Part shown: one piece after another, positions 1 to 64,000 of the stretch
Layout: each line of letters starts with the position of its first letter
Position numbering within the stretch: the first letter of the stretch is position 1
Assembly (NCBI GenBank): GCA_021464245.1
Contig: JADCRB010000068.1
Location: 7,178,134-7,242,133 of the forward strand
Origin: Carallia brachiata
Taxonomy: Eukaryota > Streptophyta > Magnoliopsida > Malpighiales > Rhizophoraceae
Direction: 5' to 3'
DNA length: 64,000 nt
Notes under the pieces: model-generated
Seen by the model: only the letters and a program-made list of their open reading frames with translations
Told to the model about the DNA's origin: nothing
Databases searched by the model: none
Program-made: the position numbers and the translations under genes

Positions 1-357
1 TACCCTCCCCATCCCCGACCCGGTTATTTTTTTTTATTTTTTATTTAATTTTTAATCTTTATTCGTTTTTATTGTTTAATGTTTACTCATTCACATTTCA
101 ATAACTTATATTTTAGCTACTTTAAAATTATAATGGAATTGTTAAATTATAATGAAATTACTTTCTTTAATTCAATGGTTTATTCAAAATATTGATAGTC
201 TTGAGGTTAAGGATTCAAGTAATAACCAATTCTAATTGCAATTACGAAATTATTAATGAATACTGCAGGAATCACAACAACTTGTCGTATAAGTCCTCAA
301 CTAATAATTTGAAGGTTTGGCTCCAAATATACAAGTTAGAAATACCATCTTTTTACT
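1..357. other. AT-rich intergenic DNA
   Basis: No gene seen. The first 25 bases are a C-rich stretch resembling the C-rich edge of the GGGGAC region near position 1020, so the window may open at the edge of another copy of that repeat. Confidence 0.5.
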
Positions 358-1517
358 GGAAGTCTTGTTTTAAAATACTATTATTTCTTTCTTTCCAAAT
401 GTGACAGTATATAAGTGCAAAAAATATGAGAATAAATTGTTTAAAAAATTAGAAACGAAGTTAAAACTCTCAATATTAAAAAAATCCAACACTATATAGA
501 AAATAGATAAGAAAAAAAAAATCATGGGGTGATATTTTTATAGTTTTCATTTATTGAATTTTTCATAAACGAAGTTATTTTTATCAGTTCAACTTCCCTT
601 ATAGATGTCCTCTTTGGTCTAAGATGATTGAGAGTATTTTTTTTTTGGCTCAGTTTTACCTCTAAAGAATCTCAAATATATATATCTTTTTAGAAAATCG
701 AAATCCAAAACACAAGGTTATTAGAATTTGGTTTCATAATTGAGATTAAATCATAAGAGTTTTTATATTTGTTGTTCATTGATGTGTAAATACATTGTAC
801 CGCTCAAGTAATTTTAATAAAGAAAAATAGTGAAAGAAGTCATAGTGTAACATATAACTTTTTTAATTTTTATTTGGACGGGTATGGGGCGGGGACGGGG
901 ATCCCCAATCCTTAGCGGGTACGGGGACGGGGATTAAAATTTCATACCCGATGGGGACGGGGACGGGGACGGGGACGGGGATAGGGTCAATAAACGGGTA
1001 CGGGGAACGGGGGTGGCATCCCCGCCCCCGACCCTCCCCATTACCACTCCTATTCCTGATCAACAAACACGTATAGGGTATCAATATAAAACAGATATGA
1101 GCCCAGTAAAGGGAAAACAGTGGAAAATTAATCCCAAATCACTTAAGTGGACCAACTCTATTAAAATTAAATCAAAACCTTCAAAATTGCTAAAAACAGA
1201 TTACTTGATTTCTAATTTAGGCAAATCACATTCAACATTCCAATTGCTATATCATAATAAAGTTTAAAACTAAATTTTATAAAGATATAGATCACGTATA
1301 AAAATTCAACTATGAAAACTTTAATAAATGAAAACTGTGAAAACATTACCTTATGATTTTGAATTTTTTTGCTTATTTTCCGTATATAGTGTTAGATTTC
1401 TTGTAATGTTGAGAGTTTTAACTTTGTTCCCAACTTTCTAAATAATTTATTATCATATTTTTGGCATTTACACCTTTAAAAAGAAAGAAATGATAATATT
1501 TCTAAATAAGACTTCTA
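358..1517. repeat. Large imperfect inverted repeat with G-rich core
   Basis: The left arm (about 358-569) and right arm (about 1311-1517) are imperfect reverse complements. Shared blocks include AGTTAAAACTCTCAA (left) against TTGAGAGTTTTAACT (right), and the TTTCTTTCTTT/AAAGAAAGAAA and ACACTATATA/TATATAGTGT pairs. The spacer holds the GGGGAC repeat. This could be an old foldback-type DNA transposon or an inverted duplication. I did not find a clear target-site duplication, so the class is open. Confidence 0.5.
870..1045. repeat. (GGGGAC)n minisatellite, G-quadruplex-prone
   Basis: Many GGGGAC and GGGTAC hexamers occur on the plus strand between 880 and 1005, followed by a C-rich block at 1018-1040. 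Runs of four G at six-base spacing are the classic layout for intramolecular G-quadruplexes. The repeat makes artefactual ORFs on both strands (for example a Val-Pro repeat on the minus strand), which I do not count as genes. Confidence 0.75.
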
Positions 1518-4500
1518 ACAAGACTTTCGCGCTAAAGAAAAGCAATTCCATTAATAATCTTGAAGAAAGCACAAGACATAGAGACTTGGTATTTCTTGGT
1601 ATTTCTTTTCTGGTGTGTTTTCTTGTTGGTGTCTTGTACAGTAGTCTAATGCATGGAGGCATAGAGACTAATACTTGCAACTCAAAGTATAGAACCTATG
1701 GATATGGATAAGACGGTGCAATTGCAACCACAAGTCAGTATAGTTGTAGCCGATTTCTTACATTAATTACAATGGTTATCACCTCCAAATTTTTCTTCCT
1801 TTATTTTCTTTGTTTTTTTTTTTTTTCATCTGGCTACATTTTCTTGCTTTCTTGTGTGTTATAAAATTTTTACTTTCTTTTATTCCCTTTTGAATTGTGT
1901 GGCCAACATTGACCATTGGAAGTGACTCAGTTATAAATCTGAAGAGCTTCTAAATTGCATTTGCTTGGGGTTAAACATGGAATAGATATATGACAAGAAC
2001 ATTATAGTCAGAAGAATAAATTTGAAGGATTAATAAAGGTGCCAACATTGCCAGAGCAACTATTGTTGATGCCAGAACTATAACATCTAGCTTGAATGGA
2101 ATAATAGCGCAGTTCAATAAGTTGAGATTGGGCATATCCTTCCCTCGGGACCATGTAACCAACAAAATTTTTTTTTTCCCAACAAGTGATTGCATTCATT
2201 ATTCGTGAACCTTTATTTCTTTAGTCAATAAACTTTAGGGTGCATATATATGAATGTGGAATGTCATACTGAGTTGATTTAATTTGAATGGGATCTTTTT
2301 TAATTTTATGCTATGCTAAGAAAAAAAAATGGGATTACATGAAATTAACTTCAAAATAACGCTGTAAACATGTATTTAATGTAATATACTTTCGATTTTT
2401 TTTTATTTTCTTTTTGTTTTACATATGAAGGTGTAATCAGTTAATGATTTTTTTTTTCTAAGAAGTAATGATAGTGTTTAATAATTTCCAAAAAAAAAAA
2501 AAAAAAGCGCTGTGTGAGGTTTAGTCTTGAAGCATTTATTTTAGACAAATATAGTGTCCATTACTCACATTTTCTGGCGCCAACATAAATGACAAAGGGA
2601 CAAGAAAAATTCTCCTTTTTAATGATGGTGAGATGCTTGTTGATTTGTGAAGGGAAGACAAGGAAACCAATTTTAGATCTTAGCCCAAAAATAGACGTAA
2701 CAAAGTAGATGGTTTTAGTTCTTGTTTCGTTTTAACATTCTCCATTTGCTTTATTGATCATTGATTTCCTTAACAAAACTTGTCTCGACTTATAAAAAAA
2801 CTGACGTAACAAATCGCTTGTTCCATTTTGCCTCTTTTCTCAAAATCTACCGAATCCGCATCTCCCCTTCCTCCAACTACCCCCACACAATTCAGGGTAC
2901 CCCAATAAGTAATAAGTACAACTAGGTGTATCCATAGATTGGGAGGTGGCCAATACTAACTGAGACACAGCCAGCTAATGCACCACCCTATAACTAATCC
3001 ACTTATTAATTAATTTTTCTCCATTTAAACAACCAGACAAACAAACAAACAAACCATCATTTATAACTTATAAGAGACTCTATTAAGACTATAATAATTA
3101 TGTGTCACGGCCATTGGTGATGACCAGTTCGTGTGAAATGGAGAAAAATAATAATCTCTAGGATACAATTAATGATAAGCTCTACATTGGTTATTGGTTC
3201 ATTCTTGGATTCTGGAAGCCCCATTTCTGCGCCAAGGTACTGCTAAACAAAGTTAATTGAAAAAATGTTAATTACAATACCAATCTCTCAATCATGGACA
3301 ATGTATCCTATATGCTTTTTGTACCATCACCACCACTGTAGTTCTATTTATGTGTTGTTTCTTTATTTATATTTTTCATGGAGTTCACACTTCTTGTACT
3401 TGGCGATTGATCGCTTACAACCATTTGGGTTGGTCTTGGGCTCAACTCGGGTCCAATTTGGGATTGTTGTGTATGAAGCTAGGTTGGGCTATAACCAGAA
3501 TCTAACACTTGTAAGACAGAACACGACTAAGAGGAGGCTGGAGTTTGCTCCCAGGAAGTCCTTTCCAATGTTGAAGTTAGTATATAATCTAAGCAAGAAG
3601 AGAGAGGGGAGACTTTCTAAAAAAGATAGATTACCTTGTTGTGAGGTTGTAATTTAAATAGTATTGACAGTATGTCAATAAGTAAGAGATTAACGGTTCG
3701 AAATCTCAACTTTCTCAATAATTTTTTTTTCTCTCAACCAGTTAACGTAGGTTTAGAAAAAAAAAAAAGAATTGAAGAAGGAGAGCTTACCTTGTCAAAA
3801 GCAAAGGCCGCCTTTTTTTTTCCGATCTCACAAAGGCCTTCTATTTTATAGGAGAAGAGCTGTTTGATGTTGATAAGACTTATTGTCATCTGTGTTGGGC
3901 TACTAGTGTGAGGCCTAAAAGGCTAATGAAGAACTATCTTATGTATATAAATTAAAGTAGGCCTTTACGAGGAGGACTAAATTTTGACACTTAGCAGGCC
4001 CAATCATTCTTATCAGCTATCATGGCAGTTTTTATTTTCAAGTTCGAAATTTGGCCCTAGGCTGTGGCATATGTAGGATTGCTTCACACATATATTTTTA
4101 TCAAGTCAAACAAATTTAATTACGCTAAGTTTCCTTCCTTTTTTTTTTTTTTTGAATGATTTAAGTTTCCTTCCTTGATACCAAAGAATTAAACCTCAAC
4201 ACTGTAGGTGTTCTACAATCTTTGCTGGTTATTATTTTTATTTTTTAAAGTAAGGTGCCGCCTGAGGCTTTTCCTTTTGAAGGTCTACCCCTTCGACACC
4301 ATCGAAGAATTCTGGAGGTAACTTTGAGCCTTCTCCGAACCTTCATAATCATCAAATCATAATGACTATGTATGTGCTGCTGGTTAGATTTTTTTTTTTG
4401 GTTCCTTCATCAACAAATCTATTGTGAGAGAGTACTAAGCAAAAGCCATCTTACAATATTGGAAGCAAGAGAGAAGGATGATAAATTGCAAATCGCCTAG

Positions 4501-5120
4501 CATTGTTTAGTGACTCGCAAACCTTTTCCAGTCCTTTGAATCTAAGCCTTCAATTAATCCCTGAAAGTTTAAACACAAAAAAAAAAAAAATAAAGACTTA
4601 AATAGAGCAACCAATCGAAGCACTTAATCAAGACAATACCTGGGTTTGCCTCACACATAGAAAACATGATCGTGTAAAAAGAAAATCTACCCAGAATAGT
4701 ACTTTCTTGTAAAATGCTAGAGAACCCACTTTCAGGAGAGAAAAAAGAAACAAAGCAACAAACACGATAAGAGGAAAAAAAAAATGAAAGAAAGAAATAA
4801 AAGAGAGAATTACTTCAATTTTCGATGCACGATCTGGATGGCGGTGCTTTTTTTCATCATTTACACCTAACTCCGATGGTCTTTGGATTGGAACTGAGGC
4901 TCTCACCTGCTGTATAGATCAGACGATTATATTTGATTTTTTTTTTTCCAAAACGTCTTTTTGATGTTTGTAATTTTCTTGATCGGTTTGATGACAAATT
5001 GCTAATAATTCTTGAATTCTTAGTGACCAAAAATTTATATGGTGCATATTGATCATGTTTATTTGGGGAGATGCTGGTTAGCTTGGCTGGGTAAGATATG
5101 ACATTGAAAGATTCATGCAG
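1518..5120. other. Intergenic, no supported gene
   Basis: AT-rich DNA with many T-runs. Short ORFs here, including a 130-codon one at 3265-3657 on the plus strand, show no recognisable domain or gene structure. The stretch at about 3655-3730, ending in a T-run, looks like the edge of an old retroposon, but I cannot assign it. Confidence 0.4.
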
Positions 5121-5528
5121 TTTGCATGATCGGATATTCAAGCCTGGAAAACTGCCTTTTAAATGCTAATTTCCACATGTTTAAGGTTGGAATTGAGCCC
5201 AAGTGGGAAGATCCAGAGTGTGCCAACGGTGGGAAGTGGTCTATTACTTGCAACAAAAGGACTAACTTGGATACCATGTGGCTAGAGTATAAATTTTTTG
5301 ATTTTTGTTTTTGTTTTTTTTTTTCAATTTACTTGTTGGTGCTTTTCAGCATATTTGTTGATTGTTGATCTCTGTTAATAATGAGATTTTATATGGGTAA
5401 TTGGTGGCTTTGATTGGGGAGCAATTTGAAGAAGCAGATGAGATTTGGGGTGTTTTTGCCAATGTTTGTCAAAGGCAGAATAAGCTTGTGTTATGGACTA
5501 ACGCAACATCGAATGAGGCTGCCCCCAG
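5121..5528 (+). pseudogene. eIF(iso)4E (cap-binding translation factor) pseudogene fragment
   Basis: Two exon-like blocks match the middle of plant eIF(iso)4E. Block 1 (5121-5286) starts after a CAG acceptor and reads IFKPGKLP, then after a frameshift near 5165 FHMFKVGIEPKWEDPECANG, GGKWSITCNKRTNLDTMWLE. Block 2 (about 5401-5528) reads ALIGEQFEEADEIWGVFANV, then LVLWTNATSNEAA. An intron of about 115 bases separates them, so this is a decayed genomic copy and not a retrocopy. The second block lacks a clear AG acceptor. The family binds the mRNA 5' cap in the eIFiso4F complex; WEDP and the Trp in the MWLE segment are conserved cap-pocket neighbours. I see no first exon and no C-terminal exons. 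The family assignment is firm; choosing iso4E over eIF4E rests on the ANLDTMWLE-type segment. Confidence 0.75.
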
Positions 5529-8500
5529 GTTCTAAACTCTCATCCCTCCACTTTTGTCTGTCACCTCCTGCCTTTTCTCAAAATCAACACAAGAGCCTAG
5601 AATCCTCCGGAAGCTTCTCTACCAATCTTGATCTTTATGGTTATTGCTATTGAAATTTTCTAGATCTTTCTTGAGTTATCTTGCACCAACTTTGAGCTAG
5701 GTTGCTTCACCAACATACTTGAAAGAACTAGAAGGTGTTGGATGTGTCTTGTGCTGAACCATCAGGTGAGACCAATAAAGTTAAGTGTGTGCTGTCGTGA
5801 GAAGGGAGAAAATAAGTGAGGCAAAAATAGGAAGTGTGATGAGTGTATATCGTGCTAGTGTGAGAGGTTAAGTGAGAGTTGAGAGATTCATATTTTATAA
5901 AAAGTTAAGTGTGTACTGTGTGGTTGTCACATAATATAATTACATATTTTTCTTAAGTTAGTCCTCTCCTTTCTCAACATTTACTGCTTCTTGGACTTGG
6001 GATAAAGGTACAAGTGGCCTTGGTTAATTTGGATAACCCCTTTGAGTGATTTAATTTGGATAACCCTTTGAGTGATTTAAGTTTGTTGTATTAATTACTG
6101 TTAGAAAGGTTATTGGGTCTCGGAGAACTCGTGCCTTCATTATTTTTTTTTCCTTGTGTTTTGTCACGAGGAAATGAGTTTTGTGAAATACTGCTCAATT
6201 GTATATGAAGAAAGGGCTGCGCTACCGTTAGTTGAATAATTCTGATCAGAGCAGAACATGCTACATCACACCGTTAATTAAAGCTTTTGTTGTCGACGCT
6301 TATTTAGGAAGATATTGGACGATTGCCAGCTTCTCAACTATCTATGCCATGGTAAGATTCACTCTTTATTGTTTTTGATGTACGTGAAATTTAAAAACCT
6401 TTTATTGCCTAGTTTTATTAAAAGAATGATAATAGGGGACCAAAGAAATTGCAATTCAATGTTGATTAAAAGTTTAGTGATTATAAATATGTCCAATTGC
6501 TCGTCTTTTAAAGGCTCCTCCGGTTGTCTTTAAAGTTTCCTCCTCAAGCAAGCGATGTCAGCATCTATCCTTGTGTTACTCAAAAAATGCTTGTCCATCC
6601 AACAGAGGGTCAAAGTGTATTTTGCTTTATAGACATGGATAATTGATTAATATTAGCCTCATTCAATAAATGTACAAGATGACAATGGGATGTTAAACCA
6701 GACTGTTTAAATGTACAACAACTTTTCAATTGCATTGCATATGATCTTGTAGTTTGTTACTTATTCCATCAATCTTACTACAAAGTTAATAGACTCCATT
6801 GCACTTCTAACACTTTTTTTTTTTTGGCTGGACGTACGTCGTGTAAACAATTAAAATTTGGATTTCAATGCTAACATTCCTAGGTGAGAAAAATATTTCT
6901 CCTGAACGCTAAAATTTAGCCTTTGAAGAATCTTCCTTCAAAGTTAAAACCATTTTAAGTTCTTTGCCAAGATTAAATGGATGGTGGGTTAGACGAAAAA
7001 CACGCAATTAATGTAAAAAGGAGGGGCGGGGTGATAATTGTGTTCTCTCTTGTCCCAAGTTGGCTATAAAGGTATTTATTGATAATAAGTCACAAATCAC
7101 AATAGACTGCTTTTCATTTGTAACAAGCAGATATTTTATTGCAACAAAACTATGGGTATATATAAAGATTCAATTTAAAGAATTTACTTTATTTTGACAC
7201 CGTACGATAATAATAGCTACGATGATCTTTACCCCTTACTCAAATAGTCTATTTAGGTGGTCATTCATAATGACTCGTAATATATTGCTCAGTATTTGCA
7301 TAGAGTTTATATTTTTCTTGTGACAACCTAATAAATAATTGCAACAGATGCAGAGTAATAGAATCATTAATGTATTTCAATCAAAACACCTTATTCAATT
7401 TTAACCATGACTACCATTAATGGCCATAATTAGCAGTATTGAATTAGTTTCCAAGAGTTCCATATGCATAGGCATTGATAATGACTGTAGTTTCTATTCC
7501 ATGTTTGAAGACCAGTACACTTGACAAAATGGTAGTTGCTAGACAAATACTTGTAAAAATATTTTGTCCTAGAGTGTTAACTTTAATATTCATCCGTCTC
7601 AAGTGCTTTATACGTCAAATCATATCAATATGAGGATGGGAAGCTGAAATTTACTACCACTGGATTTTGTACGGTTTAGTGAATTTCAATATAATTGCAA
7701 CACAATTAAATTTTATTGCACATGAATTATTATCAGGGAAGTCGTTAGTAGTGTTTAGCAACAGAATTTTTGTGTTTTCTGCATCAAAGAAAATTATAAT
7801 TGCAACAATATTATATTTTATTGCCACAGAGTATTTCAAGTGTCATTGTCGAAGCACATTGTATTTTTTAACTACCTAATGGAAACAAAGCCTAAAAGTT
7901 TTTCTATTTTCGTGCATCATAATGATGGATTAGTTAAGAAAAGTCTATTTGGTGTGATATACAACTAAGCGCAATGACGTATTTTCATGATTACTGTTAT
8001 TCTTGACTGATCACAATTAGTGAAAGAGTGCAATTCATTGCTCACGAAAATAAAAAGAGTGGCCTGTTACTGCACTCTGAATATGAGGTGCACAATATGC
8101 TTTTCTCTTAAAAAAGATTTCTAAGTAAATTATTGACGTTTTATTATACATTGCCAGTTTTCAATTTTATTATCTGAGTATACTTAATATATGCACCATT
8201 CCTACGTTCCAATGCGAACCAAAATTTTTGTAATCATATGAATTGTGTGGTTTAAGCGGTAGGGATGTGAGTTCAAACTTCTACCAAAATATTTATTATA
8301 GAGTGGAATGTTTTCATTGCTAGGTACCTTTCTACTTTTAAATATAAATATAAGACACCAAATAAAAAGTTTATTAGGAAACATGTGGGTGGCTGTGATC
8401 AAATTGAATCCATTCATAGCAGTTCCAGTTCATGAGCACTTCGGCGTGAATCTGATCCTAATCGTATGTATAGGAAACGATAAGTACAAATAAATGACGC

Positions 8501-11500
8501 AAACGGCAAACGGCAGCTTGTACCTCATTGGTAGTTTGCATTTAAATATAATGAATCGGTACAATTTGAATTAAACGAAGAATTTTAGGTTAGGAAAAAA
8601 AAAAAAACTAAGATTTTAAGAGTGTTACTTACGAACCATTTGATGAAGTGGGTCCAATCCAATCCAACTAAAGACATAAAGATTGGCCTTAGGAGATTTT
8701 TGTCACTTTGCACGTCTGTCTTTTTTTTTTTTTTTTTTATAAATATTGATAGCTTAACAGTTGGAGAGGAGGGATGAGAGATAACTAAAGAAATATATCC
8801 GATGCTTCTAACTAATTCAACTAGAATTCTCTTTCATTTCTTTTTCTAGATGCATGTGGGTTTTAGATTTTTGTTTTGGTCGAGGTTTTAGATTTATTAT
8901 ATGTACTTATCTATGTATAATAAATATTTTTAAAATAACATTAAACCAATCACATCAACTTTAAATAGATCTAGATTAAAATTAAGAAAAGTAGTGTTCT
9001 TATTAAACTCTCTTATTATTATAAAAAAATATTTAATTTGTATGAATACTCAAAATTTTATTTTTGAAGAGTTATCTCACAGTAACAAAAATAACTTTCA
9101 AAATCAACCACAGCAAATCTACATCTTTACTAAGTAAATATTTCATAATATGTAAAATATATTTTTTTTAGATAACATATAAACATTTTAAATTAATCTC
9201 CAATATATTATTATAAAATATTTTTGATATCGTATGAAGTATGATCTATGTAGTATAAAATATTATTGTTTTTTTGGTTGGGCCTACGATCCGATGATGA
9301 GTTGGTAAGATCATAGCAGTTAATTGCGCATTTATAGTATAAAAGTTACCCATGCTTATATTTAACAGTTAACACTAACACTACGTTTCTCCTTTTAGCT
9401 TTTTTCTATTTTTAAGTGTTGAATTGGCTTGTTTCAGAAAAAGAGACCGCTTACATTTATTTTAGGATAATCGTGGTCCGTAGACCTCAGATTTTTTTTC
9501 CCTTATTAATGAGGAAAATATTTCATGGAATTCCTTAATTAAGATCAAAGTAGGATAAAAAAGATATATACCGTTGAATAAATAAAATTTTAAATAAAAT
9601 ATATAAACTATTATATATTATTAAATAAATTATATGACTAATTTACTAATATTTAAAGTTAAGCTGCACAGCCTTATTACTAAACCCCTTCCTACTTTTA
9701 ATAGCTAGGTTACATTTGCCAATTGATGTAAATTATTATATACTGCAATTGTAAATGTTGATGAGTTTGTAAATTAATTCTATTGAAGCCTTTTGTTTTG
9801 GAATGTGGTGCTATAGGTAAGGTTAGGATCTTATGACTTTATTTTTTATCTGAAATCTTAGTATTCAGAGTTCATTAGACTCTAATTAATTCAATTTGAA
9901 TCAGGTGGACTCATTAAAGGGGGCAAAACTCTCATAGTGCTTATTTTCTCCATACATAGGACTCGAACTTGAGATCTTACTTAAGGGGAATCAAACTTTT
10001 CGTCACTTGAACTAACAGACGTTGATAGGATCTTATGACTTTATGATCATACATGAAGTTAACAATTTAGATCATGTTAGGATTTTTTTGAGATATAATC
10101 TTAATAGAGTCTCGATCTAAATCGTAAGATAGGTAGAATCCCAATCCAATTTTACGATTCTCGTTTCCTTTATAATTGGTTATTGGGATGAAACTCACCC
10201 TTATTAATATACATATTCTTTATATTTGTTTAAATTTGACTAATTAATTGATACAAAAAAAATCAAAATTATTCTTTAGAGATACGGATTATTTTCTCTT
10301 TATAAGAAGAGAATTATCGTAATTTTTTCATTATTATTTGAATTGATATGTATAAAATATTTAATTGTGAGTTATAGATATTAGTATTAACTAATTTTTA
10401 TTTTTTTTCTATTTTAGTGGAATCTTACAGTTATATGATTTGACTCTATGATACGATCTATTACATACTGAATCGATTATAACTAGGATCTCGATTCTAA
10501 TAACCTTGAATATGGGCGGGAGATTTAATAGAAGCACAGCTGCACAGGTACGAACATTGATCGGTTGAAATATAAACTGAGCATACAGTAGAAATCATAG
10601 ATTGTATCCATTATTTAAGCTTCATTGCATTATGTATATTCATCAATCTCTATATCACTTGTGAAGAAACACCGTGTCCCAATACCAATTTAATTTTTTT
10701 CCTTTTCAGACGATATTGATTAGAGAGGCGACCAACGTTATTTGGGAACCCTTTCTTATTCAAATCTATTTAAGAATATTTATCATTGTTTTTTGATTGA
10801 ACATTTCAATGTGAACATATAAATATAGTTGTTTTAGTTAAAGCAAATAAAGTTTTCATCAGCTCAGAGAGAAACATAGCAAAGAGAGAGAAGTGATCCA
10901 AACTGAAACATTTGTTGGAAATCATGATGCAGAAGACAAAGCTGCAAGAGCCCTGTCAGTCTTAGCAATTGAGTAATTGACCTCCAATACATCAATTTAT
11001 AGGAGCCTATACAACATTCAAAAGAACTGCATACGTTGAAACAAAGTCTAAAACAAAATGTAAAAAAGAAAAATATTCACATGTATGCGTTACAATTTTG
11101 TTATTTTGAGATTATTTCATTGGGATCTGGTAATGATTTTATTAATCTTTGTTGACCAAGGTTTCCTTTGGCCTACACCTTTATCTGTCCTGACCCCATA
11201 GTGTAGGACTCCCGTGTGCACCAGAACGCTTTTTTAGCCATCGATAAATATTTTTTTGGACACTCCCAGAACCCAAATCCACATAACTAGTAGATAGGGG
11301 TGTAAAGGGAAGTGGGATTTGGAAAGCTGCTCGAGAAAGTTTTGGATTAACCCCATTTGACACGTTCCAACGCCTAAGGCGATTGTAACTCGCACTTGAG
11401 ATTCCATGATAGCGATCAATCCACTGGAGGTTCATTGCAGGTAAAACAAAAACAACAAAATGTACCTCCTCTAGGTAGCTTATTGCGAGTAAAGCAACAG

Positions 11501-14280
11501 CAAATTCAAAATCTTCTAGGCAATGCAACCTCTAGAGGCTCCCGAAATGATGACAATATAAGAGCAAGTGTATATCACAGTTTTGGTTTGAATTTAACTC
11601 GATGGCCATATTGGATTTGATGTGATGTTGAATCATGCAAATCTTAGTCTTCTTAGTTTTGATTTCACCTAAACTGCTACCAAAGAATATATTTAGCGTT
11701 GCAGCTGCTTGCTTGAGTTAGTAAATATTGGGACAACTGTTTCTTGATCGTCTTTTTTTTTCCCTTTTTTTTTTTCCTTAATATCATGCCATTATCATCA
11801 TTTCCTTACATACAGCCATTAAAATGTTGTTTACTGTGCATGCAATTTTTTTTTCTTTTTGGGGTTTGTATATAAGAATGCATTATCGGACTTTACTTTG
11901 TTCATCTTTCCTTTGCAGCGGGAGTCTTCGTACAAGAACCTTTTGTAGGAACCAAAAGGAGGGTTAGACTAGAAATTAAAGAATTACTTCAAGTTAACTG
12001 CTACTTTTTTTAAAACAAAATTTGCTCTTGTAATGATGCAATTGGGTTATAGCAAGTTTTCTTATAAAATAAAATGAAATAACACTAGACTGTAATTTAT
12101 ACTATTAAAATCAAGTCCTTAAAAATAACTTTTGCAATGTTGTAAAATCGATCATATAAAAGTGTGGGTTTTTCTTTCTTCTTTATATTTATGTAAATGG
12201 TCAAAACATATATTTATAGAAAGAATAATTTGGTGATTATTTGGTCAAAAAAATATCTTTTGGATTTAACGGACACAACTCTTTTAATGCATTTTTTTCA
12301 TCAATAACTGTCAAATTAATTAGGAGACATAACTATTAAGATTTTAAAAATATACAAAAAATTACCTACCATTTTTAAAATTTGAAAATGTAATAAATAC
12401 TTTTAGCAACTCTGATTGCCAATTGCATAAATAGTCTCTCACGATTAAATCACTACATAATAAAATATATTACAAAAACCTGAATAATATAGTTGACATA
12501 TTTTGAATAAACTATTCTTATTGATAAATTATAGAATTACTTCACACAATTAACTTTACAACTACAAATATTTCTATAATTTAAGTGACACATGTAAACC
12601 TATGTGTCCATATTCTTTACATAAATTGAAATAAAAATAACTTAAGTATAGTGTTTCAATCACATTAATGATGTATTTTAACTCGTTAAACTTAAGATTT
12701 GATATTATATCAAGCATTGAATCAAGTTTTTATTATGGATTCAATAATTGTGGACTTGAGACTCATCTTTCTTGATATTTTGTCCATTAAGTTTTTGTTA
12801 ATCCCTTTAATCACGGATCAACTTCTTGTAAGGACATTAAATTTTAATTTCATATGCTACTTAAAAAGATGTTATTTGTCTTTACAATTTTTTGTATATG
12901 CTACTGACTTTGGAGAAGTCATCTATATTTATAATGGTACCATTAACCACTAAACGATCATTACAATTCAGGAGTGTACATGAAATTGTCTCATCCACTC
13001 AATCCAAATAATCCGAACAAAACTAAACTAAAATTGTAAAACTTGCCAAGAATGAATTAATTATGATTTGTAGTTTAAACAAACCACACTCTATGATTTA
13101 GTTGTAATTTTGGAAATTTGATTATTGCCAAAACCGAATCGATTGTCAAATATTATTAAACTCCAAAAATATATTTTATAGTCTTGGTCTAACTATTTGA
13201 TATTCTATTCTCTTGGTGCAACCATTTCCAAGTTGATATCTTTTTAAAGCTTCTTTATTATTCTCTACGTTTTATTTATTTTGTTTCCGTTTCCTTTCTT
13301 TCTTTGTTTTGTTTTATTACCCTGTACTTCTTTGATTGTGTTCTATTTATCGTTCAATATTTAAAGACAATGTGTATCTATGTATTTTGTATTGATTTGA
13401 TTAGTTAATTGATTTAAAGACATATTTTGGTCAATTGAAATTATGTGGCAGACAACAAAATCTTTTTTCTTTGCTAACCGAAAAAAAAAAAAAGAATAAA
13501 AAGATTTTCAAAACTATGGTTTAAACTTAAAACCGATTAAACCAATTCATAATTGCCAATGACAATTTAGTTAGTTTTACTCTTCTACTAATTTAGCTTT
13601 AGTTTTAAAAATTTTCATACTAATTTAGCTTTAGTTTTAAAAATTTTCAAACTAGTAACAACAGCATGGCTTGGATACCACACCAAAACTGATCCACTTA
13701 CACTCCTATTACAAATGTACTAAAACTGCAACTCTCAGTTTTCAATTGACCAGATCCAACTCGGACTTGATTAAAAATCACAAAAAAAAAAATGCCCGTA
13801 GTCAAGGTTAATGGGCCTATCTTGCTGCTTTAATACACATAATCAAAATTCATTTGTGACTCACGGCTAAAGACATACAAGAAATTAAAAATTCCTTTCA
13901 ATTGCAGCATCAACCGGTATCTCTTTTATCAAGGACACTTGAAAATCAATATGCACCTTTTAGTAATAAATTAACTATTACGTTTTTTTTAAGTTCCAGT
14001 AGGCATGCCTTTCAATTTTGATTTTTTTGTAATTAATTTCATTTAACGTTTATCAGAAAAGGAAGAAGCATTGCGGAGGAATCTCAGCCATTGCAACCTA
14101 AACAAAATATTTGTGAATTGTATTTTATCTCAAAATCAGATAAATTTCAAATATATTAAGATTAGAAGAAAAGTAGTAGTGACCTTATCAAACTCTCTTT
14201 AATATTATTGTTTTTAAATGAATTTAAAAACAAATTTCTCTAATAATATCTTAATCTCCTATATATATCTATCCTGACAT
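5529..14280. other. Long intergenic stretch, no supported gene
   Basis: 8.7 kb of AT-rich DNA. All ORFs are short and match no family I recognise. Two imperfect direct copies of an ATAATTGCAACA...TTTTATTGC unit lie at 7690-7722 and 7797-7830. The phrase GGATCTTATGACTTTAT recurs at 9828 and 10028. I see no tRNA, rRNA or intact transposon here. Confidence 0.4.
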
Positions 14281-15860
14281 CCCTCCCTCACGCACACACT
14301 ATGCATCTACCGCCGGCCCTCAAGAGTGAAAGGGTTTTGCCTTTTTCTTTACTTATTCCTTAGTCTCTCCCATTCTCAGCTTCCCAAGTTCTACAAGTTA
14401 CCACTTTAAAGCAGTTCTCTTCTGATCGGTAGATTGCTTCTCGTGTTTCTGGTAAGTAAGATTTCTGAATCATGTATTAACAAAATTCATTTTTCCCCAT
14501 TCTTATTTTGTCAGCCCAGAAATCTTTTTTTTTTTCTGATAAATTTCTTTTTGTTTAATCTTTGTTTACTGTTTAATGATGAGGCTTGAATCTGAGACTC
14601 AAAAGTTAAGAGGCCGAAAATTCTCATTTTTTAGCCTTTAAGTAAAAGTTGTCTTCTTCGTAGACATATTCAAGAATGCTTGGTGGTCCTCATCTCTTTT
14701 TAGATGGCCACTAAAAGAGAAGATCTGCTTCTTGAATTGGATACCAACTATTGATCCCAACATGAATTTTTTTTTTTTCGATTTTTTGGGTTGCAGATGA
14801 ATGTTATCGTCAAACTTTGGGGCCTTTCTTTCGAGGCAAAGAGCCGAATGGAGAAATTAATGCTCTTTTCCATTAGATTTGGAACATATCTGTATGTGGA
14901 GAGGTAAGTACTAAGTAGTTGAGGTCTTTAACGGGCACAGAATTGGCTCAAATTTGGATTTGAATGGATGGTTGGAGATGAAAGTTTGGGTTTTGATTAG
15001 GGAGTATCATGATTTGAATATCTCTTCTTCACGTACAAGAAGTTCATCCTGGTGCAATGCAACTTGTGTGTTTACATCATAGCACTCCCCCACCTTTTAT
15101 CTCTTAAACAACTATTGCTATGTCCATTTACTGATGCCTTTTGCAAATTTTATATCTCTTGCAAATTTTTTTTGAGTGGATACGCACATTTGTAACCAGG
15201 CAGATTGTACATACCTTGATTTAAGTGGTAAATTCTACATCTTTCTCTCTTTAAAATTGATATAGGCCCTTAATATCAATAAATAAATAAATAAATAGAT
15301 AAATAATATTGAAGGAGACCCTTTGAAATCACTTTTTTAATACATGACAATGTTTTCATAAAGTATGCAAAGTTGAACATATCATTTTAGATTTATTGCA
15401 TATATAAATTTGTAAAGTATGATATAACCTGTTTATTCAAACACTGTAAGTTAACCATATAAACATCTAGTTTTTGTTTTAGACATAAGTACTGTATATT
15501 ACTAATCTCTATATTTTTTATTTTTGTTTTTGTTAATTGACAGATTTTAAAAAAATCTTGATGACGTCCTAAGTTGCTACAACATCATCATCATTATCAA
15601 TTGATGATACTAGCACCCCAGAGCTGACCTTTCGCGTGTTTTTCGTCGGAATGTTAGGATCTTGAATTACCGGTTTCATCAACCAATACTATGCATTTGT
15701 TGTTGAAATAATTGTCACACCATTTGCATATTTAAGGGCTGCTAGAATTGCAACAAGAAAAGCATGTTTGCAAGTTGTGGAAGAGGTGCATACATTGTCG
15801 CTTTGATCACATCAGTATCCTCTTTTTTGCTAGTGCACACGACTCAGGTATGCTTTTGGT
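14281..15860 (+). pseudogene. Possible spliced gene remnant with oligopeptide-transporter-like segment
   Basis: A C/T-rich leader (14281-14450) ends at a GGTAAGTAAG donor. A TTGCAG acceptor is then followed by an ATG at 14798 and an open stretch to a GTAAGTA donor near 14905. A further block at about 15598-15700 reads DDTSTPELTFRVFFVGMLGS, then a stop, then a GFINQYYAF-like segment. This resembles the N-terminal part of OPT/YSL oligopeptide transporters, where TFR is followed by a first membrane helix. In-frame stops are present and the rest of the transporter is missing. The family call is tentative; a protein search with the three blocks would decide it. Confidence 0.28.
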
Positions 15861-16149
15861 ATTTTACGTTTTTAAGGATTGCATATGCAATGTTAAAAAA
15901 TAACTTTTTCAATGCATGACAATTTCTTCTCTTCAAGTGTGCAAAGTTGAACATATCATTTTAGCTTGATGTCTGAATTTATTGTAAATAACTAATCTCT
16001 ATATTTTTTTTTATTTTTCTTTTTTAGTCCAGTGCGGCACTTTCCTTTCAAAAAAAGGAAGTCAGAGCACCCATTTCGACCAAAAGCATCACTGGAAAGA
16101 GGATTTGATCGAGAATGAAAATGAGGGCAGAATTGTTTTTCTTTTTTAG

Positions 16150-18398
16150 TCGTCCAACCTTTCATTGTAATTGAAATTTGCTTTTCAATGAGTCTTATAC
16201 ACGATTATAGTACATTACTGATGAACACAACATGCTTGTCATGCCAAAATGTTCTAAACTAAGCAAGCTACTTTATGTAACTTAAATGTTTAGTATGTAA
16301 TTTCGATGACTTTCAATCATCTGCACTTGAGTAATGTTAGATGATTATGCGAAAGATGTTTGTTTGATATATTTTGTAATCTTACTTCGATTTTGATAAA
16401 ATAAGATAATCCATATGAAATAGTTGAAATTTCAAGTAATTGTAACCATAAGGCATAACCTGCTGCCACCCAAACTATTTGTTTGAATAGGGCGGAGATA
16501 TTGGCTTTAAATTATACAATTTTTGCATAATTGATTATTTCACTCCATTCTCCATAATTCAAATTGATAAGAGAAAAAATATATATCATGCACGCACCAT
16601 GCCACCACGTATTTAGGGAGCAGTAAGAAACAACACTCTTTCTTGTAAAATGTAACTTTCTTGTAAAATGTATTTTTATGAAGTTTCTATTAAATAATGT
16701 TTGACATAATTATAAAATTGCTATTACAATTGACGTTAACTGATAAAAACGTCCTTAGTGCATTGAAAAAGAGAACCAATTTGTCGTGGAAAGAACAGAC
16801 TAAAGTAACAGAACGAATCACTGATGCATTATTGTAGTATTTCCGTTTTCTTTCAAATGCATTATTGTAGTATTTCCGTTTTCTTTCAAAAAAAAAAAAA
16901 AAAAACCAGTTCAGAGATAACACGATTCATCATTCTAATTTTATTATTGTCTTTTTGCGGAATAATGTTGGTTAACTTTACGCATCTGCAGCGGACGAAA
17001 ATAGAAAATGATGCTTAATGAGCAAGTTATGAACAATCTCTAGGCATGCTTCAAGGGAGCACACAAAATGATGACAACTCATGGAATATCTATGAAGTTC
17101 AGCATTGGTCATTTTAACCTTTCACTCCTTAGTTCTATTTCAGGTCCTTAATATGAGTCATGGAATTGGCAGGCAATAAATTTGTCTTGTGAACGAATTG
17201 GAAGGCCACTGGGCCAAATTACATTTTACATTAAAAAATAAGTCGTAATTATTTATTGTATATTGCTGTTTTATAAATTACTAAAAATATCTATTGACTA
17301 GATGTTATTAGTCAACACTAATAGATTGTCAGAAAAGTCATAATTATCCTGATGTATAAATAATTGGCCTCGTTTTGGCCTCAAAAATCGAGGTTTTGGT
17401 AAGATTTGAAAGCTTGAGCAAAATGGGTATTCTTCTTCTAGCCATTTTTTGGGGGCCTTCGTCGTAGAAAAGCAATTCTTCTTGGGAGATTTGTAGTCTC
17501 ACCGAATTTTCAAAGCATCCATCCACTAGCCACCCCCCCTCCCCCACTTTTTTCTATTTTCTTCTTTTTCTTTTGGATTTTTGGGGACTTTAATCTAAAG
17601 AAATGGAAATTATCTTAGCAAAAAAGAAAAAAAAAAAAAAAGAAGCAAAACCCAAGCTTATGAAACTGGACCAAGGTTTAGCTCTTGAGAAAACCGAGTT
17701 CTTTGCTTGGGTGGCAGATGGAGAAGGTGGTGCTAATGCATTATAAGCGTCGCTAGGGCGCATGAGACAGCGGCAAATAAGCAAGTCGGGGCGAGCCGAG
17801 ACCTGGTTGGAGGCTCTTTTCGGTGTCAAAGGAAAGAAAAGGATGGCCAGAAGGAGGAGGTCATACTCCACCATCAGCGGCTCCTTTTAGTCTTTCGCAA
17901 TTACTTCATCTACAACGTCGTCGTCCTCCGCTAGATTATACCGGGGCAATTTCGCCCCTTTGTGTCATTTTCCATGGCATTTATGTTATTAAATGCAACT
18001 TTCTTTAAAAATTAACGGAGGATGTAGTACATGATATTTTTAATAATTTATAAAATAACGGTATGTGATGTGTAATTATAACTTATTTTGAAGATATAAA
18101 ATGTAGTGTATCAAAGGCTACTGGAGGCTGCAAAATGCATGTTGATTCAATAGAAGTACCCAGTTTCATGTTTAAGACTACCATGTCATATTGCCTCTAA
18201 ACATCTCCATACTGGAGCACAACAATGCGAAAGCAACGAAAAGGAAATCACCGAGATTTCACACTGCATCCATGTCATTCATGACAAGGAATTTGGTATA
18301 ATCCTCGAGCCAAGGGACAGCCCTTCAGTGCCGTTTTGTGGTCATTAAAAAAAAAAAAAAAGATTCCATAAAGGGAGTAAAATAACTTGTTCACATTG
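16150..18398. other. Intergenic with a 33-bp tandem duplication
   Basis: No gene seen. A perfect two-copy tandem repeat of 33 bases lies at 16824-16856 and 16857-16889, followed by an A-run, which suggests replication slippage. Short ORFs at 17344-17547 and 17590-17874 on the minus strand are not recognisable. Confidence 0.5.
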
Positions 18399-18645
18399 CT
18401 AGGAATTCATTAAAACAAAAGGTAAACACTTTGGGGAGACATTCATTAAACACTTTAGGGAGACATTCATGTATGTGAAAGCAGTTTCTTTCATCCCTGT
18501 CATGAGACGTAAAATGACATCACTATTTTGCTTATGGCAGGCCTCCGCAGCGCCTGGCCCAAGGGCAACGCCGCCCCCCCCCCCCCCCCACTGATGCTTA
18601 TAATTGTCGATGTAGAAGATTGCGTCCGCCAAATGTGATTCAATA

Positions 18646-19020
18646 TCATCGAACAGTTTTAAATTGGCATTGACTTTTTGAACGCCAAACCTTATAGTAT
18701 TTAAAGCACTGATGTAGACTTGAAAGCACAACCTCATTTCCATGGATCCATGGACGTCCTAATAACATCTTGTACATGGTGCATGCATGGATCATATGGA
18801 ATAGAGTGCTAGAAATATGGTCATTAATGGTTAGGTCCAGACGAATCATACCAATTGCTTTTTGTCCTCTTTGGTTGAAGTCATGAATCATCAAGCGACT
18901 CTTTGATAATTCATCAATGTTAATGCCAAGCTCCGTCATAGTGGATTTTAGCATGATATTGACTGCTGAGCCATCGTCGATCAGGATGCAACAAATCTTC
19001 TGCTTTTTTGTGTATCCCAA
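18646..19020 (-). pseudogene. Retroviral-type aspartic protease domain of Ty3/gypsy element
   Basis: A 124-residue open segment contains the retropepsin layout: an active-site-like ILIDDGSAVNIM (the usual plant gypsy form is LIDGGSSxNI, with the catalytic Asp present), a middle strand region and the closing motif MLLGRPWIHG. In a living element it would cut the Gag-Pol polyprotein. The downstream part (18399-18645) continues in another frame with ESHLADAIFYID, a segment commonly seen after the protease in these elements. A frame change and the missing reverse transcriptase make it a dead copy. Confidence 0.8.
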
Positions 19021-19779
19021 TACATAGAGTGGTCAATTGTGGGACTTGGATCCTAACAAAAGATCATCATCTGTGAATGAAATAGCTGAGTAGCATGTGA
19101 CGTGATCTTGGGCTATCTGATCCCCCGTTGAGCTAGAATCACCTGAAGGCAAAGATTCTGTTAAGGTATAAAGAGCCTTGTCGAGTTGGTTTCGCTAGAC
19201 TTCGATTGATTGTAAAGCCAAAAGCAATTGAGGGTTGGTGAGAAGGGTATGGAGAGCTTCATATACCTTATCTATCATCGAATTTTGGCATCGTGTGGTT
19301 CCTCCCTTCAGTGTGTTGTTTCTTTTGATGGACTCAAAGTGATGGTGGTCTGGTTGGTCGAGGTTACATCTTCCTGGTCTAGAAAATTTTATCTTGATTT
19401 TTGAGCTTCATGATTAGTTCCTTCAAGACCAAACATTTCCCGATTAGATGGCTTACTATGTGGTGATACTTGAAAAATTTCGGGTCATTGACCCGATCCT
19501 TCTCATTAGGCTGCTTACACTCTAGGAGTTTGATCAATTTCGCCCCCAAGAGTTGGTCAAGAATGTTTGAGACATCTGAGTTGGGGAACGGATATTTCTT
19601 CTACTCTAATTCTCGCAACATCACCTTATGTCTTTCTTGTTGTTTCGACCGATTTGTCAGCATGGGAGGGTTCACCTTCACCTTAGCTCCTACTTTTACT
19701 GGTGCGGTGTCAACGGTCATCACATTCTTGCCTTTTTCCTGAGTTGTTAGGCTTCTTAGTTTCCCTTCTGCTTCCCTGC

Positions 19780-20360
19780 TAGTCCAATTGGATGGGACTC
19801 GTGCCTCCGAAAGTATGGATGCTTATCTCCATGTCGTGTGCGCGGGTCGCCAATTCTTCAAAAGTGTGAGGTTTGATGCATTGCAGGATGTATAACAGCT
19901 CCTATTGCATCCCATGAATACACATCTACACAATAGAAGTCTTCGTCAAGCGATCCTTACAGTCCAGACAGAGAGTTTGCCATCTATTTATGTACCAGAC
20001 AACGAGTTCTCCTTTTTTTTGCTTGGTGCTGGTAAGCTCCATCGTGCTTACCATTCTCCGAGTGCTAAAGAATCTATTGAGGAACTCTTGTTGTAGTTAC
20101 TTCCAACTGTCGATTGATTCTAGTTTAAGGTTTATGAACCAGGTAAAGGCGATATCCCTAAGTGAATGAACGAACTGTTTCACCAACAGATTTTTGTAAG
20201 TTTCTGCATTGTTGCAGATTTCAATGAAGTGAGCGATATGTTGTTTAGGATCACCTGGTCTATCGAATTGTTGAAATTTAGGCAGCTGGTAGCCCAAAGG
20301 TATGCTGAGATTTTCAATCCACCTAATGTACGGTTTGATGTACGTCTGTGATCCTTAGAA
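19780..20360 (-). pseudogene. Retrotransposon gag domain (Ty3/gypsy)
   Basis: The best open segment (20297-20097) reads PKFQQFDRPGDPKQHIAHFI, then VKQFVHSLRDIAFTWF and SIDSW, the standard core of the plant retrotransposon gag family. Downstream in shifted frames come NRFFSTRR, ELTSTKQKKGE and FEELATRAHDMEIS, all typical of the gag C-terminal half. Gag forms the virus-like particle of an LTR retrotransposon. At least one stop (just after IDSWK) and one frame break show it is non-functional. Confidence 0.82.
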
Positions 20361-20720
20361 TGATGCAGTTTGTTGTAAGCAGATTGTATTTGCTATCATA
20401 TTTTGTAATTACTAGACAGATAGCGAGACTACAGAATTTGAAGATGACAGTTGTGTGGAACTGCCTGGTTGCTTTTCTGCAGTGGAGTCGTCAGCTGACG
20501 TTACTTCTAGAGTGAAACTGAGTAGATATGGTTGCTCCTCACGGTTTCAAGATCAACTTGGATTGGAGCTTTTCCTTTGAGAGCGACGATCAATTGTTCT
20601 CTTTCCTCAAAAACTCTGATCAACTGTGAGATTCTGTTCTCCAACTCTGTGATCCTTTCCTCTATACTGGTCGTGTTGGTCATCATGACTGCGACGATGT
20701 TAGTGTTAGCAGATGACGCT

Positions 20721-21681
20721 TTGTAGAAGACTGGAGTAGATGATTCTTCTGCTTCCTCCGTGTTTATTTCTGTGGAATGGATCGATTGCTGGCGTTTTGA
20801 GGGCTTTGTTGCGTTGCCCCCGACTTCGATTGGAATGAGTGATCGACTTCTCCATTCAGTGAGAGAGTCGGGGGAGAAATCTTATTGCCACGTGAGCTGT
20901 CGATTCTCCGTTTTGATATTTTGTTGTGTTTGGACAGGGCCATAGGAGTTTATTCTCAGATAGACTAACTGGACTTTATTGAGAGTCTTAGGAGGTTTAA
21001 TCTCAGACAAATATTTAATATTTTAATATTTTAAATTTTTACTCTCGCATATCCCAATTTTAAGTAACTGAGAGTATAAATCTAAAATATATTTAAAAAT
21101 AAATATATTAAATATTTTGGGTAGTATATATAGAGTATCTCCCTTAATGGAGATTGGGGAGAATACGCCCAGTATACGAAAATGTAAGGAAAGGTAAAAG
21201 TTTTTAAAATGGAATTTGGAATGCAAAGTTTTATAAAAAGGGGGTTCGAACCACTGACACAAAGGTTTTTAACCCTTTAATTTAATCAACTGAGGTACTT
21301 GTTGTTGTTCATAGGTTTGGCTCATTGCATATTTATTGGCAATGAATAGTGAAATGGGACAAACAACATTAATCAGTCGGCCACATTAGGTGGCTGATCT
21401 TTCGCCGGCCAATTGCAGACTATTTGAATTTTTTTTTTTTAATACTTTACACCAACATTTTTTAAAGTTAATAAAAGCCTACCATGAGTTTGATCTTTTC
21501 GATGTATAAACTTATAAATTAAGAGTAACGTCATTCCCACAAATAAATCTTACAAATAATAAAGGCGCAATTAATTTTCATTACTACACTCAACAGGATG
21601 AAATTAGGAAATTGACTTTGAGGGAATTAAGGTTAAAAAAAAAAAAAAAACACTTTTTTCTTAACGGTGCCGAAAGCAGTG
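20721..21681. other. Intergenic between gypsy remnant and subtilase
   Basis: No gene supported. 20940-21300 could be an eroded LTR or leader of the neighbouring gypsy remnant, but I found no second copy to prove it. Confidence 0.35.
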
Positions 21682-21690
21682 TATAAAAAG
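21682..21690 (+). promoter_or_regulatory. Putative TATA box of subtilase gene
   Basis: TATAAAAAG lies 106 bases upstream of the subtilase start codon. This fits a plant core promoter with a 5' leader of about 75 bases. Confidence 0.5.
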
Positions 21691-21795
21691 GGGGTGGAAG
21701 CGTCCAAAAAGCAGGAAAGAAGTAGAGACCCTTTTTGCTTTCCTTCTTAAGATTATTATAGGTGACTAGAACAAAGATCAATCAAAGGCAAAAAA

Positions 21796-24700
21796 ATGTG
21801 GAGGCTTCCAACTTTCTCACTTCTAACCTTGTTATGCCTTCTTTCCTGTCATTTTCAGGCTCCAATTTTTGCTATAGAAAAGGTTAGCAATATTTGTGTT
21901 GAACATTTCGATGCCTTGTAAAACTACAATTACGTCTTTCAACGATTACTGCAAACAATCCCCTTGATTGCCATGGTTTTGAAATAAAAACAAGCACAAA
22001 GATTCTTCCTTTGGAATTTTTTAAATTGTGCCTTTCATTCACAAGTTCGTAATTTTCTTAATGATAAGACCAAAAACTATCACACAATTTTCTCACCATA
22101 TCTTATTGGATTTCTATTTCTCCGTCTCTCTCTATTTTTTTTTTCCAAATTAAACCTTAACATACACACTATAAGTAGCTCTCCTTTTTACTATAATTAT
22201 TGCTCCCAAATTCAAACTTAAGACCTCTTGTAATTCTATAGATTAATCCAACTTGAGACACATATCTTGGCAAATGACTTGAACAGAAGTTTCTTTCATG
22301 CAGTCTTACATAGTGTACATGGGATCACATGCACATGGCCCAGATCCTACGATGTCTGACATCGAGACCGCGTCAACTTCTCATTATGAATTACTGGGAT
22401 CAGTTTGCAAAAGGTTAGTTAGTTAGCATGTATGTTTCATATTTTCTTAATGTTGGATTCATTAATTGGATCATATCTTATTTGACACTAAACAATTTGT
22501 TCGTCGTATGCAATATAAAAATTTTTATAATAGCATAGAGAATGCTAAGGAGAAAATATTGTACTCTTATACCAAAAACATCAACGGCTTTGCTGCAATC
22601 CTTGAGGAGGCAGAAGCAGAAGAACTTGCAAGTATGCCCTATCTTAAATTTTGGTCAACAAATGCACAAAATCAACATTTTAATGTCGTTTTGTTATTTC
22701 AATAAATGTAGAGCATCCAAATGTGGTATCTGTTTTCTTGAACGAAGAAGTGGAGTTACAAACAACACACTCATGGAATTTTCTTGGATTAGAAAGAGAG
22801 AGTTACATACCTAAGTCCTCTCTTTGGAGAAGTGCAAAATTTGGTAAAGATGCAATCATTGGGAATATTGATACAGGTAAGGAGCATTGTCGTAATTTTT
22901 CAATTTGTTTGAAGTTTGTTGCGTATCAAATTTATTATACAATTCAATTCAAATTTAGTGGGAGAATTTAATTTGATTGCTTGGTATATATTTGTTTTAA
23001 AAGATAATTTACTTGATTTTGTTTGTTTAGAGGAGACACCTTTAAGTCGATAATTGATAAATTCAATTCTCATAATTTTTTTTTTTAGTATTACCAATTC
23101 TACCACTTAAGCATCTTTTTGGAGCGTCAAGATTCAATTGAATTATTTTACTTTTGCACTCTTACGCTATGTTGAGATAAAATTTTTTGGGGAGAGAAAA
23201 GTGAGGGAGGAAAGTGGGGGAGAGGATTATTGGAGAAGAGAGATATTTTTGATTATCTCTTATATTTGGAAAGAAATAATGGGAGAAATAAAAACTATCA
23301 ATTCTTCTGTGTGGCAAAAGGGTAGAAACTAAAAGAGAAGAAAATAAAATATATTAGAATAATAATTTTATTCTTAATAATAAATTTTATTTAAATGTTT
23401 CGTTTAAGATAAATTATAATTTCAAATTATATGAGGTAATTCAGTCATTTAATAAATTTAATAGGGGAACCAATAACTTTCCTCCCATTTTTTGGAGTGT
23501 TGATTTTAGTGGACTAAAGAGATTAGAAATTAAAAACTTTCTTTTCCCTACTTTTTAAACATTTTTAAATGTAATAATTTACCCTAATCCACTTACTTTC
23601 CTCTCTCTCTCTCCCTCTTTTCTCTCCTCCCAAGGATGTTAATGTCGAATATAGATTTAAGAGGAATTGAATTTTTATTGAATCCTTATTTTATAAGAAA
23701 GTTTATGGCATTTTCTCTCTCTCTTTCTCTCTCTATGTATATATAGGTGTTTGGCCAGATTCAAAGAGCTTCAGTGATGAAGGAGTAGGTCCAATTCCAT
23801 CAAGATGGCGAGGCTCTTGTCAAAAAGATAAAACACGGGTTCGCTGCAATCGGTATATTTCTTTCTTTCATTTTTTCTTCGTAAAGTAACCTACAAAACC
23901 TTATTAATTTTGAACAAACAAAAAGCCAAAAAATTATGTCACTTTACAACAAATAATCATCATCATCATTATTATTATTTCATTTTATTTATTTATTTAT
24001 TTATTTATTTGCTGAAGGCTCAATTAGCTCTTTTTTCCCTCTTTCGGTTTCTGAAAAAAACTTAATCTAGCAATCAATTTGGTTAAGAGTTAATATCTTG
24101 CCAAGTTATTTATTGATTCCCCTTTTTACTAATTTTTATTAATAACTAAACTTCATTATGATATTACCAGCATATTTAGTTGTAATTTATTTTGTTTATC
24201 CATTAATATTCCTCGTGGGGTCATAAATTGCAAAATGAGGATAGCTTTCTTTCTGTCATTAAAACATGAAATATTTTAAGTTTTTGTGTCTTAAGAGAGT
24301 TAGCTGTAAGTTGGAATTTCGTAAATTGTACTCGGAAAGTTAAATCGATGCAGAAGGTATAAAGATAATTGTCTAATGTCATAAACAATTGTTATAATAC
24401 AAATGCCCAGGAAGTTAATTTCGGCTAGGTACTTCAACAAAGCTGCTTTGGCTGAATTGGCTACATTGCATCTTAGTCCCGATTCTTCCTTTTACACGTC
24501 ACGTGACAACGACGGCCATGGAACGCACACCTTATCAACTGCAGGAGGTAACTAAACCATTTTACTTTTTGGTGAATGGTCTATGCTAGTTCAGGATTTA
24601 AATCCTTACGGTGCACTACCATATATATGGCTGGAAGCAGGGAATTTTGTTCCAGGAGCAAATATGTTTGGCCTTGGCAATGGAACTGCCAAGGGGGGAT

Positions 24701-26923
24701 CACCAAATGCTAGAGTAGCAGCTTACAAGGCATGCTGGCACTTGGGTCATTATGGCGTTAAATGTATGATTGCAGACGTTATGGCTGCTATGGATGTTGC
24801 AATATACGATGGGGTGGATGTCATCTCACTCTCTCTTGGTAGCAAGGTGCCTAGGCAATTCTATAGCGATGGCCAAGCTATTGCTGCCTTCCATGCTATT
24901 CAGAAAGGCATTGTTGTGGTTGCTTCTGGTGGTAACAGGGACCGACACCAGGGGAATTAGAGAATGTCACACCTTGGATGTTAACTGTTGGTGCTGCCAC
25001 AATTGATCGTCAATTTACATCCAATGTGGCACTGGGAAATGGAAAGCGACTGAATGTAATCAAGATTGTTGCTTTGTTGCCATATGAAAAAAATATTGCA
25101 CACTTTAAAGTCCATGGGTAGCGCTTTTTCTAGCAACATTCAACACTAAAGGAGTTATTGAGTTAATTTGCTGTCATTTTTTCTGTTACCAGGGAGTGAG
25201 CCTTTCAACTAATGGATTTGCAAAAAAAAATTCTATCCATTAATCACCGGTGAGAAAGCCAGCAATGATTCAGCTGAGGCTGAGAGTCCGTAAGTAACTG
25301 ATTTTATTGCTTTGTTTCTTTCTCTGTTTTTTTTTTTTTTTTTTGGAATAACCATCTATTGATCAATGTTAGTTTATGTTGCATCATAATTACCAAAAAA
25401 ATGATGCAGTCATATATGTGGACCTGGGACACTCGATCGGAAAAAGGTTAGAGGAAAAATATTAGTTTGCCCCAGTAATGAACTTGACAGAAGTGAATTA
25501 GAACTTGAGGCTTTGCGAGTTGGTGCTATCGGGATGATCGTAACAAATGATAAAGACGATCACAACAAAATCACAGCTTACCCATACAAGCTTCCAGCAG
25601 TAGACCTCAATCTCGCTGATAGTGAATTAACTGCTTACTACATCGAATCCACCAAGTAACTCTACATGAACTCTATCTTTTTCGGTAAATACATAAATTC
25701 TATGTCTCTGCCTAAGAATACATACATTTATAGGCATATGTTCACAATATGGGTCACCGAATATAGATAGGTACATTTATGTGCATATGCATGGCAGGAA
25801 TGCTGTTGCACGTATTGACGGCTCAAGGACATTTCTAAAGGCAAAACCAGCGCCAGCAGTACCAAGTTTCTCTTGCAGGGGTCCCAATCGTATGGATGAA
25901 TCAATTCTCAAGGTTAGCTTTTGATTATCAATTGTGATTTCATAAATAATATGTTATATATAATAATTTGATATGCTATGCACTGACAAATAAAATATGT
26001 TACATTTCTCACAGCCTGACATCATTGCTCCTGGGGTTAATATAATCGCTGCAAACAGTTTAGACTTAGGAGGGAAGAGTCAGAGTCCTTACACGTTCAA
26101 GAGTGGGACTTCAATGGCAGCTCCTCACGTCGCTGGTGTTGTTGGCCTTCTCAAATCAGTCCATCCAAATTGGAGTCCTGCTGCTATTCAATCTGCAATC
26201 ATAACAACTGGTATTAAAGATTGTTCATTGTGTGCTATTTTAAACAAGATTGAAAAAACAAATTACTTGTATAAACTATTAAGTGGGCAACCAAAGTGTT
26301 CTTTTCCCATGACTACACTAAACAACTTTTTTCTTTTTCTTTTTCTTTTTTTTTTTCATGCAGCAAGAACAACGGATAACAATAATCAGTCATTGCTTGA
26401 TTTAGCCAACAATCGCAAAGCAACTCCTTTTGCTCGTGGAGCAGGATATTTAAATCCAAGTGATGCAGCAGATCCCGGCTTGGTTTATGACTTAAAAGTG
26501 GATGACTACTTAAATTATTTATGTGCTCGTGGCTACAATCAGAGACAAATCAAATTGATTTTTTCTAAACCATACTCGTGTCCAAAGTCGTTAAGATTGG
26601 TGGACTTCAACTATCCTTCAATTACTGTTCCCAATCTCAACAACTCAATAATAGTCAAGCGAACAATTAAAAATGTTGGCTCTCCCAACACATATACTGT
26701 CCATGTTAAGGCACCAAAAGGAGTCAAAGTTTACGTAAAGCCTACAAGCTTGAAGTTTAAGAAAGTTGGGGAAGCAAAAGAGTTCCAAGTTACTATGAGA
26801 GTTGATAGCGAGAAACAACCAAACGGATATGTATTTGGAGAGCTAACATGGTATGATGGTAAACACCAAGTGACAAGCCCCTTGGTTGTGAAGCACGAGC
26901 ACCAGCAAGATGATGTGCAATAA
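21796..26923 (+). CDS. Subtilisin-like serine protease (S8 subtilase), 12 exons, two frameshifts
   Basis: Secreted plant subtilase. Exons read from splice sites: 21796-21882, 22304-22413, 22534-22631, 22712-22876, 23747-23852, 24411-24547, 24641-25055, 25193-25289, 25410-25655, 25798-25912, 26015-26210, 26364-26923. Exon 1 is a signal peptide (MWRLPTFSLLTLL then a small-residue end). Exons 2-4 hold the I9 propeptide (SYIVYMGSH, YSYTKNINGFAA). Catalytic residues are Asp in IIGNIDTG (exon 4), His in GHGTHT (exon 6) and Ser in SGTSMAAPHVAG (exon 11). Exons 9-10 carry the PA domain, and exon 12 the Fn3-like C-terminus starting near FNYPSITVPNL. The exons total 2332 bases, two short of a multiple of three. 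The two lesions are a missing base after 24936 (normally the GNEGP codons) and a slip in the A-run 25222-25230. With both allowed for, the length is about 777 residues, normal for the family. Either the gene is recently broken or these are assembly errors. Confidence 0.9.
23160..23645. repeat. MITE-like inverted repeat in subtilase intron 4
   Basis: Near 23190 the plus strand reads GGGGAGAGAAAAGTGAGGGA. Near 23600-23635 it reads CTCTCCCTCTTTTCTCTCCT. These form complementary purine/pyrimidine arms around an AT-rich middle. The arrangement is typical of a small non-autonomous DNA transposon inserted in an intron. I did not find the exact ends. Confidence 0.5.
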
Positions 26924-26981
26924 TTATCTTTGGGAAAATGTACATGGCCGCAATATTGTGGTGGTCACCATCCATACATTC

Positions 26982-26987
26982 AATAAA
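26982..26987 (+). terminator. Poly(A) signal of subtilase gene
   Basis: AATAAA lies 59 bases after the stop codon. Confidence 0.5.
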
Positions 26988-27519
26988 AAATGACAACCTC
27001 CCGAAAGACTGCACAATATTTCAATTTCATAAAATTGTAATTCTTAATTTTTCTTTTAGGTTTTACCCTCCTTGGTAACCGAAAAAGAAAAAAAAAAGAC
27101 AACAAAACCAACAATTTTAACAAACAATTAATATTATAAAGTCAACATTACTAAATATATGTTTTCTTGTGATTCTTTTTTTTTTATTTTGTTCATTAGG
27201 AATTTCTCAAAATACTGCAGACTATTTTCAAATAGTTAATTATATTTTATCGGTAGAAGGTTTCAAAATCCTCTGCTTACAATTTCATTGGTTACAATAA
27301 TTAGTCTTAAAAAAATTTTTAAGGTAAATATTATAAAAAATGTATTGAACAATCACATGAGAGATAAATTATTAAATGGTTGAATTAATGATTATTTATA
27401 TAGATTAAATTCTATCTTATTATCAAAAAAATCAAAAATACTTTTGAAACATAAAGCTTCATAAAATATAATTATAAATTATTCAAATTAATTACTATAA
27501 TTTTTTATGAGAAAAGAAA
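26988..27519. other. AT-rich intergenic
   Basis: Nothing recognisable beyond AT-rich sequence. Confidence 0.4.
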
Positions 27520-27525
27520 CATAAA

Positions 27526-27709
27526 GCACAAAAATGAGATGTTGAAATCAACGCATTACAACTTTTGTTGCTGTAACAAAACACTTAATTGTTGTAACGA
27601 AAAAACAAATAAAAAATACTTTTAATTTTTATTACAACACTTAATCATCTTGTTGCAGTAATAATGCGGTCGATTGTAATACGATTATTCATACATCTCA
27701 TTTTTATGC
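27526..27709. mobile_element. MITE with ~37-bp terminal inverted repeats
   Basis: The left end reads GCACAAAAATGAGATGTTGA. The reverse complement of the right end reads GCATAAAAATGAGATGTATG, and similarity continues to about 37 bases (CGCATTACAAC against CGTATTACAAT). At about 184 bp with no coding capacity, it is a MITE. I could not identify the target duplication and so cannot name the superfamily. Confidence 0.6.
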
Positions 27710-28384
27710 ATGACCCTTTTTTAATCTTTAAGTATATATATATTGTCCCACTATAAATTTTTATAATCGAGGATAACCAATTTTTTTTATGCCTCGGGGA
27801 ATAACTCCCGATTTGAGGGGACAATTCCTTCGTCAGGATTGCCGAATTTAGACAAGAAACTTCCTTTTTTGGTCACAGTACTCTTATGTTATCTAACATT
27901 TTTTTATTCAACGACATGTCATGTCAAATAAAACGACATTTGTCTTACTAATTTTTCCGTAAATTTTTTCCGTACTTTTTTTTATCTCTATCTCTCCCCA
28001 AAAAAAGTCACCTGCAATGGTATAATCCTAGAGAGGCAGTGGAAACTACCCTGCCCACATAGCTTTCCTACCTCCTTCCTTTTGTTTTTTTATTTTTTTT
28101 CCTTCAATAATAAATCCAAGTTTGGATCTGACTCAATGTTTGCCAAATCTATGTTCTACATTGACAGTTGTATAATTGTATATGCTTTTTTTTTTTAAGA
28201 AATATACAATTTTATATGATAATTTATAAAGAAAAGGGCAACTGTACCTACCAACCTTTCTATTGTTGTATGCGAACATCATATTCTAATAGAAGCGAAC
28301 ATTTTTGTTGGGAAAAAATAATTATATAATTATGTTGTCCAGCCATCTGTTCATACTTCACCATATTTATCCAAAAATTTTAAC

Positions 28385-28495
28385 AATTTGTATTTGCAGA
28401 GCTGATATGTAGTTGGACAGTTGATAGCAAGAAGGAGCCAAAAGGATATACATTTTGGAAAGCTGACATGGTCCGACGGTTAGCACCAAAATGAG
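28385..28495 (+). pseudogene. Subtilase 3'-end fragment
   Basis: The block at 28422-28480 reads VDSKKEPKGYTF and, one frame on, a GKLTWSDG-type segment. This matches the last part of the subtilase Fn3-like domain (compare VDSEKQPNGYVFGELTWYDG at the end of the intact gene). An extra T near 28457 breaks the frame. It is the remains of a second, same-strand tandem copy whose body has been deleted. Confidence 0.7.
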
Positions 28496-28511
28496 AATAA
28501 TTAGGAAGTAA

Positions 28512-29441
28512 GGGGGTGTTTGATTGGCTTTTTTTTTGCTTGGGAATGGGAATGAGTGATTCTCATTCTTGATGTTTGGTAGGAAAAAATCTCATTTTCA
28601 TTTCCTTATTTTTGAGGATGAGATTCCCCCATATATAGGAATCACCATTCTTACCTTTAAATAGTTAATCATTCTCATTCTCTCATCTTCTCTCTCACTT
28701 TGTAAATTGTTTTATAATAAAATACAATAAATCTCATAATAATAATAATAATAATAATAATAATTAATGATAATGATAAGAAAATAAATATTTGTATATT
28801 ATAATAAAATTAAATATTTCAAAAATTAAGATAAGAATTACATTATAAATGATATAATATTATCTATATTTTCATAATAATAATAACCATAATAATAAAA
28901 TTATTTGCATAAAAATTTCATAACTTTAATAATATTTATTATTTATTAATAATGACTTATTTTATAATATCTACAATATCATTTTGGTATAACAATTATT
29001 CAAACTTCTTCTTGTTATCATTATTAATAAAAATTTATGTTATTTTTTAAATTTTTGATTTTAATTTATGATGTTATTGTGAAATTAATAATAATAATAT
29101 AATAATAATAATATATTATATTATTATATTATTATATTATCGTTATTTAATATTTTTAATTTGAAATTATGTTACAATATTTTTATATTTTTAATTTTTA
29201 TTTTGATATTCATAATTTTTTATTTTTTGTATTTATTGGTTATTTATTTTTAGTGAAATAAATATTATCATATATTTGATATTGATTCCGATTCTAAAAT
29301 AAAACAAACGACTACAAAAGGTTTTGATTCCGATTTCTGAATAAACCAAACATATCATAAAAAAAATCATTCCGTTTCTGATTCCACTTAATTCCGATTC
29401 TAATTCCGATTCCGATTCCAACTCTTAAACCAAACGGCCCC
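28512..29441. mobile_element. PIF/Harbinger-like (Tourist-type) non-autonomous element
   Basis: The left terminus GGGGGTGTTTGATTGG pairs with the right terminus, which in reverse complement reads GGGGCCGTTTGGTTTAAG. Both sides carry a TAA triplet (28509-28511 and 29442-29444), the expected PIF/Harbinger target duplication. The 930-bp interior is AT-rich with a TAA microsatellite (28738-28763) and has no transposase. Confidence 0.65.
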
Positions 29442-29444
29442 TAA

Positions 29445-31013
29445 AATTGGAAACACTTGTGGGTGAAATAACCTGCAAAACTAACACCAATTTATTGGCA
29501 AATTGGAAAAACAGCAAACTCAAAGGTGTCAAAATTGATCACACTTGCCACCCAATTCTTAACTTAATAAAACCATATAACAAACAACCTCAAGAACTCA
29601 AAATTTTCTTTCTTAAGATAATTTATTCTGGATATTCTCCTGTCTATTGGTTTTAGAGGAGATTGAATGGATGTTTGAGAGAAGGACGAATAGTGTTATA
29701 TATATATATATATATATACTATTTGTTTTCAATTACTTATTTTATTGATCTGAATCTCTTGAGGATTTTGTTTATCTTTTCTTCGCCGCTCGACGACGTC
29801 ATATAACATGAATCCCTTACCTTCTTAAGATGCTGCAGAGACCAAACAAAATAAAAGTTTACAAGTAATCAAAATTCTCTGAAAACCCCCAAGACAGAGA
29901 TATGTAAGTCGCAAATATTCTTGGGTTTTCTTGTATCGTACTTCAAATGTTTTCAGAAGGTAAAAGGCTTATAGCTTACCATTTTTATGTCGTCTGATTT
30001 ACACCAGAGAGTTTATTTATAGAGCACGCTGCCCCGATGCAGGCAAACTTGATGGTCGACACCAACTATAAGAGCTCTTCTGTTCCGTTTTTTTAGGAGG
30101 TTTGACATTGTTCTTTGGATGAGCCAGGAGAAGCAATCGGCTCATTCAAATAGGACCCGGTATTCTAGGCTATTTTGGAGGTTCTTTTCTTTTTTCTTTG
30201 GTTTGATTGTGAAGGCTATTTTTAAGGCTTTTCATATTGTTAAACCATGCTACTTGGATGACTTCTTGACCAAATAAACGTCCACATTGACCCAGTATTG
30301 CAGGCTAATTGGAATGCTCTTTCCCATAGGTTTGGGTTATATTAACCTGATGTGTCCAAACTTACTTTAAATTAAAGAAAGTCCATGTTCATTGCATTGT
30401 GATTAAATAAGTAAAAAAAAAAAAAAAGTTTAATTAAATAGCCCTGACCAAAAGTTCAAACTAGAATTGAACTGAATTAAAATGAACTCAGTCTCAAACA
30501 TGTCTTTCCTTCTATTGTTGGCTTTTAACTCGGTGTTATGTCAGTATAGAAAACCAAAAAAAAAAAAAAAAACTCATTTTTTCAATTTGTCTATTTCAAA
30601 TTAGACAAATCACAAAGTAATTAATCAAAAAAAAAATCTAAATTTTTTGCAGAATGAAGAAAATCTTAATATTCCCAAAGCTTAATAATAAAAAAAAAAT
30701 TCTAATTGATAAGCTTTCTGTAAAGTTTATATTATCTAGAAGATTATAGTTTGAGATGAGGAAAAATGTAGCATTTACCCAGAAAATTATTCCTTTATGG
30801 TCTTATTACTTCACAAGCAAGTGCAAACAAGGTCTCGTTAATTTACGGCAAATCTCGACTGAGTCCTTGTTGCTACAGGCTACTGATTAATAAACGGTAG
30901 AGAAAGAGGATGTTATGTAAACTGAAGTCCGGGGTCGAAAATTTTTTTCGCTCAGATTATATAAGTTTGAACTTTGAAGGTGAGTAATAAAATAAAAATA
31001 GTATAAAAAATGA

Positions 31014-31044
<31 letters not shown>

Positions 31045-32118
31045 ATATTAATACATAAAAATTAAAAAAAATAGTGATATCATTTTCACATATTCGAATA
31101 TATAAGAAAGTAAAAATGAGTGGAAAGTTCAAACTGATTCTTAAAAAGTAACTTTTGACAACTTGCAGGATCTTGAATTAATTCTAAATGTTGGAGAAGA
31201 TCTTGAAGAGATCTTACTTCCTCATGAATTTATCTTGAATCGAGATCTTTTAGTCCAACCCCAATGTAACTTGATCTGAAAAAACCCAAATATAACGTGG
31301 GTTACTTTGCCCCGTATATTTAGCCATGTAGGATGGGTTTTGGCCCTCCTTTTACCAAAAAAAATTTTAAAAACAAAACCGGATCATCCATGAAAAAAAA
31401 AAATTAAATATATATTTTCATAAAGCAACAAGTGTGCCTAACTTGTTACCAAGTATTATTTACCTAGCGTGCCTAACCCAGTCCACGCCCCACTTTTTAT
31501 CAATCCTTCTTCTCCCCTATTTATATATTGGTTATTACCCTTTTTATAGACAAAAAATAATAAAACAAAAGAAAGTGTTTTTATAAATGTAATGCAAGTT
31601 TTTTTTTTTTTTCTGATAGTTTCAAATTTTGGGTCTCTTATCTCCTAAAATATCTCTTCTTTGAACTTCTTTCTTATCCTATCCCTTCGAAAAATCCTCC
31701 AACCATATCGCACTACAACCTAACAACCCTATGCATAAGTATTATTAAACTTAGGTCTATCTTCAGCCCCCACCATCACAGGTCACCGCCTCTTCTCATT
31801 TGTTCCTTCCACTCATTCTATTATTCTCTCTTCTCAATCCTATCATCCGTTCGTCCCCCAGGTAATTGTTATAATTACTTCTTTTTGGGCTTTTTTTTGT
31901 TCTGTTTTCTTAATTTGAAAAGCAGCCATCATTCTCATCGTGCAAAGCTTTCTCTTCCTCAGTCACCTATTTTGCACCCATTTGTAATACTACTTTTTTA
32001 ATTCGATTTCAGAACAGTCGTTGATCACACCTCAGCCCTGCAAATCAGCTTCCGAACAGTAACATTTCAGTTCCACTTCTTGCTTTTTCTTTTTTTCATA
32101 AACTTATTTCTCTAACAT
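29445..32118. other. Intergenic, simple repeats only
   Basis: No gene supported. A (TA)n tract lies at 29693-29718, another AT microsatellite at about 31016-31038, and several A-runs elsewhere. A C/T-rich stretch from 31620 to 32100 with CAG acceptor-like sites may be a leader of the small ORF at 32166. Confidence 0.4.
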
Positions 32119-32165
32119 ATGTTTGCTGTGATGACAGGTACTTTGGACGCAGATTGTCTTCCACT

Positions 32166-32405
32166 ATGCTTCAATTCAATATTAATAGGAAGGTTCTTCG
32201 GGCGGTTGTTTGGGAGCCTCTTTCTTTTATATTTCGTTGTATTTTTATTTTCCTTTTCTCTTCGTTTCTTTATGCCTGTTGGAGCGGAAATTGGGAGTCT
32301 TTTTTCCGCGATTTAAGCGCAATGGTTAATTTAGCGTTAAGTATGCTGTTGGGTTCATGCATAGTCCTTGCCCAGGAGTGTTACAAAAAATCTAAGCAGG
32401 TTTAG
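32166..32405 (+). CDS. Small hypothetical membrane protein
   Basis: A 79-codon ORF starting at an ATG shortly after a GACAG acceptor-like site (32138). It has two hydrophobic stretches. The first, near residues 19-38, reads FIFRCIFIFLFSSFLYACW, and the second, near residues 53-70, is LALSMLLGSCIVLA. It ends in a basic CYKKSKQV tail. The layout would suit a small two-pass membrane protein. I recognise no family, and the ORF could be chance. Transcript evidence would decide. Confidence 0.3.
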   Translation: MLQFNINRKVLRAVVWEPLSFIFRCIFIFLFSSFLYACWSGNWESFFRDLSAMVNLALSMLLGSCIVLAQECYKKSKQV

Positions 32406-34670
32406 ATTTAGTGAATATTATTTATGCATGAATTTTTTTGTCAGTTTTCAAAATTTCTGTTCAATAATTATTTAAATCTCCACAAGGCATTCTTTCATAT
32501 AATTTTATATTATTGTATACGTGTGTAGTAGTAGTAGCAGCAGCAGTAGTAGTAATAATTACATGTCATGTATTTGAAAATCAACAAATCTGGCATTCAT
32601 GTTTGGAGGAAATCCCATGAGTAATATTGCAAAGATGCAAAGTTAGAGAAGTAGAGACGCTTGATTTCCCGATTTAATGGCTAATAGCTAATAGCTAATG
32701 GTAGACTTATCAACAAAACAATAGCGCCAGGAGAGAATTTATTATATATGTATAGGATGCATAGTTGAAGAGAATTAGTTATCGGAGAAATTGCCCCCCC
32801 CCCCCCACAAAAAAGAAAAAGAAAAGAAGTTCTTTGTCCTTATTCGTATATACAGATTTCTATTTTGAGTCACTGGGATAATTATGTATATTTTTCTCAA
32901 GTATATTAAATAAAATATGAATCTATTGTAGCAGCAGATCCCACAGTATCTTCTGCATGGTAAAGTTAATTCTTCAAAATTGAAGTCGATCTTATCGCCA
33001 GTGTTTCTTGGCATATTTATTTATACAAGAGAAGTCGTCGCAACTCTTTTTGCATGGTGGCCTAGTGGGGATCAACGTAGTTGGATCGAGAGAACTTGTT
33101 TGCCTTATATAATACATATATGAGTTGTACCAATTGACTAATTCCATACCTTATTATCTTTTTTTTTAGGTCAAAATTTGTACTTTATTAATTAGTTTAT
33201 TAGTATGCTTAGAACTAGCAAAATGTTAACCCGAGTAAATACATTTTTTTTCAAAAAAAAAAATATTATCAAATATTTTTTTGTTTATTTATTATTCGTG
33301 TAAAAGTCTTCGTCATTCCCAAATGCTTGCTTCTCAAATCTCAACCGTTACTAGGAGACATTGGATAAAAGCACTGACACAAGGATGTCACAAAATAGGT
33401 CTTGGAAAAAAAAAAAAAAGTCCTGAGTGATCTATAGGCCTTACTGAGTGATCTATGGATGGAAGTTGGAACCTCCTCCCCCACTCCAGAACTAGAGATT
33501 AAAAAACTATCCTGTTGAAGTCAACCAAAAAGGTTAAATTATTTTATGAATAAAGATAAATATTATAAAAATTTGAGATTTCACGATTAAGTTTTAAAAT
33601 TTTAAGTAATATTAAATATATTAAAACTAAAGTTAATTTTAAAAGATAAAAATAAAATTATTAAAAATTTTCTGTCACATCAGTAAAATAAAACTAATTC
33701 ATGAGGAAAAAAACGTTTGTATTATATATTACAAAAAAGATGTATAGTTAGACGCATGTACCCATACTGAATCCAAATCCAACGCGGTAAAGAATAAAAA
33801 AATAGTAAGAAAAGGTTAATGGATCTGAGGTGGTATATGAAATTAAAAAAAAAAAAAAAGAAAGAAAATGGTAAATGAAAAAACGTACGAAAAAATTAGT
33901 GGGAAACTTCCTACCAACATTCGCAACCCCGCCCAATGTCGGGATAATTTGGATAATAGCAAACGGAAATATGTGGATTAGGAAAGAAATCAGAGAAATA
34001 AGATGTAAATGTTGGGGATAAGCACATTTTTAAATTTATGTGTTTGAGTTTATTTTAATTAAATCTTAAATATTAAGGTCGTTTTATTTAAATTCGACAC
34101 ATTAGTAAATTTCTTTCAATCTAAGTCCTAAACTGGACAGAGGGTTATTTGACCATTAAATCTTACTTTGACCACATTTTAATATTAAGTAAAATTAGAA
34201 ATACATTATTTTAACTTATTAAAGTGAATAAAAAAATACAAATATGTCATTTTAACTAAATATAAGTAAATAAATTGTAAAAAAACAAAAAAATATAAAA
34301 ACAAAAGAAAATCCACCAAAGTAAATTAAATCGGTGAGACTTAGAGGTCAATTTAAGGCTTAATGATCAATTTTACCGAAAACATTTTTTCGATTTCTCA
34401 CTTATTACCTGTAACGTCAATATCTTGTGATGACATGACATGATACGTGGTATGTTAAAAATTAATTTTTTAAAAATATTTTTTCATTATTTTTTGTATA
34501 TAATTAATCAAAAAAATTTAAAAATTTCAACTCTCTCTTCCTCCTCCTCTATTTCTATCCTATCTCATCCCTCTTCTTCAGTATTTTGTAGTTTCGGTGT
34601 GCTGAAAGAGTCCTTGGTAATAGGGTCGTTTACAGTTCAGTTACCTGAACTAAAACACCATAACTATTTC
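32406..34670. other. Intergenic, no supported gene
   Basis: AT-rich. A C-run (32795-32807) and several A-runs are the only notable features. Confidence 0.4.
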
Positions 34671-35755
34671 TAAACTGAAATTTTTGTTTACACAAAATTA
34701 GAAATTGTTCACGAATTGAAAATTCGGTTAACTAAATTTAATAACAAAAAGATTTAAATTTATAATCTGAATGTAAAAAATTATTTTTGATATATATTTT
34801 GGTAAAAAATTATAACTATCATTATATATAAAAAATAAATAACTAATTATTTGAGATACAATAATATTTTGTTAACATTTCTCTGTTAATAATTGTTGCA
34901 TTAGTAATATTTTCCCTATTTTATATATATAGTATTTTGGTTTAATTCAGTTAACTATGTTGTTTTAATGATAGAAATGAAAACTAAATTGAAAATTTCA
35001 ACTTTTGTTTCATTCAGTTAACTAATTATAAAATCAATTCAGTTAATTAAAAATTTAGTTCAATTTTCTTGACTAACTAAAATTTTTATTTTTAAACACC
35101 CCTGCTTAGTAGTACCAGGACTTGGCTTTACTAGCCCTTTGTTGACTATCATGGCTGTCCCCATCTTAACTTCAAATTTCATTTATTGCAACTAAATTCT
35201 ATGGGGTCTCAATAGGTTTTGTGTAGACAAAGGAAAAAATTTTAAACTGAAATTTTCAATTATACAAAATTAAAAACCGTTCCCGAATTGAAATTCGGTT
35301 AACTAAAAATTTTGATTCAGGTTCATTTAACTATTTGGCTAATTGAATTTAATAACAAAATGATTTAAATTTATAATCTCAATGTAAAAAAATATTTTTG
35401 GTAAATAATTATAGAGTGTCGTTACATGGAAGCAAAAAAGAAGGCGCAAAACAGACGGAAAATTTTTTTGTGCAACCAGCTAATTATTTACGTAAGCAGA
35501 CACCTAATTTCTGCAATAAAAAATAGATGAAAAATACTCTCAAATTTGTTGCAATAATTCAATGTCTCGTTACACAAATAAACCAGTTGGTAACACAAAC
35601 AAATTTTCCTGTTTTTTTCCGCGTCCTCCTTTTTTCTGTCCACCTAAAATTTCTGAAAATTATAACTATCATTTTATATAAAAAAAATAAATAAGTAATT
35701 ATTTAAAATATAATAATATTTTTTAACATTTATTTGTTAATAATTGTTGCATTAG

Positions 35756-35799
<44 letters not shown>

Positions 35800-36096
35800 T
35801 TCAGTTTAGTTCGGTTAATTAAATTGTTTTAAGGTTAGAAATTGAAATTTTCAATTTTTGTTCAGTTTGATTAATTAATTATAAAATCAGTTCGATTAAC
35901 TAAAAATTCAATTCAATTTTTTTAATTAACTGAAATTTTTTATTTTTTGAATGCCTATACTTAGTAGTCCAAGACTTGGCTTTACTGGCCCTTTGTTGAC
36001 TATCATGGTTGTCCCCATCTTAACTTCAAATTTTTATTTATTGCAACTAAATTCTATGGGATCTTAACGAGTTTTGTGCAGACAAAGGAAAAATAT
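34671..36096 (+). repeat. Direct tandem duplication (two diverged units)
   Basis: Unit 1 (about 34671-35240) and unit 2 (about 35243-36096) share the same order of landmarks. These include GAATTGAAATTCGGTTAAC, TTTAAATTTATAATCT, GACTTGGCTTTACT and CCCTTTGTTGACTATCATGG, and both end at a GACAAAGGAAAAA segment. Unit 2 is longer because a MITE (35414-35655) and a (TA)n tract (about 35758-35795) expanded in it. I see no coding capacity. Confidence 0.75.
35414..35655. mobile_element. Mutator-like MITE, copy A, inside duplication unit 2
   Basis: Absent from the matching place in unit 1, which still shows an uninterrupted AAAAATTATAACTATC site. It is flanked by ATAATTATA (35405-35413) and AAAATTATA (35656-35664), a 9-bp target duplication with one mismatch. 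Nine-base duplications are typical of the Mutator superfamily. It is the same family as the copy at 37001. Confidence 0.75.
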
Positions 36097-36991
36097 CAAA
36101 GGATAAGTTTTAATTTGGGGACCATACTTAGGTGGCCAAACAGCATTCAAATGTCACTTGATTTATAGATAGTAAGTATATTTTGTACAACCGTAGTTAA
36201 AAAATGAATCAAAAAAATAATAACATTTTTTTCATATCACTTTTTGTTATTACAGTTGTACAAAATGTACTTTTTATTACACAAAACATAAGTATGGAAA
36301 TTGTTTGACTACCAAATGGTATGACCACTAACTTTTTTTTTTATTTTAATGGGGTTTAAGGGCTACAGGTCGAAGAAACTTTGTTGAACATTAATTTAGT
36401 AATACCAAATTTTTTGTAGTCAGAGTTTCTCTCAAACAGAGCAAAATTAGTTGTTTTATATGTTTTTGTTATGGCAATAATAAGAAAATTTCCAAGAAAT
36501 AAAACAATCTTTTACAAGATATCACTATGGCCCTCCTCTTACCGTCATCTCAAGTTATGTAACAGGCAAAGTTATTTTTAAACCATAAATTTATATTAGA
36601 TTTTGATTGTATATGCAATTGAATGTTAATAGTTACAATTGTCCAATCTACCTAAGATATAGATGCAAATGGTGATAATGTACAGAAAATAAAATTTCGT
36701 AATAAAGCTGAATTTATTGTGATCGAAATTGTTGCATTTGGCACCGCCTTCATATAATTTCATCGTCAAATAATGGATGTTTGTTATATTAAAGTAATTT
36801 ATGAGTATATAAAGTCAAAATTTTCCGTGAATTATGATTTATGCTTTTGAAGTCCAAATAAATATGGTATATGAGATACATATATTCCTTAGCAAAAAGA
36901 GAAATATAATTTTACCTTAGTGTATTATAATTTGTGTAAATATTATTTTTTAAGTAATTAGAAAAATATCATGTAAAAAATTAATTATGTT
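36097..36991. other. AT-rich intergenic
   Basis: I see nothing recognisable between the tandem duplication and the second MITE. Confidence 0.4.
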
Positions 36992-37000
36992 AAATAATAA

Positions 37001-37245
37001 GAGCACCATTATGTGGACGTGAAAAAAAAAAACGTGAAACAAACAGGAAAATTTTTTTATGCAACCAATTAGTTTATTTGTGCAATAAGACGCTAATTTG
37101 TGCTACGAAAATATAGATGAAAAAATGCTCTCAAATTTTATTGCAATAATTCAGTGTCTCGTTGCACAAATTAACCAACTGGTTGCACAAATAAATTTTC
37201 CTGTATTTTCTACGTCCTTTTTTTCACGTCCACCTAAAATTTTTG
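37001..37245. mobile_element. Mutator-like MITE, copy B
   Basis: Flanked by a perfect 9-bp duplication AAATAATAA (36992-37000 and 37246-37254). The terminal inverted repeats share GTGGACGTGAAAAAAA, read forward at 37013 and as its complement ending near 37233. At 245 bp it is non-coding and clearly homologous to the 35414-35655 copy. Confidence 0.8.
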
Positions 37246-37459
37246 AAATAATAATTATTAAATTATAAAATAAAAATAATAAACAAATAATAAAATTTGG
37301 TAAAGATCAGTGGCTAGAGGAAGTGAGTCTTTATATAATGCTTTCTACAATTAAACTTATTCGATTTTTTGATGTGTTTGTTTTTGGGAAGCTAGTTTGG
37401 TCCCATTGAAGATATAAGTATGTAGTAAAGACACCATGTTAAATATTTGAAGGGTTTTA

Positions 37460-37640
37460 GGGTCTGTTTGTTGTGCGAAGGAAAAGGAGTGAGAGAAAGA
37501 AAAATATAATCATTACTATATACTTTTCTTTTTTATATTTCTTTCTTCTCACTTTATACACAACTCCAAACAATTTTATTTTCTCTTCACTTTTTCTCTC
37601 ACAAATTACTATTCATTTTTCTTTCACCATACTTTCTTTC
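37460..37640. mobile_element. PIF/Harbinger-like MITE, cut by the assembly gap
   Basis: It starts after a TTA with GGGTCTGTTTG, and its interior matches the reverse complement of the MITE at 45996-46362 (shared CACAAATTACTATTCA and TTTCTTTCACCATA). The right half is in the N gap. Confidence 0.6.
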
Positions 37641-38120
37641 NNNNNNNNNNNNNNNNNNNNNNNNNNNNNNNNNNNNNNNNNNNNNNNNNNNNNNNNNNNN
37701 NNNNNNNNNNNNNNNNNNNNNNNNNNNNNNNNNNNNNNNNNNNNNNNNNNNNNNNNNNNNNNNNNNNNNNNNNNNNNNNNNNNNNNNNNNNNNNNNNNNN
37801 NNNNNNNNNNNNNNNNNNNNNNNNNNNNNNNNNNNNNNNNNNNNNNNNNNNNNNNNNNNNNNNNNNNNNNNNNNNNNNNNNNNNNNNNNNNNNNNNNNNN
37901 NNNNNNNNNNNNNNNNNNNNNNNNNNNNNNNNNNNNNNNNNNNNNNNNNNNNNNNNNNNNNNNNNNNNNNNNNNNNNNNNNNNNNNNNNNNNNNNNNNNN
38001 NNNNNNNNNNNNNNNNNNNNNNNNNNNNNNNNNNNNNNNNNNNNNNNNNNNNNNNNNNNNNNNNNNNNNNNNNNNNNNNNNNNNNNNNNNNNNNNNNNNN
38101 NNNNNNNNNNNNNNNNNNNN
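37641..38120. other. Assembly gap (480 N)
   Basis: A run of N. A 242-codon ORF that spans it is an artefact of translating N. Confidence 0.99.
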
Positions 38121-38559
38121 TGTCAGTACAAATTCATTTTTCCAATTATCCCGACATTAGAGCACCCGATTTTGAATTTCAAAAAGCCAAACCCAAAATG
38201 ATGGCTTCCGTTTCACTGCCTTTCTTAATTCCTTTTAGTCAGTGGGTTCCATTTACACGTGGCGTATGGATCCCATTTAGGTAGATTTGTCTGGCTATGT
38301 AATAGCCCTTTATATATTATTACTTTTATTTTATAGGATTATGGTTTGAGGGGAGAATTGAATTACTGACTCACTGAAGGCATTTTAAATTAATAAGTAG
38401 CCTTTGTGCACTGGATGAGCATCCAGACAAATTTGTCGATATTCCCTACAAAATGCAACTTGTGTTGAGTTTTTTTGGAAAAATATTTTTTTGAAGAAAT
38501 TATAAAATTAAAATATAAAATTAAATGGGTGTTAGTTTATAACTTAATGCATAGATATC
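38121..38559. other. Short intergenic stretch after the gap
   Basis: No gene. The last bases, ATATC at 38555-38559, are the left target duplication of the following LTR element. Confidence 0.5.
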
Positions 38560-40136
38560 TATTGTGATCCAGCCTGTATTTAGTGTTGTTGGTGGAAAAG
38601 GAAAAGAGACAAAAGTCTAGTTTGTAGACTTTGATGATCACCTTTAAGACTTTGGTGATATTTGATGGACTTTGGTGGTTGGTGGCCAACAAGGCCATGT
38701 GCTTCTTTTGAAATTAACCAACAACTAATTTTGGCTATTTGTATAATTGATCCCTATAAAAGGGATCAATTGGACACAAAGAAGGAGCATTGGTGCCATG
38801 TACCAATCAGTGGGAGAAGAGAGGTTTAGAGAGGGACTAAGAGCAGAGTTAGCTCTTTTGATTTTGAGTCTCGCACTTTCGTGTGTTGTGAGATTTGTGT
38901 AAATACAGTGAGTGTCTATTTGGATGTATTGGACTTTTGGGTATTGTGAGCCTTTTGTGACACACTGTAATTCTTTATTTGTATGGTTAATGAAATTCTT
39001 GTCTGTCTATTTGGATGTATCGGACTTTTGGGTATTGTGAGCCTTTTGTGACACACTGTAATTCTTTATTTGTATGGTTAATGAAATTCTTGTCCGTCTT
39101 CGCCCGTGGACGTAGGCTTTAAACCGAACCACGTTATATTTGCGTGTCTATTTTTCTTTTCCCTACACTTCTATATTTTTGTTGGTGTTCACTTCCACAC
39201 TTCCGCTGTCCAACAGTGGTATTAGAGTTGAGGTTCTGTTTTGAGCAGTTCAGGTATGACATCAACAAAATTTGTTATCAAGTTTGGTTGCAAAATCAGT
39301 TTTTGTCACCGTCAAGTTGTTCTTGACTAAACTGATTTGCTTTGTTTGGGAAAAAGGAAATATTGATTTGTGATAAAAAAAGAAAATCCTCACTTGGATA
39401 TCCCATCTCAATTTGGAGAAGACTTCGTTGAAGGAAATTTTGTTTTGTTATTACATCACTTGACTCTCAGTTGTATTTAGAAAGCGCCCATTCTAGTTTT
39501 GAGGGGGAGCTTGTAGCTGGTTTGGAGAAGCCAATGATGATGCTCGTTTCTCTGTAAATACAGTCTGGAGGGGGAAAATGTTGTGATCCAGCCTGTATTT
39601 GACGTTGTTGGTAGAAAAGGAAAAGAGGCAAAAGTCCAGTTTGTAGACTTTGATGATCACCTTTAGGACTTTAGTGATATTTGGTGGACTTTAGTGGCTT
39701 GGTGGCCAACAAGGTCATGTGCTTCTTTTAAAATTAACCAACAATTAATTTTGACCATTTGTATAATTGATCTCTATAAAAGGAATCAATTGGAGGTAGA
39801 GAAGGGGCAATGGTGCCATGTACCAATCAGTAGGATAAGAGAGGTTTAGAGAGGGACTAAGAGCAAAGTTAGCTCTTTTGGTTTTGAGTCCCGCATTCTC
39901 ATGTGTTGTGAGGTTTGCTCAAGTACAGTGAGTGTCTATGTGGGTGTATCGGCCTTTTGGATATTGTGAGCCTTTTATGAGATGCTGTAATTCTTTATTT
40001 GCTTAGTTAATGAAATTCTTGTCCGTCTACGCCCGTGAATATAAACTTTAAACCGAATCACGTTATATTTGTGTGTCTATTTTTCTTTTCCCTACACTTC
40101 TATATTTTTGTTGGTGTTCGCTTCCGCTGCCCAACA
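38560..40136 (+). mobile_element. Non-autonomous Ty1/copia-type LTR element (TRIM/LARD-like) with TSD
   Basis: The 5' LTR (38560-39215) and 3' LTR (39579-40136) enclose only 363 bases. The target duplication ATATC is perfect (38555-38559 and 40137-40141). Just inside the 5' LTR, TGGTATTAGAG (39217-39227) matches the methionine-tRNA primer-binding site TGGTATCAGAG with one change. Just before the 3' LTR is a polypurine tract GGAGGGGGAAAA (39568-39578). A TATAAAAGG box lies at 38755 in the 5' LTR. No protein is encoded, so mobilisation would depend on another element. The first two bases of the 5' LTR read TA where the 3' LTR has TG. Confidence 0.92.
38914..39095 (+). repeat. 91-bp tandem duplication inside the 5' LTR only
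   Basis: A segment starting GTCTATTTGGATGTAT occurs at 38914 and again at 39005. The 3' LTR has it once, which accounts for nearly all of the 98-base length difference between the LTRs. The duplication therefore arose after insertion, or was acquired unequally during reverse transcription. Confidence 0.85.
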
Positions 40137-40524
40137 ATATCAAATAATATATGTTGAAACAACAAAAAATTCATTTTTCTTTGAAAAGATTTCTTAAAAA
40201 AGTCAACCAAGTTTTACTAAAAATGGAACTAGTAGTATTTTACAATAAAAATCCGGTCCAAGTTTCCTGGTGCACAATTTCGGTGCACAATCTTTATTGT
40301 AAATTAATCGCTAAGGCAACAACCTAAGTGGATGTGGAGTGTGATTCCAATGGTACACAATGCTGCAATTCATAATCGGAGATATCCCTAATTAGTTCTA
40401 GAATAGATTATATATGAAGGAAATTTAAGGTCATTCTTAGAATTTTGGTTTTGTTTGGAGGAAAAAAAAAAGAATTTTGGCCCTTTAAAAATTAGACTGG
40501 TCAAAGTTTCCGAAATAAAAGAAG
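40137..40524. other. Spacer between two LTR elements
   Basis: AT-rich with no gene. ACCAG at 40525-40529 is the left target duplication of the next element. Confidence 0.5.
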
Positions 40525-40529
40525 ACCAG

Positions 40530-41428
40530 TGTAACGAGTAAATTTCGAGCCTATAACAGTTAGACTCGAAAATACAAAAACAAATTACAGAAAAAAAAAA
40601 TTTAAAATTTATGCGGGTTCGATCTCTGGGTAGATCCTCCGATTAATGCTCCAGTGTAATTTAGTCAAGGGCCGTGAAAGCTTAATCTTGACCGAGAGAT
40701 GTTGAATTTCCACAGCGTGAACTTGAACTACAGGAAATGGATTCCACTGAGGGCCGAGGCTTGATTTCAAGTGGATTAGTTGAACTCCGGTGAGAGCCGT
40801 AGGAGGATTGATCCCACTCGGACTGGATGGACTTCGGTGAGGGCTATAAGAGGCTTGATCCCACTTGAATTGATTGGACTCCGGTGAGGGCTGTAAGAGG
40901 CTTGATTCCACTCGAACTGGATGGACTCCGGTGAGAGCCGTAGGAGGCTTGATCCCACTTGGATATTTAAGATTTTAATATCTTGGATTTTTGATCTAGC
41001 GGATCCATTTCAATGGCAGTTAGAGAGCATACACCCAAAATATTTAGAGAAAGAAAGAAAGAATGCAAAACTTTAGAAGAGAGGATTTTGCTTTGCATGG
41101 GATAGATTGAAAGGTTTTGAGGGGATGCCTATTTATAGGGTTGGGGGAGGATGGATGCCAAAATTGTATGATTTGGATCATACATGGTAAGGGCCCTTTT
41201 TGGTGGTTGAATTTTGACATTTTGCAATCAAATAGAAATTAAAATTTCCATATGATTCATCATGGGTAGGATACTACATGGCAAGGGCCCTCTTTGGTGG
41301 TTGGATTTTGACATTTTGCATGGTCACCAACCATATAAAAATCATCATTTTCATATGCATGTACTTGTTGCTTTCATGTATGGCATGCATTGAATTTTTT
41401 TTTTTGTGATTTTTTTTTTGTGTTTACA
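40530..41428 (-). repeat. 3' LTR of the WOX-bearing element
   Basis: Matches 44685-45581 along its whole length with scattered substitutions. It contains about four to five tandem units of roughly 57 bases (40785-40960) sharing GACTCCGGTGAGGGCC and GAGGCTTGATCCCACT. The 100-codon ORF in it is only this repeat read through. Confidence 0.9.
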
Positions 41429-41607
41429 AATTCCCCCACTTCAAGGCTTGGTAAGGAAAGGCTTTGCAGACGTGATCCGTACCGAGTCTTGAAATCCAGG
41501 TTGAAACTTGAGATGTTCTGATGAACATTGAACGTTGAAGTCTTCTGACTCTGACTATGTCTACTGTTGTTGGATCGCAATAGGAATCCGATACGATCTT
41601 GAGAAAG

Positions 41608-42093
41608 TTAGCAGCCCAGCCAATATAAAAAATTGACATTCTGGCTCCAGGTGCGGTCGAGCTTCCATAGCTCGCAAAGACTGGCAAAAGTTTTTTGAAG
41701 TTCCAAAGCTCTGGTGAGGATGATCCGGTAGGCAAAGAACTTGAACCTCCCCAAGAGGAAGGTCCAGCACTTTGGAACTTCAAGACCTGCACACAGAGAG
41801 ACTGATTGTAGTGATGACTCCCGAGTCTGCTCCGACATAAGGAGAGTAGTTGGAACTTCCCTGTACGTCGTCACATCTAAAGGAAGATTAGGATGATTGC
41901 AGCGTCTCATCCCTCTGTGGTAGATGTGAACTAAGGAGAGTAGTTGGAACTCCATTACACCGATGGCGTTAGAGACTGAGTATTGAGGGCTTTTAGGGAT
42001 CCTTCGGGGAAGACTACTCCTTCTTTTTTTAGCTCGTGCGCCTCCCACTTCTTGATCAAAGAACTTCCTGAGACTAGTGTAGACACTAGTCAT
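41608..42093 (-). CDS. Unrecognised ORF inside the retrotransposon, with its own TATA box
   Basis: A 161-codon ORF starting at an ATG that follows a C/T-rich leader (about 42094-42120) and a TATATATATA box (42151-42160) placed 58 bases upstream. The N-terminus MTSVYTSLRKFFDQEVGGAR is followed by a basic KKRRSSLPRRIPK segment that could act as a nuclear localisation signal. The C-terminal half is rich in Leu, Phe and Trp. I recognise no domain. It lies downstream of the WOX region on the same strand, before the polypurine tract. It could be a second captured gene fragment, a lineage-specific ORF of the parent element, or chance. A second frame is open at 41424-41792. Confidence 0.35.
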   Translation of the reverse strand: MTSVYTSLRKFFDQEVGGARAKKRRSSLPRRIPKSPQYSVSNAIGVMEFQLLSLVHIYHRGMRRCNHPNLPLDVTTYREVPTTLLMSEQTRESSLQSVSLCAGLEVPKCWTFLLGRFKFFAYRIILTRALELQKTFASLCELWKLDRTWSQNVNFLYWLGC

Positions 42094-42262
42094 TTTCTTT
42101 TGAGAAGAAGAAGAGCTGAGGGGTGAGTATTATGGCTCGGATATGCAGGATATATATATAACATAAAGGGTTTTTTTTTTTGAAAAGTCAAAAAGGAGGT
42201 ACGCAGAATCGAGTAGAGTCATCCACGTCCCTTTCTGCATAAGAGACAAAAGAGGCAACGGC

Positions 42263-42330
42263 TGACGCGCGTCACGAAAGTCGTTATCGTGTGTTGCAGA
42301 AGTCGTTGTCGTGTGCTGCAGAAGTCGTTG
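42263..42330. promoter_or_regulatory. TGACG palindrome and 22-bp direct repeats upstream of the second ORF
   Basis: A perfect 12-base palindrome TGACGCGCGTCA (42263-42274) contains two TGACG cores, the binding motif of TGA-type bZIP factors in as-1-like elements. It is next to two 22-base direct repeats (42279-42300 and 42301-42322) sharing AGTCGTT.TCGTGTG.TGCAGA. Together with the TATA box at 42151 this is laid out like a compact promoter for the minus-strand ORF starting at 42093. Its function is inferred. Confidence 0.4.
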
Positions 42331-42342
42331 CACCTTATCTTG

Positions 42343-42969
42343 TCAGCCGTCCTGGCGGGGCCCGAGGCGCAGCTCCAAGTCAAGCTCAGCCTCGTCTGGT
42401 GGGCCGATGATGTTGACGTCGCTGGAGCCTTCCAGCTGGTTGATGCTGCTAGAATATTCTGGAAAGAGAGGCAAATTTTTGTCGGAATGACTTCTTTCTG
42501 CTAGAAAAGTCTCTCATAAACTTAAGTACTTGGAAGGAATGAACCCTTGACTGACTCCATAAGACCACCAGGACCAGTACGCATGCTCCCACAGGCTACT
42601 ACTTTGATCGTTATAGCCTGAAGAGACCATTGCAGTGGTAGAACTCGGACCAGCTTCATTTGAGGGCGAAGCTATACTGGTGTGATCTACCATCGGAACG
42701 GCTGACTGTGCTTTGGAAAAAGCAGTTCCCAGTGCTGGTTTCTTCCTACTTCTCCGATTCTAGAACCAATAAAACACATTTTTTCCTTCGATTGCCCCGA
42801 GCGAGCGCAATCGTGAGACAAGTTGGTAAATCTGAGATGCATTAGGAATAATACCTCCATTGTTGTGGAAGACTTCCTCTAAAATTTTCAGTTGTGCCAT
42901 GGTTGGTTGCCACCTTATGCGGGGTGACTTTTCTTCGCCCTTGTCTTGAGGTTCTGCAACTGGTTCCAT
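42343..42969 (-). pseudogene. WUSCHEL-related homeobox (WOX) coding region captured by an LTR retrotransposon
   Basis: An intronless reading frame of 208 codons runs from ATG at 42969 to TGA at 42343. The N-terminal homeodomain (about residues 16-75) contains RIRWQPTMAQLKILEEVF, then SRLRSLGAIEGKNVFYWF and NRRSRKKP. The IEGKNVFYWF-x-N signature is diagnostic of plant WOX transcription factors. Further on are NLPLFPEY, resembling the WUS box (TLPLFP), and near the C-terminus ELDLELRLGP, an LxLxL EAR-type repression motif. The order and spacing match a short complete WOX protein. Two in-frame stops interrupt it: TAG (42760-42762) where helix 3 should have the Gln of WFQN, and TGA (42514-42516). 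Both are explained by C-to-T change (CAG, CGA). The downstream frame stays open to the EAR motif. A TATA box lies about 90 bases upstream. Its strand is that of the element. Confidence 0.85.
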
Positions 42970-43056
42970 CTTTCGTGTGGCAGAGGAGCAAAGGTCTGGT
43001 ATGTGGTGAAGATCGGTTGAGACTGATGCTGAGTTTCAGACTCAAACCCTCCGTCG

Positions 43057-43064
43057 CTTTTATA
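43057..43064 (-). promoter_or_regulatory. TATA box of the captured WOX region
   Basis: The minus strand reads AAATATAAAAGCGACGG here. TATAAAAG lies about 90 bases before the WOX ATG, at promoter distance. Confidence 0.5.
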
Positions 43065-43202
43065 TTTTTGGGCCGTTCACAGTTTATACTCATGCGGGCC
43101 AGGAGTTGGTTTGCTGGATTGTTGAGTGTTTGGATTTTGTGTTTGGGCTTTGACTTTTGCTTGGGCTTTCAGATCGAGATTTCTGATTTTTTTTTTTTTT
43201 TT

Positions 43203-43565
43203 GCTATTGGGCTGTTCACAGTTTATACTCGTGCGGGCTAAGAGTCTAGTTTGCTAGATTGTTCGCCTTTTATACTCGTGCGGAGCAGGAGTGCGTTGTA
43301 GAGCTGTTCGCCTTTTATACTCGTGCGAGGCAGGAGTGCTGAACTGTATTGCATTGATTATCGCCTTTTATACTCGTGCGAGATAGGAGTGCTGCTGTTG
43401 ATCGCATTTTATACTCGTGCGAGGCAGGAGTGCTGAATTTGATCGCCTTTTATACTCGTGCGAGGCAGGAGTGCTGAACTGTTGATCACCTTTTATACTC
43501 GTGCGAGGTAAGAGTGCTGAACTGTTGATCGCCTTTTATACTCGTGCGAGGCAGGAGTGCGTTGT
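43203..43565 (-). repeat. Tandem array whose units each carry a TATAAAAGGCG core
   Basis: Seven close copies plus one or two diverged ones of a 41-54-base unit. On the plus strand each contains TTTTATACTCGTGCGAGGCA or a close variant, followed by GGAGTGCTGAACTG. On the minus strand each unit reads CTCGCACGAGTATAAAAGGC, so every unit repeats a perfect TATA-box string and a short palindromic CTCGCACGAG. A looser copy (TTTATACTCATGCGGGCC) lies at about 43080-43105. The array sits directly upstream of the WOX region. Confidence 0.85.
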
Positions 43566-43568
43566 TGG

Positions 43569-43790
43569 AATGCTGTTGAGCTATTAACATGTTGAGCTGG
43601 TGAGCTGTTTGGCTATTGAGCTGCTGAGCCGGAGAGTTGGTGAGCTACTGAACTGTTGAGCTGTTGAGCTACTGAGCCAGAGAGTTGGTGAGCTGTTGAG
43701 CTGTTGAGCTGCTGAGTCGGAGAGTTGGTGAGCTGCTGAGTTGTTTGGTGAGCTATTGAGCTGGTAAGCTGCTGAGTTGCTGACTTGGAT
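43569..43790. repeat. GAGCTG-rich tandem repeat
   Basis: A higher-order repeat of roughly 60-70 bases, built from TTGAGCTG/CTGAGC words and punctuated by GGAGAGTTGGTGAGCTG. It is part of the retrotransposon interior. Confidence 0.8.
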
Positions 43791-43794
43791 TCTG

Positions 43795-44240
43795 ATTCAG
43801 GGTTTAAGGTTTGCCCCCGAATCTGGATTTAGACTTTGAGTTGGAACTTGGATTTGGGCTTTGAGCCCGGGTTTAGATTTGGTGAATTTGGGCTTTAGGC
43901 TGGGGTTTGAGTTTAGGTTTTTTGGGCGTGGATTTGAATTTGGGCTTTAGGCCCGAATTTGAATTTGGATTTGGATTTTGAACTAGAATTTGGGTTCGGG
44001 CTTGGATTTTGCCCCCGAATTTGGATTTGTTGGGTTTTGAATCGGGGTTTGAGATCTGCCCCCGAATCTAGATTTGGATTTTGAGGAAAGGTTCTGAACT
44101 TGCACATAAGTTTCAGATATTTTTTTTTCTTTTTTTTTCCTCTTTTTTTTGGCTTCTTTTTTCATGCTTTTTTTTGTACTTTCTTTTTCTTTTTATTTCC
44201 TTTTTTATTTTTCTCTTTTTTTGTTTTTTTTTTTTTTTTT
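43795..44240. repeat. TTTGG/GGGCTT degenerate repeat and T-rich tract
   Basis: 43795-44100 is a degenerate repeat of words such as GAATTTGGATTTGGG and GGCTTTGAG. 44118-44244 is a nearly pure T/C tract. On the minus strand these read as Lys/Ser/Pro/Asn-rich frames with several stops. I do not call a gene. Confidence 0.7.
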
Positions 44241-44245
44241 TTTTA

Positions 44246-44420
44246 CACAGTAAATTTTAGAAGTTTACCATTTGATCGAACCAGGTCGGGATGCGTTGAC
44301 AGCATGCAAGCGTAATTGACGTAGACTTCTTGAACCATGTATAGCCCGTCCCAGTTGGAAGTGAACTTGTCGTAGAGTCGGTGCTTGTGTCCCTCTACTG
44401 GTCCAGTTGGATGAGAACTG
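44246..44420 (-). pseudogene. Ty3/gypsy integrase C-terminal remnant
   Basis: The minus strand reads YDKFTSNWDGLYMVQEVYVN and then NGKLLKFTV. This matches the end of plant gypsy integrases (K-F-x-x-N-W-x-G-P-Y-x-V...NGK-x-LK). In a complete element this lies at the 3' end of pol, yet here it sits only about 320 bases from the 5' LTR. The upstream gag-pol has therefore been deleted, leaving the post-pol region that carries the WOX sequence. Confidence 0.65.
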
Positions 44421-44684
44421 TGTCCATGCACGAGTTTGCAAACCTACGTACTCAAGTAGGATGATTAATGCAAGCGATTGAGCAATCGTCCTTTTACTGG
44501 TGGTGATAGTCATGTTCATCTTTAGTGCCACCGATGCGCTGGATTCCTGCCCTCTAGAGTTGTGTTGGTGTTGGCCATTTTACGGCCCATAGGCCATGAA
44601 ATGGCCGTTGTGCCACCAATTTTTTTTTTTTCTAAGGAGCAAAAGATGGGAGGTAGAGATGTCCCACCGAGCGTACCAAAAATT

Positions 44685-45581
44685 TATAACGGGTAAATTT
44701 CGAGCCTATAACAGTTAGACTCGAATATACAAAAACAAATTACAGAAAAAAAATTTAAAATTTATGCTGGTTCGATCTCTGGGTAGATCCTCCGATTAAT
44801 GCTCCTGTGTAATTTAGTCAAGGGCCGTGAAGGCTTAATCTTGACCGAGAGATGTTTAATTTTCACAGCGTGAACTTGAACTGCAGGAAATGGATCCCAC
44901 TGAGGGCCGAGGCTTGATCTCAAGTGGATTAGTTGAACTTCAGTGAGGGCCGTAGGAGGCTTGATCCCACTTGGACTGGATGGACTTCGGTGAGGGCCAT
45001 AAGAGGCTTGACCCAACTCGAATTGATTGGACTCCGGTGAGGGCCGTAAGAGGCTTGATCTCACTCGAACTAGATGGACTCCGGTGAGGGCCGTAGGAGG
45101 TTTGATCCCACTCGGATATTTAAGATTTTAACATTTTGAATTTTTGATCTAGCGGATCCAACTCAGTGGCAGTTAGAGAGGATACATCCAAAATATTTAG
45201 AGAGAGAGAGAAAGAATGCAAAGCTTTAGAAGAGAGGATTTTGCTTTGTATGGGATGGATTGAAAGGCTTTGAGGGGATGCCTATTTATAGGGTTGGGGG
45301 AGGATGGATGCAAAAATTGTATGATTTGGATCATACATGGCAAGGGCCCTTTTTGGTGGTTGAATTTTGACATTTTGCATTCAAATGGAAATTAAAATTT
45401 CCCTATGATTCATCATGAGTAGGATACTACATGGCAAGGACTCTCTTTGGTGGTTGGATTTTGACATTTTGCATGGTCACCAACCATATAAAAATCATCA
45501 TTTTCATATGCATGCACTTGTTGCTTTCATGTACGGCATGCATTGAATTTTTTTTTTTGTGATTTTTTTTTTATGTTTACA
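44685..45581 (-). repeat. 5' LTR of the WOX-bearing element
   Basis: Read on the minus strand this is the upstream LTR. It contains TATAAATA at 45283-45290, so transcription would start near 45255 and run into the element. The same 57-base tandem units as in the other LTR lie at about 44940-45115. Confidence 0.9.
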
Positions 45582-45586
45582 ACCAG

Positions 45587-45992
45587 AAAATATCCAAATT
45601 TGGTATCACCATTATTGGCATAATATATTTACTGTAATATTATCATTATAAGAAAAAATGCTTTCCTATTTTGTATATTTCAAATAACAAAAATTAAAAA
45701 AATAATTAAAAATATAAATTGTTATTACAACAATGAAAAGGATACAAAATTCCAGTTTTTATTTTTGTTAATATGCTTTCTATAATGATTATAATTAATT
45801 CAGTTACTTTATTTGAGATTTTTTTAACGTTAAAATCAATGTTTTATTTATGAAAAAAAGTTAATGTCCTAGTAATTTTTGTTATGAGATTTATCACAGT
45901 TGAAACGGTGACTGATATTTTACATGTTAAAGATTGTCGGGATTCAACCAGATGAAGTCATTGTGGTAAGTGTATTTAAAAGCTGTGCTAAT
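45587..45992. other. AT-rich spacer
   Basis: No gene seen. Confidence 0.4.
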
Positions 45993-45995
45993 TTA

Positions 45996-46362
45996 GGGTA
46001 TGTTTGAAGTGAGAGGAAGGGTGAGGAACGAAGGGGAAAGAGAAAGAAAGTATAGAGGAAGAAAGTATAGAGAAAATAAAGTTATTTGGAGTGGTGGAGA
46101 AAATGAGAGAAAGGAAGTATGGTGAAAAAAAAATGAATAGTAATTTGTGATAAAAAAGTGGTAGTTGTAAAAAATGAAGAGAAAGGAAATATGGTGAAAG
46201 AAAAAGTGAATAGTAATTTGTGAGAAAGAAAATTGAGAGAAAATAAAGTTATTTGGAGTGATGTAAAAAGTAAAGAGAAAGAAATGTGAAAAAGAAAAGT
46301 AGAAAGTAATAATTATATTTTTTTTTCTCTTCTTCCTTTTCTCTCCCACTCCAAATACACCC
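45996..46362. mobile_element. PIF/Harbinger-like MITE
   Basis: The left end GGGTATGTTTGAAGTGAGAG pairs with the right end, which in reverse complement reads GGGTGTATTTGGAGTGGGAG. TTA flanks both sides (45993-45995 and 46363-46365). The 367-bp interior is purine-rich on the plus strand, with repeated GAAAGTATAGAG words. The 133-codon minus-strand ORF here is only the pyrimidine-rich strand of the MITE. It shares its family with 37460-37640. Confidence 0.75.
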
Positions 46363-46554
46363 TTAGGGAAATCGGCATGGAAAGATTGCTGCATGTCTTA
46401 TAAAGCAACCTAAATATATATCAAACATTATATAAATAAAGAGTGCCCGTACATACCCTAAGTTTTTTGTCTCGGAAAATGTTCTGAACAAAATTATAAT
46501 TGTTATTTTTAAAATATCGACTAATAATTTTGAAATATAAAATTAATCAATGTT

Positions 46555-47096
46555 TCAAAAATACAAGCCAATCTCCGCTTCCTCGCATTGTAGATAGCTA
46601 CTAATGATGACACTCCAAGATATCATCTTTGTAGGAATTTCATCAAATAGTTGTCTTGCACAGTCCATGTTAGTCTCTTCGCAGAAGCCCGGAAAGGAAT
46701 TTTGCAACGAAGAAGAAAGGACCCAAAACCCACTTTGAGTTAAGTATTTATGTAATTCCATTCCTTGGTGTTTATCTCTAAGGAAGCAACAGACATGAAT
46801 GAGAAGCACCAGCGTAGAAGTGTCGGGTGCTCTAAATCCAGCAAGCCTGGCTCTAGCAAACCTCCACGAGCCCTCTCGCAAAGCGTCAAGGTTAAGGTGC
46901 CCGTAAATCATTATACTCCAAGAGAAAGGTGAGTCTGATACAATGAAGATGGTGGTTTTGTTGAGCGAGAGAGATTGAAAGCTGAAAGGTGTATCACTCT
47001 CTCAATAAAATTAGCACTTGAAAAGTCTACAGTAGAAATTTTCTCTAAATAATTTATTGCCAAACTGAATTTGCTGGCAGCTGAAACGGGAATCAT
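46555..47096 (-). pseudogene. PPR (pentatricopeptide repeat) protein fragment
   Basis: Two minus-strand segments. 47096-46911 starts IPVSAASKFSLAINYLE and ends at stops just before 46911. 46911-46555 reads MIYGHLNLDALREGSWRFAR, then FRAPDTSTLVLLIHVCCFL, MELHKYLTQSGFW, ARQLFDEIPTKMISWSVIIS. The alternating pattern and the ARQLFDEIP...SWSVIIS motif are typical of plant organelle PPR proteins, which bind organellar RNA. A stop/frame break at about 46911 and the loss of all following repeats make it a truncated pseudogene. Confidence 0.75.
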
Positions 47097-47224
47097 TTCA
47101 TAAAGGTACGTGCGTTACATATGAAGAGTTTCGTCCATTAACGTCTCCCACTAGCCACTAATCAGAGTTGACTCCAGAACAACCGTCAATGGATTAAATG
47201 GGAGACATTGCATAAGAGTAGAAG

Positions 47225-48205
47225 TGTCAATTGGGTTGGACAATCCTTGAGTCGGTGCGGCTCAGTTTTACATAGTCGTGTCAAGTATAACCTGTATTAT
47301 ATAAAATTGGGTTTAGATTAGATACAATTAATATTAGAGTTTGAATTAAACTTATATTTTTCAGTTCATGGGCCAAGCTAGGTGCGACTCATAATGGGTC
47401 TAGGTTCAGACATGACCTGAATACGATCCATAAACAGACTCAATATGATCCCTTTAAAAAATGAGTTTAAAATCACAAGGGAAAGAATAGACAATAAACC
47501 TTAAACTATGGTTCAATAAGATAAAAGTATCAATCTCTTTCACCAAATTAAATGTAATAATTTACATATTTTCTTTATTTTTAACTTTTATTTAATAAAA
47601 TAAAATACGTCACTATTTTATTATAAGAGTTATTTATTTATTTTTTAAATCACGCATTACAAAAGTTACAGATAATATTTATATAATATACTTATTTAAA
47701 TTTCAACAAAAAAATTATATATGATATAATATTTTATTTGTATTTTCTTGTTAAAATTTAATATTTCTTCGTAATTACTTATTTTAAATGTCAAGTTTAT
47801 ATATTTAATAATAAAAATAATAATTTTTGATCTTTTACTTAAATTTATATTTATTTATTTATAAAAATCTATGATATTATTTAAGAACAATGAAATGATA
47901 TAAGCACAACTCAATTTAATCATGATTAATGACCTAAATACGTCACAGTTTAAAAACGATAAGGTGAGTAGCCTAATTACGGCATGGTAAGTGGTTCGGG
48001 TACAGCATGGTAAGTAGGCCGAGCACGACACGATACGAGACTATAATGTTTGAACTTATAAGCCGTGATGGGCTCATTATTTAAATTTTTAACCACGAAA
48101 TGACACAACATGAAAGATAAATGGACTGTACTAAGACACAGTACTATATAAGTGGATTTTGGAAAAATTAATCTGGCACAGCACAGTCCATTTGACAGAT
48201 CCAGA
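47225..48205. repeat. Possible DNA-transposon remnant, otherwise AT-rich intergenic
   Basis: The left edge GTGTCAATTGGGTTGGAC and the right edge, in reverse complement CTGTCAAATGGACTGTGC, are loosely similar. The interior repeats GGTACAGCATGGTAAGTAGG- and CACGACACGATACG-type words common in plant hAT-like sequences. No target duplication was found. Confidence 0.25.
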
Positions 48206-48580
48206 TGAGAGAAAAGTGAAAAGAAGATATGAGAAAAAAGAAAAGCAAAGAGAATATAAAAAAGCGTGCCACATGATATATAGAAACTTCAGTTATAGAA
48301 TAAATATATAGTTTAACAGAGCAAAAGACAGTAGAATAACAACTTTTCTTTGCAACTTTATTAAAATTGGCCCACCTTGGCTAGTTGGATCGAACACCCA
48401 GTGACCCGATCGATGGACTGGGCCAGGTCATTCAATAGGATCAATAGTAGTTAAACTTAGTCGAGATCTAAATGACCCGGCCGCTTTTTCGGCAACCCTG
48501 ACGACCGGTTCTTTACGTAACCTGGTGGGTTGTTGCTCAGACGGCGAAATGGAGAAAATTGTGGCTGACTGGACTCGAGG

Positions 48581-48703
48581 TCACGCTGCCAACCCCATAA
48601 GTGCTTCTACCGTTTGCTCCAAAGCCATCTCCTGTGGGATGTATGCTACTTCAAATATATAGATTAACTTTCGAAATCTTTCATTTATTGTTTTAGTTTT
48701 CGA
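48581..48703 (-). pseudogene. Unrecognised coding-like fragment
   Basis: The minus-strand frame ends in LASKTKTINERFRKLIYIFE, then AYIPQEMALEQTVEALMGLA. The composition looks like real protein (helical, charged), unlike the AT-rich ORFs around it, but I cannot name a family and see no other exons. Confidence 0.25.
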
Positions 48704-49054
48704 AGCTAGCTGAGGACTCAATTGTATTTCAAAAAGTGCCACTATCAAGTTATTTTTAAAATACTTACCAAAAATACCACTATCATTTATGTCATATATA
48801 TAGATAAATATATTTATCCAGTTGACTAGAATGTCTAGATTATATATTACAAAATAAAACAATTCGTCATTATTTTCATGTTTGTTTGTTTCTCATACAA
48901 TGAAAATGCCTCTCTCTGTGTAGTGTATAATTTTAAATTTTCATATAAAAATTTTTATACATCTTAAAAATTTAAATTTTATGTTATATGGAAGAATATT
49001 TCTATATTCAATTATTATTTTTATTATTGTTTATAAAACAAGTTTTAATACTAA

Positions 49055-50545
49055 GCTTTGATAAGAATACGCAAATTATAATAAAGATTTTTCTGTAATT
49101 TTAATTAATTATTTCAAAAAATATAAAAATTTAATTGATTAATTTATATTTGTGATTTTTAAGATTATGTTAAATAATTAGTTTTCTCACTTTAACGAAG
49201 TGGCTCATAGAAAAAAAAAAACAAGAAGAAGAAAAATTGAGGGCAGCGTTTATTTTATTTATTTATTTATTATTTAATTTTTTTGAGGGAGAGGGCAGCG
49301 TTTATTAATTTGTCTGTGTAACGAAAAGAACGAACGTAGTTGAGGCATGTGAGGGATTTTCAGTTGATCTGCTCCAAAAAAAAAAAAAAAAAAATGAAGG
49401 TGTCAGTCGATGTTGGACTTCGAAACTTTTTTAAATGGATTCAGCTGCCTTTTGAACTTCGCAATTGCACATGCACATACGGCTGCATCCGGCCCGGTCC
49501 TATCTCAACGCCATGTGAGTTCATCTCGATCAGTGAACATCTGTTTATTTTTTTATTAGATTGTCACTTTTATCCATTTACTTGACCAATTGTTTATTTT
49601 CATCATATCTTAATATCAATTTCTAACTTAGATAATTAATATTGTATAACAAAAGGAAAGAGATGGGAAACTGCGGATAGTGGCTGTGCTGTGTGAAGTT
49701 TTACATGTTGATTATTTAAGGTATCGAGAAAAATTAGAGCCAGCCATGCTGGTTACGGCTGAGAAAGGAAACACGGCAGCAGCTTCCAGGAAACCAAAGT
49801 CCACCAAACCAAAGTCATTGTTAATTGAAAGAAAAAAGCTCAAAGGATCACGAATAGTGGAAAATGAAATTTACTAAAGTAGACTGGTCATAATATGTAA
49901 TATGAAAACATTGCAGTAGTGAGTCGAAAAAAAAAAAAGAAAACATTGCAGTAATAAACTAAATATCAAATTTATATGCAAATAGAATATTAATTGGCTT
50001 TTACATGCATACTCAGTCCCTTTATTGATTTATTAAATTATAATTATTTTAAGAGAACCAATACGATGTGTGTAAGTTAGAAAGGTACAAATAAAAACAA
50101 AGTTTTTTCAATAATTTAAATTAATTATTTTTAAAAAAATAAAAAAAATAATTAAATAATTTATATTTGTAATTTTTAAAATTAAGCTAAATGATTTTAT
50201 TTTCTTTACTTTAAAAAATAGCTCATAAAAAATAATTTGAAGGTAAAGTTTATTAATTGGTCCGTATAACAAAAATAAAGAAAGCAGTTAAGGGTTGAGA
50301 GAGAGGGTCCGGCATGTCCTATGTCATTGCCGTGTGAGATCATCTCAGTCAGTAAACTTTTTCTTTTTTGTTAGATTGTCACTAGTCCACATCTGTTTGG
50401 CTGATTGTCTACTACCATAATACTTTAATATCAATTTCCAATTAAGATAATTAATATTATATAATGAAAGGAAAAAGATGGAAAATAATCTATAGTGGTT
50501 GTAAATTGACGCTGAATATTATATGTTGATTATATAAGGTAGGTC
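49055..50545 (+). repeat. Duplicated TNL-upstream region (two diverged copies)
   Basis: Copy 1 (about 49055-49730) and copy 2 (about 50095-50545) share landmarks in the same order. These are a TTTATATTTGT(A/G)ATTTTTAA block, GTTTATTAATT, GGTCCTAT/GGTCCGGC, CAGTGAAC/CAGTAAAC, TTAGATTGTCACT, TTAATATCAATTTC and AGATAATTAATATT. They sit just before the TNL gene, so they probably stem from duplication of an NLR promoter or leader region. The short ORF at 49680 is not recognisable. Confidence 0.6.
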
Positions 50546-50820
50546 AAAAGTTGAGCTCAAAAGAAAAATATAATGTGGTGGATCAGTCTAAATTAAACTA
50601 ATTTATTTGCTTATTATCGAACATCAAAATTCGAAAACTGGCCACGTAAATAAGAATTCAAAATTCCTCAAAAAAATTGAGAATTAAAAAAAATTATTTG
50701 CAGTGCTTTTTAGCTGGATTGAATGCTGATTAATGATTGACAGCAGTAAACTCCAAAATATTGCGATGTAAAGTTTCATTGGAAATTACCTTAGGTTATT
50801 TCGAGTCATCTAAAAACTGC

Positions 50821-50827
50821 TATAAAT
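50821..50827 (+). promoter_or_regulatory. Putative TATA box of the TNL gene
   Basis: TATAAAT lies 65 bases before the ATG at 50886, within normal plant core-promoter spacing. Confidence 0.5.
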
Positions 50828-50885
50828 GTAAGAGCCATTGGCCACCAAAGTCATCCGACAGAAGCAAAAATTACTTTGTGTTGTT

Positions 50886-53800
50886 ATGGCTTCTTCTTCT
50901 TCTTCTTCTTCTTCTTCGGCTGATTTTCCTACTTCCTTTTATTGTTCTCCTAATTCTATGTCTGCGCAGGTTCATCCAAGAAAGCATCTGGCATTCATTA
51001 ACTTCAGGGGAAAGGACACTCGTGAAGGCTTTGTGAGCTTTCTCTATGAAAAGTTGGAGCAACAAGGGATCCGTGCTTACTTGGATAGCGTAGAGCTTGA
51101 GAAAGGAGCAGACATCGATACAATCATAGACGCAATTCAAGACTCCAATATTGCGGTCGTTGTTTTCTCTAAAGAATATGCCACTTCTTCTTTTTGTTTG
51201 GATGAGCTTGTCAAGATTATGGAATGTAGGAAAACTACTGGATTGCAGGTATATGATCACTCTAATAATGATCTTAGTCTGATTTTCAATCTCAAATATG
51301 CAAGCAATTTCGTGAGTTGTTTATGAACTTATTAAAGGTGTTTTAATTTTACATTGCCTTCTGATTGGATTCAATTCCAAACAGGTTTTGGTTGTGTTCT
51401 ACCGTCTAACACCCGAAAATGTAGAAAACTTGGAAGATGAAGAAGATTTAGAAAACCCAAATAAGAGTTTTGCTGCCCCGAAGAATGTTGCCTCTATAGC
51501 AGGATGGGATAACGCTTCAAAGGACATCAGGTGATTACGTTTTTTTTTTTTTCTGTACCCTGTTGACATGTTCTTTAAAGATAAAATTTAACTCAATTCA
51601 AATTCAATTAATGAATTAATCTATTGGTTTGTTTGGTATAAACAATATAAATTTTAAGATGAAAGAAAGAAACAAAGTAAGATAAAACACCTACAATCCT
51701 TGGCCTTGATAAAAAAAAAAAAATGATGAGAATAAATGTTGCTAATGATGTCCACATAATATAGTTGATGCTAAGGCAAGATGGTTATTTAAAATTTGTA
51801 ATCAATAATTAATAAAATTAATTAAACCAAATATTATGCTTGTGAATTTGGTAAATTCTTTTTGGATGTTGGAATTCATAGACATTGAATTTACCTTCAC
51901 TCGAGTTACAGTCATCTTCTGCAAGTATGGTTTTCTCAAGGAATTAGGAATAAACTAGTTTTTTTTTTTTTTACTCTGCCGATTTATGTATTTTAATTTT
52001 CTTAAAAAATAATAATAATGAAATAATAAAATATATCTTCTTAGATGTCACATAACAATATTTTAGCTCCAATATACCAATAATAAAAATATTCCAACTT
52101 AAGCATGAATAAAAAATGTAATTTAGAATGGCAGCAATTACAATGACATTTTACTAAACAGTAATTGAATAATAAGTTACACTTACTTAAAAATGTGAGT
52201 CAAAAGAAATCTTTCAAGATTTTTTAGAATTTTCTGGCCTTCTAGATTTCCTTGAATCTAAAAGATGCTTTTCTATTATATCTCATAGAACCTCAACCGA
52301 TTGTATTTAGACATCCAGTAAGAAAGCGGTCTAAAGTTAAGAGAAGTCTTCCCATTATTCAATGGTGTAGCTGTTTATTATACATAACGCTTCAGTCTAA
52401 GATGTCATTAAAAATAATTTTACAATATGTGAAGTCGATATGATTCAAAACAATAAACAGACATGATATGAACTAAATAAACAAAAAATAGTATCAATAG
52501 AATTATCCGATACATATTTATAATTGTGACATCACTTGGAATGACTGCAAAATTTTAACAATTGAAGGAGAAGAAGATGATGATGGGGGATAGCCGAGGG
52601 CATAATGAAGACTTGAGGTGCTTCCTTTAAATTTCACAATAGCAATACACCTTTGAGCATCCATTGCTTGTTACCTTCTTAAATCATTGAGCCCTCTCGA
52701 ATTATTGAACGACTCTAAAGTTTTTCATCCATGCATGTGAAGGGAAAAAAAGAGTTAGCAGAGATTTTTTAGAGAAGACAAACAGTTTGGAAAATAAAGA
52801 ATAGAAATTTTTTTTTTAAATGTCAAATATAATTAAATAATGTCTTCCTTCACCATTAGGCAGTTCTTCACTTATCTATCTATGAGTTTGGTCGGTATAA
52901 ATCTCTAAAAATTAAAATAAAAGAAAAGCAGATTAAGAAAAAACACCTCCAATCCGTGGCCTTGACAAAGAAAAAAAAAAAAGGATGAGCAAAAAAAAAC
53001 AAAAAAATGAAGCTAATGATGTGCACATAATATTTGATGCTAAGGCAAGACTTATTGAAATTTATAATCAATAATTAATATAATTAACTATACCAAATAT
53101 TCGCATGTGAATTTGGTGGATTCTTTTTTGATCTGGAATTTCATAGAAATGAAATTTGCCCCAATAGTTTATCACTCGAGTTACAGTCATCTCCTGCATG
53201 TATGATTTTCCGTATTGAATTAGGAATGCAAATGACTACATTTGATGTTTCTCTATTCACATAAATCAACTTTTTTTTTCTATGTGCATTCAACATTTAA
53301 ATTTCTGAATTTATTAGTGGCACATATTCATATTGTATTTGCAACTTATCTTAATGCTTGTTTCTTTCAACTCAAGCTTACCAATATTCGTTCTTCCTGT
53401 TAATCGTTACGAACGAGGCTGATCTTGCTAATAAAATTGTGGAAGACATTTTGGAAAAACGAATGCGCATATATTTCCCAGTTGATTTGAAAACTCTGGT
53501 TGGCATGCCTCGGCGAGTAGAAGACATTGAATCACTGCTTTTTAGTGGGAAAGTAAATGATGTTCGTATTGTCGGAATATGGGGGATGGGAGGAATTGGC
53601 AAGACAACTCTTGCCAGAGCCATATTTGCAAACACTCTTTCCATTTTCAAAGCAGATGCTTTCTTGAAAATGTCAGGGCAGATTCAGAAAAACGTGGATT
53701 GCGCGAGCTTGAAGATAAACTTCTTGCTGTTCTACTGAATAGAGCCAATAAGAGTATGCGCACATCCAGCTCAAGTTCAAATTTTCATTGGACCAACTTC

Positions 53801-56800
53801 GGCATAAAAAGGTTCTCATTGTTCTTGATGATGTAGATAAGTTTGAACAAATCGAATATTTAGCAGGAAAGCGTGAATGTTTTGGTGAGGGGAATAGAGT
53901 TATTATTACAAGTAGAAATAGACAAGTGCTTAAAAATGGAGTTGACAGCCAATATGAAGTTAAACCACTAGATGTCGGTATAGCTCTTGAGCTTTTTAGT
54001 ATACATGCCTTTAAGCAAACGTATCCCCCTGCAGACCATGTGGAATCATCCAACAGTGTTGTAAAGCATGCCAGAGGCCTTCCTTTGGCACTTAAAGTTC
54101 TTGGGTTGTTTCTGCATGATAGGAGCGACGAAGAATGGGACAGCGCACTGGTTGAACTTCAAAATACTCTCAACAAGGAAATAGAGGATGTGCTGAAAAT
54201 AAGCTACGATGGACTTGATACTAGCGCCAAAGAAATACTTCTTCATATTGCTTGTTTCTTCAGAGGGAGCCAAAAACTGATGTTGAGAGAATACTTGACT
54301 CTTGTGATTTTGCTACAAAATCGGACTTAAGCAACTTGTTGATAAGGCTTAATTGTCATCTCAATTTCAACGTAGAGATGCATGATTTATTACAAAAACT
54401 GGGTCGAGAAATTGTTAGGCAAGAATCATTAAAGAGCCTAACAAACGTATAGATTGTGGAATCTAAAGTATGTCATGTACTAAAAAAAAATAAGTAAGAA
54501 TCCAACAACTAACTTTTTTTATTCTTTGTTCTTTCCTGCCTTGAGTTGAACGGCATTTTTTTTTTTTTTTTTTTATTTTTTAATTATCTGCATAAGTTGT
54601 GCTAATATGATTAGTGGCCATGGTTTTAGGGGACAGAAGCAATTGATGGCATTTCGTTTGACTTGTCCAAGTCGGGGATTTGTGTTCGCATGTCTCCAAC
54701 TGTCTTTTCAAAGATGGATCAAATTAAATTGCTTAGGATTTATTCTTCGTCCAGAGATTTTCTATTTGATGATGTCGTGGACTGCTCACGGGGACTTGAG
54801 TCTCTTCCACGTGAGCTAAGGTATCTGGAGTGGGATTGCTATCCTTTGAAAGCATTGCCGCCAAATGTTTATTTTGAGAACCTGGTTGAACTTCACATGC
54901 CCCACAGCAACGTCGAACGACTTTGGACTGGAAAACAGGTAAAAGTTTATTTATTTATCTTCTTTGTTCTTTACATTGAAAAGATGCACTAGGGAATGAT
55001 CTACGAGATTAAATTTACTGCGTCGACAGCTTATAACTAAAACATTGATATTTTTGAATGGATTATAGAAAACTAATCATACGAGAAGCACACATGAAAT
55101 GCATGCATGAGAAATGCCAATTTTCGTTTTCCTATGTTGTGTCCATTATTTGATGCAGAGAGAATTTGATAGTTGATTTTTCACACGTTGAACATTTTCA
55201 CACAAACTCTCTCCCCCCTACTGGAATAATTTACCTTTGGTGTTTAAACAATTAATTTTAAACCGATCATCGATTGGTTAATATAATACACTTACTATTT
55301 GAATTATAGCTCCTTTCTCAATTTCATAAGAAGGTTAATTTCATGAGTGTTTATTAAATTTACTCTCATTTTTAGTAAGTAAAACTAACTCGTGATCTAA
55401 TACCATTCAAAAATTATTTTTAATTTTTTATTCAAGTGAACCTCACTTATTTTGTGGTATAAAATTATAAATAAGTTACACTCACTTAAAAAAAAAATCA
55501 AAATAGAAATTCTCAAATTTTTTTTTTATGTATTGATTTTTTGTTTTTTAATGGCAACCTAGCTTTGTTGTATTTTATTTAACGGGAAAATATAACATTT
55601 TTCTCATAGAAGTTCTCCGAAACATCTAACACCTTCCGCCTGGTTGCCCTTGTTAGCATCGTGAATATACTACTTGGATAGTTGGTATTCTGCCGCTGGT
55701 CAGGTTTCCTGGTGGTGGAGCTATCAGACTGTTATTTTATGGTCAGGTCTAGGTGAACCTAAGGAATAATGCGCGTGAGAGGCCTATAAAAGTAATTTCA
55801 CATCTTTTAAATGCCTTTGTACCAAGTAGTTTTTCCAAAATAAATAAAAATAAAATGATATTCGTGATATCCACACTTTAATAATGTCCATCACTTTATC
55901 TCCCCAATTCCATGTCAATATCGTTATTTCCTTGTCTGTTTTTCCATGTAAACAATTTTTCCCTTTCACTCCTATGGTGTTTATATTGAACAATCAAGCA
56001 CATGATCAAGGTATGGTTTTTGGGGTATTTCTTAACAGTTGCATCCATCTTAGATTTCAAATTAAATTTTTAGCTAAATTTTTGGAGTTTAAACTCCTTT
56101 GCTAAACACATTTTTTCTTGAATGCAGTTTTTTCTTTTTTCCTAATATTCCTGATTTTGCACACGCATGTGTTTAATTTTTATTGGCACAGTAATATTGA
56201 TAGGTACACAGATTCTAAAAGCTAGCATTTTCGTTGCTTTTTTCTTCGTATAGAATCTTTCAAGCTTGAGAGTGATAAGGCTGACTACGTGCCTTCAGCT
56301 CATCGAAATGCCGGACTTCTCAAGAGCCTTGAACCTTGAGATCATTAGTTTTAGAAATTGTCAAAGGTTGTTGGAGGTTTCTTCATCCATTAAATATCTC
56401 AAAAACCTCAAGGAATTGGATGTGGGAGGGTGTCTTAAAATCAAGAGTGTTCCAAGCACCAAAGGTCTGCAATCTCTTACAAAACTTATCCTCGATTCTT
56501 GCTCAATTGGGGAGTTATCAGAAGTATCAGAGAGCATAGAAGTGTTAGATCTGTCTGGTACTAAGATAAAAGAAGTACCCATTTGTTCTAAGCTGAGATC
56601 TCTTCGAAAACTTAGACTAACTGCCTGCTCAAGTCTCCAGAAATTTCCCGAACTTCCAACCAGTGTGGAAGAGCTAAATTTAGGCAGTTGTGATATAATT
56701 GTGCCCCATAACTTGATTGAGCGCCTCTCTCGACTTCAAAAACTTGATATTTCTCTTTGGAAGGGACCTGGGAATATACTGGGAGTTGATCTTGGTCGAT

Positions 56801-57755
56801 TGTCATTATTACGGGAATTGAACCTAAGCCACAGTGATTTTGAATACATACCTGACAGCATCAAGCATCTCTCGTGTCTTGAAAGTCTCGGCGTTGCTTG
56901 CTGCCCTCGGCTTCGATCACTGCCACAGCTTCCCCCTCATTTAATAGATTTGAATGCAAATTTTTGCACATCACTGGAGATGATAACGGAGTCAAGATTT
57001 GCACTTATGGAAACCTCGGGAAAGTTGCTAGATTTCAACGTAAATTTTTCATTTGTGGATTGCCGTCAATTGAATGAGAATGCACGCGGAAACATTTTGA
57101 ATTATGCACAGCAGATCATACCACTTTTTGCCCGAGAAGCCCTTTATCAACTCCCCAAGGTACCGGCAATCCCTTAATATCAACGTCCTACCTTACAGAT
57201 GTTATTATATCGAACAAGTTACTCTTAACTAAGATATTTTCTTATCGTAAGCTGCAGAGTGTGGGTAGGAAAGATGAAGTTCGATTTGTTTATCCTGGAA
57301 ATGAAGTTCCAAATTGGATCAATCTTCAAAGCACAGGATCTTCGATTATTGTGGAACTGCCTCCAAATTGGTGTGACGGTAAAAACTTTTTGGGTTTTGT
57401 TATTTGCGTTGTTTTTGACAAAGCCGTGCGGTGGTCGCCATCTGTGCATTTGCTTTGTGAATGCAATTTTGAGTCCAATGATGCCGCAAGAAATCTAAAG
57501 TTAGTTGTGGACCTCATGGGCGAAAGCGGGGAACACGTCTTGCTTTGGTATAGTAGCAGCTTGCACCAGGCAGTAGTTAGTAGCTTAGGGGACGAAGACT
57601 ATTACAAGAAGGCCACATTTCACTTCTATCAAGAAAACTATGGCTATCCAGACGTGGAGGACGATTCAGAATTTTCTTCTGATTCAGACGTGGAGTGTGA
57701 TCACGTGGTGACAAACTGTGGGGTTCGGTTGCTACATATTGGTGACTGGGAATAA
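50886..57755 (+). CDS. TIR-NBS-LRR immune receptor (TNL) with C-JID, NB-ARC exon frameshifted
   Basis: Intracellular immune receptor. Exons: 50886-51248 (TIR: HLAFINFRGKDTREGF, SSFCLDELVKI with the NADase Glu), 51385-51530 (TIR end, GWDNASKDI), about 53411-54492 (NB-ARC), 54630-54938, 56254-57159 (LRR), 57258-57755 (C-JID: DEVRFVYPGNEVPNWI). NB-ARC motifs: P-loop GIWGMGGIGKTTLARAIF, kinase-2 KKVLIVLDDVD, RNBS-B GNRVIITSRNRQVL, GLPL ARGLPLALKVLG, MHD EMHDLL (54375-54392). Exons 1, 2, 4, 5 and 6 are open and in phase. The NB-ARC exon shifts frame near 53661, 53757-53775 and 54265, has compensating shifts at 54341-54372, and breaks again after 54428. Its expected acceptor reads AC, not AG (53409-53410). 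TNLs recognise effectors and signal through TIR NADase and EDS1. As written, no full product can be made, so it is a pseudogene or carries assembly errors. Confidence 0.88.
51620..53233 (+). repeat. Duplicated segment inside TNL intron 2
   Basis: 51620-51955 and 52888-53233 are diverged direct copies. Both contain CCTTGGCCTTGA/CGTGGCCTTGACA, GCTAATGATGT.CACATAATA, TGATGCTAAGGCAAGA, ATCAATAATTAATA and CACTCGAGTTACAGTCATC. They bracket about 930 bases of other sequence and make this intron about 1.9 kb, long for a TNL intron. Confidence 0.7.
54939..56253. other. TNL intron 4
   Basis: 1.3 kb between the exon ending at GGAAAACAG and the LRR exon that begins after CGTATAG. I see no extra exon or transposon ends inside it. 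Confidence 0.6.
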
Positions 57756-57798
57756 TGCACTTGTTTATCCTATTTTCTTTTGAGGTTGAAAGATTGAA

Positions 57799-57804
57799 AA
57801 TAAA
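57799..57804 (+). terminator. Poly(A) signal of the TNL gene
   Basis: AATAAA lies 44 bases after the stop codon and is followed by an A-run. Confidence 0.45.
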
Positions 57805-58005
57805 AAAAAAAAAGAGAGAGGGAAAGAAAGGAAAATTCGTCGGCGAATGACACTGCAGTAAAGAAGGAAGGATTTCTCCAAGGCCTCTGCTCTCAGATGG
57901 AACTTCGGAGGTGAAACTTCAGGTGGGGTGTAGATTAAGAGTGGTGGAAGAATTTGGTGCAAGGACTCTCAGCACAGGACCAGGTGAGAAACGCGGAGAC
58001 TTTCG

Positions 58006-58293
58006 CTAAACAGGGGAGCAATCCACTAGTAATTTGGTGCAAGGACTCTCATTCTGCCATTGTTCCAAGAAAATGCAATGTTTAGACCTTGCATGATTTT
58101 GGCAGTCTCTTGTGCCTTTTTCTGAGTGATATCCAGTTACAATGGAGTGGTTAAACCATTGTTCTGTAATTGGTTCCACGTAAAGCCACGCCATCCATAT
58201 ATCTGCCCCCTCTTTCTGGGGCATTCTTTCGGCTTCCTCTGCATTTCTATCCAGCAATTTGAGAGATATTTCTTCTACTTGGCGCCATTTCAC
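58006..58293 (-). pseudogene. EDS1 EP-domain fragment 1
   Basis: The minus-strand frame reads EEAERMPQKEGADIWMAWLY, then GTRDCQNHARSKHCIFLEQW. This aligns with fragment 2 and with the EP domain of EDS1 (compare RMPQKxGAxIRxTWLYAGTEYRRMVEP and GRSKHYIFLEQWQ). The YRRMVEP segment is corrupted (EPITEQWFN). EDS1 is the lipase-like partner that, with PAD4 or SAG101, transduces TNL signals. There is no lipase domain and no upstream exons here. Confidence 0.65.
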
Positions 58294-58620
58294 AAAATAT
58301 TGCTAGTCATTAAAACAAAGGTCTTGTGGATTTAATTGATAGTGTATAATTGGTTTAAACAAGATAATGCTTTGTTAGAATGGCAAAAGAGCAGAGAGCA
58401 AGATTGATCCATTTGTAAATCTGTGAATGACATTCACATATAGGCAGCATACTTTTGACATTTGAGTGCACAAAATTATTTGCTTCTTATGATGCCCACA
58501 CACAAATCTAGTGCAGTTCAAAGTACATATTGAGTTCTAGAAGCACCCCCTAGCATATTGGTCATATCTGCCATTTCTCAGTGGAGAATCGTAAAATGTT
58601 CCTAAAATTAACTCAAATTC

Positions 58621-59175
58621 TTTTCACCACTTCATAAAACTGTGTTGCTCCAAGAAGATCTCAGGAGAGACTGCATAATTATTGATCTGGTTCATCACAT
58701 ATTGCTCAAACTGAACCAGATTCTCAATTGATGACTTTTTTTTTTTTAAGAACTGGATGATGCATCCTTGAATAATTTGCATGAAATGAGGGGCCTCCTC
58801 AACGTTTGCCCAGAAACAAAAATCTTCTGTCAGCTTACTAGCAATATTCTTCCTGTTTTTGTTGCTTGAAGTTCCTGCATTTTTCCCTGCATCCGCTTTT
58901 TGCCATTGCTCCAACAAAAATGTAGTGTTTAGACCTACCTTTCATTTCGTAGTCCCTTCTGCCACTCTCTCTGTAGTATTCAGCAATGTCAAATGGCTCA
59001 ACCATTCTTCTGTATTCTGTTCCAGCATAGAGCCATGTCATCCGGATATTTGCACCTTTTTCTGTGGCATTCTTTTGGCTTTTTCGACCATGTCTTTCCA
59101 ATAGTTTTGAGAAATTTTTTGTACTTAGCAAACATCCATGTCAGAGTTAGACAACAGATTCTTGTAACCTTTCGT
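58621..59175 (-). pseudogene. EDS1 EP-domain fragment 2
   Basis: In the minus direction, across three frames: NYWKDMVEKAKRMPQ (about 59110), ANIRMTWLYAGTEYRRMVEP, FDIAEYYRESGRRDYEMKGR, SKHYIF, LEQWQKADAG, LTEDFCFWANVEEA, and finally LVQFEQYVMNQINNYAVSPE, IFLEQHSFMKW (58621). This is the order of the EDS1 C-terminal EP domain through to near its natural end. Frame changes near 59070 and 58900 and an A-run insertion near 58735-58745 disable it. It faces the TNL gene tail to tail. Confidence 0.78.
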
Positions 59176-59209
59176 GAATAGAAAAACACTGATGTGGGAT
59201 AAATCATTT

Positions 59210-59705
59210 AAGTTGGCAAGGCACCAATCATCAAATCATCAAAAGTCTCTTACTTACTTGCGACCAAATGGGGGCCTATGCATCAGGTAATCTGTATGCT
59301 GCTTAGTAGCCAATGCTAATGCTCTAAGCTTAGCATATACATATCACAGAGCATCATTAGCAAATGCATTGACTGAGAAGACCAGCTTTAGCATTCTTAT
59401 CAATTTTTCATTCATCACTGAGGCCACCTACATACAGAAGGTTGTCATCCCAGATAATGATCTCATAGCTATCTTTAACTACTTCAACGACTTGAATGCC
59501 CATTGAAGACCATGTCCACCTAAACTCTAACCATGTAAGATGGTAAAAGCACAATAGTGCAATGATAACTGTAATGATTACCATAACAGCTTTTATTACT
59601 CAGATAGAAAGCTCGAATTTCACTTCCCAACAAGCAAGAATTCTTGCAAGCCCTACAAAGTTTTTGAATTGATAAATCGCCAATTGTGATTCAAAGCTTG
59701 CAGTT
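59210..59705. other. Intergenic, possible further gene remnants
   Basis: No domain recognised. A minus-strand segment near 59420-59480 looks coding-like, but I cannot assign it. Confidence 0.3.
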
Positions 59706-59706
59706 T

Positions 59707-59830
59707 TTTTTTTTTTTATGAAACAGTAGAGTAAATTATATTAATGAAAGAAATTGTTACAAAAAGGTTACAAAGTAACCCCAAAAAAGGAAAATACAAA
59801 GAAAAACTCATAACCATGTCCTTGTAATAT
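59707..59830 (-). mobile_element. LINE-type 3' end with poly(A)
   Basis: A T-run (59707-59719) on the plus strand is followed by sequence whose reverse complement, TTAATATAATTTACTCTACT and onwards, is a typical plant LINE 3' tail leading into poly(A). The 5' limit is unclear. Confidence 0.45.
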
Positions 59831-60039
59831 GCTTGAAAACATAATTTATCAGAGAATTAAAGTGCCTCTCGATAAGAGTAAAGGTTTCTCTATACTTCCA
59901 TAGTCTCAAAAGAGACTTTAGCAACCTTCCGGACAAGAAAAACATAAATAAAGTTGCCTCTATGATCTCTCAAAACAATTCAGAACATGTAGTTGACCTG
60001 AGATTTTTTTTTCTGTGAAATGTTATCCCAATTGGCCTT

Positions 60040-60136
60040 AAAAATTTCGTTGCCGCTAACACAATAACCTAAAAGACCAACTAAATTCCTATGTCTAACC
60101 TTGGTGAACACCTCAATTTCTGAAACCCACTCAAAT
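60040..60136 (-). pseudogene. Receptor-like kinase fragment
   Basis: The minus strand reads [20 protein letters not shown] then [10 protein letters not shown]. This matches the alpha-C to beta-4 part of plant receptor-like kinase domains (E-x-x-x-(V/I)RH-(K/R)NLV-x-LLGYC). Only about 32 residues remain, and no flanking kinase motifs are visible. Confidence 0.65.
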
Positions 60137-60139
60137 TAT

Positions 60140-60935
60140 TGGTGCCCACTTGGTGAACTTTCACTTAGACCATCATCAAGATTTTCAAAATTTATTAACT
60201 GCACCAAAAAATAAAGAGAACAATGAATAAATTAACTATCCACGAATAACCAAAAAAAAAAAAAACAAATATTTCAATGTGGTGAACTTACCCAAGCCTT
60301 ATCTGGCAAAAGCCTTATTGGGCTTGGCCAGAATGCCATCTTGACCGCAATTAGGGCCATAAATGTGATACATATCGATGTCACTTGTATCCCTCTTTGA
60401 TTCATAGTGATGACTGGGTGACAGAAACACCTACAACCAGTAAAACCCGGAAAAGCATAAGGAAAACAATCGTTTAGGAATGTGCATAAATGTGCTCCAG
60501 CTTCTGCACAGGTTAAAGCATGACAAAATAACAATAATTACATGAATCAAGTGTTTTGAAGGGGGAAACTGGAAAAAAAAAAAAAAAAAAAAACCCAATA
60601 ACAATGTAAACAATTCTAGGGTAAAACAAACTATAATTCATCAAGGTACGTTTAATAGGTGATATGAGCAAAGCTTCCAAATATAAAATTTCCACACCTG
60701 TTCTGAGAACTGGGAGCCATAACCAATCACGAAGAACCCCAATATGATTGACTCCTTCCGAAAAATTTTGTAAACCAGTAATCAAAACCGAAAAGGGAAG
60801 TCAATATACAAAAACCATTGGGTCTGACCTGTTTGTGTGCACAACAATGGGAATTTTTCTGTTTTTATAGGCTAACGGATGATTTTAGATAAGAATGGAT
60901 GCAACCAATTAAATCACCTCTCAGAAATTGTAGGG
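60140..60935. other. Intergenic with unassigned minus-strand ORFs
   Basis: The short ORFs at 60274-60534 and 60513-60785 are not recognisable. An A-run lies at about 60571-60592. The 13 bases GGACAAAGGTTAG at 60936-60948 are one target duplication of the LINE. Confidence 0.35.
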
Positions 60936-60948
60936 GGACAAAGGTTAG

Positions 60949-61784
60949 CGTTTTTTTTTTTTTTTTTGACTCAAAGCTCAAAGCGTAGGTATATCATTAC
61001 TGAGGCATATTCAAAATGAGGAAATGCTTGAGGGCAACAGGAGGGTTGCGTACTCAGTCCATAAAACAAACACATTCTTGAATTGTTTGGCAACTCAATT
61101 GGCAAATTTGTCTGGAGAGCGAGGAACAAAAACAAAATTATAATTAGTGACGGAATTGAGAAGCAAGCAAATGTCACTAAGAATTAGAGCTATTTCCCAA
61201 GGCCAACTCTGCTTATCTTGTTGCACCATTGGTATGATTGTTTTAGAATCAGTCTCCAAAATGGATAGGGGGTTGCCAAGGTGAGCTATAAGTTGTATGG
61301 CAATCAGCACCGCCATGGCCTCGGCTTGTAGAACTGATCTTGTCCTCCTAGCGCTCACCCGCCCATCAATCAAGTCTCCTTTATAATTTTTACACACTAC
61401 AGCCAAGCCTGCCCAGCTCCTATCTGCATTGAAAGAGGCGTCACAATTGAACTTTAGTTGATTTGCTGATGGCGGTACCCAACGGCCATCCCCAACACAG
61501 GTACTTGAGGCTTGCGTTGAGTTTTGAGAATCAAGGAAGGCCAACTCTCTAACTTGTAGACTGATGTGCTTTACTGTAGTATGCGGCAATGAAGGCTGAA
61601 ATTGGAAGTTTTGCGGGTTTTCCAGATTTGCCAACAAATTATGGCTGCCTTCGACCCTGCCTCCTTTTGTCCCAATTCGATCCATGCAGCTGTCATATGT
61701 TCCCACCACCTAGAAAAAGATGGAAAAGCATGCTTTCTAGGAGAGTATCCCAAATCAGAAGCAAACCATGCAGCAAAGGCATGA
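60949..61784 (-). mobile_element. 5'-truncated LINE with RNase H-like domain and 13-bp TSD
   Basis: GGACAAAGGTTAG flanks both sides perfectly (60936-60948 and 61785-61797). The 3' end is a T-run on the plus strand (60951-60967), that is, a poly(A) tail on the minus strand. Coding on the minus strand gives AAWFASDLGYSPRKHAFPSF (the reverse-transcriptase-associated C-terminal region), AIICWQIWKTRK, then an RNase H-like domain. That domain contains KFNCDASFNADRSWAGLAVV, AEAMAVLIAIQL and ILETDSKTII, with the Asp/Glu/Asp acidic residues in order. One frame change separates the two parts. Only 836 bp inserted, the usual result of incomplete target-primed reverse transcription. Confidence 0.9.
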
Positions 61785-61797
61785 GGACAAAGGTTAG

Positions 61798-62593
61798 TTC
61801 GATCTTTGAAGGCTCTGGACTCGGTATTCTCCGCCACATGACACTGAGTTATTTTGTTACGCTTCAAAATATAACTATTTATTTAGAGGCTTTTCCATAA
61901 ATAAATAGATAATATAACCAATTAACCATCAAATAATCAGAATTTTTTTGTTTTTTCTTTTCTACTTTACAGATTCGGTTGGATGGAGACTTGAATAAGT
62001 CAAAATTGAGCAGTTGGGCTATAGTTTAGTGGGCTACAATTTCAAATTGACTCCCACCCAAAATAGTTTCCAAAAATAAAATCCAAAGAACTCCTTAATC
62101 CACCCACCAACCAGCCATAGGAATTTTCAAGGAAAAAAAAAAACTTCTTGTGGCTTGGTTTATAATTTGGGTCCAATTAGGATACATATAGACATGTATA
62201 AATTAAAATAATATTACCCTAAGCGTATATAGTATCATACTTAATTTTATATGCATTTAGTATTATTCTAAACGTACTTAGTTTAATCTTAAACCTTGAT
62301 TTTTTAAAAAAAACAAATTTCATGCCTATGTCCACTTTAAATTCACTTTCTATGTTCACCTAATTTTTTCATTTTAAATTTGAATAACAATAAATATCAC
62401 GAAAGTTTTTTTTACGAAACTTTAAGAAGAGCTGTTAATGTCCTAAAATTTAAGGTAATACTAAATCTAGTTAGGGTTTAATTTGAAAAAACAAAAGCGA
62501 AATTGCAAAAACTCATTGCCACATTAATAAAAAAAATTAATTCCTAAAGAATTTTTTTAAAAAAAAGTCTTTGTACTATATATCACTATTCTT
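61798..62593. other. AT-rich intergenic
   Basis: Nothing recognisable. The ORFs running from the LINE into this stretch are read-through. Confidence 0.4.
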
Positions 62594-62596
62594 TAA

Positions 62597-63562
62597 GGGT
62601 GCGTTTGGTATATAAACTGAATAGTGTGGTATAGGATAGTATAAGCTAACATAATATAGATAAGCTAAACTACTAGCTTATATTATATTTGGATGTCATT
62701 AAATAATTTAGAATAGTTATCATATTCAATATTTGGATGATATGAGATAGAATAGTATAGCATATCCAAATGACTTTTTTACCCTTAGAAATAATTAATT
62801 TACATTTCCTATTAATTTTAATTTTTTGTTAAAAATAATTAAAATTAAGCAATAAAATTAATATTTATTTTATATGTTATTATACATTATACTGTTTATA
62901 ATTTTTTAAATTTTATATAAAAAATATTTTTCAAAATTAAGCATTAATTTTATTTATACAAATAAATTTTAAGATATCAATGAAAATAAATTAATATTTT
63001 TTAAAAATATTTTTGAGGAAAAAAATAAATAAATTTTAAGATATAAATTTTCAAATTTATATGAAAAAATGTAAGAATGAGAGAGAGAGAGAGAGACAGA
63101 GGAGAGAGAAAGGAAGGGAGGAAAGACGAGAGAGGGAAGAGGGAGGGGAGAGAAAGGGAAGAGAGAGAGAGACGAGGAGTGAGAGAGAGAAGATGAAGGA
63201 GAGAGAAAGGAAAGAGAGAGGGAAACGAGGAATGAGAGAGGAAAGAGGGAGGAGAGAGAAAGGAAAGAGAGAGAAGAAGGAGAGAGAAATAAATTTTTTG
63301 AATTTTATATTAATTTTTTAAAAATATTTAAAATTTATTTTAATTAAAAGGATATTTTAGTAAGTATATAATTTGTCAACACTAGTCTATGATATATGAT
63401 AGACTAGCTCATAAGAGTGACAGGGATAGTAGCTCATGGGATAGTAAGTCAACATTATCCTATTCTATACATATTTTATTAACCAACCAAACATGGGTTA
63501 AAGTGGGATAGTTGGTCATTAGTATATCTTATCCTGTCACATCTTATGAAACAAACGCACCT
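62597..63562. mobile_element. PIF/Harbinger-like non-autonomous element with purine-rich insert
   Basis: The left terminus GGGTGCGTTTGGTATA and the right terminus, in reverse complement AGGTGCGTTTGTTTCA, form terminal inverted repeats. TAA flanks both sides (62594-62596 and 63563-63565). The interior also has subterminal inverted words (GATAGTATAAGC; TATCCTATTC). 63077-63290 is a nearly pure A/G tract (GAGA and GGGA words), which produces a meaningless Arg/Glu/Lys ORF. Confidence 0.75.
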
Positions 63563-63720
63563 TAAGTTAAAGATGTCGATGGTGAAGTTGGCCAACACAA
63601 AAGATTAGTTTTTGTTAGGCTGTTATATAAGCACACAATACAGTGTTTGTGGAATTAATTTAAAATTCAAATCCAATAATTTAAAAAGGCGTCAAAATTA
63701 TAGAAGAGCCGATTTGCTCC

Positions 63721-64000
63721 CTTTTTTTTTGGTAAGTCAAGTAAAAATTTTATTCACTTTGCAAGAAGTTACAATAGATATCAAGTACAAACAAGTCCAA
63801 CGAAGGATGAAGCAATATACTAGATTCAAAAATTAAAAGAGCAACAAAAAGAATCAAAGATATCCCCAAGGACAACCAATGCAACCTGAATCGCTAGCTT
63901 GACATGAGAGCAAAATTAAACTTGCCACACAAAAAGTCAATAGCTAGGAGAATATTTTGAGCTTGGAAAGGGAGAGTGCAATTTCTAGCCCTAAGCCAAG
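63721..64000 (-). mobile_element. Retroposon 3' end running out of the window
   Basis: A T-run at 63721-63730 is followed by sequence that, on the minus strand, ends GTGAATAAAATTTTTACTTG before poly(A). It contains an AATAAA signal and a TGTAACTTCTTG stretch typical of plant LINE tails. Its 5' part lies beyond the window end. Confidence 0.5.

Follow-up and report, generated by a model that had tools for sequence, protein, structure and literature searches.

The window analyzed here, the whole stretch of 64,000 nucleotides from Carallia brachiata, holds a 5.05-kb LTR element on its minus strand (40530-45581), with the 5-bp target duplication ACCAG on both flanks. The two LTRs (40530-41428 and 44685-45581) are 94% identical, with a K2P distance of 0.063 (42 transitions and 12 transversions), which we take to mean an age of about 2-5 million years at plant rates. 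Since a primer-binding site lies by the LTR at 45 kb and a polypurine tract by the LTR at 41 kb, the element reads along the minus strand, as does the WUSCHEL-type homeobox (WOX) frame inside it. An earlier sequence-only reading had described an intronless WOX frame, with homeodomain, NLPLFP and an EAR-like end, on the strand of an element with intact LTRs and a 5-bp duplication; the frame coordinates proved exact, Pfam and PDB returned the expected matches, and the LTRs, the duplication and the orientation were confirmed. The internal region measures 3.26 kb and contains several tandem-repeat arrays and a single recognizable gene, the WOX frame. The features of the element are as follows.

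40525..40529, no strand: target-site duplication ACCAG, left copy (sequence)
40530..41428, minus: 3' LTR in element sense (TGTAAACA...GTTACA), 94% identity to 44685-45581
41429..41445, minus: polypurine tract (CTTGAAGTGGGGGAATT, element sense); similar tracts in L014, L015, L025, L026 and L074
41446..42342, minus: 3' internal region beyond WOX, with ORF fragments; median identity 87-88% in 20 fetched copies
42343..42969, minus: WUSCHEL-type ORF, 208 codons plus stop, intronless, 2 premature stops in the window copy
42736..42915, minus: homeodomain, codons 19-78, with TAG at 42760-42762 inside (Pfam, PDB, structure model)
42514..42516, minus: second premature stop, TGA
42460..42477, minus: WUS box, NLPLFP in the window copy
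42361..42384, minus: EAR-like motif LDLELRLG
42970..43069, minus: conserved leader and TATA region ahead of the ATG, TATAAAA at 43058-43064; median identity 95% in 20 fetched copies
43211..43560, minus: tandem repeats of 43-53-bp units, most with GAGTATAAAA in sense; unit amplified in short members
43593..43776, minus: second tandem-repeat array, 8-bp and 40-48-bp units
44660..44678, minus: primer-binding site (TGGTACGCTCGGTGGGACA, element sense)
44685..45581, minus: 5' LTR in element sense; TATAAATA near LTR nucleotide 291
45582..45586, no strand: target-site duplication ACCAG, right copy (sequence)

Comparison of the seven internal ORFs other than WOX with Pfam (E up to 1) gave no match, and neither gag nor pol, including a pol with reverse transcriptase (RT) and RNase H, was found in the window copy; the ORF fragments 3' of WOX likewise had no homology in Pfam. 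Several other features were observed in the window. A second, small LTR-like pair adjoins the WOX element at 38562-40140 (about 0.6 kb each, 89-91% identity, about 0.4 kb apart, with a PPT-like GGAGGGGGAAAA) and is probably a TRIM-type element. The element region is flanked by purine-rich, MITE-like inverted repeats (37459-37620 and 46202-46363) that are 81% complementary. Pieces of a resistance gene or pseudogene (TIR, NB-ARC, LRR and C-JID) lie on the plus strand at 50832-57755, and positions 22502-26923 hold an SBT5-type subtilase, perhaps a pseudogene, with at most 54% identity among the 120 matches listed of 6665.

The WOX frame runs on the minus strand from an ATG at 42969 to a terminal TGA at 42343-42345, with internal stops at 42760-42762 (TAG) and 42514-42516 (TGA), and comprises M, homeodomain, serine-rich middle, LPLFP, acidic stretch and LDLELRLG in one reading frame. 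Its homeodomain matched Pfam PF00046 (E 3.7e-10) and, in PDB, WUSCHEL (best match, E 3.6e-17) and STENOFOLIA (6.5e-15); E values so low place the match far beyond chance. A homeodomain of WOX type was also recovered from open copies, without read-through. The structure model of the read-through protein (mean pLDDT 58.6) was confident over the homeodomain only, with a pLDDT of about 90 over most of it; the nearest solved folds were WUS-HD, and STENOFOLIA was among the ten matches at E up to 0.001. In a protein search with the frame, the best 120 listed of 3090 matches were WUS/WOX-type homeodomain proteins, none of them above 54% identity, and a search of 5.8 billion proteins returned three at E up to 1e-3, all named WUS/WOX or homeobox. 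Against 119 WUS homeodomains taken from the listed protein matches, the frame reached at most 53% identity, compared with a median of 87% among those homeodomains themselves; it keeps 20 of their 31 invariant columns and has lost 11, one of which is the stop. When neutral decay to about 52% homeodomain identity was simulated, 5.2 stops arose on average, and at most one stop was left in 2.7% of runs. A scan of IMG/VR for WOX gave two stretches that fit a pattern, neither of which encodes a relative.

We searched the 337.5-Mb host genome with the WOX DNA, the grape WUS protein and the LTR. The WOX DNA returned 41 matches, 40 of which, counting the window's own, cover 617 bp or more of the 627 bp with 91-100% identity; this copy count is a lower bound, since 40 of 1222 first-look candidates were scored. 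The grape WUS protein gave 138 matches: 10 are host WUS/WOX exons, and 125 of the other 128, spread over 63 contigs, are element-like, a class assigned by match start and checked in sequence for fetched copies. Among these 125, 67 lie in open frames of at least 220 codons, in a search that favors open frames. The LTR search yielded 54 matches, 40 of 1817 candidates being scored. WOX was present in all six further paired members that were picked by their LTRs and absent from the WOX DNA list; four of them carry it without large gaps at 85-88% identity (one being 9 bp short at the fetched edge), and two share one WOX-internal deletion of about 150 bp. The latter two (L071 and L073, on contigs C128 and C102) are short members whose common deletion lies within and beyond the homeodomain, and they are perhaps a subgroup amplified with a broken WOX. 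Target duplications could be read with standard LTR ends at three loci, the window and two with TGTAAA/GTTACA ends, and all three differ; a scripted duplication search gave none at six of the eight other LTR-paired loci. The sequence-only reading had foreseen a parent element that carries WOX between pol and the 3' LTR and may spread it, and had proposed checking whether other insertions hold an open WOX. It had also named its own refutation, a host gene nested by chance in one element. The parent element and the open copies were found, with pol upstream and 39 further near-full-length copies scored, and the refutation failed.

To describe the family, 20 copies of about 9.9 kb each were fetched and the window was added, giving 21 loci. 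Both LTRs, or parts of them, are visible in nine loci including the window, some pairs being incomplete: four short loci of about 4.6-5.3 kb (L011, L014, L016 and the window) and five long ones of about 8.2-8.7 kb. Fourteen of the 21 loci contain a reverse-transcriptase segment 400 bp or longer; the seven that lack it are the four short ones, L012, L025 and L018, the last containing 4286 N. In L010 the order is RT (E 7.7e-35), RNase H, PF13456, integrase, WOX and then an LTR-like match, and in a younger copy it is integrase, TATA box, open WOX and PPT; WOX thus stands between pol and the 3' LTR, in sense. PF13456 follows RT_RNaseH in L010 and in L024, an arrangement with a second RNase H that may point to the Tat lineage. 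A PBS-like site follows the 5' LTR, judged by eye, in all nine loci showing both LTRs, and a PPT was found in the window and five other loci. For gag, we obtained one weak gag-protease match, below the cut-off (L025, E 6e-4), from the ORFs of a few loci, many 5' ends lying beyond the fetched stretches. Across the family, the features of a Ty3/gypsy element were found: an LTR pair with TG...CA ends and 5-bp duplication, a PBS and a PPT, and, in L010, RT/RNase H before integrase.

The 100 bp before the ATG were the best conserved of the seven segments compared, with a median best-match identity of 95%, against 92% for WOX, 87-88% for the 3' region and 73% for the LTR, the last over about a quarter of the LTR length. 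TATAAAA stands 95 bp ahead of the ATG in the window and at -95 in a younger copy, and all 22 loci (the 21 and the younger copy) have it no more than 100 bp upstream. Based on this arrangement, WOX may be transcribed from its own promoter. Beside the leader, the unit GAGTATAAA occurs 6-9 times per 650 bp in L011, L014, L016 and the window, and once in the other 17 loci. The TATA-bearing unit is tandemly amplified, in sense and upstream of WOX, in the short loci only (window 43211-43560; L011, L014, L016). TGAA tandems, TAAT, G-box and TTAATGG were not enriched in the LTR or the internal region, which speaks against self-regulation through canonical WUS sites; a mild excess of TGAA alone was seen in the 650 bp ahead of the ATG, where tandem repeats make up part of the sequence (9 occurrences, 4.5 expected; 11 of 300 shuffles).

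The WOX copies fall into two subfamilies. The older set comprises the 40 copies nearest the window's, at 88-98% pairwise identity; in four of them the frame stays open from the ATG over 200 codons or more. The younger set of eight copies, which were chosen for open frames, has a median identity of 98% (lowest 92%) and stands at 82-83% DNA identity to the window copy. Recurrent stops are seen at codon 70 (7 of the 40 older copies) and at codon 152 (11 of the 40). The WUS box reads TLPLFP in 28 of the 40 older copies and in seven of the eight younger ones, the window's NLPLFP departing to the letter from TLxLFP, and the EAR-like LDLELRLGP is found in 26 of 40 older copies, with variants in the others. 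The residues described as contacting or anchoring DNA in WUS are R38, W39, K82, N83, Y86, Q89, N90 and R94, as given in the part of the structural paper used here (PMC7203112). Among the 40 older copies, K82, N83 and N90 are kept in all, Y86 in 39, R38 in 37, W39 in 36, R94 in 35 and Q89 in 31, Q89 being lost in nine copies, seven times by stops; all eight residues are kept in 8 of 8 younger copies. Both subfamilies thus retain the homeodomain contacts, the WUS box and the EAR motif.

We then estimated selection by NG86 dN/dS. Among the 40 older copies the value was 0.498 (0.38-0.64), an interval that overlaps the five control frames (0.57-0.70), and between subfamilies it was 0.436 (0.30-0.64; control frames 0.56-1.12). 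This second comparison gave 0.162 (0.07-0.49) for the homeodomain and 0.538 (0.37-0.82) outside it; the homeodomain control frames gave 0.75, 1.89, 0.80, 0.21 and 1.95, the low one, nearly as low as the true frame, being antisense 1, in which the wobble positions may line up with those of the true frame. Among the eight younger copies the value was uninformative, 0.59 (0.25-1.81). RT in 14 copies gave 0.195 (0.11-0.33), and WOX in the same 14 copies gave 0.498. We read these values as pointing to moderate constraint on WOX, weaker than on RT and strongest in the homeodomain. The shared stops and the shared deletion imply either movement of broken forms or a repeated origin of identical changes; if broken forms did move, as they seem to have done, the WOX product would not be needed in cis.

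Regarding the origin of the gene, the host has two WUS genes (L048 and L049), which are 77-79% matches to grape WUS and whose homeodomain cores differ at 2 of 60 residues. In the host WUS on contig C90, the homeodomain match lies about 0.8 kb from the WUS-box/EAR match, in separate exons, and the element copy has no such split; this missing intron favors capture from a spliced transcript. The element homeodomain core has 60 residues and aligns with WUS without gaps, while the seven other host WOX compared have 59; an extra residue at the end of helix 1 (Y54) is ascribed to WUS proper in the structural paper, as far as its consulted text goes (PMC7203112). A 24-row homeodomain tree gathered the element rows into one group (support 83/91) on a very long stem, of 2.5 changes per column. 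This WOX phylogeny, proposed at the outset for finding the donor, placed the group among modern-clade WOX, not joined to WUS. Host WUS/WOX genes match the element homeodomain at 26-33 of 60 residues; raw identity is highest with C113b (33 of 60, with three gaps; WUS 31). The longest exact DNA run between the 48 element copies and ten host WOX exon matches reaches 17 nt with the two WUS homeodomain exons; with the remaining eight it is 11-13 nt. WUS as the source is favored by the added helix-1 residue, by alignment score and by these exact runs; the raw identity count speaks against it. Insertion of WOX into the element with a target duplication of its own was rejected, the flanks sharing a 7-bp match only.

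Taken together, we consider, with a probability of roughly 60%, that the window holds a short, pol-less member of a Ty3/gypsy family in which a WUSCHEL-type gene, acquired long ago, persists as a resident accessory gene whose product aids the element. The family would have taken the gene up through a spliced transcript, and its place between pol and the 3' LTR is the same in long members as in short ones. WOX would be transcribed from its own TATA-bearing promoter, and the predicted product would be a nuclear DNA-binding repressor that helps the element, for example through lowered activity of host genes or through an action in meristem or germline cells. Provided in trans, it would allow transposition to continue in members that lack pol or whose WOX is broken. 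The dozens of open copies suggest that the element makes use of a borrowed stem-cell regulator; a strict need for WOX is counted against by its constraint, weaker than that of RT, and by broken copies that seem to have moved. Plant transposons must reach germline cells, and these derive from the shoot meristem, which is maintained by WUSCHEL. A more specific version, which we find unlikely as it stands, is that the repressor, derived from WUS and expressed from a promoter of its own, maintains cells in a meristematic or germline-bound state or marks them as such, or else shuts down defense genes in those cells; new insertions would thereby be passed to offspring, and a single source would supply members with and without pol.

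A passive passenger is a possible but doubtful alternative: a WUS transcript captured once would have spread only inside a successful element and decayed slowly without a role. The weaker constraint on WOX than on RT, the broken forms that seem amplified, the 36 of 40 near copies that are not open by the test of at least 200 codons and the overlap of the within-set dN/dS interval with control frames would all fit such a passenger. It accounts less well for the element-like matches in open frames (67 of 125, the search favoring such frames), for the homeodomain dN/dS of 0.16 between subfamilies, for two stops in the window copy when the neutral simulation gives 5.2 on average and younger copies are open, and for a leader better conserved than its surroundings. 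That the WOX segment acts as RNA, through small RNAs or decoys on host WUS-clade genes, is very improbable: the high copy number would suit it, but with no exact run above 17 nt to the ten host WOX exon matches small RNAs against host WUS look unlikely, and the conserved features include protein-level ones. We give equally little credit to a recent capture of a divergent host WOX gene. With no more than 54% identity among the best 120 listed of 3090 matches there is room for an unlisted divergent donor; nevertheless, the host WUS/WOX genes found are ordinary and match few homeodomain residues, the element rows share a long stem, and the younger copies are already 17-18% off the window copy. 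Chance nesting of a host WOX between LTRs, for which nothing speaks beyond the single window copy, is ruled out by the many copies, the different target duplications and the presence of WOX in 6 of 6 LTR-picked members.

The preferred reading, a resident accessory gene that helps its element, has partial precedents. Additional ORFs in this place and host-type domains in gypsy elements are already known in the sources consulted, and for a WOX-carrying retrotransposon or any homeodomain cargo, of which the sequence-only reading knew no described case, none was found in the open-licence literature searched, which is a part of the whole literature. Since it lies in a repeat, such a WOX is readily overlooked when genes are annotated. 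The dozens of open copies of a WUS-type regulator make it possible to test directly whether elements influence cell fate to secure their own transmission, and they suggest that a master regulator can persist and evolve apart from the genes of the host. With WUSCHEL itself, as described in the portion of the structural paper at hand, the element WOX shares the 60-residue homeodomain core, the DNA-contact residues, the WUS box and the EAR motif (PMC7203112); it differs in that about half of the homeodomain is changed, with five recognition-helix positions going from H, K, A, E and R in WUSCHEL to R, R, S, K and K, and in being intronless and shorter.

Plant LTR retrotransposons are known to carry sense additional ORFs between pol and the 3' LTR, termed aORF-3S in the review sections drawn on here (PMC7264820). 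These have the position, sense orientation and presence across family copies of the WOX element; they are env-like in those sections, whereas the element's frame encodes a WUS-type homeodomain transcription factor. Host-type domains occur in gypsy elements as LONELY GUY (YgdH) in Citrus, B3 in Aegilops tauschii and AlkB/2-ODD in Phalaenopsis, according to the accessible part of that survey (PMC9289625), and, as with WOX, a host-type developmental or regulatory domain is fixed in a gypsy lineage. Section 12 of the survey names no homeodomain, and homeobox, homeodomain, WUSCHEL and PF00046 are absent from its main text; because its screen was keyed to reverse transcriptase, it would have overlooked elements lacking pol, such as the window copy. 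The gene23 of maize Grande is an accessory gene located between pol and the 3' LTR; it has a promoter of its own and codes for a nuclear protein (PMC7264820, sections consulted). It resembles WOX in place and kind but is antisense and has no clear similarity to other proteins. Finally, maize Bs1 and the LTR-captured genes of rice and sorghum hold host gene sequence inside an LTR element, as here, in the text available from both sources (PMC7264820; PMC3726574). Additional ORFs explained by transduction are described there as confined to one or few copies (PMC7264820); the WOX element instead exists in many copies, among long and short members.
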